From assembly GCF_009856865.1 (NCBI RefSeq), contig NZ_WVUD01000023.1:1-64000 (forward strand): a stretch of 64,000 bases of DNA, written 5' to 3'. The notes under the pieces are model-generated. The model saw only the letters and a program-made list of their open reading frames with translations. It was not told where the DNA came from and searched no databases. The stretch comes from Solidesulfovibrio aerotolerans. Lineage in GTDB: Bacteria; Desulfobacterota; Desulfovibrionia; Desulfovibrionales; Desulfovibrionaceae. Of this stretch, positions 1 through 64,000 are shown one piece after another (the stretch's first letter is position 1; each line of letters starts with the position of its first letter). Position numbers and translations under genes: made by a program.

Positions 1-155
1 CAGACCCCCACCCTCCCCAAAAACTTTTAAAGGGGTTGCAAGGGAATAGCCGGCTTTCTGACTGAAAGCGTTACTTTAATAAATTTCGATTAATTATTAA
101 AATGCACTGAAATACCAGGAGAAGCCTCCAGTCTGGTCGCTCTTTCGCGAACCTG

Positions 156-176
156 TCGGCCCCGCTTCGGGGCCGA
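156..176. repeat. GC-rich stem-loop, 9-bp stem with 3-nt loop
   Basis: Bases 156-164 pair perfectly with 168-176 around a CTT loop. There is no T-run on either side, so it is not a classical intrinsic terminator. It lies between the AT-rich patch and the longer inverted repeat at 189-252. Role unknown. Confidence 0.6.
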
Positions 177-188
177 GGGCACCTTGGA

Positions 189-252
189 GTGGGGCATTGC
201 GGCCGATGCGACCGGCGCGCCAGCGGCGGTTGCATCGGCCGCAATGCCCCAC
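189..252. repeat. long perfect inverted repeat (21-bp arms)
   Basis: Arm 189-209 is the exact reverse complement of 232-252, with a 22-nt GC-rich spacer. The core of the arm is GGGGCATTGCGGCCGATGC. A stem this long and perfect would form a very stable hairpin in RNA or act as a dyad in DNA. It carries no T-tract and no adjacent transposase gene. It could be a REP-like element or a transcript end for proS. Confidence 0.7.
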
Positions 253-324
253 CCCATCGTCGTCAGCCTGCCACCGCCCCTTCTCCCCACCCACTTCCCC
301 CACTCCCGCCCCCGTGCGGGGGGT

Positions 325-457
325 CCGGGGGATCATCCCCCCGGCAGGTCCAGGACAGCGTCCTGGCAGGGTCCGGGACAGCGTCCCGGCAGGGTCTGGG
401 ACAGAGTCCCAGCGGGTGCAGGGCAGCGCCCTGCCAGGGTCTGGGGCAGCGCCCCAG
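325..457. repeat. tandem array of six hairpins, about 23-bp period
   Basis: Six short palindromes follow each other: 325-344, 350-366, 373-389, 396-412, 418-434 and 441-457. The last five each have a perfect 7-bp stem and a 3-nt AGC or AGA loop, separated by GGCAGGGT-like linkers. Stem sequences differ between units (CCAGGAC, CCGGGAC, CTGGGAC, GCAGGGC, CTGGGGC), yet the partner arm always changes to match, so pairing is kept. The array ends one base from the proS stop codon, so it would form the 3' end of the proS transcript. Function unknown; it may act in termination or mRNA protection, or be a family of extragenic palindromes. Confidence 0.8.
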
Positions 458-458
458 T

Positions 459-2186
459 TTACTCCAGGCCCCAGCCCTGGCGGACGGTGTCACGCCAAGT
501 CATAAACGCCTCGAAAAAGCCGTCCAGCGGCAGTTCGCCTTTGAGGCTGATGCGGCGGTCTTTGGTTTCGACGATGCCGCGCGCCAGGCCTTTGCCGCCA
601 AGCGTCAGTTGGATGGGGAAGCCGATCAGGTCGGCGTCCTTGAATTTGACGCCGGGCCGTTCGTCGCGGTCGTCGAGGAGCACCTGGATGCCGGCCTTGG
701 TCAGGGCGGCGTAGATTTCGTCGGCCTTGGCGGTGGCGATTTCGTCCTTGGGGCTGAGATTAATGAGCGCCACTTCGAAGGGGGCGATGGGCGGCGGGAA
801 GACGATGCCTGAGGCGTCGTTATTCTGTTCGATGCAGGAAGCCACGATGCGCGACACGCCGATGCCGTAGCAGCCCATGATCATGAACTGTTCCTTGCCG
901 GCTTCGTCCAGGAACGTGGCATTGAGGGCTTCGGAGTACTTAAGCCCCAGCTTAAAGACGTGGCCGACTTCGATGCCCTTGGTGAACGTGAGCGTCGCGC
1001 CGCATTTGGGGCAGGGATCGCCCGGAGCGACTTCGCGCAGATCGGTGAACGAGACGATGGTGGCATCACGGCCGAGGTCCACGTGCAGCATGTGGGCGTC
1101 GGCGGCGTTGGCACCGACGATCCAGTCCGAGGCCAGGGCCAGTTCGCGGTCGGCGTAGATGGGGAGGGTCAAGCCCACCGGCCCGGCGAAGCCGACGGGC
1201 GCGCCGGTTGCGGCCACGACTTCTTCGGGCGTGGCCAGCCGGAGATCTTCCTTGGCGGCAAGCAGATTTTTCAGCTTTATTTCATTGAGTTCGCGATCGC
1301 CACGCACCAAAGCGGCCACAGGCTTGCCGTCGGCGATGTAGAGGAGCGTTTTGACCACGGCAGCGGGCGCGACCTTGAGGAAGGCGGCCACTTCCTCGAC
1401 GGTGTGGCTGCCCGGGGTGGCGATTTGCTCGGCCGGCGGGCAGGCCGGGATAGCGCCGGCAGAAGGACAGACGGCCTCGGCCTTTTCGAGGTTGGCCCCG
1501 TAGTCGCAGTCCGGGCAGGCCACTATGGTGTCTTCGCCGGTATCGGCCAGGACCATGAATTCGTGGGAGAACGAGCCGCCAATGGCCCCGGAGTCGGCGG
1601 AGACGGCCCGGAATTTAAGGCCCAGGCGGGTGAAGATGCGGGCGTAGGCCTCGTACATGGCCCAGTAGCTGGCATCGGCCCCGGCGTCGTCCTTATCGAA
1701 GGAATAGGCGTCCTTCATGACGAATTCCCGGCCGCGCATAAGGCCGAAGCGGGGACGGATTTCGTCGCGGAACTTGGTCTGAATCTGGTAGAGATTGACC
1801 GGCAACTGGCGGTAGGAGCGGATTTCGTGGCGTACCAGATCGGTAACCACTTCCTCGTGGGTGGGTCCGAGGCAGGATTCGCGGTCGTGGCGGTCCACGA
1901 AGCGCAGCAGTTCGCGGCCGTAGAAATCCCAGCGGCCGGATTCCTTCCACAGATCGGCGGGCTGCACGGCCGGCATGAGGATTTCGAGTGCTCCGGCCCG
2001 GTCCATCTCTTCGCGAACGATATTGGCAACGTTATTGAGCGCCCGAAGCCCCAGGGGCAGATAGGTGTAGATGCCGGCGGTGAGTTTGCGGATCATGCCG
2101 GCGCGCAGCAGGAGCTGGTGGCTGATGACCTCGGCCTCGGCCGGGGTTTCCTTAAGGGTGGGGGCGTAGTAGCGGCTCAGTCGCAT
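459..2186 (-). CDS. proS: prolyl-tRNA synthetase
   Basis: Cytoplasmic class II enzyme that charges tRNA-Pro with proline using ATP. The 575-residue length fits the bacterial-type ProRS with an inserted editing domain. The N-terminus has the expected class II core, with motif 2 in [17 protein letters not shown] (about residues 138-154). A YbaK-like insertion occupies roughly residues 230-390 and would hydrolyse mischarged Ala-tRNA-Pro. Motif 3 is [13 protein letters not shown], followed by the anticodon-binding domain ([20 protein letters not shown]). The ATG start overlaps the last 10 bases of ispG, so the two genes are probably translationally coupled. The hairpin array at 325-457 follows the stop directly. 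Confidence 0.97.
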
Positions 2187-3280
2187 GCGGATTCCTTTTT
2201 TTCGGTGATAAAGCGTTCCAGTTCGTCCATAAAGGCCGGGATGAGGTTGGCGCTCCCGCGCACCTTGCCGAGCACCTCGCCCTTGCGGAAAATGATGCCG
2301 CAGTCGCGGCCGCCGGCAATGCCGATGTCGGCTTCCCGAGCCTCGCCCGGGCCGTTGACCACGCAGCCCATGACAGCCACGGTGAAAATTTCGGGCACGC
2401 CGCGCAGGCGTTCTTCCACGGCCTCGGCCAGCCCGACCAGATCGATTTCCGTGCGCCCGCAGGTGGGGCAGGAGATGATTTCCGGGCCGCGCGCACGCAG
2501 TTCGAGCGAACGCAGGATCTCGTAGGCCACGCCGATTTCGGTGACCGGATCACCGGTTAATGAGACGCGCAGGGTGTCGCCAAGGCCCTCGGCCAGGAGG
2601 ATGCCCAGGCCCACAGCGGATTTGACCGCCCCGCGCATGGGGGTTCCGGCCTCGGTGACGCCTATGTGCAAGGGATAATCAACGGCCGCGCCAAGCAGGC
2701 GGTAGGCGGCGATGGTGCGCAGCACGGAAGAGGATTTGAGCGAGACTTTGATGTCGTAAAAGCCCCGGGCTTCGAGGAAAGCAATGTGCGTGAGCGCGCT
2801 TTCGACCATGGCCTCGGGGGTGGGGCCGCCGTATTTTTTAAGCAACGCCTTATCCACGGACCCGGAATTGACACCAATGCGGATGGGGGCGTGGTGGGCC
2901 TTGGCAGCGTCCACCACCACATCCACAGCGGCCTCGGAGCCGATGTTGCCGGGATTGATGCGCAAGGCATCGACCCCGGCCTCCAGGGCGGCCACGGCGA
3001 GGCGGTGGTCAAAATGGATATCGGCCACCAGCGGCACTTTGGTGCCGGCCCGGATGGCGGCCAGGGCCGTGGCTGCGGCCTCGTCCAGGACGGCCAGACG
3101 CACGATCTCGCAGCCGGCGTCGGTGAGCGCCGCGATTTGGGCCAAGGTGGCGTCCACATCCCGGGTGTCGGTGTTGGTCATGCTCTGGACGCGCACGGGA
3201 TTGTCGCCACCGATGCCGATGGAGCCGAGGGTGACCGTGCGGGTCGGTCGTCGTGGGGAAAGAGGCGGCGTTTTTCGCAT
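2177..3280 (-). CDS. ispG: 4-hydroxy-3-methylbut-2-enyl diphosphate synthase
   Basis: Cytoplasmic [4Fe-4S] enzyme of the MEP isoprenoid pathway, converting ME-cPP to HMBPP. The 367-residue length is normal for the bacterial form. The N-terminal TIM barrel contains [12 protein letters not shown] and LRINPGNIG. The C-terminal cluster ligands are Cys271 and Cys274 ([11 protein letters not shown]) and Cys306 ([10 protein letters not shown]), with the fourth ligand Glu313, the pattern expected for IspG. The gene overlaps proS by 10 bases and is the first gene of this two-gene unit. A dyad at 3311-3344 lies upstream of its start. Confidence 0.97.
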
Positions 3281-3310
3281 GGGGAATTTGGGTTGGGCGT
3301 TGTTGTGCCG

Positions 3311-3344
3311 GGCCGGCTACCGGGGCTGACTCCCCGGTCCGGCC
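3311..3344 (-). terminator. 13-bp hairpin between the 103-aa exported protein and ispG
   Basis: GGCCGG (3311-3316) and ACCGGGG (3319-3325) pair with CCCCGGT (3332-3338) and CCGGCC (3339-3344), with a 2-nt bulge and a 6-nt loop. It sits just downstream of the minus-strand gene at 3363 and upstream of ispG. No T-run follows, so a terminator role is only plausible. Confidence 0.4.
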
Positions 3345-3362
3345 GACAGGCTGGAAACAGGG

Positions 3363-3674
3363 CTAGCTGCCCTGCCCCACGGTAGTGATGTTTAAATAGA
3401 CCTCATCGCCGCTTTTTTTGACCACCGTACCGTCGATGCGGCAGTCGGCGTCCTTTTTGCCCAGGGCAAAAAGCTTCTCGATAACGTCCTTGGCCGTGAC
3501 GTCGTCACAGATGAGGAAGCTTTTTTTATCCTTGCTTTCAAACGCCAGGCAAATGGTCTCTTTCTGGGGATATTGTTGAATACCCGTCACCCGGCCGGTC
3601 AGGGTCACGGCTTCGGCGGCCAGGCCGGTGGCGGCGGCAAGAATCAAAGTGAGAGTCAACAGAAACGCACGCAT
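3363..3674 (-). CDS. small exported protein, unknown function (OB-fold-like)
   Basis: A 103-residue protein with a clear signal peptide (residues 1-20, MRAFLLTLTLILAAATGLAA). The mature part begins VTLTGRVTGIQQYPQKETICL, contains one Cys-Asp-Asp motif (ICDDVTAKDV) and a second Cys near residue 78. The small beta-rich character and TGRV start recall periplasmic OB-fold proteins, but I do not recognise a named family. The start is fixed by GGAGG 8 bases upstream of ATG; longer in-frame readings run into the next gene. It probably acts in the periplasm, and its two cysteines could form a disulfide. Confidence 0.8.
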   Translation of the reverse strand: MRAFLLTLTLILAAATGLAAEAVTLTGRVTGIQQYPQKETICLAFESKDKKSFLICDDVTAKDVIEKLFALGKKDADCRIDGTVVKKSGDEVYLNITTVGQGS

Positions 3675-3712
3675 CAATAAAACCTCCATGACGCGACGCC
3701 GGCAACAGCCAG

Positions 3713-4030
3713 TCATCGGGAACGCTCGTCTTGCTTGTCGGCAGGCGCGGCCGTGCCGGCGGGAATAAGCCACCAGATCGCCAGACAGATGGCGGCAACA
3801 TAGTACAGGATGTCCTGCTCCAGGAACCAGACAATGCACCGACGCGGTCCGGCGTCGTTGAGGGCAAAGATCCGGCGCACCAGGGCATCGGGGACAAAAT
3901 TGCCCAGCGGCCAGGCAAGCCACAGCCCCTCTCGCCACACGACAAACAGCCGCATGGCCAGCAGGCCGTAGAGGGCCGCCAGGCTTACCCACAGGCAGCC
4001 CCGGCCAAACACGTCGCCAGGGATCTTCAT
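3713..4030 (-). CDS. small membrane protein, two predicted TM segments
   Basis: A 105-residue hypothetical protein. Hydrophobic segments at about residues 11-29 (GCLWVSLAALYGLLAMRLF) and 71-90 (DILYYVAAICLAIWWLIPAG) suggest two inner-membrane helices, joined by a loop with a short Trp-rich stretch. The C-terminus is charged (DKQDERSR). It lies 38 bases upstream of the small exported protein in the same direction, so the two may be co-transcribed. No family recognised. Confidence 0.65.
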   Translation of the reverse strand: MKIPGDVFGRGCLWVSLAALYGLLAMRLFVVWREGLWLAWPLGNFVPDALVRRIFALNDAGPRRCIVWFLEQDILYYVAAICLAIWWLIPAGTAAPADKQDERSR

Positions 4031-4205
4031 GCCGTCCCGCCTTGTGTGCCATTTCCGCGTGGCCGCACTCTACGGACTGCGCGCCCGCCTGTAAACGGGT
4101 GCGGGGGGACCAGCCGTGGCAAATGTCGCTGGCGCTTACCGGCTGGTGGTCGCTGCCGGCCCTGCGCGGTGCGGGACCATCTTTGGCAAAATCGGCAGAG
4201 CTGCC

Positions 4206-4940
4206 CTACCCCAGAGCCTCGCCGCCGCGCAGATAGGCCAAGGCCTCGTCCCGGTCGGCAAACCGGGGGGCCTTGTCGGTGACGCCCAGCCGATCCAGGA
4301 CGCGCACGAAATTATCAGCCAGACCACATACAGCGGCCCGTTGGCCCGAAGCCAGGCAGGCGTCGGCGGCAGACAGCAGGACGTCCAGGCCCGCGCCGTT
4401 GATGGAAGCGTTGGGGGTAAAGGCAAACAGAATCGCAGTCGCCCCGTCCATCTCACGCAGGGCCCGGGTCAGATATGGCTCGGTTTCGCCGGTTAGGCTC
4501 CCCCGGATGTGGACGACGCCGATAGCCCCTTCCCGGGCAGCAGCCACATCGCCGAAGCTGCCGGCCGAGGCGACCATATCCAGGCGACCGTTGGCCCGGC
4601 CAAGGGCGGCTTCCAGGGTTTCGCGGCAAATGGGCTTGTCGATAAAATCCGTGGCCCGAAGCTCCAAAGCGGCCAGGGCCAGATCGGTGTCGCCGTGGCC
4701 GGTGATGACGATGACTTCAGTTTCCGGACAGCGTTTTTTGATGGCCCCGAGTACTTGCAGGCCGTCCATGCCGGGCATCTTGATGTCGGTGAGCACTATG
4801 GGCGGGGCCTCGGCGTCAAAGATAGCCAAGCCCTCCTCGCCGCTGGCCGCAATCAGCACCCGATAGCCGTAGGCCCCGAGATAAAGCTCAAACATTTGCA
4901 AGGTGGGTCGCTCGTCGTCGATGACCAGAATCGTGCGCAT
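4206..4940 (-). CDS. response regulator with C-terminal STAS output domain
   Basis: A 244-residue cytoplasmic protein. Residues 1-120 form a receiver domain with acidic residues Asp8/Asp9, phosphoacceptor Asp52 (LTDIKMPGMDG) and Lys102 (FIDKP). Residues about 140-240 resemble a STAS anti-sigma-antagonist domain (VVHIRGSLTGETEP ... ASINGAGLDVLLSAADAC), with a Ser/Asn-rich loop where STAS proteins carry their phosphorylation site. It lacks a DNA-binding domain, so output is probably by protein-protein switching. It follows the histidine kinase by 23 bases and the binding lipoprotein precedes that, which suggests one signalling pathway: ligand, kinase, REC-STAS protein. Confidence 0.88.
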   Translation of the reverse strand: MRTILVIDDERPTLQMFELYLGAYGYRVLIAASGEEGLAIFDAEAPPIVLTDIKMPGMDGLQVLGAIKKRCPETEVIVITGHGDTDLALAALELRATDFIDKPICRETLEAALGRANGRLDMVASAGSFGDVAAAREGAIGVVHIRGSLTGETEPYLTRALREMDGATAILFAFTPNASINGAGLDVLLSAADACLASGQRAAVCGLADNFVRVLDRLGVTDKAPRFADRDEALAYLRGGEALG

Positions 4941-4963
4941 ACGTTCTCCAGAACACTCTTGAA

Positions 4964-7000
4964 TCAGGTTGTTTGCTGGCTTGGAACGGCGGCGTCAAGC
5001 CCTGCACCCGGTATGGTCCTGGCGGCCGGAAAAGTCAGTCGAAACACACTTCCCTGCTCCGGGGCGCTGTCGACCTCAATCACTCCCCCGTAATCCCTGA
5101 CGATGCCGTAGGTTATGGCCAACCCAAGGCCCATGCCCTGGCCGGTTTCCTTGGTGGTGAAAAAGGGTTCGAAAATTTTTCGCCGCTCGCTTTCCGGGAT
5201 GCCGCAGCCGGTGTCGGAGACGGCGACAGTCACCCGCCCGTCGGCGCTTCGCGAGGTGATGGCCAGACGTCGCGGCCGTTCCCGGCCGGCCGGGCCGGCT
5301 TTGTCGATCATGGCGTCGCGGGCATTGACCACGAGGTTGAAAAAGACCTGTTCCAGGCGGTTGGCATGGGCCTTAATGAGCGCATCAGCGGTCAGATCGA
5401 GCGATATTTCGATGCCTTGCAAGGCTAATTCGTGGCCGATAATGGTGAACACGCCCCGGATGGGCTTGTTGATGTCCACGCTTTCCAGACGGGGCTCTGA
5501 TTTGCGGCCAAAATCGCGCAGATGGCCGATGATGGCCGCAGCCCGGTCCACTTGCTGGCTGACCTGTCCGGTGACCGTGGCCAGGGCTTCGGGCGTGGGC
5601 GTCTTGCCGGTTTCGGCCACCATCTTTAAATAGTCGCTGCCGATCTTTATGGCATTGAGCGGCTGGTTGAGTTCGTGGGCGATGCCGGCGGACATTTCGC
5701 CCAGGGTCTTCATCTTGCTGGCCTGGATGAGCTGGGCGTCTTTTTCCACCAGTTCGGTGATGTCGGTGGCCGAAACAATGACGGCGTCGCGGCCCCGGTA
5801 GGCGATGCGGCAGGCGTGGACGTTGACATAGAGCGGACTGCCGTCTTTGCGCACGTGGCGCAGCTTGGGAAACAGCACCCGGCCCGGGGCGTCGCGGTCG
5901 TGTAAATAGTCGGCCACCCCGCCGCCATCGGCTTCCGGTTCCAGATCGCCCACCTGCCGCCCGGACAGCTCCTTGCGCCTGTAGCCGTAAACGGCCTCAG
6001 CCTGGGAGTTGGCGTCGAGGATGCGGCCGCTCACCGCGTCCACCACAAAGACCGGATCAGGGTTGCTGTCAAACAGCGACCGGTATTTTTCCTCGGACTC
6101 CCGCAACCGGCGACGGTAGAGCCGAATACTCCAGACCATGTTGCTAAAGGATTCGGCGAGTTGGGCCACTTCGTCGCCGCCGCCGTCTTTGCGGTAAAAC
6201 CGGCACTCCCGGCAGGTCCGGGAATTGACCGGACTGACGGTGTCGGCGTCCGAGCGGTTCTGGTCGAAATGCCAGCAGGGCAGATCGGTGTCGGCATAGG
6301 CCTGGCAATGTTTGATGGCGTCGTCAGACAGGCCGAGCATGGCTTCGGGCGCATCCATGCTGCCCCGGCTGATTGCGTCGGCAGCTTGCGTTAAGCGCGA
6401 CAGCGGCCGGGCCACGGCATTGGACAGACGCAGCACGATCAGAAACATGACCACGGTGACGGCCGTTATAAAGCCCAGAAAGGTAGTGCGCAGCTTGCCG
6501 ACCAGGGAGTCGATGTGGCTTTTGGACAACCCGACGTGCACCGCCCCCAGGGTATAGATACCTTCGCGCACGGGCACGGCGATGTCGATGGCTTGGGTGC
6601 TCTCGAAATCGACTAAATCGATGCTGTACTCGGCGTTTTCGCGCAACGGGTTGATCGTGCGCAGATCTTCGGGAAACGGCCGGATAAAGGTGTTGGCCAG
6701 GGTGCGGCCCTCGTTGTCCTGAATAAAGATGTAGGACACGAGCACCTTGCGTTCGCCCAACTGGGCGGCGTCGAAAATGAGGCTGACCAGATTGGCCCGG
6801 TCCTTGTCGAGAATATAGCCGCTGGCCCGTTCGGCAATGCTCTGGCCGATGGCCACACCCCGCTGTTCGAGTTCGCGATTGAGGCTGGTTACCAGAATCC
6901 AGCGGGCCAAAATGGCAATGACCGCGCTGACCAGCAGCACCACCGCCATGGTGCCGCCAAACATTTTGAGTTTTAAACTGAAGCGTTGGGGGAACGGCAT
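4964..7000 (-). CDS. membrane PAS sensor histidine kinase with Cys cluster next to HAMP
   Basis: A 678-residue sensor kinase. TM1 lies at about residues 14-36 and TM2 at 173-191, with a periplasmic sensor region between. A HAMP segment (about 195-290) is interrupted by four cysteines: Cys232, Cys242, and Cys263/Cys266 (TCRECRF). A PAS domain (about 305-415) is followed by HisKA with His442 ([13 protein letters not shown]) and a HATPase with N-box (NLVVNARDA), G1 (DTGCGIP) and G2 (GMGLGLAI). It starts 4 bases after the binding lipoprotein gene and precedes the REC-STAS gene, so the three are surely one operon. The cysteines may bind metal, heme or an Fe-S cluster, or sense redox; this is inference. 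Confidence 0.93.
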
Positions 7001-7004
7001 GGGA

Positions 7005-8324
7005 TCACCGGCCAGCTTGCGGGGTCACAGCGTCACTGGCACCGTCAAGCTCCGTCGGTGGCGGCACTGCTTTCGCCGCAGCGTCCAAGACGTCCTTGAT
7101 GCGGCCCCAGTCCGTGACCATCTGAAACCGGCCGTGGTCGAACCGGGTGAAATAGACGCGCTCCAGACCCTGATGGCGGTCCGGGCCGTAGGTGACCGGG
7201 CTGGCGATGCCGACCGAAAAGGTGTCGATGGATTCGATGGCATCGAGAAAACGTTCCCGGGTCAGGTCGCGTCCGGCCCGGCGCAGCCCCTCCACCAGCA
7301 CCCGGGCGTTTAAAAACCCCTCCAGACCGACCACGTTGGGCCGCTCCTGGGGGAACGAGCGGGCCAGCAACCGGGCATAGTCCTGAACACCAGTTAAAAG
7401 GGCGGCCGATTCGGGCAGATCCGGCGACGGGACCACCTGGGACATGATAAGCGGCGTGTCGTCGCCAGGGCCGAGGATACGGGCGATTTCGTCGGCTCCG
7501 ACAAAGGAAACGGCGTAAAAAAGGCCTTTATACCCCCGCGCCCGGGCCAGTTTAATGGCCTTGGCGCACGGCCCGTAGGTGCCGATCATAACGATAGCCT
7601 GGGGATTGGCTTCCATAAGCCGCCCCAACCCCTCCTCCACGTCCATGGTGCCCCGGATGTAGGAACCGCGCGCCACGGGTGCCAGGCCCAGGGATTTTAG
7701 CGCCATCTCCGTGCCCTTGAGCCCGTCGAAGCCGTAGGCGTCGTACTGATAGAGCACGGCAATCCGGTCAAAGTGCAAGTCGCCCACCATATGGTCCACG
7801 GCGGCGGCGGTCTCCTGATAGTAGGAGGCCCGGATGTTGACGATATAGCGTCGAAACGGAAACCGCAGGACATCAGCTCCGGTGAAGCTGCCGACCAGCG
7901 GCACGCGGGCCTCTTCCAACAGCGGGATGATCTTGGCCGTGGTCGGAGTGCCGACGTAGCTGAACAGACAGAAAACCCGGTCCTCGACAATGAGTTGCTG
8001 GGTGTTGGCCACGCAGCGCGGCGGATCGTAGCCGTCGTCGAGGGTGATGAGCTTTAAGGTGCGTCCGGCCACGCCGCCGGCTTCGTTGACGGCGTTTAAA
8101 TAGGCCTGGGCACCGTAGAGGGTCTGTTTGCCGAGATAGCTGGCATGCCCGGTCAGCGGCAGGGAGCAGCCGATAACCACGGCGTCCTGGGTGACACCCG
8201 GGGTGTCGGCGGTGCCGGACTCAGGTGCGCTCCCATTGGAACAGGCGGCCAGGAACAGGACAACGCTGGCAACCCAAGGTGCCAGGGCGCGAAACAAGGG
8301 GGAAAAAGCGGTGGATGTGCCCAT
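7005..8324 (-). CDS. periplasmic ligand-binding lipoprotein (Leu/Ile/Val-binding family)
   Basis: A 439-residue type I periplasmic binding protein. The lipobox LFLAAC with Cys28 predicts a lipoprotein. The fold is typical of branched-chain amino-acid ABC binding proteins: VVIGCSLPLTGHASYLGKQ, YLNAVNEAGGVAGRTLKLI, and LTRERFLDAIES near the C-terminus. No permease or ATPase gene is nearby; the next gene, 4 bases on, is a histidine kinase. The likely role is therefore as the sensor's ligand-binding partner rather than an import component. The ligand cannot be told from sequence. No clear Shine-Dalgarno sequence precedes the ATG. Confidence 0.9.
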   Translation of the reverse strand: MGTSTAFSPLFRALAPWVASVVLFLAACSNGSAPESGTADTPGVTQDAVVIGCSLPLTGHASYLGKQTLYGAQAYLNAVNEAGGVAGRTLKLITLDDGYDPPRCVANTQQLIVEDRVFCLFSYVGTPTTAKIIPLLEEARVPLVGSFTGADVLRFPFRRYIVNIRASYYQETAAAVDHMVGDLHFDRIAVLYQYDAYGFDGLKGTEMALKSLGLAPVARGSYIRGTMDVEEGLGRLMEANPQAIVMIGTYGPCAKAIKLARARGYKGLFYAVSFVGADEIARILGPGDDTPLIMSQVVPSPDLPESAALLTGVQDYARLLARSFPQERPNVVGLEGFLNARVLVEGLRRAGRDLTRERFLDAIESIDTFSVGIASPVTYGPDRHQGLERVYFTRFDHGRFQMVTDWGRIKDVLDAAAKAVPPPTELDGASDAVTPQAGR

Positions 8325-8419
8325 AACGCAGAGATAGCAGATGTGCCCTGGGGTTGGTCAACCAGTGAAAACCGCCAGCGACGCGGGCCTTTCTTGCCGT
8401 CGGGGCAAACCGCCGCCTG

Positions 8420-8445
8420 CGGGAGGCCGTGGCAGCGGCCTCCCG
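8420..8445. terminator. 10-bp perfect hairpin downstream of fdhB
   Basis: CGGGAGGCCG (8420-8429) pairs with CGGCCTCCCG (8436-8445) around a 6-nt loop. It lies 20 bases beyond the fdhB stop, on the transcript's 3' side, and upstream of the binding-lipoprotein gene. No T-run follows, so it may be a transcript end or a stabilising hairpin. Confidence 0.45.
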
Positions 8446-8465
8446 AAGCGGACGGAAGCGGGAAC

Positions 8466-9188
8466 CTAACTAAAGGCCCGAAGCGGTCGCATGACCTTGG
8501 CCAAAAAGGCCTTGCGGCTTAAGGGGCGCGGGCCGGCATCGCCGAACTGGAGATGCTTGTAGTAGGCGCTCGGCGGTTGGGTGCACAGGAAGATAACCCG
8601 CACCGAGTCGGCATCCACCAGTTCCGCCTTGGGGAACTTGACTTTGAGCTTGGCCAGACGGTCGCGGGCCAGGGCCAGCATCTCGTCGCGGTCGCCAAAG
8701 TTCATGGTTCCGGTGGGACAGGTCTGCACGCACGAGGGCACCATGCCGGCATGGATGCGGTCGTTGCACAGATCGCATTTGTACATGAGCTTGGTGGCTT
8801 TATCGACGCGGGGGATGTCGTAGGGACAGGCCTCGCGAATGCCCTGGGCGTTTAAGCCCTTGCATTTTTCGGTAAATACCACTGCCCCGGTTTGCGGGTC
8901 CTGCATGATGGCGTCCGGGACTTCGGCGTCGCCGACCATCTTGCACGGCGCGTCTAAGCAGTGCCGGCACTGATCCGGGAGAAACAGCCAATGGAACTTG
9001 CCATCGATGGTTTTCTCGGAAAAACGCACCACTTTCAGCGTCTGCCAGGACAGGTCCGGCGGATTCTGGTGCGAACCGGTATTTTCCGTGGGTTCCACGG
9101 GTTTGTTCTTCCACTGCTTGCAGGCGATCTGGCAACCCCGACAGCCGGTGCAGCGCGACAGGTCAACAAAGAAGGTTTTTCCAGTCAT
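8466..9188 (-). CDS. fdhB: formate dehydrogenase iron-sulfur (beta) subunit
   Basis: A 240-residue electron-transfer subunit with four [4Fe-4S] clusters. The ligand groups are CTGCRGCQIAC, CRHCLDAPC, CKGLNAQGIREACPYD and KCDLCNDRI with CVQTCPTG. It passes electrons from the FdhA active site to periplasmic cytochromes. The ATG at 9188 is chosen because GGGAGG stands about 9 bases upstream and the protein begins MTGKTFFVDLSRC; the longer upstream frame lies inside fdhA. No signal peptide or C-terminal anchor is visible, so it is probably exported together with the Tat-targeted FdhA as a soluble heterodimer. Confidence 0.95.
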   Translation of the reverse strand: MTGKTFFVDLSRCTGCRGCQIACKQWKNKPVEPTENTGSHQNPPDLSWQTLKVVRFSEKTIDGKFHWLFLPDQCRHCLDAPCKMVGDAEVPDAIMQDPQTGAVVFTEKCKGLNAQGIREACPYDIPRVDKATKLMYKCDLCNDRIHAGMVPSCVQTCPTGTMNFGDRDEMLALARDRLAKLKVKFPKAELVDADSVRVIFLCTQPPSAYYKHLQFGDAGPRPLSRKAFLAKVMRPLRAFS

Positions 9189-9202
9189 GACAGCGGTCCT
9201 CC

Positions 9203-12200
9203 CTAGGCCTTGCGCACGTTGACCATAAAGGCCTTGGTCTCGGGGATGCCCGTATTGGGGTCGCCCACCGAAGGACACAGGATATTGGCCGAATCGCCGC
9301 CATTGACCGGCCAGGTCCAGCCAAAGTGCCAGGGGATGCCCACCTGGTGGATGGTCTGGCCCAGCACGGTAAAGGGCTGGATGCGCTCGGTGACAATGGC
9401 CTTGGCCCACAGCGAACCACGGGTGCTTTCGAGGATGACCTTCTCGCCGTTTTTAATGCCGCGCATGGTGGCCAGTTCCGGGCTCATCTCGCAAAACATC
9501 TGCGGTTCGGCTTCAAGGAGCCAGGGAGAGTTGCGCGTCATGACGCCGGTCTGCCAGTGCTCGGTCACCCGATAGGTGGAGCAGACAAACGGGTACCGGG
9601 GATCGCAGGAGGCATGGATATCCGCCGGGCCGGTGAACTTGAGCGCCGTGGGATTGTGCAATTGCTTGGAGAACGGGTTCTCGGCAATGGGACATTCCAG
9701 CGGCTCGTAGTGCTCGGGCAAGGGACCATCGTTGCGGCCCGGGCCAAAGATCTGGCCCATGCCGTCGGTGGTCATGATAAACGGGAACTTGCCCTTTTCG
9801 ACATCGGCCATGGGCGGCCAGGGACCGTCAGGCACATCGCCTTCCCATTTGCCGTTGACCCAGGCAATGACCGGTTTGTCCGGCTGGTAGGGCTTGCCCT
9901 GGGGATCGACCGAGGCGCGGTTGTAGATGATGCGGCGGTTGACCGGCCAGGCCCAGGACCAGGCCGGGAACAGCCCGATCTTGGCCTGCATGGCGGTTTG
10001 GGACTTGTCGCGACGGGCCGCCATGTTCTTGTCGGTGTAGGAACCGCAATAGACCCAGGTGCCGGAGCAGGTGGAGCCGTCGTTTTGCAGCAGGGCAAAG
10101 CCCGGTACCGGATCGCCGGGTTTAAAGGTCTTGTCCGCATCGCCGACCTTGAGCGTCTTTTCCGTGAGGAAATAGCCGTTGATGCGCTTGGCGACCTTGT
10201 GGGGATCGAAGGCGTGGTTGGTGGCTACATCCCAATTGAGGTTTTTGATGGGATCGGGATAGGCCCCGCCTTCTTTGGCGTAGAGCTCGCGGATCTTTTC
10301 AAACAACTCATAGATGATGTCGCCATCGGGCTTGGAGTCGCCGGACGGCGGCTGGGCCACATTGCGCCACTGCATCCAACGGCCGGAGTTGGAGATGGAG
10401 CCTTCCTTTTCAAAGGACACGGCGCACGGCAGATAAAAGACCTCGGTCTTGACCTTTTTGGGGTCCATGCCCGGACCTTTCCAGAACGAGCCGGTTTCGG
10501 TCTCGAACATGTTGACCGTGACCATCCAGTCAAGCTTGGTCATGGCCTCGCGGGTCTTATTGGAGTTGGCGGTGCTGGCGGCCGGGTTCTGGCCCCAGGC
10601 AAAAAAGCCCTTGAACGCGCCGCCGAGCATGGCATCAAACAGCGACAGCCAGGAGTAGTCCTTGCCGGGCTCAAGCTTGGGCAGATAGGAATAGCCGGTT
10701 TCGAGATCCTGGTTGGGATACATGGATTTCAGGAAACTGGCCAAGTACTTCGGCCGGTTGCCCCACCAGTTGGCGCTTTGCGGCTCCTTGGTGACCGGCG
10801 TATTTTTCTCGTTAAATTCCACCAGCGTCTGCATGGCCGCCGTGGGGGTCGGGATGTAGCCGGGCAGGATGTGGTAGAGCAGGCCCTGGTCGGTGGAGCC
10901 CTGGACGTTGGCTTCGCCGCGCAGAGCGTTGATGCCGCCGCCGGCCACACCCATGTTGCCGAGAAGCAACTGGATGATGGTCATGGCCCGGATGTTTTGC
11001 ACGCCCACGGTGTGCTGGGTCTGGCCCATGGCGTAAAGCATGGTGCCGGACTTTTCCGGTTTGCCCGTGGCGGCGTAGGTCTGGTAGACACGCTGCAGAT
11101 CGGCCACCGGCGTGCCGGTAATGGCCGAAACCGACTTCATGTCATAGCGGTCGTAGTGCGTCTTCATGATCTGATAAACGCAACGGGGATTATTGAGCGT
11201 CGGGTCTTTCTTGATGCGGCCCTGATCATCCTTGGCAAAACTCCAGGCAGACTTGTCGTAGGCGCGCTTTTCAGCGTCAAACCCGCTAAAAAGGCCGTCC
11301 TTGAAGTCGTACTTGTCGCTGAGGATAAACGAGGCATTGGTGTAATTGACGACGTAATCTTTAAAGATAAGGTTGTTGGCCAGGATGTAGCGGATCAGTC
11401 CCCCGAAAAACGGGATGTCCGAACCGGAACGCAACCGGGCAAACACGTCGGCATGCTGGGAAGTGCGGGTGTAGCGCGGATCCACGTGGATCATGGTCGC
11501 GCCCTTGTCCTTGGCCCGAAGCACCCACTTAAACGAGATGGGATGGTTCTCGGCGGCGTTGCTGCCGATAATGAAAATGCAATCTGAGTTGACGATGTCG
11601 ATCCAGTGGTTCGTCATCGCCCCGCGTCCGAACGACTCTGCCAGAGCCGCTACAGTTGCGCTGTGTCAGATACGGGCCTGATGCTCGATGTAGTTTAGCC
11701 CCATGGCTCGAAGCATGGCCTGATAGATCCAGCATTCCTCGTTGTCCATGGCGGCGGAACCGACCGAGGCGATGCCCTCGCAGCGGTTGACCACCCGGCC
11801 CTTGGCGTCCTTGGTCACGAAGCTGCCGTCACGGGATTCCTTGACCTTGCGGGCAATGCGGTCGAGCGCCCAGTCCCAGGATTTTTCTTCCCAGTTCTCG
11901 CTGTACGGGGCGCGGTAGAGCACCTTTAAGATGCGACGATCATTTTTGCCGAGCTGATAGTGGGACGCGCCCTTGGGGCACAGGGCACCCTCGTTGATCG
12001 GATGGTCAGGATCGCCCTCGATATTGACCACTTTGCCCTTGCCGTCCTTGTCCGTGCTGGCGATCAGCCCGCAGCCCACCGAACAGTAGCAGCACACCGA
12101 CGTGGTCTGCTTGGTGAACTTGAGCTTGGCCGCCTGACCTTCAGCCCGGGCCGGCGTCAAATCGAAACCGAGTCCGCCAAAAGCGGTCACGGCCGTCGTC

Positions 12201-12241
12201 GCGCCAGCGATTTTCAGGAACTCTCTGCGGTTCCATTCCAT
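9203..12241 (-). CDS. fdhA: formate dehydrogenase alpha subunit, selenocysteine-containing, Tat-exported
   Basis: A catalytic Mo/W-bis-pterin subunit oxidising formate to CO2 in the periplasm, 1012 residues including selenocysteine. It begins with a Tat signal (NRREFLK at residues 4-10). The proximal [4Fe-4S] ligands are Cys50, Cys53, Cys57 and Cys88. The frame is split by TGA at 11666-11668. The flanks read HQARI-TGA-HSATVAALAESFGRGAM, exactly the context of the active-site Sec in FDH, so this is Sec192 and not a frameshift. The region after it continues TNHWIDIVNSDCIFIIGSNAAE. The start at 12241 gives the Tat motif; an upstream in-frame ATG at 12274 would bury it. FdhB follows 14 bases on. 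Confidence 0.96.
11666..11668 (-). other. in-frame UGA recoded as selenocysteine (FdhA Sec192)
   Basis: The codon lies between HQARI and HSATVAAL, the conserved active-site context of formate dehydrogenases. A bacterial SECIS should occupy about 11625-11665 on the transcript. In that stretch I can fold GGCUCU with AGAGUC around a 3-nt loop, but I do not see a textbook bulged-U SECIS by eye. SelA, SelB, SelC and SelD genes are not in this window and must be elsewhere. Confidence 0.93.
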
Positions 12242-12316
12242 GATCCGTCTCCTTGCCGCTAGGCGTTCAATCACAATCCCGCCGCCAGACTTGCGGCGTC
12301 GGGTTTTTCCCGAACC

Positions 12317-12342
12317 AACTTATGCTAAAATTAGCATAAGTT
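12317..12342. promoter_or_regulatory. 12-bp perfect palindrome upstream of fdhA (candidate operator)
   Basis: AACTTATGCTAA (12317-12328) and TTAGCATAAGTT (12331-12342) are exact reverse complements separated by AA. It sits 76-101 bases upstream of the fdhA start in an AT-rich island within GC-rich DNA. It does not match the FNR consensus TTGAT-N4-ATCAA. It is a strong candidate binding site for a dimeric regulator, perhaps controlling fdhA in response to formate, molybdenum or tungsten; the regulator is unknown. Confidence 0.7.
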
Positions 12343-12379
12343 AAAAATAACATATAGTTCCGTGCAAAGACTCACTTAT

Positions 12380-12408
12380 CTTCTAAAAAGCGGGCGGCAC
12401 GGGGTCAA
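12380..12408 (-). promoter_or_regulatory. candidate sigma70 promoter for fdhAB
   Basis: On the minus strand TTGACC (12403-12408) is followed after 17 bases by TAGAAG (12380-12385). Transcription would start near 12373, so the palindrome at 12317-12342 would lie in the early transcribed region, a position fitting a roadblock or operator. This would give fdhAB its own promoter within the larger locus. Confidence 0.35.
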
Positions 12409-12419
12409 AGAAAAACGTA

Positions 12420-13280
12420 TTAGTTAAGATCTGGCACTAGCGAGGAGATATTGGCGAGTAAAATTGCGAGGATATCATCGTCACGATGATTGTAGCGGAA
12501 CTCCAGCTCTTTGAGATAGAGCGGAAATTTATGCGCCGTGACCCCGTGGAACCGCACCAGCCGTTCCCGGGCGTAGGGCCAAAAGCCGGTCTGGCGGGGA
12601 TCGACCGCCGGGGCGCGGCCGGAAATTTCAACCAGATGCCGGGTCAGCAGGTCCGAGCCGCAGGCGACCAGGGCGTCGTAGCGCAAATAGCGATCCGAAT
12701 AGACAATGGCCCCCAGGCGCGACAGGGGCAGGGAGAAGTTGCGGTTGAAATGGAGCAGATCCTGCGGCGTCAGGCTTGGCAGATAGTCGACAAACACCAG
12801 GTCGCCGCGCTCCAGGATGCCGAAAACGGGCACAGTGGCCAGGGGTTCGTCAGGAGCGTTCGGACGCAGGGCCCGGGCGGCCGAGCCGAGCTGCGCCCCG
12901 AGCGGGCTTTTGAGAATGGCCACGCCGTCGAGGCTGGCGGCCAGGATGGACAGGCGCACCACGGTGGCGGCCTTGTAGGCGGTGTTATAGGCCAGGCCCA
13001 GGGCAGCGGCCATGGCATGGGCGGTTGCATCGACGGCGAAAAGGGCCAGCAGGCGCAGCCACTGGCGCGGGGTGAGGCCGGCCAGGCCGGCAAAGCGGCC
13101 GGACAGGGCGTGGAAGGTGTAGCGGCAGCCGGCGCAGCGCACCCGGCCTTCGGCCAGGGCGTACGCCCTGCCCCCGCCGCACCGGGGGCACACGGGCTGA
13201 CCGCTCGGCCAGCACTGCCGTTCCAGGAACTTGCGCGCACGCTCTTCCGTGCGGACGTGGCGCGTCAGATCAAGGACCAT
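12420..13280 (-). CDS. ISXO2/IS1595-type transposase-like Zn-ribbon protein, probably domesticated
   Basis: A 286-residue protein beginning MVLDLTRHVRTEERARKFLE. A zinc ribbon has Cys31/Cys34 (CPRCGGG) and Cys49/Cys52 (CAGC). The remainder follows the IS1595/ISXO2 transposase layout: FGILERGDLVFVDYLPS, IVYSDRYLRYDAL with Asp196, and the C-terminal signature FPLYLKELEFRYNHR. The conserved HTN-x-x-E before the FW pair reads DPRQTGFW, so the last catalytic acid is missing. It starts 13 bases after moaA, runs in the operon direction and shows no flanking terminal repeats. It therefore looks like a co-opted, probably DNA-binding, operon member rather than a mobile element. There is no clear Shine-Dalgarno sequence. 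Confidence 0.75.
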   Translation of the reverse strand: MVLDLTRHVRTEERARKFLERQCWPSGQPVCPRCGGGRAYALAEGRVRCAGCRYTFHALSGRFAGLAGLTPRQWLRLLALFAVDATAHAMAAALGLAYNTAYKAATVVRLSILAASLDGVAILKSPLGAQLGSAARALRPNAPDEPLATVPVFGILERGDLVFVDYLPSLTPQDLLHFNRNFSLPLSRLGAIVYSDRYLRYDALVACGSDLLTRHLVEISGRAPAVDPRQTGFWPYARERLVRFHGVTAHKFPLYLKELEFRYNHRDDDILAILLANISSLVPDLN

Positions 13281-13293
13281 GGGAGCGGCACGG

Positions 13294-14298
13294 CTAGCCG
13301 CCAATAGCCGACATGTCCCGGGATTTGGACGTGCCCCCGGGATTGAGCACTTCATAGCCCAGCGGTTTGGTGCGCAGGGCCATGGTGATGATCTGGCGGA
13401 CTTTTTCCAGCCCCAGCCCGGGATTGCGCAGGATCGGGCGCAGCCGGTATTCGCGGTCGGAAAAAAGGCAGGTGCGCAACTTGCCGTCAGCGGTGATGCG
13501 CAGGCGGTTGCAGGAGTCGCAGAAGTGTTCACTCAAAGGCGAAATGACGCCGAAGCGGCCGGCCCCGCCCTCGATGCGATGCATGCGGGCCGGACCGCCG
13601 GCGGCCCGGTCGTGGTCGTCGGGCACAAGGGTGGCGAACCGCGAGGCCAGGGCGAGGACATCGCGGGCCGAAATGTAGTTTTCCGGCCGCCAGAGGTTGC
13701 CGTCACCCATGGGCATAAATTCGATGAAACGGACATCGATGGGTGCTGCCTGGGCCAGGGCCACGAAGTCCCCGATCTCTTCGGAATTGATGCCGCGCAG
13801 GGCCACGGCGTTGAGCTTCACCCGCAGCCCGGCTTTTAGACATTCGTCCAAGGCCCGGCGCACATTGTCCAGGCGGTCGAGACCGGTGATGCTGGTAAAT
13901 TTCTCCCGGTCCAGGCTGTCTAAGGAAATATTGACGGCGGTGACGCCCAGGGCGGCCAGGGCGGCCGGCTTTCCCTCCAGCAGGGTGGCGTTGGTGGTGA
14001 TGCGCAGATCCACCTGGGGAAAACGGGTGCGGATGGATGCAACGAACGTCATAAAGTCGCGCCGGGCAAAGGGCTCGCCACCGGTGAGGCGGACCTTGGA
14101 GATGCCCATATCGCAGGCCAGACCGACCAGATCGAGCAGTTCCTCGTAGCGCAGGATGCGCTCGTGGGGGATAAACGTGATGCTGTCCCTGGGACGGCAG
14201 TACAGGCAGGAGAGGTTGCAGCGGTCGGTGACGGAAAGGCGCAGGTAGCTCACCTCGCGACCCCGTCCGTCGCGCAATACGGCGGCATTGCCGGTCAT
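13294..14298 (-). CDS. moaA: GTP 3',8-cyclase (molybdenum cofactor biosynthesis)
   Basis: A radical-SAM enzyme making the first pterin intermediate of molybdopterin from GTP. The SAM cluster ligands are Cys27, Cys31 and Cys34 (CNLSCLYC). A C-terminal cluster motif, CDSCNRLRITADGKLRTC, binds the second [4Fe-4S]. The protein ends in the conserved Gly-Gly tail (MSAIGG), which MoaA needs for activity. At 334 residues it is full length. Its ATG overlaps the mobA stop codon (ATGA), so translation is probably coupled. In this operon it supplies cofactor to FdhA. Confidence 0.97.
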   Translation of the reverse strand: MTGNAAVLRDGRGREVSYLRLSVTDRCNLSCLYCRPRDSITFIPHERILRYEELLDLVGLACDMGISKVRLTGGEPFARRDFMTFVASIRTRFPQVDLRITTNATLLEGKPAALAALGVTAVNISLDSLDREKFTSITGLDRLDNVRRALDECLKAGLRVKLNAVALRGINSEEIGDFVALAQAAPIDVRFIEFMPMGDGNLWRPENYISARDVLALASRFATLVPDDHDRAAGGPARMHRIEGGAGRFGVISPLSEHFCDSCNRLRITADGKLRTCLFSDREYRLRPILRNPGLGLEKVRQIITMALRTKPLGYEVLNPGGTSKSRDMSAIGG

Positions 14299-14906
14299 AT
14301 CCCCTCCTCCATGCCTCGGGCCCGGATGAGGTCCGGCGGCGAATTGACGTTAAAAAAGGCGCGCGCGACGGCCGGGTCCGCCCGGCTGTAGTCCACATGG
14401 CAGCGCATTTCCTCGGGGAAAATGGCCGAGAGCCGGCGCTGCCCCTGGGCCAGATTGCGCTGGAGCACAGGGATTCCTTCGGGGTCATAGATGGCCACCA
14501 GGGATTCGACGTAACCCGACTCGATAATGCGGTAGGTGGTCATCAAGGCCTCTGGCGGGCGCGTCTGCCAGGCCGTGATCAAACGCTTCAAAACAGCCTC
14601 TTCCAAAAACGGCAGATCACACGAGACGATCAGGCACGGCCGGCCGGTGGCGGCAAGGACTGTCAACACCCCGCCGGCCGGTCCGTTCCCGGGTGTTGCG
14701 TCAGGCAACCAGGGCAGGCAGAGGTCAAAAGGCAACGGATCGCGCCCGGACACCAGCACCTCGCCGGTGACGGCGGCCAGGGTGTCGGCCACCCGGCAAA
14801 AGAGCGGCTGGCCGAAAAAAGTCAGCCAGGCCTTGTCCCGGCCCATGCGACTGCTTTTGCCGCCGGCCAGGATGACGCCCAGGGGCGTTGCCCCGGCCGG
14901 GGTCAC
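14295..14906 (-). CDS. mobA: molybdenum cofactor guanylyltransferase
   Basis: A 203-residue nucleotidyltransferase that adds GMP to Mo-molybdopterin, giving the MGD dinucleotide used by FdhA. The N-terminal loop LGVILAGGKSSRMGRDKA is diagnostic. NGPAGGVLTVL and LIVSCDLPFLEE are the usual further motifs. The start is read as GTG at 14906, overlapping the fdhD stop (GTGA). The 3' end overlaps moaA as ATGA. The C-terminus contains FFNVNSPPDL, typical for MobA. Confidence 0.93.
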   Translation of the reverse strand: MTPAGATPLGVILAGGKSSRMGRDKAWLTFFGQPLFCRVADTLAAVTGEVLVSGRDPLPFDLCLPWLPDATPGNGPAGGVLTVLAATGRPCLIVSCDLPFLEEAVLKRLITAWQTRPPEALMTTYRIIESGYVESLVAIYDPEGIPVLQRNLAQGQRRLSAIFPEEMRCHVDYSRADPAVARAFFNVNSPPDLIRARGMEEGI

Positions 14907-15616
14907 AAGCCGACCCTGCCGCTGGGATCGGTGAAAATGGTAAAGCGTTCCTCGGCGTCGCGGGCAAACCCCACCAGGGTGGCCCCGGCGTCCTGGGCGG
15001 CGGCCAGGGCCGCGCCGGTCACGGCCGAGCGGCTCACCACCATGCGGATGCCGGCCCGCAGTGCCTTGTGCATCATGCTGGCTGTCACCCGACAGGACAG
15101 GAAAAGGACCAGTTCCGGCAGGCAGAGGTCCAACCGCACGCCAAAGCCGGCCAGCCGGTCCAGACAGTTGTGGCGGCCGATGTCCTCGGCCCGCACGACA
15201 AATTCGCCGGTGGTGGTGTCGTACAGGGCCGCCCGGTGAAAGCAGCCCGTGCCGTCCCACAGCCCGGGTTCGGCAATAAAGCGGCGCACCAGCCCGAGCA
15301 GTGCCGCCGCCGGCAGGCTGCCCGGCAAGGCCGGCCGGGGGCCAGGACGCGGGTCCGGCCGGGCTTCCAGGACAAAAGCCAGCCCCTCGGCCGCGGTCAC
15401 GACCGGGATCGTCCCCGGGGCCAGCAGGTCCAGGGCGGCATGGCCCAGGGCCAACACCTCCGGGTCGATGGGCGCGGCATAGAGCGTGCGGCGGCCATGG
15501 CCGGCAACCTCAAGGGTCACCCGGATTTCCGTGGCCACATCGTCGGTGATGTCGGCCATACGGCCGTCGCGGTAGCGGCGGCAGGCGACGGACCGGGTCA
15601 GGGGCGCGAGTTCCAT
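14903..15616 (-). CDS. fdhD: FdhD-family formate dehydrogenase sulfurtransferase, lacking the CxxC motif
   Basis: A 237-residue accessory protein that in Escherichia coli moves sulfur from IscS to the FDH Mo cofactor. The family core is present: GLWDGTGCFHRAALYD and VVRAEDIGRHNCLDRLAG, then LSCRVTASMMHKALRAGI and VVSRSAVTGAAL. The usual CGxCG sulfur-carrying loop before the TG-x-H segment is absent; that place holds a Pro/Arg-rich stretch (RPDPRPGPRPALPG). Other cysteines occur at TGC, HNC, DLC and LSC. The gene starts inside the fdhE stop (TGATG) and overlaps mobA. The chemistry may differ from the E. coli protein. Confidence 0.88.
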   Translation of the reverse strand: MELAPLTRSVACRRYRDGRMADITDDVATEIRVTLEVAGHGRRTLYAAPIDPEVLALGHAALDLLAPGTIPVVTAAEGLAFVLEARPDPRPGPRPALPGSLPAAALLGLVRRFIAEPGLWDGTGCFHRAALYDTTTGEFVVRAEDIGRHNCLDRLAGFGVRLDLCLPELVLFLSCRVTASMMHKALRAGIRMVVSRSAVTGAALAAAQDAGATLVGFARDAEERFTIFTDPSGRVGL

Positions 15617-16500
15617 CAGAACCCCCAGGCAGACAGCACCGGGCGGTTAAACCCCTGGCCCCGGGCGGCCATGTCCAGGGTCAGCGATTCCAGATCGTCC
15701 AGGACGGGAACGCTCACCCGGTCAAACTCCCGGAAATCGGTGGTCTTGATGTAGCACTTGCATGTGAGGCAAACGTGCACGAAATAGCCCGGCTCCTCGG
15801 CAGCGGAAAACACTTCGAGCTTTTTAACGTCTTCCTCGCCGCAATACGGACACATGAGCCGCTTGGCCCGGTATTCCAACTGGCAAAATGAGCAGGTCAG
15901 GTGTCTGGCCCCTTCCTTGCCGACCAGCCGGGCCATGAGCGGCGGGCTGGCGCACACCGGACACTGGCCAAACACCCAGCTGCGATCTGCCGGGAAATGG
16001 GCGTAGACGGCCTCGCCCACGGCGGCCAGATGCGGGGCCAGGGCGGCCTGGACGAGAAAATTGAGCAATCGCGGCGCACTCGGCGTACGCTCGCCAAAGG
16101 TCGCGAAAAAAGCGTCGTCGCCAGCCAGATACTGCCGCACGGCCTTGTTCAGATCGAGGCTGCCGTCAAGGCGGGCCGCAGCAATGACGTCCATGGCCTC
16201 GACCAAATGGGCTTCGTTGGCCCGGACAAAGCCGGAAATTTCATCGAAAAGCGCTGTCAGGCGGGTCATCTCCACCGGAAAGGCGTCGCGGGCCAGCATG
16301 GGCGCGCCGCGCAGTGTGCGTTCGACTTCTTCGAGCATCCCGGGTTGGATTTCCACTTTTTCCGCTGCCCGGGCCACAAGCTGGGCTCTGGCCGTAGCAG
16401 CCACCAAGGCCAGCATGGAAGCCGGCAAAACGGTTTTTTGCGACAGGACGTCGAGTTTTTTCTCCAATTGCTTGGCGGCACAGGCGGCATCAAAGGGCAT
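15616..16500 (-). CDS. fdhE: formate dehydrogenase accessory protein
   Basis: A 294-residue cytoplasmic maturation factor, family FdhE. The C-terminal half carries four Cys pairs expected to bind iron or zinc: CPVC, CSFC, CPYC and CLTC (about residues 180-255). AAGGAGA stands 7 bases before the ATG. First gene of the fdh locus; its stop overlaps the fdhD start. A good sigma70-type promoter lies upstream at 16554-16582. Confidence 0.94.
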   Translation of the reverse strand: MPFDAACAAKQLEKKLDVLSQKTVLPASMLALVAATARAQLVARAAEKVEIQPGMLEEVERTLRGAPMLARDAFPVEMTRLTALFDEISGFVRANEAHLVEAMDVIAAARLDGSLDLNKAVRQYLAGDDAFFATFGERTPSAPRLLNFLVQAALAPHLAAVGEAVYAHFPADRSWVFGQCPVCASPPLMARLVGKEGARHLTCSFCQLEYRAKRLMCPYCGEEDVKKLEVFSAAEEPGYFVHVCLTCKCYIKTTDFREFDRVSVPVLDDLESLTLDMAARGQGFNRPVLSAWGF

Positions 16501-16523
16501 GGTGTCTCCTTAAAGGATCTCTC

Positions 16524-16541
16524 CGGCGCACGGTTGCGCCG
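16524..16541. repeat. 7-bp stem-loop in the fdhE leader
   Basis: CGGCGCA (16524-16530) pairs with TGCGCCG (16535-16541) around CGGT. It lies between the predicted promoter and the ribosome binding site of fdhE, so it would be in the leader RNA. It may be incidental in such GC-rich DNA. Confidence 0.4.
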
Positions 16542-16553
16542 AAGCCTTGTGGC

Positions 16554-16582
16554 ATTATGGTGACGCGAAGCGGGAATGGCAA
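16554..16582 (-). promoter_or_regulatory. candidate sigma70 promoter of the fdhE operon
   Basis: On the minus strand TTGCCA (16577-16582) and CATAAT (16554-16559) are separated by exactly 17 bases; each is five of six to consensus. Transcription would start near 16547, giving a leader of about 47 bases to the fdhE ATG at 16500. No other comparable match is seen in this divergent region. Confidence 0.5.
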
Positions 16583-16762
16583 GGGGAACGGTTGTCCCGT
16601 CGGGCTTGACGGCCGGTGCAATGCTCCGCACTCTTGCTCCTTGCCCGGGGTTGCGCCGGTACGGCCGGATGCCCGGCCCGGCTGCAACTGTCAAGGGCTT
16701 GGCCGGCGATACGGGCTGGGTTTCCCGCCTTCGCCACGATTGCAACGGGTTTGGAGCGCACC

Positions 16763-18439
16763 ATGTCTTTTTTGACCCAGCTTCTTTTCTCGCCCTCGCC
16801 GGTCTCGGCCGTGGTTATTTTGGGGCTTGTGGCCACGGTTGGCCTGGCCCTGGGCCGCATTCCGGTTGCCGGCGTACGCCTGGGCGTGGGCGGGGTTTTA
16901 TTCAGCGGTCTGGCCGCCGGCCATTTCGGCTTGTCGCTCGACCATCATGTCCTGGAATTCGTGCGGGAATTCGGGCTGATCCTGTTTGTCTACGCCATCG
17001 GCATGCAGGTCGGACCGGGGTTTGTGGATTCCCTGCGCCGCCGGGGGTTGCGGCTTAATGCCATGGCGGCGCTGATCGTCCTTCTGGGGGCGGGACTGGC
17101 TGCGGTCTTTCATCTGACCGGCCTGCTTCCCCTGCCGGCGGCCGTGGGCCTTTACAGCGGCGCCGTCACCAACACCCCGTCCCTGGCCGCCGCCTCCCAG
17201 GCCTTTCGCGAAGTGGCACCGGCTGTGGCCGAGGCCGCTATCGGCCAGGCCGGCCTTGGCTATGCCGTGGCCTATCCCTTCGGCATCTTCGGCATCATCC
17301 TCACCATGCTCACCCTGCGCCGCATTTTCGGCATCAATCCCGCCGAGGAAACGCGCCAGCTCGAAGCGTTGCTCCAAAGCCACACCCCGCCCCTGGCCGC
17401 CGCCACCATCGAGGTGACCGTTCCCGGAGCTTTCGGGCAGCGCTTGTCCGAGGTGGCGGAAATGGCCGATGGCGGCGTGGTTGTTTCCCGGGTCATGGAC
17501 CAGGGTGGCGTGCGGGTCGCCGGCAGCGACACCCGGCTCGCCCCGGGCATGCTGCTGCATGGGGTCGGCCGGGCCGAGGCCTTGGCTGCCCTGACCCAGC
17601 GCCTGGGCCGCACCAGCGAGGCCCATCTGCCGGCCCTGCCCGGCCCGTTGGAGGTGCGCCGGCTCATCGTCACCCGCCCGGTGGCCGTTGGCCGCACCGT
17701 GGCCCAGCTCGGCTTTGGCCCGGGCCACGAGGTGGCTGTCACCCGCATTATCCGGGCGGGCACGGAATTTTCCCCGGGACCGGACGTGCCGCTGCACTGG
17801 GGCGACCGGGTGCGCTGCGTCGGCACGGCCCAAGCCCTGGCCGGCATCGAGGGACTGGTCGGCAACAGTACCCGGGATCTGGCCAAACCGCATATCCTGC
17901 CTATCTTCATCGGTATCCTGCTGGGCACGGTGCTGGGGAGCATTCCCCTGCCCGTGCCGGGACTGCCGACCGGGGTACGCCTGGGGGTGGCAGGAGGGCC
18001 GCTTTTGGTCTCGATCCTGCTCTCACGGCTGCATCATTTCGGCGGGCTGGTGTGGTATCTGCCCCCAAGCGCCAATCTGCTGCTGCGCGAAATCGGCATC
18101 TGCCTGTTTCTCGCCTGCGTGGGACTGGCCGCCGGCAGCCGGTTTGTGTCCACGCTGACCTCGGGGCAGGGGCTGGTCTGGTTCGCGGCCGGTGCGGCCA
18201 TCACCTTCCTGCCGCTGCTGGCTGCCGGCCTTATCGGCAGAATTTTTCTGGGCTGCAACTACGCCTCCACATGCGGTCTGTTGGCCGGGTCCATGACCGA
18301 TCCGCCGGCCCTGGCCTTTGCCTCCCAGATGCTTGGCGGCGACGCCCCGGCCTCGGTCTATGCCACGGTGTACCCGCTGGCCATGATCCTGCGCATTGTC
18401 ACCGGCCAGCTCCTCGTGCTGCTGCTGTATGCAACCTGA
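16763..18439 (+). CDS. AspT/YidE/YbjL-type transporter (putative antiporter)
   Basis: A 558-residue inner-membrane protein with the two-halves layout of this family. About five or six hydrophobic segments fill residues 1-185, two RCK_C/TrkA-C-like soluble domains occupy about 205-370 (ATIEVTVPGAFGQRLSEVAEM; RRLIVTRPVAVGRTVAQLGF), and a second membrane block runs from about 378 to the end. The repeated YSGAVTNTPSLAAAS and LLAGSMTDPPALAFA motifs, one per half, are typical. Substrate is unknown; relatives exchange aspartate and alanine. The ATG at 16763 begins MSFLTQLLFSPSPVSAV; the longer upstream frame lacks an RBS. The M48 protease gene follows 13 bases on. Confidence 0.9.
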   Translation: MSFLTQLLFSPSPVSAVVILGLVATVGLALGRIPVAGVRLGVGGVLFSGLAAGHFGLSLDHHVLEFVREFGLILFVYAIGMQVGPGFVDSLRRRGLRLNAMAALIVLLGAGLAAVFHLTGLLPLPAAVGLYSGAVTNTPSLAAASQAFREVAPAVAEAAIGQAGLGYAVAYPFGIFGIILTMLTLRRIFGINPAEETRQLEALLQSHTPPLAAATIEVTVPGAFGQRLSEVAEMADGGVVVSRVMDQGGVRVAGSDTRLAPGMLLHGVGRAEALAALTQRLGRTSEAHLPALPGPLEVRRLIVTRPVAVGRTVAQLGFGPGHEVAVTRIIRAGTEFSPGPDVPLHWGDRVRCVGTAQALAGIEGLVGNSTRDLAKPHILPIFIGILLGTVLGSIPLPVPGLPTGVRLGVAGGPLLVSILLSRLHHFGGLVWYLPPSANLLLREIGICLFLACVGLAAGSRFVSTLTSGQGLVWFAAGAAITFLPLLAAGLIGRIFLGCNYASTCGLLAGSMTDPPALAFASQMLGGDAPASVYATVYPLAMILRIVTGQLLVLLLYAT

Positions 18440-18452
18440 AAGGAACGACGCC

Positions 18453-19238
18453 ATGCCCGCCCGCCTTCCCCTCCTTGGACTGCTGACAGCCCTGCTCCTG
18501 GCCGTTGCGGCCTGCGACAGCGCGCCCTACACTGAACGCAAACAGCTCATCGTCATCTCCGAGTCCAAGGAGCTGGCCATGGGCAACCAGGCCGCCCAGC
18601 AGATCCGGCGCACGGAACGGCTCTTAAACGACCCGGCCGCCCAGGCGCTCGTGGCCCGGGTGGGCCGGCGCATCGCCGACGCGTCGGGGCGCACCGATCT
18701 GGACTGGGAATTCCATGTCCTTGACGATGACCGGGTGGTCAACGCCTTCTGCCTGCCCGGGGGCAAGATTTTCGTCTACAGCGGCCTGTTGCGCCGGGTG
18801 GGCAGTGAGGACGAACTGGCCACGGTCATGGCCCACGAAGCGGCCCATGCCCTGGCCCGCCACGGGGCCGAACGGGCCAGCCTGGAAATAGCGGCCCGCC
18901 TGGGCGGTGCCATCCTGCAATTGGCCTTAAACGACGAAGACCCGCGGCTGGCCGACATCGCCAGCCGCGTCTGGGGCTACGGCTCCAGCCTCGGCATCAT
19001 GCTGCCCTACAGCCGCAAGCACGAATACGAGGCCGACGCCATCGGTTTGGCCCTCATGGACAAGGCCGGCTACAACCTCGATGCAGCCGTGGATTTCTGG
19101 GATATGATGCGCCAAAGCGGCAACGCCAAACCGCTGTTCAATTTTCTGTCCACCCACCCCACCGATGAAAAACGCATTGCCCGTATCCGCAAGGATATCG
19201 AGACACTGCGCCAAGCCAAAAAAACAGGAACTTCGTAA
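18453..19238 (+). CDS. M48-family zinc metalloprotease lipoprotein
   Basis: A 261-residue lipoprotein (lipobox LAVAAC, Cys21) of the Ste24/LoiP/BepA type. The zinc site is HEAAH (His128, Glu129, His132) with a third ligand in YSRKHEYEADAIG. It probably degrades or quality-controls envelope proteins on the periplasmic side. The start is set by AAAGGA ahead of ATG at 18453; the frame upstream overlaps the transporter. It is cotranscribed with the transporter and the methyltransferase that starts 11 bases later. Confidence 0.92.
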   Translation: MPARLPLLGLLTALLLAVAACDSAPYTERKQLIVISESKELAMGNQAAQQIRRTERLLNDPAAQALVARVGRRIADASGRTDLDWEFHVLDDDRVVNAFCLPGGKIFVYSGLLRRVGSEDELATVMAHEAAHALARHGAERASLEIAARLGGAILQLALNDEDPRLADIASRVWGYGSSLGIMLPYSRKHEYEADAIGLALMDKAGYNLDAAVDFWDMMRQSGNAKPLFNFLSTHPTDEKRIARIRKDIETLRQAKKTGTS

Positions 19239-19249
19239 GGAGCCGGGCC

Positions 19250-19897
19250 ATGGCCGCACAGCCCCAGGACGACGTCTGCCGCCGCTACGAAGGCATTGCC
19301 GACTGGTTTGTGGCCACACGCTTTGCCGGCGATCCGCCCATGGAGCAGGCCTATCTGACCGCAGTGCGGGCGGAATTGCCGCCCGGGGCGGCGGTTCTCG
19401 ATCTGGGCTGCGGCACCGGGGAACCGCTGGCCGGCTTTTTTATCCGGGCCGGACACCCGGTCGTCGGCATTGATGGCTCCCCGGCCATGATCGCCAAATG
19501 CCGGGAGCGTTTCCCGGACATGACCTGGATTGTCGGCGACATGCGTCGGCTGGCGCTGGGGCGGACGTTCGGGGCGGTCCTGGCCTGGGACAGTTTCTTT
19601 CACCTCACCTACGACGACCAGCGGGCCATGTTTGCCGTTTTCGCCGCCCATACCGCTGCGGGCGGCCTGCTCCTTTTTACCAGCGGCCCCGACCACGGGG
19701 AAGCGAACGGCGTCATGGACGGCGTCCCCTTTGCCCACTACAGCCTGGCGGCCGCCGAATACCGCAGCCTGCTGCTGCGCCACGGCTTTGCCGTGCTGCG
19801 GCATGTGGTAAACGATCCTGCCTGCGGCGGCCATACGATCTGGTTGGCCCGTAAAAAACCCGCCGCACCTGCGCCACGCACCAGCCTTTCGGCCTGA
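19250..19897 (+). CDS. class I SAM-dependent methyltransferase
   Basis: A 215-residue cytoplasmic enzyme. The SAM-binding motif I is VLDLGCGTGEPLAGFF, with the acidic residue VVGIDGS after it and motif IV as AVLAWDSFFHL. Substrate unknown; proteins of this type modify small molecules as often as macromolecules. AAGGAG lies 7 bases upstream of the ATG. It closes the three-gene plus-strand unit and converges on the Crp/Fnr gene with 19 bases between. Confidence 0.85.
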   Translation: MAAQPQDDVCRRYEGIADWFVATRFAGDPPMEQAYLTAVRAELPPGAAVLDLGCGTGEPLAGFFIRAGHPVVGIDGSPAMIAKCRERFPDMTWIVGDMRRLALGRTFGAVLAWDSFFHLTYDDQRAMFAVFAAHTAAGGLLLFTSGPDHGEANGVMDGVPFAHYSLAAAEYRSLLLRHGFAVLRHVVNDPACGGHTIWLARKKPAAPAPRTSLSA

Positions 19898-19916
19898 CGT
19901 CTGAAAACGGAAGGAG

Positions 19917-20624
19917 TCAGCAGGACGATTCGGACAGGGCGTCGAGAATGGCCCCGGGGTCGAGCAGGCGGATGCGCCGACGGGCCACGGCAATAAGCCC
20001 CCGCTGTTCAAAGACGGCCAGGGTTTCGCTGACGGTCTGCTGGCAGGAGCCGGTCATGGCCGCGATCTGCCCCTGGGTCAGGAGCACGGGCACATCCACC
20101 GGCCCGCCTTTGGCCTGGGCGATTTCGTCATGGGACAGGCAGAGCAGGAGCTTGAGCAACCTAGTGGGCACGCCGCAGGTCATGAGATTTTCGAGCTGTT
20201 CGCTCAAATAGCGGATGCGGCTGCCAAGAACCCCGATGACCCGGCGGGCGAGCAAGGGGTGCTCCAGCATAAGATCGAGAAAGGGGTCGCGCCCGATCTC
20301 CAGCAAGACACTGTTGGCCAGGGCCTGGGCCGAGCACTTGCGCCGCTCGCCCCCGACCACCTCGGCCAGCCCGAACATCTCCCCGGGCGAGCGAATGAAA
20401 AAGGTGGGCTCCTTGCCGTGCAGGGAGACCCGAAAAATTTTAACCGAGCCGCTGTCGAGGTAAAAGGAACGGTCGCACCGATCATTTTCAAAAAAAATGA
20501 TCTCGTTTTTTTTGACCCGTCGCTGCACGGTGAGTTGGCGAAAGGCCGCAAACTCCCGCTCCAGTCCGTCGAAAAAGCCGCCCTTGAGAAGATGCCAGTC
20601 TGTCTGGCCTGCTTGTTGTGCCAT
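19917..20624 (-). CDS. Crp/Fnr-family transcriptional regulator
   Basis: A 235-residue regulator. The cyclic-nucleotide-type beta barrel spans about residues 20-145 (IIFFENDRCDRSFYLDSGSVKIFRVSL, broken by GEMFGLAEVVGG), and the HTH lies at about 185-225 (LTQGQIAAMTGSCQQTVSETLAVFEQRGLI). The N-terminal cysteine cluster of FNR is absent, so it is not an oxygen-sensing Fe-S FNR. The EMFG-L-A region differs from the cAMP-contact motif of CRP, so the effector is unclear. It sits downstream of the AprAB-like genes in the same direction and is a candidate regulator of them. Confidence 0.92.
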   Translation of the reverse strand: MAQQAGQTDWHLLKGGFFDGLEREFAAFRQLTVQRRVKKNEIIFFENDRCDRSFYLDSGSVKIFRVSLHGKEPTFFIRSPGEMFGLAEVVGGERRKCSAQALANSVLLEIGRDPFLDLMLEHPLLARRVIGVLGSRIRYLSEQLENLMTCGVPTRLLKLLLCLSHDEIAQAKGGPVDVPVLLTQGQIAAMTGSCQQTVSETLAVFEQRGLIAVARRRIRLLDPGAILDALSESSC

Positions 20625-20660
20625 CGGACAGAGATAGTCGCTTCGCCGGCCGGGTCAAGG

Positions 20661-20695
20661 CCGGTCGCGCGGGCAGAAAGCGGCCGCGCGACCGG
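20661..20695. terminator. 12-bp perfect hairpin between the AprB-like gene and crp
   Basis: CCGGTCGCGCGG (20661-20672) pairs with CCGCGCGACCGG (20684-20695), with an 11-nt loop. On the minus strand it follows the AprB-like gene and precedes the Crp/Fnr gene. There is no T-run; it could be a Rho-independent-like end, an mRNA stabiliser or an operator. Confidence 0.5.
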
Positions 20696-20798
20696 ATCAA
20701 CCGGGCAGGACTGTGTCGCGTCCCCGCAATCCGCCCAGGCGATTACGGTGGACAATGTCATACGAACAACAGGCCTTCCTAAACACTTGCGAACGTCT

Positions 20799-21146
20799 TT
20801 ATGAAGAGCCGCCCTGCTCGTCGGCAATCTCCAAACGATTGCGATACTTGTAAGTAACCGTCTCGCCGTTGATATCCGTACATTTCCAGGTGATGCTGTT
20901 TTTGCCCATAATCGGCATCAGCCGGGCCTTGTGGTACCCCAGCTGATAGGGAATACGCGTCTCGATGGCGTTTCGCGGACACATCTTGACGCAGGACATG
21001 CAGTCCCAGCAGTCGCGCTGGGCATGGCAATGGGCTTTCCCGTCGCTGCCAACGTAGAGAAGATCGCCCGGGCAGGCTTCCTCGCAAAACGATTCCTCGC
21101 GTCCCTGGCAGCCGTTGCATTTCTTGTGGTCGATAATCGGCGGCAT
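20799..21146 (-). CDS. AprB-like ferredoxin subunit (two [4Fe-4S])
   Basis: A 115-residue protein with the layout of the APS reductase beta subunit. It opens IIDHKKCNGCQGREESFCEEACPGDLLYV, whose cysteines bind one [4Fe-4S]; the second group is CWDCMSCVKMCPRNAIE. The tail has a Trp-Lys-Cys segment (ITWKCTD). It is shorter than true AprB (about 165 residues), lacking most of the C-terminal arm. AAAGGAGGA precedes the ATG. It starts 11 bases after the AprA-like gene and must be its electron partner. Confidence 0.88.
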   Translation of the reverse strand: MPPIIDHKKCNGCQGREESFCEEACPGDLLYVGSDGKAHCHAQRDCWDCMSCVKMCPRNAIETRIPYQLGYHKARLMPIMGKNSITWKCTDINGETVTYKYRNRLEIADEQGGSS

Positions 21147-21157
21147 GTCGTCCTCCT

Positions 21158-22915
21158 TTACGGCTTGTAGCGGTCGCCCGATACGATCTGCTCGTAGGGC
21201 CGGGTGAAGGTTTCGATGGCCCCGGTGGCCATGTCCCGGCGGCTTTCCACATGGCAGTCATAGGCCGGGTCGATTTCGGGATAATCCGACCGGGTCTGCC
21301 AGCCCTGCCAGCGGGTCTCTTTGCGGAATTTGAGATGATGGCACAGCACTTCGGCCACATCGATGCGATCAACCACCTCATGCACACTCATGAGATCGTG
21401 CAGATTGGCGGCCTTTAAATAGACGGTCTGGCTGCGCAGCATGGCAATGTGCTTGAGTGCATAATCCAGGCGCTCTTCGTTGGTGCGGTAAAACTGGCTG
21501 GTGCCGCCGGCGTATTCGTCCATGAGCCGTTGCAGGCGCTCTTCCATTTCCACCGCCGTCAGGCCATCAAAGTCCGCGCCGCGCAAAAGCGGCCCGTAGA
21601 TGCGCGCCTTTTCCGCCTCGATCTGGGCCTCGTCGGGTTCGGCCAGGGTCAGGCCCTGCATGTAGGCAAACGCGCCGCGCAGGGCCAGTTTGCCCTCGGC
21701 CGCGCAGCCGCCCACAAACTTGTTGGGATTGCCCCCGGCCGTCTCGCCAGCGGCAAACAGACCCGGCACGGTAGTCATGCGGTCAAGCCCGACCCAAAAG
21801 CCGGACTGGGTGTGGCCGCCGACGATATAGGGATCGGAACCGTAAATCTCGATGGGCTCCTTGACCGGGTCCTGGCCCCGGCTGGCCAGAAACAACACAA
21901 AGCTCGGCCGTTCGTTCAAGTAATCCGTCATCATCTGCTTGGCCAGTTCCGGTTCCATGCCGCGCGTGTCGCAGTAGGTGGGGCCGCGTCCGGCCAGCCA
22001 TTCCTCCATGGGCGCGTTGGCCCGGATGTAGCGCGGGGCCTTGTCGCCGCCGAGGTGGGCGTAGCGGGTCTGCATGATGCGCTCGCCCTTGGCGTTTATG
22101 ATCGGGGCCTTATACCCCACGGAAATAGTGTCCACCGGACCGCAGAAGTCCTTGGTCCGGGTGGCGACCCAGCGCTGTTCCATGGAGGTCATTTCCGCGC
22201 CCTGGCGGATGCCCACGGCGTAGCCGGTGCCCACACAGTAAGGACACATCCAGATCTGGTGGTGGCTGTCGGTGGCGTCGGCGGTGTAGCTTTTGTACAG
22301 GCCTGCCGCGCCGCCGGTGGCATTGATGGTGGCCTTGGCGTGAAACACGTAGAATTTGCCGTCGCGCACGCCAAAACCCAGTGCCCCGACGCAGCGTTCG
22401 CCTTCCATAAGCAGTTGGGTGCAGGCCACCCGGTTATAGATGACTGCCCCGGATTCGATGGCCTTTTCCGCCATGATGGGCTTTAACTGCTCGCCGTGGA
22501 TGGAAATGTCCCAGGCGCCCCGGTAGCGGATTTTGCCTTCGGCATCGCGCAGGATGGGCAGGCCCCAGCGCTCCAGATCATCCACGGACTCGTTGAGTTC
22601 CCGGGCGTTGGACAGGGCCAGATCCTCGCGGATGGGACCGCCGCCGACTTGGGAACGGCACCAGCGCACCAGATCCTCGGGGGTCTTGCCTTCCGGGATG
22701 TAGGTGTTGATGGCGTCCATGCCGGCCGAGCAGGCTCCAGACCGCAGAATCTGCGCCTTTTCCATGATGACAATTTTACGGGTCGGGTCGAGCTTGGCCG
22801 CTTCCACAGCCGAGAAGCAGCCGGCGTTGCCACCGCCGATAATGAGGACGTCGCAGGTCACATGGACGGTTTCGACGGCGTCCAGGGTCAGGGGATTGTC
22901 TGCCATATGCGGCAT
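21158..22915 (-). CDS. AprA-like FAD flavoprotein oxidoreductase
   Basis: A 585-residue flavoprotein of the fumarate-reductase/APS-reductase superfamily. The FAD-binding motif is VLIIGGGNAGCFSAVEAA. RSGACSAGMDAINTYI, GAEMTSMEQRWVATRTKD and GPVDTI resemble AprA (APS reductase alpha) more than fumarate reductase. It is about 75 residues shorter than typical AprA. The FAD site in GETAGGNPNKFVGGCAAEGKLALRG is intact. With the small ferredoxin and the DASS transporter it forms a unit of unknown substrate; calling it APS reductase itself would be unsafe. Start at 22915, with GAAGGAG upstream. Confidence 0.85.
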   Translation of the reverse strand: MPHMADNPLTLDAVETVHVTCDVLIIGGGNAGCFSAVEAAKLDPTRKIVIMEKAQILRSGACSAGMDAINTYIPEGKTPEDLVRWCRSQVGGGPIREDLALSNARELNESVDDLERWGLPILRDAEGKIRYRGAWDISIHGEQLKPIMAEKAIESGAVIYNRVACTQLLMEGERCVGALGFGVRDGKFYVFHAKATINATGGAAGLYKSYTADATDSHHQIWMCPYCVGTGYAVGIRQGAEMTSMEQRWVATRTKDFCGPVDTISVGYKAPIINAKGERIMQTRYAHLGGDKAPRYIRANAPMEEWLAGRGPTYCDTRGMEPELAKQMMTDYLNERPSFVLFLASRGQDPVKEPIEIYGSDPYIVGGHTQSGFWVGLDRMTTVPGLFAAGETAGGNPNKFVGGCAAEGKLALRGAFAYMQGLTLAEPDEAQIEAEKARIYGPLLRGADFDGLTAVEMEERLQRLMDEYAGGTSQFYRTNEERLDYALKHIAMLRSQTVYLKAANLHDLMSVHEVVDRIDVAEVLCHHLKFRKETRWQGWQTRSDYPEIDPAYDCHVESRRDMATGAIETFTRPYEQIVSGDRYKP

Positions 22916-22964
22916 GGGGTTTTCTCCTTCGCTGTTGGTCGCAAGGGTTGGTTGCAGGTCGTTA

Positions 22965-24521
22965 TTAATAAGGCCAGGGCGCGGCAGGATTCCAGACCGG
23001 CAGCCCCATCAGGGCGTACCACGGGGCCATGACGCAGATGCCAAAGGCAATGGCCAGCAGGATGCACACCCAGCCGGAACGGGCGTAGTCGGCCGTGCTG
23101 AAGGTGCCGGTGCCGTAGGCGATGACGGCGGCGGTAATCTGGGTGGGCAGCAGATAGGCAAAGGTGTCCACGTTGCAGATCAGCAGCGTAAAGGCCACGG
23201 GATGCAGGCCAAGCTTCGGTCCCATGGCAAAGACAATGGGGGCCAGCATGGCCACGGCCGCCACGTTGGACAGCATCCCCACCCGCAGCACCTGCGTGCC
23301 GAGCATCATGACCAGCAGCGTCTGCCACCAGCCCATGCCCTGCACCAGCACGTGGATGTGTTCCGCCATCCAGCCGGCCAGACCGGACTTGGCCATGGCG
23401 TCGGTCATGGTGATAGCCCCGCCCAGGAGCAGGAACGTGCCCCAGATGGTGCGATCCTGCACAGCCTTCCATTTGAAGGGGAAAAGGCCCGGGATAAACA
23501 GAATCATGATGCCGACCAGCCCGACCACGCCCAACTGGTAGTGGTGCAGGGCCAGGGGGCTGCCCTTGCCGGTCATAAAAAGGATGCCGACGAGGCCAAA
23601 GACCGCCAACATGGCCTTTTCCGGCCGGGTCATGGGGCCAAGGGCGGCATGCTGCTTGTGAATCTGCTCATGGCCGCCGGCAATGACCACGCCGTCGGTC
23701 TTAAAGTGGAAGCGCACCCACCACTGGGTCAGGGCAAACATGAGGACGTAGGGGACGTGCAGGATCATCCAGCTGAAATAGCCGAGGTTTTTAAAGCCGC
23801 TCTTCTCGAAAAGGCCGGTCATGATGAGGTTGGGCATGTGTCCGGTGAGGATGAAAATGCCCGAGATCATGCTGGCATAGACCATGGACTGAATGACGAT
23901 GGCCTTTTTGGCCTCGCGCTCCCGGGGGGTGTCGCCCAAAAGCTTGGTGATGCCCTGCACCACCGGCATGACCGTGGCCGCCCGGGCGTTGGCCGCCGGG
24001 ATGAGAAAGGCCAGCACGACGTTGACCCAGAACATGCCCCAGATGATGCGCCCCACACTGGACGCCTTGATCTTATCAAGGATGGCCAGGGCAATGCGCT
24101 TGTCCATGCCAAGGAGCTGAATGAGCGCGCCGGCAAAAAAGGCGAACAGGCACAGCCAGACTTCGTGGGTGGTAAAGCCTGAAAACACCTGCCCCATGGG
24201 CGGGTTGCCGTTGTTCCACGGCAGGGCGCGGGTGAGGATGAGCAGGGTTGGGATGGAGATGCCGGTGATGCCGACCGGCATGGCCTCGGTGACCCACATG
24301 ACGCAGGCCCAGGCCAGGATGGCCAGCACGGACAGGCCTTCGCTCTTAAGACCTTCCGGCAGGGGGAGCGCAAAGTTGATGATGAAAAACAGCGCCCAGG
24401 CAGCCACATACCCGGCCCAGGCGATCCGTGGATTTTGCCCGCACAGGGTCAGGTTTTCGGAGACGTAGGTTCCAAACCCTCCCCGGCATTCGTTGACGGT
24501 CTCAGCAGCCCCATTGGCCAT
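22965..24521 (-). CDS. DASS/SLC13-family anion or dicarboxylate transporter
   Basis: A 518-residue inner-membrane symporter with about 11-12 hydrophobic segments. The family signature is split across VTEAMPVGITGISIPTLLIL and the later GGAITMTDAMAKSGLAGWMAE and LLPTQITAAVIAYGTG. Relatives carry C4-dicarboxylates, sulfate, tartrate or citrate with Na+. AGGAGGTGGAAGT precedes the ATG. It is first in the operon and is followed after 49 bases by the AprA-like gene, which suggests its substrate is the substrate of that enzyme. Confidence 0.9.
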   Translation of the reverse strand: MANGAAETVNECRGGFGTYVSENLTLCGQNPRIAWAGYVAAWALFFIINFALPLPEGLKSEGLSVLAILAWACVMWVTEAMPVGITGISIPTLLILTRALPWNNGNPPMGQVFSGFTTHEVWLCLFAFFAGALIQLLGMDKRIALAILDKIKASSVGRIIWGMFWVNVVLAFLIPAANARAATVMPVVQGITKLLGDTPREREAKKAIVIQSMVYASMISGIFILTGHMPNLIMTGLFEKSGFKNLGYFSWMILHVPYVLMFALTQWWVRFHFKTDGVVIAGGHEQIHKQHAALGPMTRPEKAMLAVFGLVGILFMTGKGSPLALHHYQLGVVGLVGIMILFIPGLFPFKWKAVQDRTIWGTFLLLGGAITMTDAMAKSGLAGWMAEHIHVLVQGMGWWQTLLVMMLGTQVLRVGMLSNVAAVAMLAPIVFAMGPKLGLHPVAFTLLICNVDTFAYLLPTQITAAVIAYGTGTFSTADYARSGWVCILLAIAFGICVMAPWYALMGLPVWNPAAPWPY

Positions 24522-24540
24522 ACTTCCACCTCCTGAAGTC

Positions 24541-24553
24541 GCCGCAGTGCGGC
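24541..24553. repeat. short hairpin in the leader of the DASS operon
   Basis: GCCGC-AGT-GCGGC forms a 5-bp stem 20-32 bases before the DASS start codon. It lies in the leader and could influence initiation. Weak evidence, noted for completeness. Confidence 0.3.
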
Positions 24554-24688
24554 TTGGATGGCAGGTAGGTAGCCCGGGAGGCTAAAGCGCACTATCGCGG
24601 TGACGATAAAGTGGGCTGAAAAGCGTCAATTTGTGAAAAAACGGGCGACAACCAGGCGGTGCCGCAAGATCGTGGTCCTCCTGTTTGG

Positions 24689-25309
24689 CTATTTAAGGAC
24701 GATATCTTCCAGGCTCTTGCGCTTTCTGGGATAGACCTCCGGCTCATCGGGTCGGCCCACGGCCAGCAGGTTGACGATGCGCCAGCCGGCCGGGAGGCCA
24801 AGGCGCGCCTTGATGTTGGCCTCGTCAAACATGCCGATCCAGCACGTGCCAAGGCCCATCTCCACGGCCCGCAGCATCATAAAAGACACGGCCAGCCCCA
24901 CATTCATGGCGCAGGCACCAAACTTGGACGCCTCGTCCGCGGCGGCCTGCCGGGCCACATAGGCGTCGATACCGTCCATGGGCTCGCCGTCGATGATTTT
25001 GTTGTCGCGATAGAAAAAAGCGGCTGACTGGGAATCCTTGACGTAATGCGCCAGATCGGCGCAGCAGACGATAATCGCCGGGGCGGCGGCCAGCCAGCCC
25101 TGCTTGCGGGTGGCTTCGGATGTGCCGAACCAGGCCAGATCGGCCGGCTTGGTCACGACCACAAAGCGCCAGGGCTGGGAATTGAGGCTGGAGGGGGCGT
25201 TGCGCCCGGCTTCCAGCAGTTCGCTGATTTCCGCTTCGGCCAGCGGTTCCTGGACAAAGGCGCGCACGCTGTGGCGCGCGGCAATGGCGTCTTTGACGTT
25301 CATGGACAT
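24689..25309 (-). CDS. nitroreductase-family FMN protein
   Basis: A 206-residue protein of the NfsA/NfsB/FRase superfamily. RHSVRAFVQEPLAEAEI and GRNAPSSLNSQPWRFVVVT near the N-terminus, and GLGTCWIGMFD with LLAVGRPDE towards the C-terminus, match the FMN-binding core. It probably reduces nitro compounds, quinones or flavins with NAD(P)H; the physiological role is unknown. It is monocistronic between DASS and HigA, with a 167-base upstream gap shared with the DASS operon's leader. Confidence 0.9.
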   Translation of the reverse strand: MSMNVKDAIAARHSVRAFVQEPLAEAEISELLEAGRNAPSSLNSQPWRFVVVTKPADLAWFGTSEATRKQGWLAAAPAIIVCCADLAHYVKDSQSAAFFYRDNKIIDGEPMDGIDAYVARQAAADEASKFGACAMNVGLAVSFMMLRAVEMGLGTCWIGMFDEANIKARLGLPAGWRIVNLLAVGRPDEPEVYPRKRKSLEDIVLK

Positions 25310-25437
25310 ACAAGCGACTCCTTTGGGTTACGCGCTCAGACTCGGATCAACTGCCTAAGCCATGACAACGCACAATCGCAGCATTCCTCGCAATTGCGCA
25401 GAATACGCAGCCACGCAATCCGCAACATCTGCGCCTT

Positions 25438-25770
25438 CTAGACCAAAGCCGGACGGTCTACCGGTGTGGGCACAAAGGGCCGTACTTCCTCGGCAATGCG
25501 TTGGGGGAGCGCTTCGAGATCGGCCTTTTCAATTTCGTAGTCTTTTTGCAGATTGAGCCAGAAACCCGGCGTATTGCCGAAAAAACGCGCCAAGCGGAAA
25601 GCGGTTTCTGTAGTGACGGCACGTTTGCCGTGCACGATCTTGTTGATGGTTACAGGCGGCACCCCAAGCCCCCTGGCCAAGGCATTTTGCGAAAGGCCAA
25701 GCGGCTTCATGAAGTCTTCCAGCAGTATTTCGCCAGGATGAATGGGGGGAAGCTTTTCAATGACAATCAT
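25438..25770 (-). CDS. higA: HigA-family antitoxin
   Basis: A 110-residue DNA-binding antitoxin. It starts MIVIEKLPPIHPGEILLEDF, the conserved HigA opening, followed by an HTH (LSQNALARGLGVPPVTINKIVHGKR) and TETAFRLARFFGNTPGFWLNLQ. The ATG at 25770 is preferred because AAGGA stands 7 bases upstream; an earlier in-frame ATG lacks support. It lies downstream of higB with a 48-base gap, the usual HigBA order, and should repress that operon. Confidence 0.93.
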   Translation of the reverse strand: MIVIEKLPPIHPGEILLEDFMKPLGLSQNALARGLGVPPVTINKIVHGKRAVTTETAFRLARFFGNTPGFWLNLQKDYEIEKADLEALPQRIAEEVRPFVPTPVDRPALV

Positions 25771-25818
25771 ATGACTTTCCTTCATACGGCGCACAACGGC
25801 ACGGAGTAAGGAGGTTTG

Positions 25819-26106
25819 CTAGCGGTGATAATCGAGTATTGCAACTTGGTAGGCGTTGCCTGCCTTCCATTCAAAGCAAATACGGTACTGATCGTTAATT
25901 CGGATGCTATACGTTCCTTTCCTGTCGCCGGAGAGTTTTTCTAAGCGATTTCCAGGCGGAATTCCCATATCCTGTAACCGCTCGACCGCATTGAGCTGCC
26001 TGAGCTTGCGCTGCGCAGAGCGCTGCAAATTTGGCGGCAACCACCATATCGTTTTTCCTTGCTGGGCAAGCGCTTGCGTATCCCGGCAGGCGAAATCGAC
26101 AATCAT
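25819..26106 (-). CDS. higB: HigB-family toxin (RelE superfamily mRNA interferase)
   Basis: A 95-residue toxin. The pattern NRLEKLSGDRKGTYSIRINDQYRICFEWKAGNAYQVAILDYH is diagnostic of HigB/plasmid-maintenance killer proteins, which cut mRNA at the ribosome. The conserved WWLPPNLQRSAQRKL helix precedes it. Nothing is truncated, so the module looks intact. It precedes higA on the same strand. The start lacks a clear Shine-Dalgarno sequence. Confidence 0.93.
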   Translation of the reverse strand: MIVDFACRDTQALAQQGKTIWWLPPNLQRSAQRKLRQLNAVERLQDMGIPPGNRLEKLSGDRKGTYSIRINDQYRICFEWKAGNAYQVAILDYHR

Positions 26107-26131
26107 AAACTGAAAGTTAATATCTTAGAGT

Positions 26132-26938
26132 TCATACGTCAATCCCCTGAGCCGCTTCAGGAGATGGGTGCTCTGTTCCCTCTCCAAGCAGATCAAACAC
26201 TGCCAGATATTCCTGGTTGCCCTTCGGTCCTTTGACCTTGGATGGGACCACGCCGCGCAACGACAGCCCCAGCGCGTCCCGGGCAAAGGCCGTCACCATG
26301 TCCACGGCCGCCTGCCGGTGGGCCGGGTCGCGCACCACGCCGCCCTTGCAAATCTTGTCCGGGCTTACCTCAAACTGCGGTTTGATCAGCCCCACCACCA
26401 GCCCGCCCGGCCGCAAAAAGGCCAGGCAGGCCGGCAACACCTTGGTCAGCGAAATAAAGGACACGTCGGCAACAACGATGTCCACCGGTTCGGGAAGCAG
26501 ATCAGCCGGGGCATGGCGCAGATTGACGTTTTCCAGGGACACCACCCGCGTATCGGCCCGCAGCTTTTCATGCAACTGGGCTGTGCCCACATCCACGGCA
26601 TAGACCCGCACCGCGCCATGCTGGAGCAGGCAATCGGTAAAGCCGCCCGTGGAGGCCCCGCCGTCCAGGGCCGTCATCCCGACAACATCGATGCCAAATG
26701 TTTCCAGGGCCGTTTCCAGCTTGCCCCCGCCCCGGCTGACATACCGCTCGCCCGGGTCCAGGCTGAAAACGGTTTCGGCAGGCACTATGCGCCCCGGTTT
26801 GTCCACGGGCAAGTCCCGGCCGTTCGCGCCAACCATGCGCACACGCCCGGCCATAATCAGCCGCGTGGCCAGTTCCGGGCTGTCTGCCAGCCCCTGGGCG
26901 CACACGAGCTGATCCGCCCGCCCCTTCAACTTGGCCAT
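26132..26938 (-). CDS. tlyA: TlyA-family rRNA 2'-O-methyltransferase
   Basis: A 268-residue protein, S4 domain (about residues 1-62) followed by an FtsJ-type methyltransferase. MTALDGGASTGGFTDCLLQHGAVRVYAVDVG is the SAM-binding region. VDIVVADVSFISLTKVLP and GLVVGLIKPQFEV follow, as in TlyA. These enzymes methylate ribosomal RNA ribose and have been called hemolysins. The ATG at 26938 gives MAKLKGRADQLVCAQGL, the normal N-terminus; an in-frame extension upstream lacks an RBS. It is not clearly part of a larger operon. Confidence 0.92.
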   Translation of the reverse strand: MAKLKGRADQLVCAQGLADSPELATRLIMAGRVRMVGANGRDLPVDKPGRIVPAETVFSLDPGERYVSRGGGKLETALETFGIDVVGMTALDGGASTGGFTDCLLQHGAVRVYAVDVGTAQLHEKLRADTRVVSLENVNLRHAPADLLPEPVDIVVADVSFISLTKVLPACLAFLRPGGLVVGLIKPQFEVSPDKICKGGVVRDPAHRQAAVDMVTAFARDALGLSLRGVVPSKVKGPKGNQEYLAVFDLLGEGTEHPSPEAAQGIDV

Positions 26939-27008
26939 GACGCGCCTCCCGGATTGGCGGCAAGGGACAAGACGCATTTTGCGTCCGTCAAATAGGCAAA
27001 AAGACGCA

Positions 27009-28346
27009 TCAGTCGTCCTCGTCACGCCGGCCAAGGATGCGGCGCAGGGTATCTTTGGAAATTCCCAGTTCGCGACAGGCGGCGTTGCGGTTGCCGCCGT
27101 GGCGTGAAACCGCCTCCCGGGCGGCCTGCTCACGGATTTGAGCCATGGTCCGCGCCCCACGGGCCGGACAGTCGCTCACCTCGCCGCGCAACTGCTCAGG
27201 CAGATGGCACAGTTCGATGGTCGTGCCCTGACAGAGAATCGAGGCGTATTCAATGATATTTTCCAGCTCGCGGATATTGCCGGGATAGTCGTGGGCCATA
27301 AGCCGGGCCATGGCTTCGGGGCTGACCGTCCCAATGTTTTTACTCACAGCCATGCGGCAGCGACCAAGCAGGCGTTCGGTCAAAAGCGGCACGTCGCCCA
27401 GGCGTTCGCGCAAGGGCGGAATGCGCAGGACCACCACGCTTAAGCGGTAATACAGATCCTGGCGAAAGGCCCCCTCGGCCACCATGCGCCCAAGATCGCG
27501 GTTGGTGGCGGCAACCACGCGCACATCGGCCGGAATGGTTTCCACACCACCCAGAGGCTCAAAAGCCCGTTCCTGGAGGGCGCGCAGAATCTTGGCCTGC
27601 ATGGCGTAGGGCAGATCGCCGATTTCATCCAGAAAAAGCGTGCCGGTCTCGGCCAGGGCGAAGCGGCCGGGCTTGTCCTTGCGGGCGTCGGTAAAGGCCC
27701 CGGATTTGTAGCCGAAAAGCTCGGATTCCATGAGCTGTTCCGGCAGCGCCCCGCAGTTGACGGCCACAAACGGCCCGGCGTGGCGCTGGGAGAGCTTGTG
27801 GATGGCGCGCGAAAAAATTTCCTTGCCCGTGCCGGATTCGCCCAAAAGCAGCACGGTGGAGTCGCTCTGGGCGATTTGCGGCAGCATGCGCACGATTTCA
27901 GACAGTTGCGCGTCGCACGTGCCGAAATCGTCCTGGGGCTGCAGGCCGGTCAGCCGGCTGACAAAACCGCTGCCGGACAGGTCGCGAAAGACCTGCACCC
28001 CGCCAACGACCGTGCCGCCCATGGCCCAGATCGGTGCGGCGCTGATACTCACCGGCACGTCGGGACAGCCGGTGCGCTTAAGCGTCACGATGCGGTTGGC
28101 AATAGGTCTGGCCTCGTCCATGCTTTGACGCAACACACAGACATTGCGGCAATTTTTGACGCCAAACACCTCGCGACAGGTGCGGCCCAGGGCTTCGGCC
28201 GGGGCGCAGCGGGCGATTTCAGCGGCAGCCAGATTGCAGTAGCGCACGATAAAATCGCTATCCACGGCAAACACGGCATCGGCCACGTTTTCCAGGGCAA
28301 AGGCGCTGGCGTCATCGCCGGGAAAGGGGTCATGGGGTCGTTTCAT
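27009..28346 (-). CDS. sigma54-dependent transcriptional activator with PAS domain
   Basis: A 445-residue enhancer-binding protein. A PAS domain at about residues 12-125 includes Cys-rich CREVFGVKNCRNVCVLRQ. The AAA+ domain (about 130-365) has Walker A LLLGESGTGKE, a GAFTGA loop altered to GAFTDA, and Walker B LFLDEIGDLP. A Fis-type HTH ends the protein (REAVSRHGGNRNAACRELGISKDTLRRIL). No receiver domain, so it senses through PAS. The ATG at 28346 gives MKRPHDPF. It is divergent from the unknown gene at 28577, whose upstream region holds a sigma54-type promoter. Confidence 0.92.
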   Translation of the reverse strand: MKRPHDPFPGDDASAFALENVADAVFAVDSDFIVRYCNLAAAEIARCAPAEALGRTCREVFGVKNCRNVCVLRQSMDEARPIANRIVTLKRTGCPDVPVSISAAPIWAMGGTVVGGVQVFRDLSGSGFVSRLTGLQPQDDFGTCDAQLSEIVRMLPQIAQSDSTVLLLGESGTGKEIFSRAIHKLSQRHAGPFVAVNCGALPEQLMESELFGYKSGAFTDARKDKPGRFALAETGTLFLDEIGDLPYAMQAKILRALQERAFEPLGGVETIPADVRVVAATNRDLGRMVAEGAFRQDLYYRLSVVVLRIPPLRERLGDVPLLTERLLGRCRMAVSKNIGTVSPEAMARLMAHDYPGNIRELENIIEYASILCQGTTIELCHLPEQLRGEVSDCPARGARTMAQIREQAAREAVSRHGGNRNAACRELGISKDTLRRILGRRDEDD

Positions 28347-28417
28347 GGGCTGGCGCTCCGCGCCCGGGGGAGGCGCTGCCGGAGTGTGCGTCGGATGCCC
28401 CGGCCGGGTCAACCGTA

Positions 28418-28438
28418 TTGGACGCAAAAATCGTCCGA
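28418..28438. promoter_or_regulatory. candidate upstream activator site (imperfect dyad)
   Basis: TTGGACG (28418-28424) and CGTCCGA (28432-28438) form an inverted repeat separated by 7 bases, about 60-80 bases upstream of the sigma54-type promoter. That is the usual place and form for an enhancer-binding-protein site. Its owner would be the activator at 27009-28346; this is inference. Confidence 0.4.
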
Positions 28439-28497
28439 CAAGAGCCAAAAGCAGCACGAAGATACTTTATTATACTGAAATATCACATTAAAATATT

Positions 28498-28513
28498 CGG
28501 CACGAAAAGTGCT
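28498..28513 (+). promoter_or_regulatory. candidate sigma54 (-24/-12) promoter
   Basis: CGGCACGAAAAGTGCT has the invariant GG and GC separated by exactly ten bases and matches TGGCACG-N4-TTGCW at all but two positions. The start site would be about 28524, giving a 53-base leader to the ATG at 28577. It is a clear alternative to sigma70 and stands beside a sigma54 activator gene. Confidence 0.65.
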
Positions 28514-28576
28514 TTTTTTCTCAAGCAAACGGCCATGCCCTACAACCGCCCCAATCTTCGCCCAAGGAGACAGTAT

Positions 28577-29146
28577 ATGAACCTGACCCTGACCATCACC
28601 GGCTTTTGCTGCGATCTGGCACTCCATCCGGTCAACGCTGAAGCCGCCGACCGCGTCTGCATGCTCGGTGAAGACCTCTACAAGACCAACTCCATCGAAT
28701 GGTGGCGGGCCAACAGTAACAACACCTGCGGCATGCGCCTGACCGCCGATGCACGCATAGAGGCCAGTCTGGACGGCTCTCCCGTGGCCTTTGATACTAC
28801 ATCCATTGCCACATGCGCCGCTGTACTCACCCAGCGTGCCGTTTTGGAGACGCCGGAAAAGGAGCTTTGCCTGCTCGGCTACGACGACGAGGCCTGCTCG
28901 CGCTCCTGGACCTGGCACAATGTGACCGACTATGATCCGAACCGGTTCGCCCTTTTCGTGCAGCGTTGGGACGCCATCCTGGGTGTTGCCGATTATCTGG
29001 TCATCGACGACGTGTGTTACGACGGCCGCCCGGCTGATGCCGCCGCCTGGGGCCAGAGCCAGGGTTTTACCTTCCGGGAGCCGCAAGTGGTGCAGGCCGA
29101 CGCGGTGCGCGCCCAGTTGACCGCCGTCGTGCGCCAGGCCGCCTAA
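28577..29146 (+). CDS. protein of unknown function controlled by a sigma54-type promoter
   Basis: A 189-residue protein, MNLTLTITGFCCDLALHP. Not membrane-spanning and without a signal peptide. Rich in Trp, Cys and acidic residues (SIEWWRANSNNTCGMRLTAD; DDEACSRSWTWHNVTDY; YLVIDDVCYDG). I do not recognise a family. AAGGAGA precedes the ATG, and the in-frame extension upstream is discounted. The gene stands alone, divergent from a sigma54 activator with a matching promoter upstream, and is probably its target. Confidence 0.78.
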   Translation: MNLTLTITGFCCDLALHPVNAEAADRVCMLGEDLYKTNSIEWWRANSNNTCGMRLTADARIEASLDGSPVAFDTTSIATCAAVLTQRAVLETPEKELCLLGYDDEACSRSWTWHNVTDYDPNRFALFVQRWDAILGVADYLVIDDVCYDGRPADAAAWGQSQGFTFREPQVVQADAVRAQLTAVVRQAA

Positions 29147-29263
29147 GGCGACGCAACGCTTTTTTCGTCCGGGGGAGATACGTCCCCCTCCCCCGGACAG
29201 CCCGATTCCTTTCCATGCCACCAGCCTGCCCCGTCCGGCAGCAGCACTGGCCAGCCCCCAAAA

Positions 29264-29304
29264 CAGACACCGGCCTGGAGAATCCCTCTCCAGGCCGGTG
29301 TCTG
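29264..29304 (-). terminator. strong intrinsic terminator of thrC
   Basis: CAGACACCGGCCTGGAG (29264-29280) and CTCCAGGCCGGTGTCTG (29288-29304) form a perfect 17-bp stem with a 7-nt loop. On the minus strand it is followed directly by TTTT. It lies 37 bases beyond the thrC stop and terminates that gene; it also separates it from the unknown gene on the plus strand. Confidence 0.88.
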
Positions 29305-29340
29305 CGTGTGCGGCCAGTGGGCCGCCGTGGAGCGGCAGGC

Positions 29341-30792
29341 TTATTTGCGAGCCAGCCCCAGGCTTTCCACAATGGCCTCGGCCGCCTTGGCCGTATAGGC
29401 TTCGGGCGAAAGTTGCGCCTTCTCAGCCTCGGTCATGATGGAGCGCGGGCGATTGACGTACTTCGGATCGCTTTTAACACCGTAAGCAGCCGGGAAGCTG
29501 TCTTCAAAGTACATTTCCTGGAAGCCGATGAATTTGAGATGATGGGCCGTGGCGTCGAGAACGGCCACTTCCGACGGTTCGATCAGTCCCAGTTCCTTTG
29601 CTTTGAGCAGACCGGCCAGACATTCGCCGCCTTGGGTGCAACTGATATGGCCGTGTCGGTTGGCCACAAGCATGCCCTCGACAATGGCCTGCTCGGTCAC
29701 CTGCAACACCTGGAAGCTGCCGGGACCGCCGATCTTTTCGTATTCCTTGGCAAAATGGGCCACCCGGGGAAAGGACACAGGATTGCCGATCATGGCGGCC
29801 TGGGCGGCGCTGGGGGTCACGGACACGGGCCGAAATTCCCGTTTGGCCGGGTCAGCCTCGTTATAATACTGGAAAACCGGATCGGCGTGCTGCGACTGGA
29901 CGCCGAAAATGCGCGGCAGGGAGCGGATAATGCCAAGCTTTTTCAGCTTTAAAAACCCGCCCATGATGGCTGTCACGTTGCCGGCGTTGCCGATGGGCAC
30001 AAACACGCATTTGCGGTAGGTGTCCCAGCCAAACCACTGGGCCACCTCAAAAGCGTAGGACTCCTGGCCGAGAATGCGCCAGGCGTTTTTGGAATTGAGC
30101 AGCGCCACCCGGTAGTTATCGGCCAGATGCTCCACCACCTTCATGCAGTCGTCAAAAACCCCGGGCACTTCGATAACCGTGGCCCCGCTGCCCAGCGGCT
30201 GGGCCAACTGCTGGGGTGTGACCTTGCCCTTGGGCAAAATGACCACGGATTTGATGGGACCGCCGACATAGGCGGCATAGAGCGCCGCCGCCGCCGAGGT
30301 GTCGCCGGTGGAGGCGCACACCGTCAGCACCGAATCCCAGTCATTGACCCGCACGAGATGCTTTAAATAGCTAAACGCACAGGCCATGCCCCGGTCTTTG
30401 AAAGAGGCGCTGGGGTTTTGGCCGTCGTTTTTATAATAAAAAGGCACACCGACCAGCTCGGTCAAAGCGTCGTTGGCCGCGACCATGGGCGTGTGGCCTT
30501 CGCCGAGGTAGACGATGTCTTCCTCGTCCATGACCGGGGCCATAAGCTCGTAAAAGCGCAAAACGCCGCGAAGGGCCGTCACCCGCGTGGCGGCGCGCTT
30601 GTCAAAAAGGCCCTGCCAGTAGCTGGGCGGAAATTCGAGCAGGCTGTCAAAGGAGGTGTCTTCGAGGATGAACACCCCGCCGCAGTGGGGACAGGTGTAG
30701 TAGAGTTCGCGGATGTCGAACCGGGCCTGACAGCCCAGGCAGACATATTCCATCGTGCCTCGATACTTGGGAAAATCGCTGACCGTAATCAT
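29341..30792 (-). CDS. thrC: threonine synthase
   Basis: A 483-residue PLP enzyme converting O-phosphohomoserine to threonine. An N-terminal zinc-ribbon-like segment (YVCLGCQARF ... YTCPHCGG) precedes the PLP fold. The PLP lysine is in NPSASFKDRGMA, and CASTGDTSAAAALYAAYVG and GNAGNVTAIMGGF contact phosphate. At the 5' end, GGAAGCGGC precedes ATG. A terminator lies behind it. It is first-listed with a DUF456 gene upstream at a 13-base gap, so they may be co-transcribed. Confidence 0.95.
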   Translation of the reverse strand: MITVSDFPKYRGTMEYVCLGCQARFDIRELYYTCPHCGGVFILEDTSFDSLLEFPPSYWQGLFDKRAATRVTALRGVLRFYELMAPVMDEEDIVYLGEGHTPMVAANDALTELVGVPFYYKNDGQNPSASFKDRGMACAFSYLKHLVRVNDWDSVLTVCASTGDTSAAAALYAAYVGGPIKSVVILPKGKVTPQQLAQPLGSGATVIEVPGVFDDCMKVVEHLADNYRVALLNSKNAWRILGQESYAFEVAQWFGWDTYRKCVFVPIGNAGNVTAIMGGFLKLKKLGIIRSLPRIFGVQSQHADPVFQYYNEADPAKREFRPVSVTPSAAQAAMIGNPVSFPRVAHFAKEYEKIGGPGSFQVLQVTEQAIVEGMLVANRHGHISCTQGGECLAGLLKAKELGLIEPSEVAVLDATAHHLKFIGFQEMYFEDSFPAAYGVKSDPKYVNRPRSIMTEAEKAQLSPEAYTAKAAEAIVESLGLARK

Positions 30793-30805
30793 GCCGCTTC
30801 CTTTT

Positions 30806-31312
30806 TTAGGCAGGCCACAGTTCCCGGGCGCTGGCCGTCCACATGACGACGCCGCAGGCCACCTTGGCCGTCAGCCCGAACACCTTGCCATACATGGCTC
30901 CCCAGGCGGCGTGCCGGGCTGCGGCATCATCGCGGCCGTGGAGCCGTTCAAACATATAACAGCCGAAAAACGCCCCGGCAACGGCCCCGAAAAGCGCTCC
31001 CAGGCCGAGAAAAAACGGCGCGCCACACAGCGCCCCGCCAAACGCCCCGAGAAATCCGCCCAGATTGCCCTTCCCCGTCGCCCCGTAGCGCTTGGCCCCA
31101 AACAGTTGGGCGAAAAGCTCCACCGCCTCGCCAGCCAGGGCCACGCACACGAGCAACGCATAAAAACCAAAGTCCAGATGCAGCGACGGATGAAGCACAT
31201 CCCACAGGACGACCAAGCCCAGCAGCAGCCAGTTGCCCGGCAAGCTAAACACGTGCAAAGTGAGGCAGGCGAGCAGGAGCAGCAGAAAAAACGTCAGCAG
31301 AACCAGACTCAC
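30806..31312 (-). CDS. DUF456-family membrane protein
   Basis: A 168-residue inner-membrane protein. Hydrophobic runs near residues 3-26, 28-44, 46-66, 82-112 and a conserved GNLGGFLGAFGGALCGAPFFLGLGALFGAVAGAFFG glycine-rich core are characteristic of DUF456. Function unknown. Its ATG overlaps the stop of the PaaK-like gene (ATGA), so the three genes paaK-like, DUF456 and thrC are likely one transcript. Confidence 0.88.
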   Translation of the reverse strand: MSLVLLTFFLLLLLACLTLHVFSLPGNWLLLGLVVLWDVLHPSLHLDFGFYALLVCVALAGEAVELFAQLFGAKRYGATGKGNLGGFLGAFGGALCGAPFFLGLGALFGAVAGAFFGCYMFERLHGRDDAAARHAAWGAMYGKVFGLTAKVACGVVMWTASARELWPA

Positions 31313-32607
31313 GCTCCGTTCCCCCGCATATCCAGCACGCGCGTCGCTTTGCCTTCGGTCTTGGGCAGGCTGTTGCGCTCGACCAGTTCCACCTTGGGCG
31401 TTACCAACAATTCGTCGCGAAGTCGCGCGGCGATGCGCTTTTGCAAGGCCCCGAGCTGGCGCATGTCCTCAACGAAATATTCGTCGCGAATCTCCACCTT
31501 GACCCGGATGTTATCGATATAGCCGTCGCGCTCAAGGACTATCAGATAGTCCTGCCCCACTTCCGGCATGGCCATGAGCACGCGCTCAATCTGCATGGGA
31601 AAAATGTTGACGCCCTTGACAATGAGCATGTCATCGCAGCGGCCATGCAGCCGGTCGATACGGCGATGGACGCGGCCGCACGGGCACGGTTCGGTCAGAA
31701 AGCGGGTCATGTCCCGGGTGCGGTAGCGCACAACCGGCATGCCCTCGCGGCCAAGCGTGGTCATGACCAGTTCGCCCAGTTCGCCGTCGGGCACGGGTTC
31801 GCCGGTGGCCGGATCGACGATCTCGGCCAGATAGGCGTCCTCCCAGACGTGCATGCCATGCTGCTCCTGGCACTCAAAGGCCACGCCCGGACCGTTCATC
31901 TCGGACAGGCCATAGGAATTATAGGCTTTTATGCCGTAAATTTCCTCAAGCCGCCGGCGCGTCTCCTCGGTGTAGGGTTCGGCCCCAACCAAAGCGATGC
32001 GCAGGGACAGCGACTTGGGGTCAATGCCCAGTTCGGCAAATACGGCAGACAGATAGAGCGCATAGGACGGGATGATGTGGATGCCGGTGACCTTGAAATC
32101 GGTGAGCAGCTTGATCTGGCGATGGCTGTTGCCGGCCCCGGCCGGGATGGTCAGGCAGCCCAGCCGTTCTGCGCCGTAGTGGATGCCCAGGCCCCCGGTA
32201 AAAAGGCCGTAGCCGGACATGTTCTGGAACACGTCGGTGCGGCGCAGGCCGGCCATGTACATGCAGCGGGCCATGAGCGAGGCCCACCAGTCCAGGTCGT
32301 TTTGGGTATGATAGATGACCGTGGGCGTACCGGTGGTGCCGGACGAGGCATGCATGCGCACCATTTCAGAAAGCGGCATGGCCAGCATGGCATCGGGATA
32401 GCTGTCGCGCAGATGCTGCTTGGTGGTAAAAGGAATGCGGCGCACGTCGGCCAGTGTTGCCACCGAAGCGGGATCAAAATCACAAGCGGCAAAATGTTTG
32501 GCGTAAAACGGCGATTTGGCAGCCTGCTTCAGGGAAGCGCGCAGCCGCTCCAGTTGCAGTCGTTCTATTTCCACTCGCGAAAGCGTTTCCGCTGCATCGT
32601 AGTACAC
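31309..32607 (-). CDS. phenylacetate-CoA ligase family (PaaK-like) adenylate-forming enzyme
   Basis: A 432-residue AMP-forming acyl-CoA ligase. Motifs: SSGTTGTPTVIYHTQNDLDWW (P-loop), YNSYGLSEMNGPGVAFEC, and TTLGREGMPVVRYRTRDMTRF. The C-terminal subdomain begins RIDRLHGRCDDMLIVKGVNIFP. Aryl-acid substrate likely, exact acid unknown; such enzymes are often called indolepyruvate or phenylacetate CoA ligases. The start is GTG at 32607, since AAGGAG stands 5 bases before it and the protein then begins VYYDAAETLSRVE; the upstream extension is low-complexity. Confidence 0.9.
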   Translation of the reverse strand: MYYDAAETLSRVEIERLQLERLRASLKQAAKSPFYAKHFAACDFDPASVATLADVRRIPFTTKQHLRDSYPDAMLAMPLSEMVRMHASSGTTGTPTVIYHTQNDLDWWASLMARCMYMAGLRRTDVFQNMSGYGLFTGGLGIHYGAERLGCLTIPAGAGNSHRQIKLLTDFKVTGIHIIPSYALYLSAVFAELGIDPKSLSLRIALVGAEPYTEETRRRLEEIYGIKAYNSYGLSEMNGPGVAFECQEQHGMHVWEDAYLAEIVDPATGEPVPDGELGELVMTTLGREGMPVVRYRTRDMTRFLTEPCPCGRVHRRIDRLHGRCDDMLIVKGVNIFPMQIERVLMAMPEVGQDYLIVLERDGYIDNIRVKVEIRDEYFVEDMRQLGALQKRIAARLRDELLVTPKVELVERNSLPKTEGKATRVLDMRGNGA

Positions 32608-32907
32608 GATTACTCCTTGGCGGGGATGAGACGAAGCGTGTGGGCAGCATGCCCAGGCGGGGCAGCGCCCCTGCGTTCTTTCCCCGGGCAACACTCCGGC
32701 ACAAAAAAGCCCGTGGCAGGCTATACCCCTGCAAGCCCTTGGCTTCAAGGGTTGCCTACGAGGAAACTCAAAATGCCGCCGCCCTGGGATTTCCCGGGAG
32801 CGCACGGCTGTTCGCCTCAAACGGCTGGCGCGACCAACCAGGCCAGGCCAAATTCGGACGGGCCGATGCCCTGCTCCGCCCCCGCCTGGCAGTCTGGGAG
32901 GGGCCGC
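32608..32907. other. 300-base intergenic region, dnaB to PaaK-like gene
   Basis: No gene seen. On the minus strand it starts with the dnaB 3' end. It holds an intrinsic terminator (32702-32722), a stem-loop CCCTTG-GCTT-CAAGGG (32736-32751) extended by GCAA/TTGC, and at 32658-32670 a copy of the GGGGC-AGC-GCCCC hairpin found in the array behind proS. The remainder shows nothing I can assign. Confidence 0.6.
32702..32722 (-). terminator. candidate intrinsic terminator downstream of dnaB
   Basis: On the minus strand AGCCT-GCCAC-GGGCT forms a 5-bp stem and is followed by a run of six T. It lies about 185 bases beyond the dnaB stop, the most likely end of the rpsF-dnaB transcript. Confidence 0.6.
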
Positions 32908-34365
32908 CTAGCCCATGCCGAATTCGGACGGGGCCGGAATGTCGGAAAGATTCTCAAAGGCCGTCGATTCTTTCAGGAAAAGGAGCTTGACCATCCCTGT
33001 CGGACCGTTACGCTGCTTGCCGATAATGATCTCGGCCACGTTGTCTTCGGGGGTGAGTTCCTCTTTTTTCTTATAGGCAGCGCCGCGATAGAGGAAGATG
33101 ATGACGTCGGCGTCCTGCTCGATGGCCCCGGATTCGCGAAGATCGGACATCATGGGCCGTTTGTCGGCACGCTCTTCGACCTTGCGGTTGAGCTGCGACA
33201 AGGCCACCACCGGCACATGCAGTTCCTTGGCCAGGGATTTTAAGCTGCGCGAAATTTCCGATATTTCCTGTTCGCGCGAATCGATGCGCCGCGAGGCCCG
33301 CATGAGCTGCAAATAGTCCACCACGATAAGCCCCAGGCCATGCTCCGCTTTGAGGCGCCGGCAGCGGGCGCGCAGATCCATGGTGGTGATGGCCGGCGTA
33401 TCGTCAATAAAAATGGGCGAGGCGGACAAATGGTTGGCCGCGTCATAGAGGCGCGACCAGTCCTCGTCATCGAGCCGCCCCCGGCGCAGCTTGGCCAGAT
33501 CGACCTTGCCCCAGCAGCACAGCATACGCTGCATGATCTGCTCCATGGACATTTCCAGGGAGAAAATCGCCGTGGGTATGGCACTCATGGCCGCCGCGCG
33601 CATGGCCACGTTCATGGCAAAAGCGGTCTTGCCCATGGAGGGCCGCCCGGCCATGATAATAAGATCGGAAGGTTGCAGGCCGGCGGTGTATTCGTCGAAC
33701 TGGTAGTAGCCCGAGGGCACGCCGGTAACCAGCTCCTGGTTCTCCATGCGCTGTTCGATCTGCTCAAAGACCTTGGTAATCAGATCCTTGGAAGATTTGA
33801 ACCCCTTGGTCGAGCGGGAGTCGGCGATGGCAAAAATGGCTTGTTCGGACTCGTCCAATAATTGCTCGGTATCCTGGCCGCCGTCGTAGCAGCGGGTGAT
33901 GATATCGACGGCTGTGCTGATGAGCTTGCGCTGGACGGATTTTTCACGAACAATTTCGGCATGATGCAAGGCGTTGGCCGAGGACACCGTCGACGCGGCC
34001 AGATCGCCCAGATAGGCCGGGCCGCCGACTTCGTCGAGACGCCCGGAGGCGCGCAGGGCTTCGGCCAGGGAGACCAAGTCGATGGGGGCATTTTTGCGCG
34101 AAAGATCCAGGATGGCCTGAAAGATAAAGCGGTGGGCCGGAGAATAAAAATCGTCTTCATCGACCAAGTCGATGAGATTGAACAGGATGGAATTTTTGAG
34201 TAAAATCCCCCCCAGAACCGATTGCTCGGCTTCAAGATTCTGGGGGGGAACTTTACGAAGGACGTCGGAGGAGACCCGCTCCAGGGCCTGCCCGGTCAGC
34301 GGTTCACCGCTTCCGGAGAGGCCGGAAGACTTGGAGTTACGCGGTTTCTTCCTCGGACTGTCCAT
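32908..34365 (-). CDS. dnaB: replicative DNA helicase
   Basis: A 485-residue DnaB hexameric helicase that unwinds DNA at the replication fork. The N-terminal domain starts at VPPQNLEAEQSVLGGILL. The RecA-like domain has Walker A MAGRPSMGKTAFAMN, Walker B LIVVDYLQLM and the arginine-finger region. Length is normal. The start at 34365 (MDSPRKKP) overlaps rplI by 29 bases; it is chosen over upstream in-frame codons inside rplI. An N-terminal extension of about 30 charged, Ser/Pro-rich residues precedes the conserved core. Confidence 0.95.
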   Translation of the reverse strand: MDSPRKKPRNSKSSGLSGSGEPLTGQALERVSSDVLRKVPPQNLEAEQSVLGGILLKNSILFNLIDLVDEDDFYSPAHRFIFQAILDLSRKNAPIDLVSLAEALRASGRLDEVGGPAYLGDLAASTVSSANALHHAEIVREKSVQRKLISTAVDIITRCYDGGQDTEQLLDESEQAIFAIADSRSTKGFKSSKDLITKVFEQIEQRMENQELVTGVPSGYYQFDEYTAGLQPSDLIIMAGRPSMGKTAFAMNVAMRAAAMSAIPTAIFSLEMSMEQIMQRMLCCWGKVDLAKLRRGRLDDEDWSRLYDAANHLSASPIFIDDTPAITTMDLRARCRRLKAEHGLGLIVVDYLQLMRASRRIDSREQEISEISRSLKSLAKELHVPVVALSQLNRKVEERADKRPMMSDLRESGAIEQDADVIIFLYRGAAYKKKEELTPEDNVAEIIIGKQRNGPTGMVKLLFLKESTAFENLSDIPAPSEFGMG

Positions 34366-34873
34366 TTTCTTCGACCTGTGTTGTAGGGGCGGCACCGGCA
34401 GCGGTCGCCACCACGTCATCTTCAGCGCCACCCTGACGCACGACCGACACCCGGACCGTGCCACGCAGTTCAGGCAGCAGCTTCACTTCAAGGTCGTAGT
34501 GGCCAAGGGACCGGATGGGGTCGGCCAAAACGATTTTCTTGCGATCAATGTCGAAGCCCTGTTCCGCCAACTTGTCGGCGATGATGGCGGTGGTGACGGA
34601 GCCGTAGAGCTTGTCGCCTTCGCCCACGCGCACTTCGATGACGACGGACGTGGCGGCCAGCTTGTCGGCCACGGACTGGGCGTCGGACACCTGGGCATCG
34701 CGTTTGGCTTGCAGTTTTTTGCGTTCGTTTTCAAAACGGCGCAGGTTGGACTCACAGGCCAGCATGGCCAGCCCCTGGGGAATCAGATAATTGCGGCCGT
34801 ACCCGGGTTTGACGGAGACCTTGTCGCCGAGGCGGCCGAGGTTTTCCACGTCCGCGCGCAAAATGAGTTCCAT
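34337..34873 (-). CDS. rplI: 50S ribosomal protein L9
   Basis: A 178-residue L9. MELILRADVENLGRLGDKVSVKPGYGRNYLIPQGLAM is the typical N-domain, followed by the long helix (FENERKKLQAKRDAQVSDAQ) and the C-domain (DKLYGSVTTAIIADKLAEQGFDID). The protein is about 30 residues longer than usual, ending in an acidic low-complexity tail (VEENGQSEEETA) that overlaps the dnaB start. Third gene of the rpsF operon; 12 bases behind rpsR. Confidence 0.96.
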   Translation of the reverse strand: MELILRADVENLGRLGDKVSVKPGYGRNYLIPQGLAMLACESNLRRFENERKKLQAKRDAQVSDAQSVADKLAATSVVIEVRVGEGDKLYGSVTTAIIADKLAEQGFDIDRKKIVLADPIRSLGHYDLEVKLLPELRGTVRVSVVRQGGAEDDVVATAAGAAPTTQVEENGQSEEETA

Positions 34874-34885
34874 GTCTTCCCTACC

Positions 34886-35143
34886 TTACATTTTCTTCAG
34901 ATGCTCGGCGCTGTGCGTGGCCGTATAGTACAACATCGCCATCTGGCGGGCGCGCTTGATCTCAAGGGTCAAGCGGCGCTGGCACTTGGCACAGGTGCCG
35001 GTGATGCGGCGGGCAATGATCTTGCCGCGGTCCGTGATGAAATCCTTCAGGATATCCGGACGCTTGTAATCAACGGGAAGGTTCTTGTTGGCGCAGAAGC
35101 GGCAGAACTTTTTCTTCGGGGTGAACTTTTTCTTAAATGCCAT
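34886..35143 (-). CDS. rpsR: 30S ribosomal protein S18
   Basis: An 85-residue S18. The core [47 protein letters not shown] is standard. Four cysteines in CRFC and CAKC form the zinc-binding (C+) version. It is 3 bases behind rpsF. Confidence 0.97.
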
Positions 35144-35146
35144 GGC

Positions 35147-35461
35147 TTAGGCCCCCTCAACAACAGGCACGTATTTGTCGGCGATTTTGACGGTGATAAA
35201 CTTCATGATGCCGTCGGTGATCCGCACGATACGTTCAAATTCCGCGATGGCCGTGGCCGGAGCGGCAAATTCGAAACGGGTGTAATGGCCCCGGGTCTTT
35301 TTCTGCACCGGATAGGCCAGTTCCTTCATACCCCATTCGTCGACGGCCAGCATCAAGGCGTCCTGGCGCTCGAGCACCCCTTTGAGGTTCTCGAGGATCT
35401 CCTGGCGATTGTCGGTTGCCAGCTCCGGAGAGAGCAACAGCAAGGCTTCGTACTTCCGCAT
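35147..35461 (-). CDS. rpsF: 30S ribosomal protein S6
   Basis: A 104-residue S6 (MRKYEALLLLSPE ... WGMKELAYPVQKKTRGHYTRFEF). AAGGAGGAACC precedes the ATG at 35461; the upstream in-frame extension is spurious. It is the first gene of rpsF-rpsR-rplI-dnaB. Confidence 0.97.
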   Translation of the reverse strand: MRKYEALLLLSPELATDNRQEILENLKGVLERQDALMLAVDEWGMKELAYPVQKKTRGHYTRFEFAAPATAIAEFERIVRITDGIMKFITVKIADKYVPVVEGA

Positions 35462-35486
35462 GGTTCCTCCTTTTGGTCCATGGCCC

Positions 35487-35515
35487 TTCCGTCCGGGACG
35501 TGTGTCCTCCGGGAA
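35487..35515 (-). promoter_or_regulatory. leader stem-loop of the rpsF operon, possible S6:S18 binding site
   Basis: On the minus strand UUCC-CGGA-GGAC-ACAC-GUCC-CGGAC-GGAA folds into two 4-bp stems around an internal loop and a tetraloop, 26-54 bases upstream of the rpsF start. Such leaders with exposed CCG are known to bind the S6:S18 complex and repress this operon in many bacteria. The match here is by eye only. Confidence 0.4.
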
Positions 35516-35533
35516 GAGCAAGGCGAAGGGGAG

Positions 35534-35562
35534 TCGTTACTCGCGCCGGGCAGGTCTGTCAA
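35534..35562 (-). promoter_or_regulatory. candidate promoter of the rpsF operon
   Basis: On the minus strand a perfect TTGACA (35557-35562) is followed after 17 bases by TAACGA (35534-35539). The -10 is weak but a perfect -35 at the right distance from a ribosomal protein gene is suggestive. The leader would be about 65 bases and would contain the stem-loop at 35487-35515. Confidence 0.35.
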
Positions 35563-35667
35563 GGCAAAAGGCTGATCCTTGCCAACTCCGGCCGGTCCGA
35601 CTACAACATTTTGCAATCGGCCTCGTCCCGGCCTTATCCACCCTTGCCGGCTGCGGCCGAGGAATCT

Positions 35668-37698
35668 ATGCGCATCCGAACCAAGCTGCTCATCATCCTG
35701 CTCGCCCTGGTCCTGCCGCCGCTGGTGGCTGTCAGCTTCTACGCCCTGCGCGAAGCCCGGCTCCTTGGCGACGAACTCGCAACCAAAGCCGCTGAATCCT
35801 TCAAGCATGCCGCAGAATCCGAACTGGCCCTTATGGTGGATCTCATTGGTGAGGATGTGGCCGATAACCGCAAGATGCTCGATCTGGCTCTGGCCTTTTT
35901 TTGCCGGGAAGCCAGCAACGTCCTGGAGCATGAACCAACCGATCCGGCCGCCGCTGTGCCAGCGGATTTTGACCTGCCGTCCCTGGACGGCCCGCCGGGG
36001 ATGTCCCGTGAGGCTGTCGCCCTGGCCGGGGCGAGGTTCACCCGGCTGGCACCGACCCTGGGCACCCTGCAACACAAACTGGGCGACACGATGCTGTGGG
36101 CCTATCTGGCCCTGTCAAACGGCATCATCGCCACGATCCCGCCCCACGGCCCCATGCCGGCCGGCTACGACGCCCGGGAACGGCCCTGGTATCAGGCTGC
36201 CGTCGCCAAAGGCAGCACCGTCTGGAGCATCCTCATCGACGCCACCTCGGGCCGGCTGACGGCCACGGTTTCGGCTCCCATCCTTGGCCACGACGGGGCG
36301 CTGCTGGGCGTTGCCGCCATCGACGCCCCCCTGGAAGCCCTGCTGCCGGAGAGCGACCTGTCGCGGCGCTGGGGCGACGGGGTGCGGGCCTCCTTTGTCC
36401 GGCTTGCGAACGACCGGCTGGAAGTGATCGGCAGTCGCGACTTTTTAGATCCCGACCTTGGCTGGAAAACGCCGCTCGCCCCTGTGCCGCTGCCGGCCGA
36501 CGACCCGGCCGGCCTGGCCAGACTGACGGCGGCCGTTGAGGCCCGCCACAATGTCCAGGTGGCCCTGACCTTGGGCGGTGAGGACTATTTCGCCGTGCTG
36601 CGTCCGTTTTCCGAAGTCCCGGCCGGCTTGCTCGTGCTGGTCCCCCGGCAGGCGGTGCTGCATCAGGCCGATTCCGCCGAATCGGCCATCCTGGCGCGCA
36701 CGCGCAGCATGATGGCGGTGGTGGTGTCCTTTGCCTTGCTGGCGGTGGCCGCCTCGGCCATCCTGGCCTATTTCGGTTCCCGGGCCGTGACCCGGCCGCT
36801 GACCGGGCTGTCCCTGGCCGCCGCCCGGCTGGCCGAGGGCGATCTCGACGCCCGGGCCCCGGTCACCAGTCGCGACGAACTGGGCAGGCTGGGCGAGACG
36901 TTTAACGCCATGGCCCCCAAACTGGCCGAGCGGCTGCGGCTCAAGCAAGACATGCTGCTCGCCAAGGAGGTGCAGCAAAACCTCCTGCCCAAGGCCCCAC
37001 CCCATCTGCCCGGCATCGATCTGGCCGGAGCCACGATTTTTTGCGACGAAACCGGCGGCGACTATTTTGACTACCTGTCCTTTGCCCCGGCCCCGGACGA
37101 CGGCTGCGACATTATCGTCGGCGACGCCACAGGGCACGGCATTGCCGCCGCCCTTTTCATGGCCACGGGCCGGGCGCTGTTGCGTGGCGGCCAGGGCGTG
37201 GGCTGCGGTCCGGCCGCCCTGCTCACTCTGGCCAATGCCTTGCTGTGGCAGGACACGGCCGATTCCGGGCGTTTCATCACCCTGTACTTCTTGCGCCTGG
37301 AACGCGGCGGATTGGCGGATAACGGCCGTCTCCTCTGGTCCCGGGCCGGTCACGACCCGGCCATGATTTACGATCCGGCCACCGACCGCTTCGAGGAATT
37401 GCTCGGTCCGGGCCTGCCCCTGGGTGTGCTGCCGGACTACGTCTATGAAGAACAGTCCTGCCCGGGCCTAACGCCGGGTCAGGTGCTGCTCCTTGGCACT
37501 GACGGCATCTGGGAAGCCCGCAACCCTGCCGATGAAATGTATGGCAAGGATCGTTTCCGGGAGGTGGTGCGCGCGCATGCCACCTTGCCGGCCGAGGCCA
37601 TTGTGGCCGCTGTCCATGCCGACGTGGCCGCTTTCCAGGCGAATTCCCCCCGAGACGACGACATCACCCTGGTGGTGCTCAAGGCCCTGCCGGTCTAG
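35668..37698 (+). CDS. membrane-bound SpoIIE-type serine phosphatase with sensor and HAMP domains
   Basis: A 676-residue signalling protein. TM1 (about residues 5-27) and TM2 (about 350-372) enclose a periplasmic dCache-like sensor (GYDARERPWYQAA and ATSGRLTATVSAPIL are its marks). HAMP follows (SRAVTRPLTGLSLAAARLAEGDLDARAP), then a PP2C/SpoIIE domain at about 440-676 with ETGGDYFDYLSF, VGDATGHGIAAALFMATGR and NSPRDDDITLVVL; the Asp residues bind metal. Such enzymes dephosphorylate STAS-type anti-anti-sigma factors. STAS and HATPase genes lie about 5 kb away at 42232-43000 and could be partners. Start at 35668 with GAGGA upstream. Confidence 0.92.
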   Translation: MRIRTKLLIILLALVLPPLVAVSFYALREARLLGDELATKAAESFKHAAESELALMVDLIGEDVADNRKMLDLALAFFCREASNVLEHEPTDPAAAVPADFDLPSLDGPPGMSREAVALAGARFTRLAPTLGTLQHKLGDTMLWAYLALSNGIIATIPPHGPMPAGYDARERPWYQAAVAKGSTVWSILIDATSGRLTATVSAPILGHDGALLGVAAIDAPLEALLPESDLSRRWGDGVRASFVRLANDRLEVIGSRDFLDPDLGWKTPLAPVPLPADDPAGLARLTAAVEARHNVQVALTLGGEDYFAVLRPFSEVPAGLLVLVPRQAVLHQADSAESAILARTRSMMAVVVSFALLAVAASAILAYFGSRAVTRPLTGLSLAAARLAEGDLDARAPVTSRDELGRLGETFNAMAPKLAERLRLKQDMLLAKEVQQNLLPKAPPHLPGIDLAGATIFCDETGGDYFDYLSFAPAPDDGCDIIVGDATGHGIAAALFMATGRALLRGGQGVGCGPAALLTLANALLWQDTADSGRFITLYFLRLERGGLADNGRLLWSRAGHDPAMIYDPATDRFEELLGPGLPLGVLPDYVYEEQSCPGLTPGQVLLLGTDGIWEARNPADEMYGKDRFREVVRAHATLPAEAIVAAVHADVAAFQANSPRDDDITLVVLKALPV

Positions 37699-37806
37699 GC
37701 CGCGTGGGCACTGTCGCTCTTTGATGATGCACCCAGAGGCTGAAAAGACCTTGTGCTGCGCCGGCAAAGCCAGAAGCGGGTTTGCCAGGCGCACCACGCG
37801 GCAGTT

Positions 37807-38589
37807 TTACAACCAAGCCAACCGGGCCGGATTGCGCGGCGGCACGCCGGGGTAGCGCACCTTGGGATAGCCCAGCATCAGCCCGCCCTCGACGACCATT
37901 CCCTGGGGCAGGCCAAGCGCCTCGCGCAGCGGGGCCGAGTGCTTGGCCGCGTGGGTGAGCAGCCCGGCCCAGCAGGTGCCAAGGCCCCGGGCCACGGCAG
38001 CCAATTCCATAAAGGTCAGGGCAATGCCGCAATCGGCCGCTCCAAACGGGGCGTCGGCCGGAACGTAGGACACGGCCAGGGCCGGCGCGCCGCGCAGAAA
38101 ATAATCCAGCCCCCGGTCCCACATGGCCGTATATTTGGGCCGGGCACCGTTGGCCGCGAAAAAGGCGGCAGTCAACGCCGCCAGCTCCCGGACCTTGGCC
38201 GGGTCATCGGTGACGATCCAGCCCACTTCCTGGACATTGGAGGCTGTGGGCGCATACCGGGCCACATCGATCAGTTCGGCCAGCACCGCCCGGGCAACCG
38301 GCTTGTCCTTGTAGGCCCGGATGGAACGGCGGCCGCGCAACATGGCGTCCACCACCGCCGCATCCGGCCAGGTGGGCAGGTTTTCGCGCACCTCGGCGGC
38401 CGCAACGCGGCTGTGGGTCAGGGCGTCATGGGGGCACACGGCCACGCAGTGGCCGCAGGCATTGCACACGGCCGGATCGACCGCAACCGGACCGCCCCGG
38501 TCGTCCGCTTCCAGACAGCCGCTGGGGCACACAAGCACGCACAGGCCGTCGCCTTTGCACCGTGTGGCGTCAACTTCGATAAAATCCAT
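37807..38589 (-). CDS. ferredoxin-nitroreductase fusion protein
   Basis: A 260-residue protein. Residues 1-60 are a two-[4Fe-4S] ferredoxin (CKGDGLCVLVCPSGCLE; CNACGHCVAVCPHDAL). The rest is an FMN nitroreductase domain (RRSIRAYKDKPVARAVL; ARYAPTASNVQEVGWIV; GLGTCWAGLL; MLGYPKVRYPG). Electrons from ferredoxin would reduce the flavin directly. Such fusions are widespread in anaerobes, substrate unknown. Start at 38589 because GGAGG stands 7 bases upstream. Confidence 0.93.
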   Translation of the reverse strand: MDFIEVDATRCKGDGLCVLVCPSGCLEADDRGGPVAVDPAVCNACGHCVAVCPHDALTHSRVAAAEVRENLPTWPDAAVVDAMLRGRRSIRAYKDKPVARAVLAELIDVARYAPTASNVQEVGWIVTDDPAKVRELAALTAAFFAANGARPKYTAMWDRGLDYFLRGAPALAVSYVPADAPFGAADCGIALTFMELAAVARGLGTCWAGLLTHAAKHSAPLREALGLPQGMVVEGGLMLGYPKVRYPGVPPRNPARLAWL

Positions 38590-38865
38590 AAAAGACCTCC
38601 AGTATTGCGCGTGTTGCGCTCGTGGCCTGTTGCAGGCTGCTGCTTGTTGTCCAACGCTCTTTACCCATGCAAACACAACCTCGCCCGCCGGGCGGGCCGT
38701 CCGTTGAGCCACGATCGGCTGGGCCGACGCTACGCCGCCCTGGCCGTTTTGCAAGCAGGCACGGACAAGTGCCACAGGCACTGCCAGGGAACCGGACGGC
38801 CGGGTTTTTCTTGAGCATCGGGCCGCCTTGGGCTAGGATGGGTAAACGAAAAATGTGGGGGCTTC

Positions 38866-39261
38866 ATGCGGGTTTTGGTAGTGGATGACGATCCGGCCAG
38901 CCGCCACGTCCTGGCGGCCCATCTCAGCGGGCTGGCCGAATGCACGTTGTGCGGCAGCGGGACCGAGGCCCTGGCGGCCGTGGCCCAGGCCATTGTTGAA
39001 GGCGCGCCGTTTGACGTGGTCTTTTTAGACATCATCATGCCCCACATGGACGGGCACGAAACCCTGGCCCAGATCCGCGAGACCGAGGAAACCGCCTGCC
39101 TGCCGCCCCAGTCCCGGGCCAGAGCGGTCATGGTCACATCCATGGACGACGAAACCAATACCCTAAACGCCCTGTTCGACGGTCAGGTGGCCGCCTATCT
39201 GATCAAGCCGGCCAGCCGGTCGGAACTCCTCAACAAGCTCGCCCTGCTCGGCCTGCTCTGA
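38866..39261 (+). CDS. single-domain response regulator (CheY-like)
   Basis: A 131-residue receiver protein. Asp7-Asp9, phosphoacceptor Asp55 (VVFLDIIMPHMDGHETL), Thr/Ser in MVTSMDD, and Lys in AYLIKPAS are all present, so it should be phosphorylated. A loop near residues 70-85 (EETEETACLPPQSRA) is longer than in CheY. No output domain, no kinase adjacent. The 276-base region upstream (38590-38865) shows no clear promoter. Confidence 0.88.
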   Translation: MRVLVVDDDPASRHVLAAHLSGLAECTLCGSGTEALAAVAQAIVEGAPFDVVFLDIIMPHMDGHETLAQIRETEETACLPPQSRARAVMVTSMDDETNTLNALFDGQVAAYLIKPASRSELLNKLALLGLL

Positions 39262-39324
39262 GCCCGGCCCCGCGCCCCAAACAACTTTGTCGGCCGACAG
39301 GGTCCAAGTGCCGCAGCAGCTCTG

Positions 39325-39353
39325 TTGCGCGTTCCTTTTCACCCCATTATTAT
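39325..39353 (+). promoter_or_regulatory. candidate sigma70 promoter of the nuclease gene
   Basis: TTGCGC (39325-39330) and TATTAT (39348-39353) are separated by 17 bases. A short AT-rich inverted repeat, AGCTAT (39369-39374) and ATAGCT (39383-39388), follows near the start point. The CDS begins at 39408. Confidence 0.5.
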
Positions 39354-39407
39354 CGACAAGTCTAAATTAGCTATTCTATTTTATAGCTTCTTCGTTTAGA
39401 CTGGGCC

Positions 39408-39809
39408 ATGCGCACCGCATCTGCCCCTCCCGCCCTCGTGTTGCTGGTCTGGCTTTGGTTCGGGCCGGCTGTTGCCGCCGGCTCGGAGTATGGGCAGGCC
39501 CAGGGCGTGGTGGTGCGGGTGTGCGACGGGGATACGCTGGTGGTGGATATTCCGGAATATCCGGACATTATAGGCAAATCGATTCGAGTGCGTCTGCTCG
39601 GCGTGGATGCGCCGGAGCTGCGCGATCCCGACCCGCTTCTCCGCCAGGCGGCCCAGGCAGCCCATCGGGCCATGGCCGCCCTCCTTCCTCCGGGCACGGC
39701 GGTGACCCTGACCCGCATCCGGCGCGACAAGTATTTCCGCCTGGACGCAGCCGTCAGCGTGGACGGCCGCGACGCGGCCGCAGCCCTGGGGCTGGCCCCT
39801 GGACCGTGA
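39408..39809 (+). CDS. secreted staphylococcal-nuclease-like protein
   Basis: A 133-residue exported protein, signal peptide about residues 1-24. VVVRVCDGDTLVVDIP and IRVRLLGVDAPELRD give the calcium ligands and catalytic residues of the thermonuclease fold: Asp42, Arg62, Asp67, Glu70, and Arg111 in KYFRLDAAVSV. The C-terminal helices are shorter than in staphylococcal nuclease. Likely a secreted or periplasmic DNA/RNA nuclease. It converges on the dynamin gene with 11 bases between. Confidence 0.85.
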   Translation: MRTASAPPALVLLVWLWFGPAVAAGSEYGQAQGVVVRVCDGDTLVVDIPEYPDIIGKSIRVRLLGVDAPELRDPDPLLRQAAQAAHRAMAALLPPGTAVTLTRIRRDKYFRLDAAVSVDGRDAAAALGLAPGP

Positions 39810-39820
39810 AGACGGCCAAA

Positions 39821-41530
39821 TCAGTGTGGGGAAAAGTCGCGCAGGGTCGCTTCCAGTTCGCCCTGGCGGGCGCGGCACGCGGCCAAGGTCTGGCTGCGCG
39901 CCTCGATATCGGCAAAAAAAGGCTCAAACCGCTCGGCCAGCTCCCGAAAAATCCGATCCAGCCGGGCCGATAAGCGCTCGTCGAGTTCCAGGCGCAGGGT
40001 TTCGCCGCCGCCGGCCAGGCGCCGGCGCATCTCCCCCAGCACCCGGGGACGCTGCCAGTACAGGGCGCTGCCGGCCAGCACGGCACCGAGCGCTGCGATG
40101 ATGCCGCCGGTGACGTCGATGACCGCACTTTTCACCGACACGGCAAAGATTGTCCCGAGTACCACCAGCGCGCCGCCCATGGCCGCCCGGGGGTCCATGG
40201 CAGACACGGTCTTGTGGTCGATACCGGCCAGGGGGCCGCCTTCGGCCAGCAGCGATTCCACACGCTTGGCCACCTCGTCCAGGACCCGCTGGCGCTGGCC
40301 GGACAAAGCGTCCCCCGCAGCCGAGGCCGTGCTCAATCGCCGCAGCTTGAGTTCATCCAGCAGCATGCGGGCGTAGCCGGACACGCTCTCGAAAATATGG
40401 GCCGCGCCCTGGGCGGCAATGGATTCCACCTCGCGCTCCAGATCGCGCGCAAAGGCCTCGCCCAGTTCGGCCAGACGCGCCGTGGGGCCGCCTTTGCCCT
40501 TGCCGCGACGCCACAAGCCGGTCAGCGAACGCCCCAGCATGCCGCCCAGGGTCAGTTCGGCGGCAAAGGCCGCCTCGAATTCACTGGAAAGGCGGGCATA
40601 GGCCGCCTCCACCCGGGTCCGCAGCACCTCGGCTTCGCGTCCGGCCGCCTGCCGGGCCGCCTGCAAACGGTTACGGATGCGACCGGCCTCGGCGTCATCG
40701 GCCGCCAGCTCGCTCTGCTTGGTGGCCAAAGAGGCCCCAAGCTCGACCACAAGATGCAGGGCCGAACGCCGGGTGGCCTCGAGCTTGCCGGCATAGTGCC
40801 CGCCTTCGGCCGTCATGGCCCGGATGTGGCCACGCAGGGCCTCGATGCCGCCGGCTGCGGCATCGTCCCGGGCGGTCACGGCAGAGACCAAAAAGATGGT
40901 GGGATCATCCAGGCCGCGCGCCCGGGCCAACTCCCGCAACCGGGTCGTGTTGACCGTAATCTGCTCGGGGCTGGCCAGATCGGCCATGGTCAGGGCAAAG
41001 GCCACATTGCGGCCCCAGGCCTCGGCCACCAGATCAAAAAACTCCCAGGCCGAGCGGGAATAGGGATTGAGTGCGGAAAAAGTGAAAAGCACCAGATCGG
41101 CCCGGGGAATGAAGTCCTCGGTGATTTCCTGATGGCGGTCGATGATGCTGTCCACGCCCGGGGTATCAACAATGGCCAGCCCGTCCAGCAGCGGGTTGGC
41201 GATGCTGACCCGGGTGACCAGTGAAGTGCCTTCGGTATCGTCCGGGACCGGTTCCCGGCCAATGATGCGGATGCGGTCGGTGCAGGGGTCCGGGGCCACC
41301 TCGGTGACGCGCTCGCCCAGCAGGGCATTGATGAGGCTGCTCTTGCCGGCCTTGACCTCCCCCACCACCACAAACAAAAAAGGTTCGGCCACATGGGCCA
41401 GCAGGGTTTGGGCCGTGGCCGCCGCCTCCGGCCGGCCGCAGCCGGCCAGCAATTCGCACAAGCGGCCCAGGTGTCCCGACAACTCGGCCCGCAGGGCCAG
41501 ATAGCGCGTTTCCAGCAATGTGGTGGTCAC
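39821..41530 (-). CDS. bacterial dynamin-like GTPase
   Basis: A 569-residue protein. The GTPase head has P-loop VVVGEVKAGKSSLINAL (residues 54-70), DTPG at 122-125 and a G4 box TMAD (181-184) in place of the classical TKxD/NKxD. The middle is helical with heptad-like Ala/Glu/Arg stretches. A paired hydrophobic segment near residues 470-510 (GALVVLGTIFAVSVKSAVIDV ... IIAALGAVLAGSALYW, split here) should anchor or insert into membrane. GTG start with GGGAG upstream. It sits in an operon with STAS and HATPase genes; membrane remodelling or envelope stress repair is a guess. Confidence 0.85.
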   Translation of the reverse strand: MTTTLLETRYLALRAELSGHLGRLCELLAGCGRPEAAATAQTLLAHVAEPFLFVVVGEVKAGKSSLINALLGERVTEVAPDPCTDRIRIIGREPVPDDTEGTSLVTRVSIANPLLDGLAIVDTPGVDSIIDRHQEITEDFIPRADLVLFTFSALNPYSRSAWEFFDLVAEAWGRNVAFALTMADLASPEQITVNTTRLRELARARGLDDPTIFLVSAVTARDDAAAGGIEALRGHIRAMTAEGGHYAGKLEATRRSALHLVVELGASLATKQSELAADDAEAGRIRNRLQAARQAAGREAEVLRTRVEAAYARLSSEFEAAFAAELTLGGMLGRSLTGLWRRGKGKGGPTARLAELGEAFARDLEREVESIAAQGAAHIFESVSGYARMLLDELKLRRLSTASAAGDALSGQRQRVLDEVAKRVESLLAEGGPLAGIDHKTVSAMDPRAAMGGALVVLGTIFAVSVKSAVIDVTGGIIAALGAVLAGSALYWQRPRVLGEMRRRLAGGGETLRLELDERLSARLDRIFRELAERFEPFFADIEARSQTLAACRARQGELEATLRDFSPH

Positions 41531-41551
41531 AAGGCTCCCGTACGGCCGAAA

Positions 41552-42196
41552 TTACTGAGGCAAGAACCAGTCAAATCCCAGTGCATCGATATCCGCGCCA
41601 TTCTCGGACGTGGCAGCGCTCTTTTTTCCGTCACCTTTGGCGGCATGGCAGGCCTCCTCCTCGCGCACGAGGTCGGTTGCGGCGATGCGAATGGAATTGC
41701 CATCGGTAAAGGCCCCGTCTTCCCCGGCGTAATGCATAAGGATCAGGCTCACCGACAGGCCGTCCTTGGATTTGAGGCTCCACTTCCAGGTACGCAGGGT
41801 GCCAAAGGCATTGCCGCGCCATTCCTTGGGTTCGCCATACCGCTTTTTAAGGGCCTCCAGAATGCGGTTGAAAAACGCCAACGAATCGTCGGCGTAGTTC
41901 ATTTTGATGCGCACCACCCGGCCCTGGGCGGCGCACAGGCCATAGTCCACATAGCCGCTGCGAAAGCCCTTGAATGCTGCCACGGGCATGACGCCGAGAT
42001 ACGGGCGGTGATAAGCCCGATCAGCATCGGTCGGCACAAGCTTGCCGGCCTGGGACTCCACGGTCTGGCCGAGCCGGATCCCGGCCAGGGAATCCGGTCC
42101 TTGCGCCGCCTGGGCTGCTCGGGCCATGGCCAGCAACGAAAGGCCCAAAACGACAGCCACGACCAGCCGGCCCGCTCCAACGGACTCTAAGCGCAT
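41552..42196 (-). CDS. exported protein of unknown function
   Basis: A 214-residue protein with a signal peptide (residues about 1-31, AVVLGLSLLAMARAAQA). The mature part reads GIRLGQTVESQAGKLVP, then VVRIKMNYADDSLAFFNRILEALKKRYGEPKEWRGNAFGTLRTWKWSL, resembling small periplasmic proteins that compare the gradient of a charge with a repeated motif; I do not recognise a named family. GGAGG stands 8 bases before the ATG at 42196; a GTG 15 bases upstream is less likely. Operon neighbour of the dynamin and STAS genes. Confidence 0.75.
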   Translation of the reverse strand: MRLESVGAGRLVVAVVLGLSLLAMARAAQAAQGPDSLAGIRLGQTVESQAGKLVPTDADRAYHRPYLGVMPVAAFKGFRSGYVDYGLCAAQGRVVRIKMNYADDSLAFFNRILEALKKRYGEPKEWRGNAFGTLRTWKWSLKSKDGLSVSLILMHYAGEDGAFTDGNSIRIAATDLVREEEACHAAKGDGKKSAATSENGADIDALGFDWFLPQ

Positions 42197-42231
42197 AACG
42201 AGATCCTCCACCGCTTCATAAGGCCGGGTCG

Positions 42232-42567
42232 TCAGGAGAAATTGGCCAGTGCCTCTTCCTGGGTGGTGAAAATCGGGAAAATTTCCGTATAGCCGGATAT
42301 TTCAAAAACCTCTTTCATGTAATCCTTGATGGAGGACAGCACCAGCCGACCCTGGATTTTTTTAAGCTGCTGCAAGGCCAGCAACAACACGCGAAGGCCC
42401 GTGGAATTGATGTAATCCACGTCCTTAAAATCCATGAGCACCTTTTTCTTGCCCTGGCCCAAAATCTCCATCACCTTGTCTTCCAGTACTTTGGAGGTAT
42501 TGCTGTCGAGCCTTCCACCCAGCTCAAGCACAGTGACCTCGCCGCTCTCCTTCTCCACGAGTTGCAT
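42232..42567 (-). CDS. STAS-domain anti-sigma factor antagonist
   Basis: A 111-residue SpoIIAA/RsbV-like protein. VTVLELGGRLDSNTSKVLEDKV opens the fold, and KDVDYINSTGLRVLLLALQQL holds the phosphorylatable serine (Ser55) in NSTGL. It would bind the HATPase protein encoded just upstream when unphosphorylated. The start is ATG at 42567. It is 19 bases behind the HATPase gene. Confidence 0.92.
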   Translation of the reverse strand: MQLVEKESGEVTVLELGGRLDSNTSKVLEDKVMEILGQGKKKVLMDFKDVDYINSTGLRVLLLALQQLKKIQGRLVLSSIKDYMKEVFEISGYTEIFPIFTTQEEALANFS

Positions 42568-42586
42568 ATCGCCCCCTTTGTCAGTG

Positions 42587-43000
42587 TCAGATGTCTTTTT
42601 CCAGCAGCAGGCGGTTGGTCCCGCCCACGCGTTCGTAGGCCACACGGTCCATAATAGCGCGCACCAGATGGATACCAAGGCCGCCGATGGGCCGGGCGTC
42701 TGCCTCGGCCCCGAGGTCGGGAGTCTTGGCCGTCAGCGGATCGAAGGGCAACGCATCGTCCACAAGCAAAAAACGCAGGCGGCTTCCGTCCTGGGACATG
42801 GAAACAGTGATCACATGCTCCCCATCTTCCGGATACCCGTAACTGATGGTATTGGTGAGCAGTTCGTCCAAGACGAGGCGGAGTTGATAGCGCAGTTTGG
42901 CGGCCAGACCATGGGCCTCGCCAAAGGCCTCCACCGCATCGGCCACACGGTCGAGTTCCAACAGGCGGTTTGCTATGCGCAAGGAAAAAACCGGCTCCAT
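42587..43000 (-). CDS. anti-sigma regulatory factor (HATPase_c_2, RsbW/SpoIIAB-like)
   Basis: A 138-residue serine-protein-kinase fold. The N-box is in QLRLVLDELLTNTISYGYP, and the G-boxes in LLVDDALPFDP and ARPIGGLGIHLVRAIMD. It should phosphorylate STAS proteins and hold a sigma factor or other target. The start at 43000 is chosen for GGGGACAGG upstream; a longer reading to 43048 has no RBS. It forms a partner-switch pair with the STAS protein. Confidence 0.88.
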   Translation of the reverse strand: MEPVFSLRIANRLLELDRVADAVEAFGEAHGLAAKLRYQLRLVLDELLTNTISYGYPEDGEHVITVSMSQDGSRLRFLLVDDALPFDPLTAKTPDLGAEADARPIGGLGIHLVRAIMDRVAYERVGGTNRLLLEKDI

Positions 43001-43095
43001 CCTGTCCCCGGCGCGCAGTCTTTGCCGGACCTGTGGCGGTGCGCGCATGTTAGGCGTGGGCGCGGGTCATGCGACGGCTGCGCCGACGGTTCATC

Positions 43096-43184
43096 AAACG
43101 ACCGGCCATGCCGCCCCGGGGCAGCCTGACCGATACGGCAGGGTTCCTGTTTTTACTGCCCATGTCAAGGCGCGCCGGTCGTTT
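43096..43184. repeat. 10-bp inverted repeat in the divergent region
   Basis: AAACGACCGG (43096-43105) and CCGGTCGTTT (43175-43184) are exact reverse complements 69 bases apart, between the HATPase gene and the Cys-cluster protein. Such a spacing could allow looping by a regulator. Otherwise nothing assignable is seen in this region. Confidence 0.35.
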
Positions 43185-43243
43185 GCACGGTTGCAAGGGG
43201 CGGCGACGGGCGGTAAAGGCTCCTGGCAAGGAGCATTGCCGCC

Positions 43244-44050
43244 ATGAAAGATTTAAATGACGCACTGAACGAAAATCAGGCCGACGCCACCGAAGCGTTT
43301 CTCAAGTCCCTGCCGGAACTCAAATCCGGCGACACCTTCCGCTTCGCCTGCCATCCCGAGGTGCCGTGCTTTAACGCCTGCTGCTCGGATTTAACGCTCA
43401 TGCTCACGCCCTATGACGCCCTGCGCCTGCGCCGGGCCTTGGGTGTTTCGCCCAGCGATTTTATAAACCACTTCGCCAGTCGCTTTGTCGCCCCGGACAC
43501 CGGCTTTCCCATGCTGCATCTGAAAATGCGCGAGGAACGGCAAAAGCGCTGTCCCTTTGTGTCGCCCCAAGGCTGCAAAGTCTATGGTAACCGCCCCGGA
43601 GCCTGCCGCACCTATCCCCTGGGCCGGGCCACCAAGCTTGACGACGACGGCGGCGTCATCGAACAGTTTTTCATCGTGCAGGAACCCCACTGCCGGGGCT
43701 TTGAGGAGGCAACCGACTGGAGCGCCGCCGGCTGGCTCACCGACCAGGATCTGGCCGTCTATAACCGCTTTAACGACCGGTATATGTTTCTCATGGCCCT
43801 GACCCGCAACAAAGGCGTGGGACTTTCCCCCAAGCAGATCCAGATGGTCTGGCTGGCCCAGTACCTGCCCGACGAATTCCGGGAACTGATCGGCAAAATG
43901 GGTATTTTCAATCTCGTGGAGCTTGATGCCGCGCGCCAGGAGCGCATCATGGCCGACGAGGAGGAGACGCTGCTCTTCGGCCTCGACTGGCTGGAGCTGG
44001 TCTTTTTCGGCCGCGAGGAACACCTTCGCCGCAAACGCCATGCCGTTTGA
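43244..44050 (+). CDS. YkgJ-family cysteine cluster protein
   Basis: A 268-residue protein. [23 protein letters not shown] and [25 protein letters not shown] are the conserved Cys groups of the zinc/iron-chelating CxxCxxCC (YkgJ) family; the metal may be Zn or Fe-S. The C-terminal half is a helix-rich region with no clear motif. Function unknown. AAGGAG precedes the ATG. It overlaps the next gene by 11 bases. Confidence 0.9.
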
Positions 44051-44531
44051 ACACGCCAAAATCCTCTCCCGCCCGGCCCTGGCCGCAACCATCGCCCGGT
44101 TGCGGCCGGGACGCACGGTGGTTTTTACCAACGGCTGCTTTGATCTGCTCCATGCCGGCCATGTGGACGTCTTGACCCGGGCCAGGGCGCTGGGCGATCT
44201 GCTGGTGCTGGGTTTAAACGACGACGCGTCGGTGGCCCGGCTCAAAGGGCCGAGCCGGCCGGTGACGCCGCTGGCCCAGCGCGCCTATGTGCTGGCCGGG
44301 CTTGCCTGCGTGGACTTCGTCTGTCCTTTTGCCGAGGACACGCCCCTTGCGCTGATTACGGCCGTTTTGCCCGACGTGCTGGCCAAGGGCGGCGATTGGC
44401 CGGTGGCGGCCATTGTCGGCGGCGACGTGGTCACGGCCCGGGGCGGGCGGGTGGTCAGTCTGCCGCTGGTGCCGGGGCTGTCCACCACGGCCGTCATCGA
44501 ACGCATCCTGGTCCTCAATTCCCCGGCCTGA
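44040..44531 (+). CDS. rfaE2: RfaE2/HldE-C-type nucleotidyltransferase
   Basis: A 163-residue cytidylyltransferase-fold protein. [44 protein letters not shown] is the HxGH active site and signature of the ADP-heptose pathway enzyme that joins heptose-1-phosphate to [42 protein letters not shown] completes the fold. Stand-alone domain, normal for this organism group. Start at 44040 within the YkgJ gene's end. Confidence 0.9.
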
Positions 44532-44634
44532 GCCGGCCGCCGCCCCAAGGCGGTGCGTCATGACGGAATATTTCTTGCAAAGTTACACGCGGTGGATTTT
44601 TTTGCCGCACGACTTTATCCAAGGAGCAGCCGCC

Positions 44635-45153
44635 ATGCACACCTCGGCCGATGCCTTCGCCGCCAGCCTCGCTGCCTATCGCAACGCGGGCAGCCGCCTG
44701 GGGCGCTCCAGCGCCGCCGGCCCGAACCAGTCTGGGAAAACCGGGGATAAGCCGGCCGACTTCCGGTCGCAGTTTGAATCCGCCCTGGCCCCGGCGGCCG
44801 CCTCCACAGGCGCGGCTCCGGCTCCGGCCGCCGCAGCCGGCAACCGGAGCGCCGCCTGGGAGGATTTCTTCAGCCACCCGGTCATCGGCACGAGTGAGGA
44901 CGGCCTGCCCATCGTCGGGGAAACCGAGGCCGAATTGGCCAAGACCCTGGCCAACTACACCCGAATCGCCGAGGCCAAGGGGTTCCCCCCCCAGCCCACC
45001 GAAACGGTCCAGGCCCGGATGCCGGTCTCTGACGGACTCATGGGGCCGCAACTCGGCTATCACCAGGTCACCCTTGTGCGACTCCCGTTCCCCCTTATCC
45101 CCATTGCCTCCGGCAGCCTCCCGGACAGCCTGCCTTCGCCCTCCCGGACCTGA
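44635..45153 (+). CDS. protein of unknown function
   Basis: A 172-residue protein, MHTSADAFAASLAAYRNA. It is low in hydrophobic runs and rich in Ala, Gly and Pro in the centre (ALAPAAASTGAAPAPAAAAG). A short ordered part, WEDFFSHPVIGTSEDGLPIVGETEAELAKTLANYTRIAEAKGFPP, follows. AAGGAG stands 9 bases ahead of ATG. The far C-terminus (GYHQVTLVRLPFPLIPIASG) is mildly hydrophobic. No family recognised; a 13-bp hairpin follows the stop. Confidence 0.65.
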   Translation: MHTSADAFAASLAAYRNAGSRLGRSSAAGPNQSGKTGDKPADFRSQFESALAPAAASTGAAPAPAAAAGNRSAAWEDFFSHPVIGTSEDGLPIVGETEAELAKTLANYTRIAEAKGFPPQPTETVQARMPVSDGLMGPQLGYHQVTLVRLPFPLIPIASGSLPDSLPSPSRT

Positions 45154-45187
45154 GGCCGCCCGCGGCCGCTTGCTGCCGCGGGCGGCC
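45154..45187 (+). terminator. 13-bp hairpin behind the 172-aa unknown gene
   Basis: GGCCGCCCGCGGC (45154-45166) pairs exactly with GCCGCGGGCGGCC (45175-45187), 8-nt loop, directly after the stop codon. No T-run is present on either strand. It also lies downstream of the YkuD-like gene on the minus strand, so it may serve both. Confidence 0.5.
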
Positions 45188-45241
45188 GGCAGACGTGCCA
45201 AAGCCCAGGCCGGAGACAGTGCCGGACGCGGGATTACGGCC

Positions 45242-46483
45242 TCAGGGCAGACCCCAGACAGGGGCCAGACTGCGGTAGTCGCCCTCGGGCAAGACCGCCA
45301 GCAGCGGTTTGGCCGTCGGATCAAGCCAGGCGGCCAGGGCGGCAGCCGATTCGGTCGGGATGCCGATGCTGCCGCCGGTGGGCGGGCCAGCCACCGGGCG
45401 CACGTTGACAAACAGGCAGGTGCCGGCCTCGGGATCGGCCGCCCCGCTGTTGTGCCCGATGACCACACCCCAGACATTGGCCCCGTCGTCGCGCACCATG
45501 CGGTCCTGGCGCAGCCCCCCTTCCGGGCGCTCGCCTGGTCCCGCCACGCGACCGAAAAGCGGCGAGGCCGGGTCGGTGACGCAGGAGACGCGGTCGGTGA
45601 CGGCGGTATAGGGCAGCCGCACCCCGGCCGCCCCCGCCGATTCGGCAGTGGCGTAGCCAAAGGCCGCCGGCAGGGTAAAAAGGCCCGCCGGGGTGCGGCC
45701 GTCGCCTTGGCGTTTGGCCGGCCCGGCCACGCCTTGCCCCAGCCCCCGTCCCGCGCCCAGGCCGTTGCGGCCAAGCTGGCACGGCACCGGTTGCCCGACC
45801 TCGGCCCAGGGCGCATCAGGCGCGGTGCGGGCCAAACGCCGCAGCGTTCCCCGGGTCGCCCGGACGTCGGCCGCTGTAACCACAACCAATTGCCGGCACT
45901 GGGCCTCGGGAAAATTTGCCGAACCGGCGGCTCCCGGCCCGGAAGCCATCGGCCCGGACGCTGTCTTGGCCGGTCCTTCGGCCACCGCCGCGGCCGGCGG
46001 CACCGATGTTGGCCCCGGCTGAGCGTCAGGCGGCGGCCCGGATGCCGGGCCAGGGGCCAGCGGCGGTTTTGCAGACAGGGGTGATCCGCCTGCGCCGGGC
46101 ACAACCACCGGTGTTGCGCCGGCAGGCGGCACGGCCGGGCCGGGCTTGGCGGCAAAAAGCCTTCCGGCGTCCGGGTCGCCCACCGTCGGGAGCGCTGGTT
46201 TGGCCGCAGCCGGACCGGCAGTCCCTCCGGCCCCATCGCGCTCCAGGCCGGCTGTCAGCGCCTGCCGGTAGTCCGGGGACAACACCGCCGCCCGGCCATT
46301 GCCCTGGCCGTGGACATCTTCCGGGCGCACCACCGGCGTCTTGCCGGCCACGCCACCAGCGTCATCACCGGCCGGTTCGTCGGAACAGCCGGCCGGCCCC
46401 AGCCCCAGGGCGACGACCAGGGCCGCCACCAGCGCCACGGGCCGGATAAGGCTTGACAGCGTACAACCAGGAGCGTTCATCAT
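45242..46483 (-). CDS. YkuD-fold lipoprotein that has lost its catalytic His and Cys
   Basis: A 413-residue protein with a lipobox (Cys33, LGPAGC). Residues about 85-200 are a Pro/Ala/Gly-rich linker. The C-terminal domain follows L,D-transpeptidase relatives: GDGRTPAGLFTLPAAFGYA, then VTDPASPLFGRV, VWGVVIGHNSG, and CLFVNVRP. In active enzymes the last reads CIFLH and the Cys is in TAGC-x-M. Here they are CLFVN and TGGS (Ser about 372), so both catalytic residues are replaced. It probably binds rather than cuts peptidoglycan. It overlaps the 173-aa gene by 4 bases (ATGA). Confidence 0.82.
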   Translation of the reverse strand: MMNAPGCTLSSLIRPVALVAALVVALGLGPAGCSDEPAGDDAGGVAGKTPVVRPEDVHGQGNGRAAVLSPDYRQALTAGLERDGAGGTAGPAAAKPALPTVGDPDAGRLFAAKPGPAVPPAGATPVVVPGAGGSPLSAKPPLAPGPASGPPPDAQPGPTSVPPAAAVAEGPAKTASGPMASGPGAAGSANFPEAQCRQLVVVTAADVRATRGTLRRLARTAPDAPWAEVGQPVPCQLGRNGLGAGRGLGQGVAGPAKRQGDGRTPAGLFTLPAAFGYATAESAGAAGVRLPYTAVTDRVSCVTDPASPLFGRVAGPGERPEGGLRQDRMVRDDGANVWGVVIGHNSGAADPEAGTCLFVNVRPVAGPPTGGSIGIPTESAAALAAWLDPTAKPLLAVLPEGDYRSLAPVWGLP

Positions 46484-47001
46484 GCCTGGGGGGATACGGC
46501 CGGCCCGACCGGGGCGTCCCCAACGTCGCCGCCGTCACTGTTTGCCTCGGCCGTTTTGTCCCGACGCTTGGGGCGTCTGCCGGATTGGAGCAGGAGCGCG
46601 AGTTTTTCAGCGGCCTTTTCAGTCTCGTCGGCCTTGCCGAGGCAATGCATCTCCCCGCGTGGTGAGATCCAGTGCCAGCCGGCCGGTTTGACCAACTCGT
46701 TGGCCCCATGGCGCTGCAGATATTCCAACGCCTTGGCCGCTTCGAGCTCCCGGGCGCAGGCGGCAAGCAGATCCTCGGCCTCAAAGACCGACGCTGCATG
46801 GCGAAAGATCTCGAAAGCGCCATGGACCACATCAAAAGGGGAAAAATCAGCTTTTTTGCGCCGCCCGGACAAGACGGCTTCCAGGGTGTTTAAATCATTG
46901 CGCAGTGCCTTAAGCTCTTTGAGCGCTGCATCGCGGGCCTGCTCACGCCGGTCTTCCAGGGTTTTGCCGACAGCGGCCGCAGTGGCGTTTTTGGGGGGCA
47001 T
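46480..47001 (-). CDS. conserved-looking protein of unknown function
   Basis: A 173-residue cytoplasmic protein. An N-terminal helical stretch (TLEDRREQARDAALKELKALRNDLNTLEAVLSGRRKK, here split) is a likely coiled coil. The middle (FDVVHGAFEIFRHAASVFEAEDLLAACARELEAAKALEYL) is helical. A short Trp-rich WHWISPRGEMHCLG element follows. The C-terminus is Lys/Glu-rich. No family recognised. Co-translated with the YkuD-like gene through ATGA. Confidence 0.7.
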   Translation of the reverse strand: MPPKNATAAAVGKTLEDRREQARDAALKELKALRNDLNTLEAVLSGRRKKADFSPFDVVHGAFEIFRHAASVFEAEDLLAACARELEAAKALEYLQRHGANELVKPAGWHWISPRGEMHCLGKADETEKAAEKLALLLQSGRRPKRRDKTAEANSDGGDVGDAPVGPAVSPQA

Positions 47002-47164
47002 GGATTCCTCGCTCGGTTCTCACTCGTTTGGCGCACCTTAGCGGGAAAAAGTTTGAAAGTGGAGTACAAAGAAACGCACCAGACCAAGGCGCAGCACGTC
47101 CGCGGCATCTGCCCGTCTGGGCCGAGTGCCGTAAAATTTAGAATAAAGACGTTGTCATTCCCAG

Positions 47165-47189
47165 GCATTACGCGTAGTCTTCGTAATGC
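47165..47189. promoter_or_regulatory. 8-bp dyad upstream of the chemotaxis operon
   Basis: GCATTACG (47165-47172) and CGTAATGC (47182-47189) are reverse complements separated by 9 bases, 54-78 bases ahead of the cheW start. It could be an operator or leader hairpin. Bases 47139-47159 are AT-rich and may hold the promoter; I could not fix a clear -35/-10 pair. Confidence 0.45.
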
Positions 47190-47242
47190 ATACAGTTCGT
47201 AAAGAACCCCGCCAACGGGGCATGACAGAAAGGGAGCACCAC

Positions 47243-47794
47243 ATGGCCCAGGACGCCCAATTCGGCAGCCAGCGCTTTCTGACGTTGACCCTTGGAGAAG
47301 AACTCTTCGCCATCGACATCTTTTCGGTTCGGGAAATACTCGATTACACCGATATCACGCGCATTCCGCAGACCCCGGAATACATGCGGGGCGTGGTCAA
47401 TGTGCGCGGGAACGCCGTTCCTGTCGTCGATTTGCGGATGAAATTCGGCCTGGGTCGGGTGGAGCGCACGCTGAACACCCGTATCGTCATCGTTGAAATA
47501 AAAAAAGATGACACCCTCTCGGTCATGGGTGCCCTGGCCGACTCGGTCAAGGAAGTCCTGGAACTGGAAACCGACCGCATCGATCCCCCGCCGCGTATGG
47601 GCGCTGCCGTGCGCGCCGACTTCATCCGGGGCATCGGCAAGCACGGCGACCGCTTTCTGCTCGTTCTTGATGTGGACAAAGTCTTTTCCAGCGATGAAAT
47701 CCAGGACCTGTCCCGTCTTGCTGATACCGACGCAGAGGCGAAACCGGTGCCCCAGCCGGCCGAGACGGTATCCGACGAAGAGTTCTTTCGCTAA
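47243..47794 (+). CDS. cheW: chemotaxis coupling protein CheW
   Basis: A 183-residue CheW that links chemoreceptors to CheA. Core: FLTLTLGEELFAIDIFSVREIL, then PEYMRGVVNVRGNAVPVVDLRMKFG and ADSVKEVLELETDRIDPPP. A 25-residue acidic tail (SDEEFFR end) is longer than usual. The ATG at 47243 (MAQDAQFG) has GGGAG upstream; in-frame ATGs at 47186 and 47222 lack support. First gene of the chemotaxis operon. Confidence 0.94.
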   Translation: MAQDAQFGSQRFLTLTLGEELFAIDIFSVREILDYTDITRIPQTPEYMRGVVNVRGNAVPVVDLRMKFGLGRVERTLNTRIVIVEIKKDDTLSVMGALADSVKEVLELETDRIDPPPRMGAAVRADFIRGIGKHGDRFLLVLDVDKVFSSDEIQDLSRLADTDAEAKPVPQPAETVSDEEFFR

Positions 47795-47918
47795 CATCAG
47801 CCTTTCTTTGCAAGAATTAGCCGCAGCTACCGCAGTGCGGCAACCGCCAGGTTTCCCTTGAGCCTGCTCGCTCGTACGGGGGCATCTTGGGACCACAACT
47901 CGACTTCGGGAGTGCGTC

Positions 47919-50006
47919 ATGTTTCATAATCGCGGTCTCGCCTTCAAACTGGGCACAGGCTTTGGCCTGCTGATTCTCTTTAGTATCGCTGTAGCCGGGA
48001 TTGGCTATTCAAGTCTTGCGAAATTGATTTCCCGGTCTGACAAGATGGAAACCGTCACCGCCATCAGCGACGGCGTGCAAATTGCCCGCATGGACATGCT
48101 TTATTTTATCAACACCAAGGACGCGGGGAAACTCGACGCTTTTCGCAAGCATCTTGGTGTGGCCAAGGACAAAGCCCAGGCGCTCAAGCACACCCTGGTC
48201 GATCCGCGCAACCTCGAACGCATGGACGCCTTCGTGTCCGCAGCCAATGCCTACGAAGCCGGGTTGACGCATTATCTGGAAAGCGAAAAAACCCGGGAAG
48301 ACACTTTCAAGACTGTCGTTGACGCTGCCAACGCCTTGCAAAAAGCGACTGAGGAACTGACCGGCCGCCTGCAAGAGTTGCAAAAAAAAGGTGCCGAGGC
48401 CGGCGGCGAGGCCGTCAGTCGCAGCATGGCACTGCGCCTGACGATCGAAAGTGTCGTGCAGCAGTTTCTGCGCGCCCGCATCGAAGTTCTTTATTACCTG
48501 TGGCGGGGTGACAAGACCCGCATGGACAGTGCCCGCGCCATCATTGACAAGCTCGTCGCCGCCACCCGTGAAGCCGTTCCCCAGTTCGCCACTGCGGAAG
48601 ACCGGAACCTGGCGGCTGAAATCATTTCCAAGGCCGAGACCTACAAGAACCGGATTGACGGCTTTGTCCAGGCGGCCGACGCCCAGGCCGTGGTGGTCAA
48701 GGACATGGCCGCCGCCGCTGACCGGGCCGGCCAGGTCGCCAACGACGCCGTGGAGGCCCAAAGGACCAGCATGGCTGCCGACGCCCTGCTGGCCAACCAG
48801 TTAAGCCTTGGCGTTTCAGCTGCTGCGGTGCTCCTTGGCCTGCTCTTTGCCGTCCTTATCACCAAAGCCATCCTGCGCGGCATCCGGGGGGCCATCGGCG
48901 TGGCCGACGCCATGGCCCACGGCGATCTCGAAGTGGCCATCGTCATCGACAGCCGCGACGAAATCGGTGCGCTGCTCGGGGCCATGGAACGCATGATTAC
49001 GGCGGAACGCATGGTCGCCGCCGTGGCCGGCAGTCTGGCCGAGGGCGATCTGAGCGTCTCGGTCACCCCCCGCTCGGACAAGGACGTGTTGTTGCTCAGC
49101 ATGGCCGAAATGATCGAACGGTTGCGCGACGTTGTCGGCGAGGTGCAGTCGGGCGCGGAAAACGTTGCGTCCGGCAGCGAAGAAATGAGCGCCTCGGCGG
49201 AATCGCTGTCCCAGGGAGCCACGGAACAGGCTGCTGCCGTCGAGGAATCCTCCTCGGCCATGGAAGAGATGAGCTCCAGCATCAGCCAAAACGCCGACAA
49301 CGCCAGGCAGACCGAATCCATTGCCGTCAAAGCCGCCGGGGATGCCCGGGAATCCGGCCAGGCAGTGGCCCAGGCCGTGACCGCCATGAAAGACATCGCC
49401 GCCAAGATATCCATTATCGAAGAGATCGCCCGGCAGACCGATCTGCTGGCCTTAAACGCCGCAGTCGAAGCGGCCCGGGCCGGGGAACACGGCCGGGGAT
49501 TCGCGGTGGTGGCATCCGAGGTCAGAAAGCTGGCCGAGCGCAGCCAGGCTGCGGCCTCGGAGATCACCCAACTGTCGCGCTCCTCCACCGCCGTGGCCGA
49601 ACGGGCCGGTGAACTGCTCGGCCGGCTGGTGCCCGATATCCAGCGCACGGCCGATCTGGTGCAGGAGATCAACGCCGCCAGCCAGGAACAGTCCACCGGA
49701 TCTTCCCAGGTCAACAAGGCCCTGCAACAGCTCGATCAGGTCATCCAGCAAAACGCCTCGGCTTCCGAAGAGCTGGCCTCCACCTCCGAAGAACTCTCAG
49801 CCCAGGCCGAACAGCTCCAGGCCGGCATCGCCTACTTCCGCCTCGACGCCAGCCTGCGCCCGGCCTTGACGCGCGCCCCGGGCAAAACCGCCCCGCGCGC
49901 CCCGGCTAAGGCCTTGCCCCGAACCAAGGGCAAGGCCGCCCCGGCCAAACCCAAAGCCGTGGCCATTGCAATGGAAAGCGACGATGAGCAGTTCGAGCGA
50001 TTCTAA
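47919..50006 (+). CDS. methyl-accepting chemotaxis protein
   Basis: A 695-residue membrane chemoreceptor. TM1 is at about residues 8-30; the periplasmic ligand domain, rich in charged helices (four-helix-bundle or HBM type), reaches about residue 285, where TM2 begins ([23 protein letters not shown], split). HAMP follows. The signalling hairpin tip [28 protein letters not shown], cut here, is canonical. No methylation-enzyme-binding pentapeptide is seen at the C-terminus (ends DDEQFERF after a Lys/Pro/Ala tail). Ligand unknown. It lies between cheW and cheA. Confidence 0.94.
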
Positions 50007-50059
50007 CCCGGTCCGCAAGGCCGAAAGCGTGTGCGCTGCCAGCGCATGGGGGCTGGGCC

Positions 50060-52210
50060 ATGTCAGATATTGACCCCTCCATCGGGCTCTACGTCGAGGA
50101 AACCCGGGAGTTGCTCGGCGAACTGGAACGCGGCCTGCTCGAACTGGAAAGCAATCCAGGCGACACGGAACGCGTGGATGCCTGTTTCCGGGCCATGCAC
50201 ACCATCAAAGGCGGCGGAGCCATGTTCGGCTTCGACGAGATTTCCCGTTTCACCCATGACGTGGAAACCGTCCTTGACCGGGTACGCTCAGGCGAATTGC
50301 CTATCACCCGGGAACTGCTCTCCCTGACACTGGCAGCCAAGGACCATATCCTTGTCCTGTTGGAAGCCCCCCGGGACACGGCTGTGGACGAACTGCGCCA
50401 GGCCTCCGACGTCCTGCTCGCCGCATTCGCCGCCTATCTGCCCAATGGCACGGCCGGGCACGCCCAGCCCGCCCTGGACCAGCCGGCGGCCGGGGCCGCG
50501 ACAGACGACAATCCCTATGCCTGCCCGGCCCAGTCCGGCCCGCCCGGCATCTACTGGGTGCGGCTGCGCCCATCGGCGACCATGCTCCACACCGGCAACG
50601 ACCCCGTCCGGCTACTGGCCGAATTGGATACCCTGGGCATGGTGCGCGTCCTGCGCCATGGCCCGCTGCCCGCGCTGGATGATTCGGACTATGACCCCGA
50701 GGCCGTCTACGGCGTGTTTGATCTGCTCGTGTGCACCCCTTGCTCCGCCGAAAGCCTGCGCGATGTCTTCATTTTCGTTGAAGGCGACTCCGAAGTCAGC
50801 CTCACGCGCATCCATACCGGCTTGCTTCGCGGCAGCGACCTGGACGAACTGTTGGCTACCCTGGTCGGACAGGACGAGGCGACAATTGATGCCGCGCAGC
50901 AACGCCTGGAAGCGCATGTGGCCGCCAAGGTTGCTGCCATCGACGTCGCCAAGAAAAAGGTCCAGGCCAGGACCGGTCCCACCGAAGGAGAACCCGCCGC
51001 CCGACCGCAACCCACCGCTGCCGCCACCCTGCGCGTGGACGCCGGGCGTCTGGACAGTCTGGTGAGCATGGTCGGCGAGTTGGTCATTCTGCAATCGCGC
51101 CTGCGCCAGGCCGCCAAGGCCAAAGACATCGACGCCGTGGCCGAGGTGGACGAAGACCTGGAAAGGCTCACCGACACCCTGCGCGACGTGGCCCTGGGGC
51201 TGCGCATGCTGCCCATCGGCTCGGTGTTCAGCCAGTTCACCCGCCTGACCCGCGACTTGTCGGCCAGCCTTGGCAAAGAAGTGGAATTTGTGGCCGTGGG
51301 CGGCGAGACCGAACTCGACAAGACCGTCATCGACCGCATGAAAGACCCCCTCGTCCATCTGCTGCGCAACAGCCTCGACCACGGCCTGGAGCCACCGCAG
51401 GAGCGCCTGGCCAACGGCAAACCGGCCTGCGGACGCATCACCTTGTCGGCCATGCACTCGGCCGGCAACGTCGTCATTGTCATCGCTGACGACGGACGCG
51501 GCATTGATCTGTCCGTCGTGCGCCGCAAGGCCATGGAGCGGGGCCTTATCGCCCCTGACGCCGAACCCACGGAAAAAGAACTTTTCGACTGCATCTTCAA
51601 GCCCGGCTTTTCCACCGCCGCCACGGTTTCCGACGTCTCCGGCCGGGGCGTGGGCATGGACGTGGTCAAACGCAACATCGAAGCCCTGCGCGGCACGGTG
51701 GAACTGGAGAGTGTGCTGGGCCAGGGTGCCCGGGTGACCATCCGGCTGCCGCTGACACTCGCCATCATCGACGGCTTTAACGTCATGGTCGGCGGCGATT
51801 CCTACATCGTGCCCCTGGCCAATCTGCGGGGATTCCAGGAGCGCTTTGTCAACGAGGTGGTGCGCACGGTGGAAACCCTGGAACGCATGGGGGAATTGGT
51901 GCCGGTGGTGAGCCTGCGCCGCCTGTTCGCCGTGCCCGGCCAGCAGCCCGTCTATGAGCGGGTGGTGATTACGGAAACCGAAGGAGAGACCGTGGGCTTT
52001 TGCGTGGACCGGGTCATCGGCCGGCAGCAGGCCGTCATCAAGAGCCTTGACGATTGCTACCGCCACCTGAAATGGATTTCCGGCACAACCATCAACGGGG
52101 ATGGCAGCATTTCCTTAATCCTCGACGTGCCCCAACTGGTGCGGTTTGTCCGCAGCCGTGAAGAGACCCGCTTGCAAGCAACCGATCCCTCTCGTACACT
52201 TGTCCAGTAA
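50060..52210 (+). CDS. cheA: chemotaxis histidine kinase CheA
   Basis: A 716-residue kinase. Hpt domain with His47 (CFRAMHTIKGGGAMFGF). A central region up to about residue 320 holds a P2-like and linker segment (ARTGPTEGEPAARPQPT). The dimerisation helices (RVDAGRLDSLVSMVGELVIL) lead to the HATPase: N-box HLLRNSLDHGLE, G1 IADDGRGID, G2 GRGVGMDVVKRN. The CheW-like domain ends the protein (LRGFQERFVNEVVRTVE). It is 53 bases behind the MCP and is the operon's kinase. Confidence 0.95.
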   Translation: MSDIDPSIGLYVEETRELLGELERGLLELESNPGDTERVDACFRAMHTIKGGGAMFGFDEISRFTHDVETVLDRVRSGELPITRELLSLTLAAKDHILVLLEAPRDTAVDELRQASDVLLAAFAAYLPNGTAGHAQPALDQPAAGAATDDNPYACPAQSGPPGIYWVRLRPSATMLHTGNDPVRLLAELDTLGMVRVLRHGPLPALDDSDYDPEAVYGVFDLLVCTPCSAESLRDVFIFVEGDSEVSLTRIHTGLLRGSDLDELLATLVGQDEATIDAAQQRLEAHVAAKVAAIDVAKKKVQARTGPTEGEPAARPQPTAAATLRVDAGRLDSLVSMVGELVILQSRLRQAAKAKDIDAVAEVDEDLERLTDTLRDVALGLRMLPIGSVFSQFTRLTRDLSASLGKEVEFVAVGGETELDKTVIDRMKDPLVHLLRNSLDHGLEPPQERLANGKPACGRITLSAMHSAGNVVIVIADDGRGIDLSVVRRKAMERGLIAPDAEPTEKELFDCIFKPGFSTAATVSDVSGRGVGMDVVKRNIEALRGTVELESVLGQGARVTIRLPLTLAIIDGFNVMVGGDSYIVPLANLRGFQERFVNEVVRTVETLERMGELVPVVSLRRLFAVPGQQPVYERVVITETEGETVGFCVDRVIGRQQAVIKSLDDCYRHLKWISGTTINGDGSISLILDVPQLVRFVRSREETRLQATDPSRTLVQ

Positions 52211-52231
52211 TGCGGCTCACCGGGAGATGCT

Positions 52232-52564
52232 ATGGAACTGACCCGATTCGAGGACGCCGGGAAACTCGTTCTCGCCATTGCCGGAAAATGCACCGTGGAG
52301 CATGCCGCCGCCCTTCGCGAAGGCCTGCTTGCGGCTGTCGCTACCGATCCCCGGCTGGTGCTTGACATTTCCGGGGTCGAGGAAGCCGACATCACGTTTT
52401 TGCAGCTTGTCCTGTCCACAGCGCACACCGTTGCGCGCAGCGGCGGCACCCTGACCCGACACGGCCCTGTATCCCAAGCAGCCATTTCTGCGGCCCGGGT
52501 TTCAGGGTTTACCCAAACGCCCCAACTCACAACTTTTTTTTCCGATGAGGGACGAGATGGCTAA
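52232..52564 (+). CDS. STAS-domain protein in the chemotaxis operon
   Basis: A 110-residue STAS protein (LVLAIAGKCTVEHAAALREGLLAA; LVLDISGVEEADITFLQLVLSTAHTV). The site that is usually Ser/Thr in SpoIIAA (D-S-x-G) reads EEADITFLQ, so phosphorylation by a partner-switch kinase is doubtful. It overlaps cheY by 8 bases and is co-translated with it. A STAS protein here suggests that chemotaxis output or CheA is tuned by binding; the partner is unknown. Confidence 0.88.
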   Translation: MELTRFEDAGKLVLAIAGKCTVEHAAALREGLLAAVATDPRLVLDISGVEEADITFLQLVLSTAHTVARSGGTLTRHGPVSQAAISAARVSGFTQTPQLTTFFSDEGRDG

Positions 52565-52919
52565 ACGCATCATGACCGTGGACGATTCGGCCAGCGTCAG
52601 ACAGATGGTGGCCTTTACGCTGAAAAAGGAAGGCTACGAGGTCATTGAAGCTTCAGACGGCAAGGATGCGCTGTCCAAGCTGACGGGCACCATTGATATG
52701 GTCATCACTGACCTCAACATGCCAAACCTGGACGGCATCGGACTGATCAAGGGCATCCGGGCCCAGGCCGCCTACAAGTTCATTCCGGTGGTCATGCTGA
52801 CCACCGAATCCCAGGCCGGCAAAAAGGCCGAAGGCAAGTCTGCCGGAGCCACGGGTTGGATCGTCAAGCCGTTTACCCCGGATCAGCTCCTGGCCGTGGT
52901 CAAAAAAGTGCTTCGCTGA
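52557..52919 (+). CDS. cheY: chemotaxis response regulator CheY
   Basis: A 120-residue receiver. MAKRIMTVDDSASVRQMVAFTL starts with Asp9-Asp10, the phosphoacceptor is Asp52 (VITDLNMPNLDG), and TTESQ and WIVKPF hold Thr and Lys. This variant (SASVRQ, ..GKKAEGKSAGATGW) is the usual CheY of CheA-coupled operons. The ATG at 52557 is preceded by GAGGGACG; an ATG 12 bases earlier is less likely. It closes the operon; a terminator follows. Confidence 0.95.
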   Translation: MAKRIMTVDDSASVRQMVAFTLKKEGYEVIEASDGKDALSKLTGTIDMVITDLNMPNLDGIGLIKGIRAQAAYKFIPVVMLTTESQAGKKAEGKSAGATGWIVKPFTPDQLLAVVKKVLR

Positions 52920-52943
52920 CCCCTGCCACGCTGCCACGCAGTC

Positions 52944-52976
52944 AAAAGGCCCTGGTTCGTCCGAGGGCCTTTTTTT
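52944..52976 (+). terminator. intrinsic terminator of the chemotaxis operon
   Basis: AAAAGGCCCT (52944-52953) pairs with AGGGCCTTTT (52964-52973) around a 10-nt loop and runs into a T-tract of seven. It stands 25 bases behind cheY. Confidence 0.93.
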
Positions 52977-53084
52977 ATGCGCTTGGCGCATGGCGCAGGC
53001 AGGGTGAGAAACGGGTACGACATGGAGTGCCCGACTGCTGCCGGAGCAGCCAGTGCGCCCGATCCGAGAAACCGCGCTGCATGC

Positions 53085-53131
53085 CAAAACGCCCCGCCGC
53101 CGCCAGACCTTGGCGACGACGGGGCGTTTGC
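53085..53131 (-). terminator. intrinsic terminator of the WD40-caspase gene
   Basis: On the minus strand CAAACGCCCCG pairs with CGGGGCGTTTTG across an inner CGCCA/TGGCG stem, followed by TTTTGG. It lies about 20 bases beyond the stop at 53152 and converges on the cheY terminator. Confidence 0.75.
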
Positions 53132-53151
53132 AGCCTACCGGCAGCGCGCCG

Positions 53152-56025
53152 CTAATAGGCGGCGATGGGGAAATCCTCCACCGTGCCCGGCACACCCGTG
53201 GTCGGGGTCTGCTCGCCGCCGGTCAGCTCCTTGACCCGCTCGGAGATGTAGAGGTCGAGCATCTTAAACGTCACCCGGCCGGTGCGGCGGTTGTCTGCCT
53301 TGCCGAGCACCCCTTCCACCAGGGCCTTGGTAAAGGCCCCGTTTTGCCAGTCCGGTTTTTCCAACGAATACTGCCGGCCGGTGGAGGCGGCAAAGACAAT
53401 GGCTCCGTTGCCGGCGCTGGAGAGTTCGTTGATCACGCCGTTGACGTCGGTCATGCCGCGGCGTCCGGCCCCCATGATGGAGCCGGAATGGCAGGTATCG
53501 ACGAAAAAGAGCGTCTTGCCCGCGATGTTGCGGATGGTCTTTTGCACTTCCATAAACGGCAGCCCGGAAGCCCGCAGCTTTTCCAGATCAACCGACGTCG
53601 GCAAAAAGTAATAGTCGCCGTTTTTATCGTTGACCCCATGTCCGGCCAAAAAGATCATGGCCACATCATGCTGGGTGGTCTGGCGTTCGATCCAGTCCAG
53701 GCCATTGAGGACTGCCTCTTTGGTGGCGGCCTCGTCGGTCAGCACCCGGGTGACAACATCACCGTAGAGCCGGCCTTTTTGCAGTTCCATGGCAGCGGCG
53801 AAATCCTTGGCGTCCTTGGCCGGATAGGTCAGGGCCAGGGATTTGTCGGCATAGGCCCCGGCTCCCACGGCCAGCACGTAAAGCTTGGCGGCCGGCGCGG
53901 CCACAGGTGCCACCGCCGCCTTGCCGCTCCATTTGAGCCGCACCGTGGCCGGGGCCGAGGGGCCGTTTTTATTCTCCGCCACCACCGACAGCACCACGTC
54001 GTGCTCGGGCAGGACGACCTTGGCCGAAAGGACGCTGGGCTCAAGGCCCTTGCCGGCCAGATTGGGGCGCTCCTCACCCACGCGCGCGCCGTCGACAAGG
54101 ACGCGCACGGCGGTAATGTCCTCGCCGCCCGGGCTGCGCACGGCGTATTTGACGGTCATATCCGCAGCGGCAAACCCGGCCCCGGCGGCGGGCGTCAGGA
54201 TTTCCACCACCGGCGGGCGGGCGGTCAGCACCGAGGGCGCCCGCACATCGCCGCCCCGGGCCACGTTGGCCGCCCCCAGTGCCTTGGTTTCATCCAGCGT
54301 CCGCAAGGCCAGATCCAGGACGTCCGGGCGGTGGAAGGCCTCGCGAAAGCGCGAAGCCGGAAAGAAGTCAGCGGCATGATCCGGGCCGTTATTGACGTTC
54401 CAGCCGATCATGTCCTCGCCGCCGGACGAGGCGTCGTAGTAGCCGGTCTGGGTCCACAACACCCAGCGTTTGCCATCGGCATGGGGAAAAAATGACAGAA
54501 TTTCGCGGCCATCCTCCATGCGGTACCAGCGGATGGAGCCATCGCCGATGGCGGCCGCAACCACCCGGCCATCCCCACTCACATTGACGGCCCAGACCGC
54601 GTCCGGGGCCGGTGTCTGCCACAAGGGGGCACCGTCGATACCATACGCCCGCACGTTCCAGGAGGTACCCAGGGCCAGCCGGCGGTTATCCGGGGACAGG
54701 GCCAGGGAATACGATGTCTCAAAATCTTTGAGCTTGAGCGGCTGGCCGTTGAGCAAGGGTGTGCGCCCGCCCTCCCAGCCGGTGACGGCCACGCCCTGGG
54801 CCTGGGTGCGCGGGGCGGCCAGATCCGGCGTCGGGGCATTGAGATGGCGCAGATCGCGCCCTGGCAGGGCAAAGCGGGACACGCCCTTGCGCCCGCCCAC
54901 GGCATAGGCCACGGTTTCGCCGGTGCGGTCGAGATAAAACGTGCGCACCGAGGAACGGAAATCCTGGATGGCTGGCGAGCGCGTCATGCCGAAGCTGCCG
55001 TCCGGGCGCAGCACGCCCCAGCGTGGTGCCACCGTGCCATAGGCCAGGCCGCCGTCGGGCAGCGGGCACAGGGTGACGACAGCCGATTTGCCGGTGTCGA
55101 GATCGCGGTATTGCACGAAATCAGACGGCTTGAAGCTGCGGATGGGGCAGCCCCGGTCCGTGACCCAGCGCCCGCCGGCCAAAAGCGACCCATCGGCGGC
55201 AAAAGCCACGCTGGCCAGATTGCCGTTATCCACGCCGGCCAGATTGGGCGCGCCCAAAAGCCCCAGTGTCTCGCCATCCAGGACGGCCACAGCGGCGGTG
55301 TCGGTAAAGCCCACGGCAAGCTGGCTGCCATCCGGGGAAAAGGCCAGGGAAAACGGGCGCGCACCACCCTGGGCCTGGGCCTTGGCCACAAGGGTCAGAC
55401 CGGTGTCGGCCACGCGGTAGAGCCTTATCTGGCCGTCGTAGCAGGCCGTGGCCAGATGGTTCTTGCCGTCAAAGGCCGCGCCGTAGCTCTCGCCCTTATA
55501 GTCTTTGTCCTGGCCGATAAGGGCCAGATCGGACAGCCGCCACACCCGCACGCCGTCTTCGCCAAGGGCTGCGGCCAGATAGTCGCCGTCGTGGGAGACG
55601 GTCAGGTGGTTGACCACGCTTGGCAAACCGGTCAGGCGTCGCACCAGCCGGCCGGATTCGCGCTCGAACACATAGATGCTGTGCGCCTTGTCCCAGCCGT
55701 AGCCGGACCAGCCGCCGCAAAATACATAGCGCCCGTCCGGGCTCATGGCCACGCTGTAGAGCCGCCCTTCGTAGTCGTTGCCAATGGGCGGGCGCAGGAC
55801 GCGCAGTTCTTCGCCGGTCTTTATGTCCCAGACGCGGCAGGTTTTGTCGTCGGAGGCGGTGGCCAGATACCGGCCCAGCCCATCCACGGCGATGCGCTTG
55901 ATAAGCGCTGTATGCATGCCGGTTTCGATGCGAAGAATCGGTTCGGTCGGCGGTGTTCCGGCCGCCGCGTGCTGCAGGGCAAACAGCAGCACAAGAATTG
56001 TCAAAATGAACACGCGTGCGCGCAT
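53152..56025 (-). CDS. exported WD40-repeat protein with C-terminal caspase-like peptidase (C14)
   Basis: A 957-residue protein. Signal peptide about residues 1-22 (VFILTILVLLFALQHAAAG). WD40-like repeats run from about residue 30 to 560 (LATASDDKTCRVWDIKTG, YSVAMSPDGRYVFCGG, and others). A short Ig-like segment links to a caspase domain from about residue 725: LYVLAVGAGAYADKSLALTYPAKDAKDF, then catalytic His about 796 (IFLAGHGVND) and Cys about 845 (FFVDTCHSGS). Both catalytic residues are present, so it should be an active cysteine protease cutting after Arg, Lys or Asp. ATG at 56025 with GAGGAG upstream. Substrate and role unknown; it stands alone. Confidence 0.9.
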   Translation of the reverse strand: MRARVFILTILVLLFALQHAAAGTPPTEPILRIETGMHTALIKRIAVDGLGRYLATASDDKTCRVWDIKTGEELRVLRPPIGNDYEGRLYSVAMSPDGRYVFCGGWSGYGWDKAHSIYVFERESGRLVRRLTGLPSVVNHLTVSHDGDYLAAALGEDGVRVWRLSDLALIGQDKDYKGESYGAAFDGKNHLATACYDGQIRLYRVADTGLTLVAKAQAQGGARPFSLAFSPDGSQLAVGFTDTAAVAVLDGETLGLLGAPNLAGVDNGNLASVAFAADGSLLAGGRWVTDRGCPIRSFKPSDFVQYRDLDTGKSAVVTLCPLPDGGLAYGTVAPRWGVLRPDGSFGMTRSPAIQDFRSSVRTFYLDRTGETVAYAVGGRKGVSRFALPGRDLRHLNAPTPDLAAPRTQAQGVAVTGWEGGRTPLLNGQPLKLKDFETSYSLALSPDNRRLALGTSWNVRAYGIDGAPLWQTPAPDAVWAVNVSGDGRVVAAAIGDGSIRWYRMEDGREILSFFPHADGKRWVLWTQTGYYDASSGGEDMIGWNVNNGPDHAADFFPASRFREAFHRPDVLDLALRTLDETKALGAANVARGGDVRAPSVLTARPPVVEILTPAAGAGFAAADMTVKYAVRSPGGEDITAVRVLVDGARVGEERPNLAGKGLEPSVLSAKVVLPEHDVVLSVVAENKNGPSAPATVRLKWSGKAAVAPVAAPAAKLYVLAVGAGAYADKSLALTYPAKDAKDFAAAMELQKGRLYGDVVTRVLTDEAATKEAVLNGLDWIERQTTQHDVAMIFLAGHGVNDKNGDYYFLPTSVDLEKLRASGLPFMEVQKTIRNIAGKTLFFVDTCHSGSIMGAGRRGMTDVNGVINELSSAGNGAIVFAASTGRQYSLEKPDWQNGAFTKALVEGVLGKADNRRTGRVTFKMLDLYISERVKELTGGEQTPTTGVPGTVEDFPIAAY

Positions 56026-56184
56026 GGGCAGACTCCTCGCCCACGTAAGGGCGGCGCGCATTCTTGATCCGGCGCGCCTGCGCGTCAAGGGGGCCGCACG
56101 GACTCCCCGGCCACGGAATGGCGCAGAGACAGGTTTCTCCGGTTTTCTAAACATTTGATGAATAATAGAGCAGGCGCACGTACC

Positions 56185-56222
56185 CCCGGGCCGGTCGGAC
56201 GCTTTTCGGCGACCGGCCCGGG
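56185..56222 (-). terminator. 13-bp hairpin behind the dehydrogenase gene
   Basis: CCCGGGCCGGTCG (56185-56197) pairs exactly with CGACCGGCCCGGG (56210-56222), 12-nt loop. It lies 15 bases beyond the dehydrogenase stop on the minus strand. No T-run follows directly. Confidence 0.55.
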
Positions 56223-56237
56223 AGAATGCACCAACAA

Positions 56238-59087
56238 TCAGTCCTTGGGCCGGGCGGCGCGGTCCACCAGATAGACGATGGACTGGTACGGCACGCCGCC
56301 GTGAAAGGACAGCCCGATTTCGCAGGTGCGGCTGTTGGAATAGCCGGCGGTCGTCGCGGCCGGCAACTGGCCGGGCAGATCGGCCAGGGCCGAGGCATTG
56401 AGTTCGGGATAGAAAAAGCCGCGATCACCAGCAAAGCCACAGCAATGGATGCCGCGCGGCACGACCACCCGAGCGGTGCAGCGCTCGGCCAGGGCCGTAA
56501 ACTTGGCCGAAAGCCCCATTTTGACCGATGAACACGACACATGGAGAGCCACCGTGTCCGGTGCCGGCGTTATGTCGAGATGCGGCAAGCAATAGTCGTA
56601 AATAAACTCCACCGGCTCATGCAATTTAAGGCCCGGCTCCATCTTGCAGCGCATGGTATACAGGCATGGGCTGGCGTCGCACAAGATGGGGATGGCCCCG
56701 TTGTTGCTAACGGCCCGAAGCACAGCCTCAAGCTCCTGAGATTTGCGGGCCGCATCGTCGTGCAGGCCCTTGGATTCCAGTGTCAGGCCGCAGCACAGAT
56801 TCTTCATGGCTTCGGGGAAAATCACGTCATAGCCGGCCTTGGCCAGAACGGACATGGTGGCCTCAAACAGGCCGCGCTGATCCGGGTCCAGGGCCGACGG
56901 TCCCATGGCCCGGGTGGTGCAGCTCGGGAAATAGACCACTTGCCGGCCCTTGCCGTGGCAGGTGTTGCGCAAGGCTGGCTTTGGCGCGCCCTTGGGGGCA
57001 AAGGGTGTCCAGTACGGCACCAGCCCGCCGGTGAGCTTTCGCAGCCCGTGGGTCATGGCCGTCATGGCCGGCGTGCCTATCAGGCTGTGGACGACGTCCG
57101 AGAGCCACAGTCCCCGGCCAGACAGCCAAGTGACCAGCCCGTAATGGTCGGCCACAAAGCGCCCGATCTTTTTGCCTCGCGCGCTGGCTTCCTGGCGGCG
57201 GTAATCCTTGGTGAAGACGCCCGTATCCACCGACACCGGGCAGACCGTGGCGCACAGGCCGTCGGCCGCGCAGGTGGCAGCACCGAAATAGTCGTAGGCG
57301 TCGTGGAATTCAGTGAATGCGCCCAGATCGCCGGCTTTTTTGGCCAAGGCCATATGGCGCTGGAGGGTTATGCGCTGGCGCGGGGTGGTGGTGACATTTC
57401 GCGAGGGGCAGACCGATTCGCAGTAGCCGCACTCGATGCAGCGGTCAATCAGCGGATTGACCTCGGGCAGGGGCTTTAAATTCTTCAGATACACGTCCGG
57501 GTCGTCGTTTAAAATGACCCCGGGATTGAGGATGCCGGCCGGATCAAAGGCGCGCTTTAAGCGCTGCATGAAGCTGTAGGCGGTCTTGCCCCACTCCATC
57601 TCCACAAAGGGAGCCATGTTGCGGCCGGTGCCGTGCTCGCCCTTAAGCGACCCGTCAAAGCGGCCGACCACCATGGCCGCCACCTCGTCCATGAGCTTTT
57701 GATAGTTGCCCACAGCCACCGGATCAGCGAAATCCGGGCAAAAAACAAAGTGCAGATTGCCTTCCAGGGCGTGGCCGAAAATGATGCCTTCGGGAAAGCC
57801 GTGGTCGCGCATGAGGCGCTGCAGTTCTACGGTCCCTTGGGCCAGATGCTCGATGGGGAAGACCACGTCTTCGATAATGACCGCGCTGCCGGGCTTACGC
57901 GCCCCGCCGACGGAGGTGAAAAGCCCGCGCCGGATGTTCCAGAGCTGTTCGTAATCGTCCTTGGCGTCCATAAAAAGGAGCGGGAAAACCGGCTCGATGC
58001 CGGCCACCCGGGTCAGCGCCCCATCGATGGCGGCCAGCAAACCCGGTTTGTCGGCAGCGCGCACCTCGACCAGGATGGCGGCCGCGTCCTCGGACAGCGT
58101 TTTTAAATAGGCCGGCATGCCCGGCTTGTCTTCGACGGAACGCAAGGATGCCCGGTCCATGAGTTCGACCGCCGCCACAGGACCGGCCTTAAGGGCCATG
58201 GTCGCCCGGCAGGCGGCGTCTATATCGGGATAGAGCATCAGCGACGAGGCCTTAAACGGATGCTCAACCACGGTGCGATAGGTGACCTCGCTGATAAAGG
58301 CCAGCGTGCCTTCGGAACCGATGATGAGGTGGAGCAGGATGTCGAAGGGGTCGTCAAAGTCAATAAAGGCGTTGAGGCCGTAGCCGGTGGTGTTTTTAAT
58401 CTTGAATTTGTGCCGGATGCGCTCGGCCAGATCAACATCGGCCAGGATTTCGGCCCGCATGGCGGCCAGTTCGGCCAAGAGCTGCGGCCGGGCAGCGGCG
58501 AACCGGGCCTTGGAGACCGGGTCGGCCGTATCCAGCGTCTCGCCGTCGGCAAACACGAGGCGCATGGATTCGACGGTCTTGTAGCTGTTTTCCGCCGTGC
58601 CGCAGCACATGCCGGACGAGTTGTTGGCGGCGATGCCGCCGATCATGCAGGCGCTGATCGAAGCCGGGTCCGGGCCGATCTTGCGGCCATACGGTGCCAG
58701 CTGGAAATTGGCCTCAGCCCCGATGACCCCGGGTTCGAGGCTTATGTGGGACGCGCCGGGATGGATACGAAGCCCCCGCCAGTGGCCGGCCAGATAAATA
58801 AGCACGGAGTCGGTGAGCGCCTGCCCGGACAGGCTGGTGCCGGCGGTGCGAAAGGTGACGGCCACGTCCTCGGCCGCTGCGGCGCGAAGGAGCTTCGCCA
58901 CTTCGTCCTGGGTTACGGCCTTGACCACAATTTTGGGGACCAGGCGATAGAAGCTGGCGTCGTCGCCAAGGGCCAGATTGCGAAACGGGCCGAGGATGAC
59001 GCGCTCGGCTGGGAGGAAAATGCGTATACGGTCGTAAAAGGCTTTATGGGCAGCGGGCAGCGTTGCGGCGTGGTCGGTGTGTGGCAT
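56238..59087 (-). CDS. FAD-linked oxidase/Fe-S D-lactate (or glycolate) dehydrogenase
   Basis: A 949-residue fusion. The N-terminal half is a PCMH-type FAD-binding oxidase (VTFRTAGTSLSGQALTDSVLIYLAGHW; IGGIAANNSSGMCCGT; GSEGTLAFISEVTY; HALEGNLHFVFCPDF; GEHGTGRNM). From about residue 540 a two-[4Fe-4S] region (CIECGYCESVCPSRN; CAADGLCATVCPVSVD) and two CCG domains (FPSCTTRAMG; CCGFAGDRGFF) follow, as in the electron-transfer GlpC-type partner. D-2-hydroxy acids such as lactate are likely; D-lactate is central for these bacteria. ATG at 59087 with AGGAG upstream. It is alone, with a terminator behind. Confidence 0.9.
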   Translation of the reverse strand: MPHTDHAATLPAAHKAFYDRIRIFLPAERVILGPFRNLALGDDASFYRLVPKIVVKAVTQDEVAKLLRAAAAEDVAVTFRTAGTSLSGQALTDSVLIYLAGHWRGLRIHPGASHISLEPGVIGAEANFQLAPYGRKIGPDPASISACMIGGIAANNSSGMCCGTAENSYKTVESMRLVFADGETLDTADPVSKARFAAARPQLLAELAAMRAEILADVDLAERIRHKFKIKNTTGYGLNAFIDFDDPFDILLHLIIGSEGTLAFISEVTYRTVVEHPFKASSLMLYPDIDAACRATMALKAGPVAAVELMDRASLRSVEDKPGMPAYLKTLSEDAAAILVEVRAADKPGLLAAIDGALTRVAGIEPVFPLLFMDAKDDYEQLWNIRRGLFTSVGGARKPGSAVIIEDVVFPIEHLAQGTVELQRLMRDHGFPEGIIFGHALEGNLHFVFCPDFADPVAVGNYQKLMDEVAAMVVGRFDGSLKGEHGTGRNMAPFVEMEWGKTAYSFMQRLKRAFDPAGILNPGVILNDDPDVYLKNLKPLPEVNPLIDRCIECGYCESVCPSRNVTTTPRQRITLQRHMALAKKAGDLGAFTEFHDAYDYFGAATCAADGLCATVCPVSVDTGVFTKDYRRQEASARGKKIGRFVADHYGLVTWLSGRGLWLSDVVHSLIGTPAMTAMTHGLRKLTGGLVPYWTPFAPKGAPKPALRNTCHGKGRQVVYFPSCTTRAMGPSALDPDQRGLFEATMSVLAKAGYDVIFPEAMKNLCCGLTLESKGLHDDAARKSQELEAVLRAVSNNGAIPILCDASPCLYTMRCKMEPGLKLHEPVEFIYDYCLPHLDITPAPDTVALHVSCSSVKMGLSAKFTALAERCTARVVVPRGIHCCGFAGDRGFFYPELNASALADLPGQLPAATTAGYSNSRTCEIGLSFHGGVPYQSIVYLVDRAARPKD

Positions 59088-59182
59088 GGCTGGCTCCTGG
59101 CGCGGCGCGGCGCGTCGCGGGAAGGGGATGGTCGGAGTATTATGCCATGCTTGGGCAGGATTGGGAACGGCGGGCGCATCAT

Positions 59183-59212
59183 AAAAAAGGGCGTCCGCCA
59201 GCGAACGCCCTT
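59183..59212 (-). terminator. intrinsic terminator of mtnP
   Basis: On the minus strand AAGGGCGT and ACGCCCTT form an 8-bp stem with a 10-nt loop, followed by TTTT. It lies 40 bases beyond the mtnP stop and upstream of the dehydrogenase gene. Confidence 0.88.
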
Positions 59213-59251
59213 CCAAAATCTCTCGCAACAGCCGACCAACCGGCCGCCTGA

Positions 59252-59995
59252 CTACATCTTCCCGACAACCTCAATCAGCACGCTGGTCACCTTCTCGGCG
59301 TTTTCCTTGAAAATCGTAACAATCTCGTCCCAGGAAACCGGCGGCTCGTCGGTCTTCCAGCAGTCGTAGTCCGTGCTCATGGCCACGGCGGCATAGGGAA
59401 GGCCGGCTTCGACGGCCAGGGCGCATTCGGTGGCCACGCTCATGTTGATGACATCCGCTCCCCATGCCCGAAACATGTTCGATTCGGCCCGGGTGGAAAA
59501 ACGCGGTCCCTCGATGGTCACCACCGTGCCCTTGTCGTGGTGGCGGTAGCCGAACTTGCGGCAGGCGGCCACGAGTAGCTCGCGCAGCGGCTCGGAAAAC
59601 GGATCAGCCATGGGCGTGTGGGCCGGATTATGCGGCTCGAACCGATCATGGAAGGTCAGCGCCCGACGCCGGGTGAAGTCGATAAACTGATCAAGAATGA
59701 CCAGATCGCCGCGTCCGATCTCGGCCCGCAGCGACCCGACGGCCGTGGTGGACAGGACGGCGGCGCAGCCGACCATGCGCAGGGCATGGATGTTGGCCCG
59801 GTAGTTGACATTGGTGGGCGTGGCCGTGTGCGAGCGGCCGTGACGGGCCAAGAGCACCACATCCTTGCCGCCGATCTTGCCTTGGCGCAGGGTGGAATTG
59901 GGCGCGCCGTAGGGTGTGTCCACCTCAAGGTCGCTGGGGTTTTCCAGGATATTGGGATCGTCCAGGCCGCTGCCGCCGATGATGCCGATTTTCAT
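59252..59995 (-). CDS. mtnP: S-methyl-5'-thioadenosine phosphorylase
   Basis: A 247-residue PNP-superfamily enzyme cleaving methylthioadenosine to adenine and methylthioribose-1-phosphate. MKIGIIGGSGLDDPN, DVVLLARHGRSHTATPTNVNYRANI, STTAVGSLRAEI and the C-terminal VAMSTDYDCWKTDE are typical; the Asp of DYDCW binds the adenine base, so adenine substrates are favoured over inosine ones. Start at 59995 (MKIGIIGG) rather than a codon 33 bases upstream. It is behind apt, which uses the adenine released. Confidence 0.94.
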   Translation of the reverse strand: MKIGIIGGSGLDDPNILENPSDLEVDTPYGAPNSTLRQGKIGGKDVVLLARHGRSHTATPTNVNYRANIHALRMVGCAAVLSTTAVGSLRAEIGRGDLVILDQFIDFTRRRALTFHDRFEPHNPAHTPMADPFSEPLRELLVAACRKFGYRHHDKGTVVTIEGPRFSTRAESNMFRAWGADVINMSVATECALAVEAGLPYAAVAMSTDYDCWKTDEPPVSWDEIVTIFKENAEKVTSVLIEVVGKM

Positions 59996-60058
59996 GCGTA
60001 TCCGTCTCCAACCCTGGCCGCCGCGCACCGGGCTGCGGCCTGTGCTTTAGAAAAATGT

Positions 60059-60574
60059 CTAGGCGATCTGCAGGATGCTTTCGCAGCCGTAGGAGCGCAG
60101 CTGTTCCTTGCCGTTGAGGAACTCCAACTCGATGACCACGCCGATGCCGACGATATCGGCCCCGAAATGCTCCACCAGATCGATCACGCCGGACAGCGTG
60201 CCGCCGGTGGCCAGCAAGTCGTCGATGACCAGCACCTTTTCGTCGCGCAGCAGCGCATCCTCGTGCATGCACAAGGTATCCGAACCGTATTCCAGTTCGT
60301 AGGAAATGGACACGGTCTTGTACGGCAGCTTGCCGGGCTTGCGCACCGGCACAAACCCCAGGCCCATCTTGTAGGCCAGGGCTGCGCCGAAAATGAATCC
60401 CCGGGCCTCAGCCGCCACGATTTTGGTGGCCCCGGAGTCGGCGAACCGCTCGGCCAGCAGATCAATGGCCTGGCGAAAACCGGCAGGATCGCCCAGAAGC
60501 GGCGTAATGTCGAAAAAAAGGATGCCTTCTTTGGGATAATCCGGGATGTCGCGGATGAGTGTGCGCAGGTCCAT
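60059..60574 (-). CDS. apt: adenine phosphoribosyltransferase
   Basis: A 171-residue enzyme converting adenine and PRPP to AMP. LRTLIRDIPDYPKEGILFFDITPLL is the N-terminal signature; KIVAAEARGFIFGAALAY and VLVIDDLLATGGTL (PRPP loop) complete the fold. AAGGAGACGGTC precedes the ATG. It is 63 bases upstream of mtnP in one operon, recycling adenine from methylthioadenosine. Confidence 0.95.
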   Translation of the reverse strand: MDLRTLIRDIPDYPKEGILFFDITPLLGDPAGFRQAIDLLAERFADSGATKIVAAEARGFIFGAALAYKMGLGFVPVRKPGKLPYKTVSISYELEYGSDTLCMHEDALLRDEKVLVIDDLLATGGTLSGVIDLVEHFGADIVGIGVVIELEFLNGKEQLRSYGCESILQIA

Positions 60575-60683
60575 GACCGTCTCCTTGGAAAATCAGACTG
60601 GTAACCGCTTTCGGATAGGGATTTTAGGCCAACCGGTCAAGCCGGGCTTGGCGGTTTTGCGGGTGTGCGCTACAGATCGCGCC

Positions 60684-62021
60684 ATGAATGCCCCAATCGC
60701 TCCCACACACACCCTGCCCTGTGACGTCCTGATCACTGCCGCTGTGGTGGTCACCCAAAACGATGCCCGCGCGGTGCTGCGCGACGCCGCCCTGGCCATA
60801 ACAGGCGGCGTCATCACCGCCATCGGGCCGCGGGCCGAACTGGCCGCCCGCTACACCCCGGTCGAGACTATCGCCCTGCCCGAAGCCATGCTGCTCCCCG
60901 GGTTGGTCAACACCCACACCCACGCAGCCATGACGCTTTTTCGCGGCCTGTGCGACGACGCACCGCTCTCTGTCTGGCTTTCCGAGCATATCTGGCCGGC
61001 TGAGGCCAAACTGACGCCCGAGGCTGTGCGCCTGGGCACACAGCTTGCCTGCGCCGAGATGCTGGCCTCGGGAACCACGTGCTTTCTCGACGCCTATCTT
61101 TTTGTCGATGCCGTGGCTGACGCTGCCCAGGCCGCCGGCCTGCGGGCTGTCCTCTGCCAGGGTGTCTTTGATATCGAAAACGCCGGGTTCAAGACCGCCG
61201 ACGCCGCCCTGGCCTCGGCCGGTGCCCTGGCTGACCGGCTGGCCGGGGAGGCGCTCCTGCGCCCGGCCATTTTCCCCCACGCCGTCTACACCTGCCGCCG
61301 GGCCACGTTGGAACGCTGCGCCGCCTTTGCCAAGGAGCGCGGCACGCTCCTTTCCACCCACGCCGCCGAGACAGCCCGGGAAAACGACGACTGCCTGGCC
61401 GCCAACGGCCAGCGTGTCATCCCCTATCTGCACTCCCTTGGCATGCTTGGCCCGCAAACGCTTTTAGCCCACGGCGTGGCCCTTGACGCAGCCGACCTGA
61501 CGCTTTTGGCCGCAACCGGCACGGCCGTGTCGCACTGTCCCAAGAGCAACATGAAGCTAGCCAGCGGCATAGCGCCGGTCCACGCCCTGCGAACAGCCGG
61601 GGTGACGGTCGGGCTTGGCACGGATGGTGCTGCCAGCAACAATGCCCTGAACCTTTTTTCGGAAATGGAAACGGCCGCCCTGCTCCAAAAAGTTGCCAGC
61701 AACGATCCCACGGCCTTAAAGGCCGGCGCGGCGCTGGACATGGCCACCCGCGACGGCGCGCAAGCCCTGGGTTGGCCCGAACTGGGGCGGCTGGAAGTCG
61801 GCGCTCCGGCCGATCTGTGCGCCCTGGACCTGACCCGGCCGCAACTGCACCCCTGCTTCGACCCGATTTCCGACGCGGTCTACGCAGCCAACGGCGGCGA
61901 AGTCGTGCTGACCATGGTCGCCGGGCACGTCCTTTTCCGCGACGGCGCTTTTTTAACAATGGATTACGCGGCGTTGCGACGTAATTTTGCGCAAGCAGCC
62001 AGCCACCTTACTGCACGGTAG
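60684..62021 (+). CDS. mtaD: 5-methylthioadenosine/S-adenosylhomocysteine deaminase
   Basis: A 445-residue amidohydrolase. The metal site is LVNTHTHAAMTLFRGLCDD; HCPKSNMKLASGIAPV, GLGTDGAASNNALNLFSEME and ATRDGAQALGW are diagnostic. It deaminates methylthioadenosine and/or S-adenosylhomocysteine to inosine analogues. The ATG at 60684 lacks a clear Shine-Dalgarno sequence. It is divergent from apt, completing a small adenosine/methionine salvage locus with mtnP. Confidence 0.93.
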   Translation: MNAPIAPTHTLPCDVLITAAVVVTQNDARAVLRDAALAITGGVITAIGPRAELAARYTPVETIALPEAMLLPGLVNTHTHAAMTLFRGLCDDAPLSVWLSEHIWPAEAKLTPEAVRLGTQLACAEMLASGTTCFLDAYLFVDAVADAAQAAGLRAVLCQGVFDIENAGFKTADAALASAGALADRLAGEALLRPAIFPHAVYTCRRATLERCAAFAKERGTLLSTHAAETARENDDCLAANGQRVIPYLHSLGMLGPQTLLAHGVALDAADLTLLAATGTAVSHCPKSNMKLASGIAPVHALRTAGVTVGLGTDGAASNNALNLFSEMETAALLQKVASNDPTALKAGAALDMATRDGAQALGWPELGRLEVGAPADLCALDLTRPQLHPCFDPISDAVYAANGGEVVLTMVAGHVLFRDGAFLTMDYAALRRNFAQAASHLTAR

Positions 62022-62050
62022 GCAAGAGGCCTTTGGGATACACCGACTCC

Positions 62051-62078
62051 TTGCAATTTATACCAAAACGAGTATAAT
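62051..62078 (+). promoter_or_regulatory. sigma70 promoter of the toxin-antitoxin pair
   Basis: TTGCAA (62051-62056) and a perfect TATAAT (62073-62078) are separated by 16 bases. TATAC (62059-62063) and GTATA (62072-62076) form an overlapping dyad that may be the antitoxin operator. The -10 ends only 7 bases before the toxin ATG at 62085, so the transcript could be leaderless. Confidence 0.72.
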
Positions 62079-62084
62079 TAAGAC

Positions 62085-62486
62085 ATGCCAGGGAAGCCAC
62101 TTTCTCCACGGGAAAAACCGCTTCATTGGGTGGGGTCGGCCAAAAAAGATTTTCTCGACTTCCCGGTAACAGTGCAGCGCGCTATGGGATATGCCTTGGG
62201 TTTGTCGCAGATTGGTGGCAAGCACCCCCGGGCGAAGCCATAGAAAGGCTTGGGAACGGGCGTATTCGAGATTGTCGAAGACGATGATGGCGACACCTTT
62301 CGAACGCTTTATACGGTTCGGTTTGCCCAAGCAGTGTATGTGCTCCATGCCTTTCAAAAAAAGTCCAAATCCGGCATCAAAACGCCCCGGGAAGACATCG
62401 AATTGGCAGCTCGACGTCTGCGAAGCGCGGGACAACACTACGCAAGCATCCACCAGAACGACCTGTCAGGAACAGTCCATGAATGA
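62085..62486 (+). pseudogene. HigB/Gp49-type toxin gene interrupted by an in-frame stop
   Basis: From ATG at 62085 the reading frame runs MPGKPLSPREKPLHWVGSAK, with a typical Gp49/HigB-like core (KKDFLDFPVTVQRAMGYALG ... GVFEIVEDDDGDTFRTLYTVRFAQAVYVLHAFQKKSKSG). It stops at codon 53, TAG at 62241-62243. The frame is open again directly after, to 62486, and carries the rest of the family signature. A Trp codon TGG is expected at this place (KPWKGLG), so a single G-to-A change made TAG. The product would be a truncated 52-residue peptide unless the stop is read through. The antitoxin gene overlaps its 3' end by 8 bases. Confidence 0.85.
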
Positions 62487-62808
62487 CACGACCATCACCG
62501 AAGGCACGACCAATGTTTTTGCCGATCTCGGCTTTCCCGATGCCGACCAGTGTCGGGCCAAAACCCGTCTGGCCTTTGTGCTCAACGAATGCATCAGAAT
62601 CCGTAAGCTCAAGCAGGCCGATGCCGCCGTCCTGCTCGGCATTCCCCAACCCAAGGTGTCGGCATTGAAAAACTACCGTCTCGACGGTTTTTCCGTCGAA
62701 CGGCTCATGGAGTTTCTCACGGCGCTCGACCAGGACGTGGAAATCATGATCCGGCCGCGCCCAGAACATTCCGGAGCCGGCAATATAACGGTTTCGCAAG
62801 TCCGGTAG
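62479..62808 (+). CDS. XRE-family antitoxin (HigA-like)
   Basis: A 109-residue protein starting MNDTTITEGTTNVFADLGFPDADQCRAKTRLA. An HTH lies at about residues 42-70 (KQADAAVLLGIPQPKVSALKNYRLDGFSVERLMEFL). The whole fits antitoxins paired with Gp49/HigB-type toxins. It overlaps the broken toxin gene, so it is likely still expressed from the same promoter and may be an orphan regulator. Confidence 0.88.
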   Translation: MNDTTITEGTTNVFADLGFPDADQCRAKTRLAFVLNECIRIRKLKQADAAVLLGIPQPKVSALKNYRLDGFSVERLMEFLTALDQDVEIMIRPRPEHSGAGNITVSQVR

Positions 62809-62934
62809 CCGGATAGGTTTCCGGCTGGTTCGCCCCACCACCCCCCTTGACAAGATGGCCAGACTCCATAATAAAGGCTGGCTTTCCGCTGAAAACATTC
62901 CCGCGCCCCATCCGCGCGGCCCGGAGGTTATCTC

Positions 62935-63177
62935 ATGTCCCAGGTCATCACCGTCAATGGCGTCGAATGCCATCCCATTGTGGAAAAATGCGAGGGCTGC
63001 GACCGCACCATGGAACAGGATGGGGTCAAGTACTGCCGCAGTTATCCCCTGCCCGAGCGCAAGTGGTCGCAGAAGGTCTGCAACTTCGCCACCCACATGA
63101 AGCTCGAAGTAGACAAGGGCGGCAAGGTCAACATCAACCCCTTGAAGGCCTCCAAGCGCGCCGCCCGCGGTCGCTAG
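62935..63177 (+). CDS. PxxKW-family cysteine-rich protein
   Basis: An 80-residue protein. VNGVECHPIVEKCEGCDRTMEQDG, KYCRSYPLPERKW and VCNFATHMKLE carry the five cysteines and the P-x-x-K-W motif that name this family, found in deltaproteobacteria. The cysteine pattern suggests metal or Fe-S binding. The C-terminus is basic (KASKRAARGR). Function unknown. A terminator follows. Confidence 0.88.
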   Translation: MSQVITVNGVECHPIVEKCEGCDRTMEQDGVKYCRSYPLPERKWSQKVCNFATHMKLEVDKGGKVNINPLKASKRAARGR

Positions 63178-63205
63178 GTCGTCCGACGTTTTTTGCCGCA
63201 ATTGT

Positions 63206-63235
63206 GCCGGGAGGTTTGTGCCTCCCGGCTTTTTG
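63206..63235 (+). terminator. intrinsic terminator behind the PxxKW gene
   Basis: GCCGGGAGG (63206-63214) pairs with CCTCCCGGC (63221-63229) around TTTGTG and is followed by TTTTT. It lies 29 bases beyond the stop. Confidence 0.93.
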
Positions 63236-63321
63236 CGTTGCGCCGCCGGGTTTGCCAAGCCTTGACCGAACGACTATGCTCCCAAGGCGCAAGACCCATC
63301 ATCACAACCGTGGGAGCCTCT

Positions 63322-64000
63322 ATGCTTGACGATCTGCTTGCCTTCCTCGACACCCAGCGCGATGCCGTCATCGATCTGCAACGCGAACTGACCGCCATAC
63401 CAGCCCTGGGACCAGACAACGGCGGGCCCGGCGAACGCGAAAAAGCCGACCGCCTCAAAACACTGCTCGCCGCCATGGGACTCCCCGAAGTCCGGGAAAT
63501 AAACGCCCCCGACCCCCGCGTGCCCTGCGGCCATCGCCCCAATCTGGCCGTAGTCATGCCCGGGGCCGATACCTCGCGCACCTTCTGGGTCATCTCCCAC
63601 CTCGACGTCGTGCCGCCCGGCGACCGGACGCTGTGGCGCACCGATCCCTATACCCTGGCCGTCGAGGATGACCTCGTCTACGGACGCGGCGTGGAAGACA
63701 ACCAGCAGGCCGTGGTCAGCTCCATCCTGGTGGCCCGGGCCATAGCCACCCAAAAACTCCTGCCGCCCATCAATTACGGCATGCTGTTCGTGGCCGACGA
63801 AGAAACCGGCAGCAAATACGGCCTGGACTACGTGGCCGCCCACGCCGACGGCCTTTTCACCAAGGACGATCTGTTCCTGGTGCCGGATTTCGGCCTGCCC
63901 ACCAGCGAAATGGTGGAAGTGGCCGAAAAAAGCATGCTGTGGCTCAAAATCATCATCGAAGGCCGCCAGTGCCATGCCTCCACACCCGAGCAAGGCATCA
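63322..64000 (+). CDS. M20-family metallopeptidase, incomplete at the window end
   Basis: The first 226 codons of a dapE/argE-type zinc peptidase are present. SHLDVVPPGDRTLW holds the first metal ligands, YGRGVEDNQQAVVSSILVARA the second, and FVADEETGSKYGLDYVAAH the catalytic Glu. The frame is open to the last base, so the C-terminus lies beyond 64000. It could act on a dipeptide, N-acyl amino acid or succinyl-diaminopimelate. ATG at 63322 with GGGAG upstream. Confidence 0.9.
   Translation, partial: MLDDLLAFLDTQRDAVIDLQRELTAIPALGPDNGGPGEREKADRLKTLLAAMGLPEVREINAPDPRVPCGHRPNLAVVMPGADTSRTFWVISHLDVVPPGDRTLWRTDPYTLAVEDDLVYGRGVEDNQQAVVSSILVARAIATQKLLPPINYGMLFVADEETGSKYGLDYVAAHADGLFTKDDLFLVPDFGLPTSEMVEVAEKSMLWLKIIIEGRQCHASTPEQGI

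Follow-up and report, generated by a model that had tools for sequence, protein, structure and literature searches.

An IS1595-type transposase gene exapted beside formate dehydrogenase genes in Desulfovibrionales: a candidate local regulator

Between the maturation genes and the structural genes of a formate dehydrogenase (fdh) operon, the window (the 64,000-nucleotide stretch of Solidesulfovibrio aerotolerans contig NZ_WVUD01000023.1 that was analysed) carries a gene that appears to have been exapted from an IS1595-type transposase. Exaptation is well supported by the loss of catalytic residues, the failure to find terminal repeats, the single copy, purifying selection, and a link to fdh genes that extends across the order Desulfovibrionales. 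With a probability of roughly one half, the encoded protein, catalytically inactive, regulates the neighbouring operon by binding DNA. The original prediction was of an exapted DNA-binding protein, possibly acting at a palindrome in front of fdhA; its first half is upheld by the lost catalysis, the selection and the fdh link, the DNA-binding regulator is something that we still infer, and the palindrome is more likely the site of another protein.

The gene, its neighbours and its product

The features of the operon on which the argument draws are as follows.

8466..9206, minus strand: fdhB, an ORF named from its sequence
9203..12241, minus strand: fdhA, whose frame includes a TGA, taken from the sequence to encode selenocysteine; it begins at 12241 with what likewise reads as a twin-arginine signal
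12420..13280, minus strand: domesticated IS1595-type transposase gene, 286 aa, ATG at 13280 and stop at 12420
13294..14298, minus strand: moaA, an ORF directly in front of the transposase-like gene, 13 bases upstream, named from the original prediction and the sequence
14295..16500, minus strand: the ORFs that head the same operon, which we take from their sequences to be mobA-like, fdhD and fdhE

The extent and strand of the transposase-like ORF, and its start 13 bases behind the end of moaA at 13294, agree with what had first been described. The order of moaA and the transposase-like gene is repeated in genus relatives, and that of the mobA-like, fdhD and fdhE ORFs is conserved in the genus loci that reach so far. 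A fusion of MoaA with the transposase-like protein, to which long open frames had pointed, was rejected, a MoaA match in the same frame being absent from the 12 long frames checked. Two ORFs, one periplasmic binding-protein-like and one for a sensor kinase, follow fdhB (window 4964-8324); many other genera have relatives of this pair, in varying orientations, in the vicinity of the transposase-like gene.

The protein is laid out as a Zn ribbon (residues 11-55), an HTH-like region (about 70-112, by inspection) and a remnant of the DDE fold (148-264). The Zn ribbon and DDE-type fold of IS1595/ISXO2 that had been claimed for it both score above their Pfam cut-offs, Zn_ribbon_IS1595 with 43.5 bits against 25.4 (E 3.2e-11) and DDE_Tnp_IS1595 with 36.3 bits against 27 (E 6.8e-9). 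The latter match spans profile positions 36-153 only, and because coverage begins at position 36 the first catalytic strand and its Asp, within the first 35 positions, are unmatched. The score against the NCBIfam IS1595 equivalog, 33.8, lies below the cut-off of 75, and hhalign of 25 family members against five mobile-type IS1595 copies gives a probability of 99.7. All 25 aligned members share W74, K103 and R109 in the HTH-like region, and no effector domain appears among Pfam matches at E up to 10. A sequence search of the PDB returned weak Zn-ribbon matches only, plus antibody chains that were taken as chance; the Zn ribbon also scores weakly against RNA-polymerase and ribosomal Zn ribbons (best E 4e-5). 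AlphaFold modelling of the window protein and five relatives gave a mean pLDDT of 45.4.

Loss of the catalytic triad

By hhalign and in a 103-row alignment, the catalytic positions of the window protein are occupied by A129, D196 and T231, leaving one acid of three. The original prediction had the last acid replaced by Gly; loss of the Glu is confirmed, but the residue is Thr231, Gly232 being the next one. The first catalytic Asp is lost as well (Ala129), the middle Asp alone is kept, and an intact DDE triad is accordingly missing from the window protein. Position 231 taken by itself is a weak argument, since across the 14 genus members it varies between E (5), A (5), T (2) and D (2); position 129 in the same members is A, R, N or S, never Asp.

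This pattern extends to the family at large. Among fdh-linked rows of the alignment the first Asp is absent from all 68, including five with a gap there, the second is kept in 47, and the third position is E or D in 18; it is an acid in 7 of the 14 genus members as well. Rows linked to hcp or nrf genes (n = 9) have the first Asp in none, the second in four and an acid at the third in none. The four cysteines of the Zn ribbon are kept in 68 of 68 and nine of nine rows, respectively, so that, as far as sequence can tell and with the HTH-like region judged by inspection, the DNA-binding parts have been kept while catalysis was lost. Rows labelled IS1595 (n = 11) have the first Asp in nine, the second in eight and Glu at the third position in five; two of them (L094, L095) seem to be degenerate, and alignment at the third position is poor for the L096/L099 type.

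Four relatives outside Desulfovibrionales (L154-L157), which fall close to the family, have intact or nearly intact DDE motifs. The whole triad is present in the alignment for L155; by eye, L154 and L156 carry the motifs DESYFGG and DKSYFGG with an E before GFW, and L157 is truncated, with K before GFW. The L156 match contains an internal TAG. These copies are likely close to the mobile ancestor, and their flanks, searched with the window fdh genes and a few other queries, gave no matches.

Mobility, selection and distribution

The gene is present in a single copy in its own genome, the other match being a distant IS1595 ORF. The claim that no terminal repeats flank it is sustained, by a blunt test, in that inverted repeats within 300 bases of the gene do not exceed chance (best score 9 against a shuffle maximum of 11); the sensitivity of the test is limited, since it picked out only two of the 11 IS1595 rows (scores of 39 and 20). 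The dN/dS analysis that had been suggested points to purifying selection, with values of 0.06-0.25 in 11 of the 12 gene pairs computed; the L046/L048 pair (0.75) was not counted, its two members differing by one codon in length and so falling out of frame. One genus copy (L049, genome G008) has its frame split by a one-base deletion in a T run, which is either a sequencing error or a true loss, and this copy was omitted from the tree and from the alignment residue counts.

All 14 genus genomes searched carry the gene, G008 with that frameshift, and it is widespread in Desulfovibrionales. A search of 59 genomes, its own and those of relatives, gave matches at E 1e-5 or better in 42, and family members were counted in 41 of these, the remaining one (G030) having an IS1595-type copy only. 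A close FdhA (E 1e-60) is encoded by 50 of the 59 genomes, and 41 of these have the gene, as against none of the nine without FdhA, although the genomes are not independent of one another; the nine FdhA-positive relatives without it indicate that it is dispensable for having formate dehydrogenase. A search of the class gave matches at 1e-10 in 108 of 149 genomes, mobile copies included, and a sample of the phylum gave matches at 1e-35 in seven of 247, three of which, its own included, belong to the home family.

Loci were compared at 59 matching places outside the genome of origin and at 40 more from the class and phylum searches. In a tree of 103 rows, built by a quick method and weakly supported at the root, a single origin of the family is likely. 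The expectation that the gene would recur beside fdh in other genomes is borne out by the 77 rows of the fdh clade, in which the gene is followed directly by fdhA in 49 and preceded directly by fdhE or moaA in 39, with either neighbour in 64 and both in 24. Eight further rows have fdh-like matches elsewhere in the stretch examined (weak in L179), and in five (L063, L068, L079, L080, L181) no fdh gene was seen within that stretch; L063, L079 and L080, from one family, lie behind topA, away from fdh. Across the order, then, the neighbours are conserved rather than scattered and unrelated.

A small ORF of about 55-80 aa, with the motif F.GLGFDL.P...GY.LLV.L.REIRG, lies between the transposase-like gene and fdhA at loci such as L052, L058, L066 and L172. 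It is found at 22 of the 49 loci with fdhA directly behind and was not seen in the window genus; its dN/dS is 0.26-0.41 in four pairs, and three examples matched no Pfam family. The GLGFDL string recurs in the Tat signal region of FdhA (FGGLGFDLTPARA in the window FdhA).

In eight of the 10 rows that form a sister clade (support 99), hcp and/or nrf-like genes lie alongside. These are hcp with nrfHA in L081, L085 and L087, nrfHA in L188, NrfH with an NrfA-like ORF in L083, and, in L088, L189 and L190, a 28-31% NrfH match as the sole support. The ninth hcp/nrf-linked row, the hcp-linked L082, sits on a long branch, and its place in the tree is uncertain. The names Hcp, NrfHA, TopA and those of Fdh maturation are readings of sequences, not database calls. 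Judged by their sequences, the hcp/nrf-linked paralogues are a second exapted clade.

The palindrome and its site class

Two short elements lie in the DNA between the transposase-like gene and fdhA.

12317..12342, no strand: 26-bp palindrome AACTTATGCTAA-AA-TTAGCATAAGTT, 75 bases from the fdhA start codon, of the TATGYY-N6-RRCATA class
12343..12354, no strand: conserved block TATGTTATTTTT (as read on the minus strand), abutting the palindrome

The palindrome is real, as first reported, with perfect 12-nt arms and a 2-nt spacer. No match with three or fewer mismatches arose in 100 shuffles of the window, and in its own genome the palindrome is unique apart from one site with three mismatches (C114), before an ORF read as a chemotaxis/sensor gene, that was taken as chance. 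It lies just behind the transposase-like gene in all 14 genus members and, outside the genus, in L051, L158 and L170, the addition of which widened the class to TATGYY-N6-RRCATA. The abutting block is identical in the 14 genus members and is a possible further half-site. In 17 related sequences 85% of the palindrome cells are paired, against 28-37% when slid, and changes on both sides affect 12 cells, where shuffles give 3.8 (none of 500 as high), with a covariation score (0.207 against 0.114) that was not reached in 500 shuffles. This excess of pairing and of both-side changes makes the symmetry look selected. Two further measures are within chance: five pairs have a double change (3.1 in shuffles, 45 of 500 of which reach this), and pair types number 8 (7.6 in shuffles, 260 of 500).

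The 59 genomes contain 189 sites of the class and 71 of its reversed control; the corresponding figures for the genus are 49 and 8. The first site sample consisted of 20 places from 39 sites in seven genomes, all with the transposase-like gene, and five of these sites precede tungsten or molybdenum genes (aor twice, TupA-like, MoeA-like and FmdE); a TonB receptor (L254) and an aldehyde dehydrogenase (L242, L247) were left uncounted. In further genomes with the gene, six of 20 sites among the matches listed are at such genes (aor, three ModE-like and two TupA-like), and a MocA-like gene of uncertain start (L322) is a possible seventh. In genomes without it the corresponding figure, again among the matches listed, is one of 20 (a TupA-like gene, L294 in G052), the two groups being unmatched for kinship and those without the gene being mostly of one family or small. 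Three FdhA-positive genomes without the gene (G018, G030 and G032, with 3, 7 and 5 sites) lie outside the site sample.

Many of these sites do not adjoin the transposase-like gene, including those before aor (L255, L260, L315), TupA-like (L259, L326, L331), ModE-like (L318, L321, L324), FmdE (L258) and MoeA-like (L257) genes; in L075 and L076, sites before MoeA-like genes have a paralogue 4.2-4.4 kb away. The ModE-like names correspond to 44.6-53.9 bits, below the NCBIfam cut-off of 98.5, and the TupA-like names to 134-240 bits, below that of 400. At L318, L321 and L324 (genomes G051, G047 and G038) the site is within 30 bases of the predicted start of a stand-alone ModE-type HTH gene, a placement directly before such genes that suggests ModE-type autoregulation and suggests a stand-alone ModE-type HTH protein as a candidate binder of the window palindrome. 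A stand-alone ModE-type HTH gene is found at L258 too. The class members TATGTCTTATCTGACATA and TATGTCATTTCCGACATA, at L242 and L247, lie near what seems to be the same aldehyde dehydrogenase gene in genomes G000 and G007 (called by Pfam on the G000 copy alone), perhaps a non-tungsten counterpart of aor.

At fdhA itself, genomes without the transposase-like gene have a site at one of 11 loci (L278 in G037, 179 bases before the start). Four more fdhA loci away from the gene, chosen for a listed nearby site, have it at 121-457 bases. Outside the genus, a site lies within reach in seven of the 36 rows in which fdhA follows directly, or eight with the looser pattern TATG-N10-CATA, and no DNA element specific to loci of the transposase-like gene was found there.

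Candidate functions

That the transposase-like protein regulates at the palindrome at 12317, as had been proposed, is improbable. The site does lie just behind the gene in the whole genus and in three rows beyond it, its both-side changes and covariation exceed those of all 500 shuffles, its excess over the reversed control is larger in the 41 genomes with the gene (144 to 45) than in the 18 without (45 to 26), and sites at tungsten or molybdenum genes, among the matches listed, are six or seven of 20 in the former and one of 20 in the latter. The claim nevertheless finds no support in the wider distribution of the class, which precedes aor, TupA-like, ModE-like, FmdE and MoeA-like genes that do not adjoin the transposase-like gene, is present at a TupA-like gene (G052) and at fdhA (G037) in two genomes where that gene was not found, and is missing from most fdhA-adjacent rows outside the genus. 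The palindrome is probably the operator of a genome-wide tungsten/molybdenum regulator, a stand-alone ModE-type protein or TaoR, to which the transposase-like gene is a mere neighbour. In D. vulgaris, TaoR is said to govern both aor and tupABC; PF12727 and PF12728 scans of the genome of origin for a TaoR candidate were not decisive. In line with a genome-wide regulator are the sites before ModE-type genes in three genomes and before tungsten genes, and a 2023 paper names DVU3193 as a regulator of tungstate uptake (PMC10102598). Against it, the ModE and TupA names derive from matches below NCBIfam cut-offs, only one of 11 fdhA loci has the site where the transposase-like gene is lacking, and fewer sites at such genes in those genomes are also to be expected if the protein is linked to the sites.

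As to what the protein does, a still active or decaying insertion sequence that came by chance to lie inside the operon would explain the transposase labels of Pfam and the frameshift in one genus copy, but it is exceedingly improbable, and was rejected, in view of the neighbourhood fixed across the order, the purifying selection, the missing triad, the repeats not found and the single copy. An exapted protein that is no transcription factor is the main alternative, though a somewhat unlikely one: it would aid the making of exported redox enzymes, by cofactor or selenocysteine steps, mRNA binding or chaperone contact, and would owe its place between maturation and structural genes to that role. 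Such a function is consistent with its place next after fdhE or moaA in 39 of 77 rows, with the sister clade's position beside hcp and nrf-like genes, which likewise encode complex redox enzymes, and with the weak Zn-ribbon scores against RNA-polymerase and ribosomal Zn ribbons (E 4e-5 at best). It fits poorly with the three members behind topA and with the nature of the retained parts, since a Zn ribbon and an HTH-like region are what IS1595-type transposases use for holding DNA. Moreover, Hcp and NrfHA have neither molybdopterin nor selenocysteine in common with FdhA, and the occurrence of two clades at such unrelated enzymes favours a regulator over a cofactor-specific maturation factor.

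The preferred reading, a local regulator, runs as follows. The protein descends from an IS1595-type transposase that was captured in the Desulfovibrionales lineage, probably once; its sequence shows that the cutting chemistry was lost, the Zn ribbon and the HTH-like DNA-holding region being kept. Purifying selection has maintained the gene beside the structural and maturation genes of fdh. We infer that the protein binds DNA, with the adjacent operon as its target, at or near which it would alter transcription and so tune formate dehydrogenase expression; the palindrome before fdhA would more likely serve as operator of the separate tungsten/molybdenum regulator. Members of the sister clade would tune hcp/nrf operons likewise. 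The broader picture, of an order-wide family of dead DDE transposases with a single origin that split into local regulators of an fdh clade and an hcp/nrf clade, is put forward tentatively, at somewhat short of even odds.

Relation to known systems and significance

With the IS1595 transposases of the ISXO2/ISPna2-like type the window protein shares the Zn ribbon, the HTH-like region, a KExExRxN block and the remnant of the DDE fold; it differs in having lost two of three acids, in the repeats not found, in its single copy and in its fdh-bound place. TunR, reportedly a Xer-recombinase-derived, tungstate-responsive regulator of sulfate reducers, is likewise a host protein made out of an enzyme of mobile DNA, and it shares with the window protein both the bacteria and the setting of metal enzymes. 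TunR, however, is said to be of tyrosine-recombinase origin and to carry a ModE-like effector domain, and a Xer-type domain with a ModE/MOP effector, by which TunR is reportedly defined, is absent from the window protein at Pfam E up to 10. TaoR, which is excisionase-like, resembles it in a mobile-element-like DNA-binding domain and a connection with tungsten enzymes, but is itself a candidate binder of the palindrome class and is not known to be related to the window protein. TldR proteins differ from the window protein in being RNA-guided and in having another fold. They are presented as TnpB-derived RNA-guided transcription factors (PMC13418256), and the likeness is that of a catalytically dead transposon protein serving as a regulator.

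In the open-licence literature, where absence weighs little, no paper was found on an IS1595/ISXO2-like gene with Desulfovibrio formate dehydrogenase, nor any recognised case of a bacterial regulator derived from a DDE transposase. Because databases label its domains as transposase, a conserved gene of anaerobic respiration operons is likely to go unnoticed. The palindrome class, which occurs at fdh genes as well as at aor, tupA-like and ModE-like ones, offers a putative tungsten/molybdenum regulon that is directly testable. If the transposase-like protein is a regulator, it would partly answer how sulfate reducers set formate dehydrogenase levels, and a DDE-transposase case would join the recombinase- and TnpB-derived regulators. 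If the family of dead DDE local regulators is real, a DDE transposase would have given rise to a family of transcription factors in bacteria.
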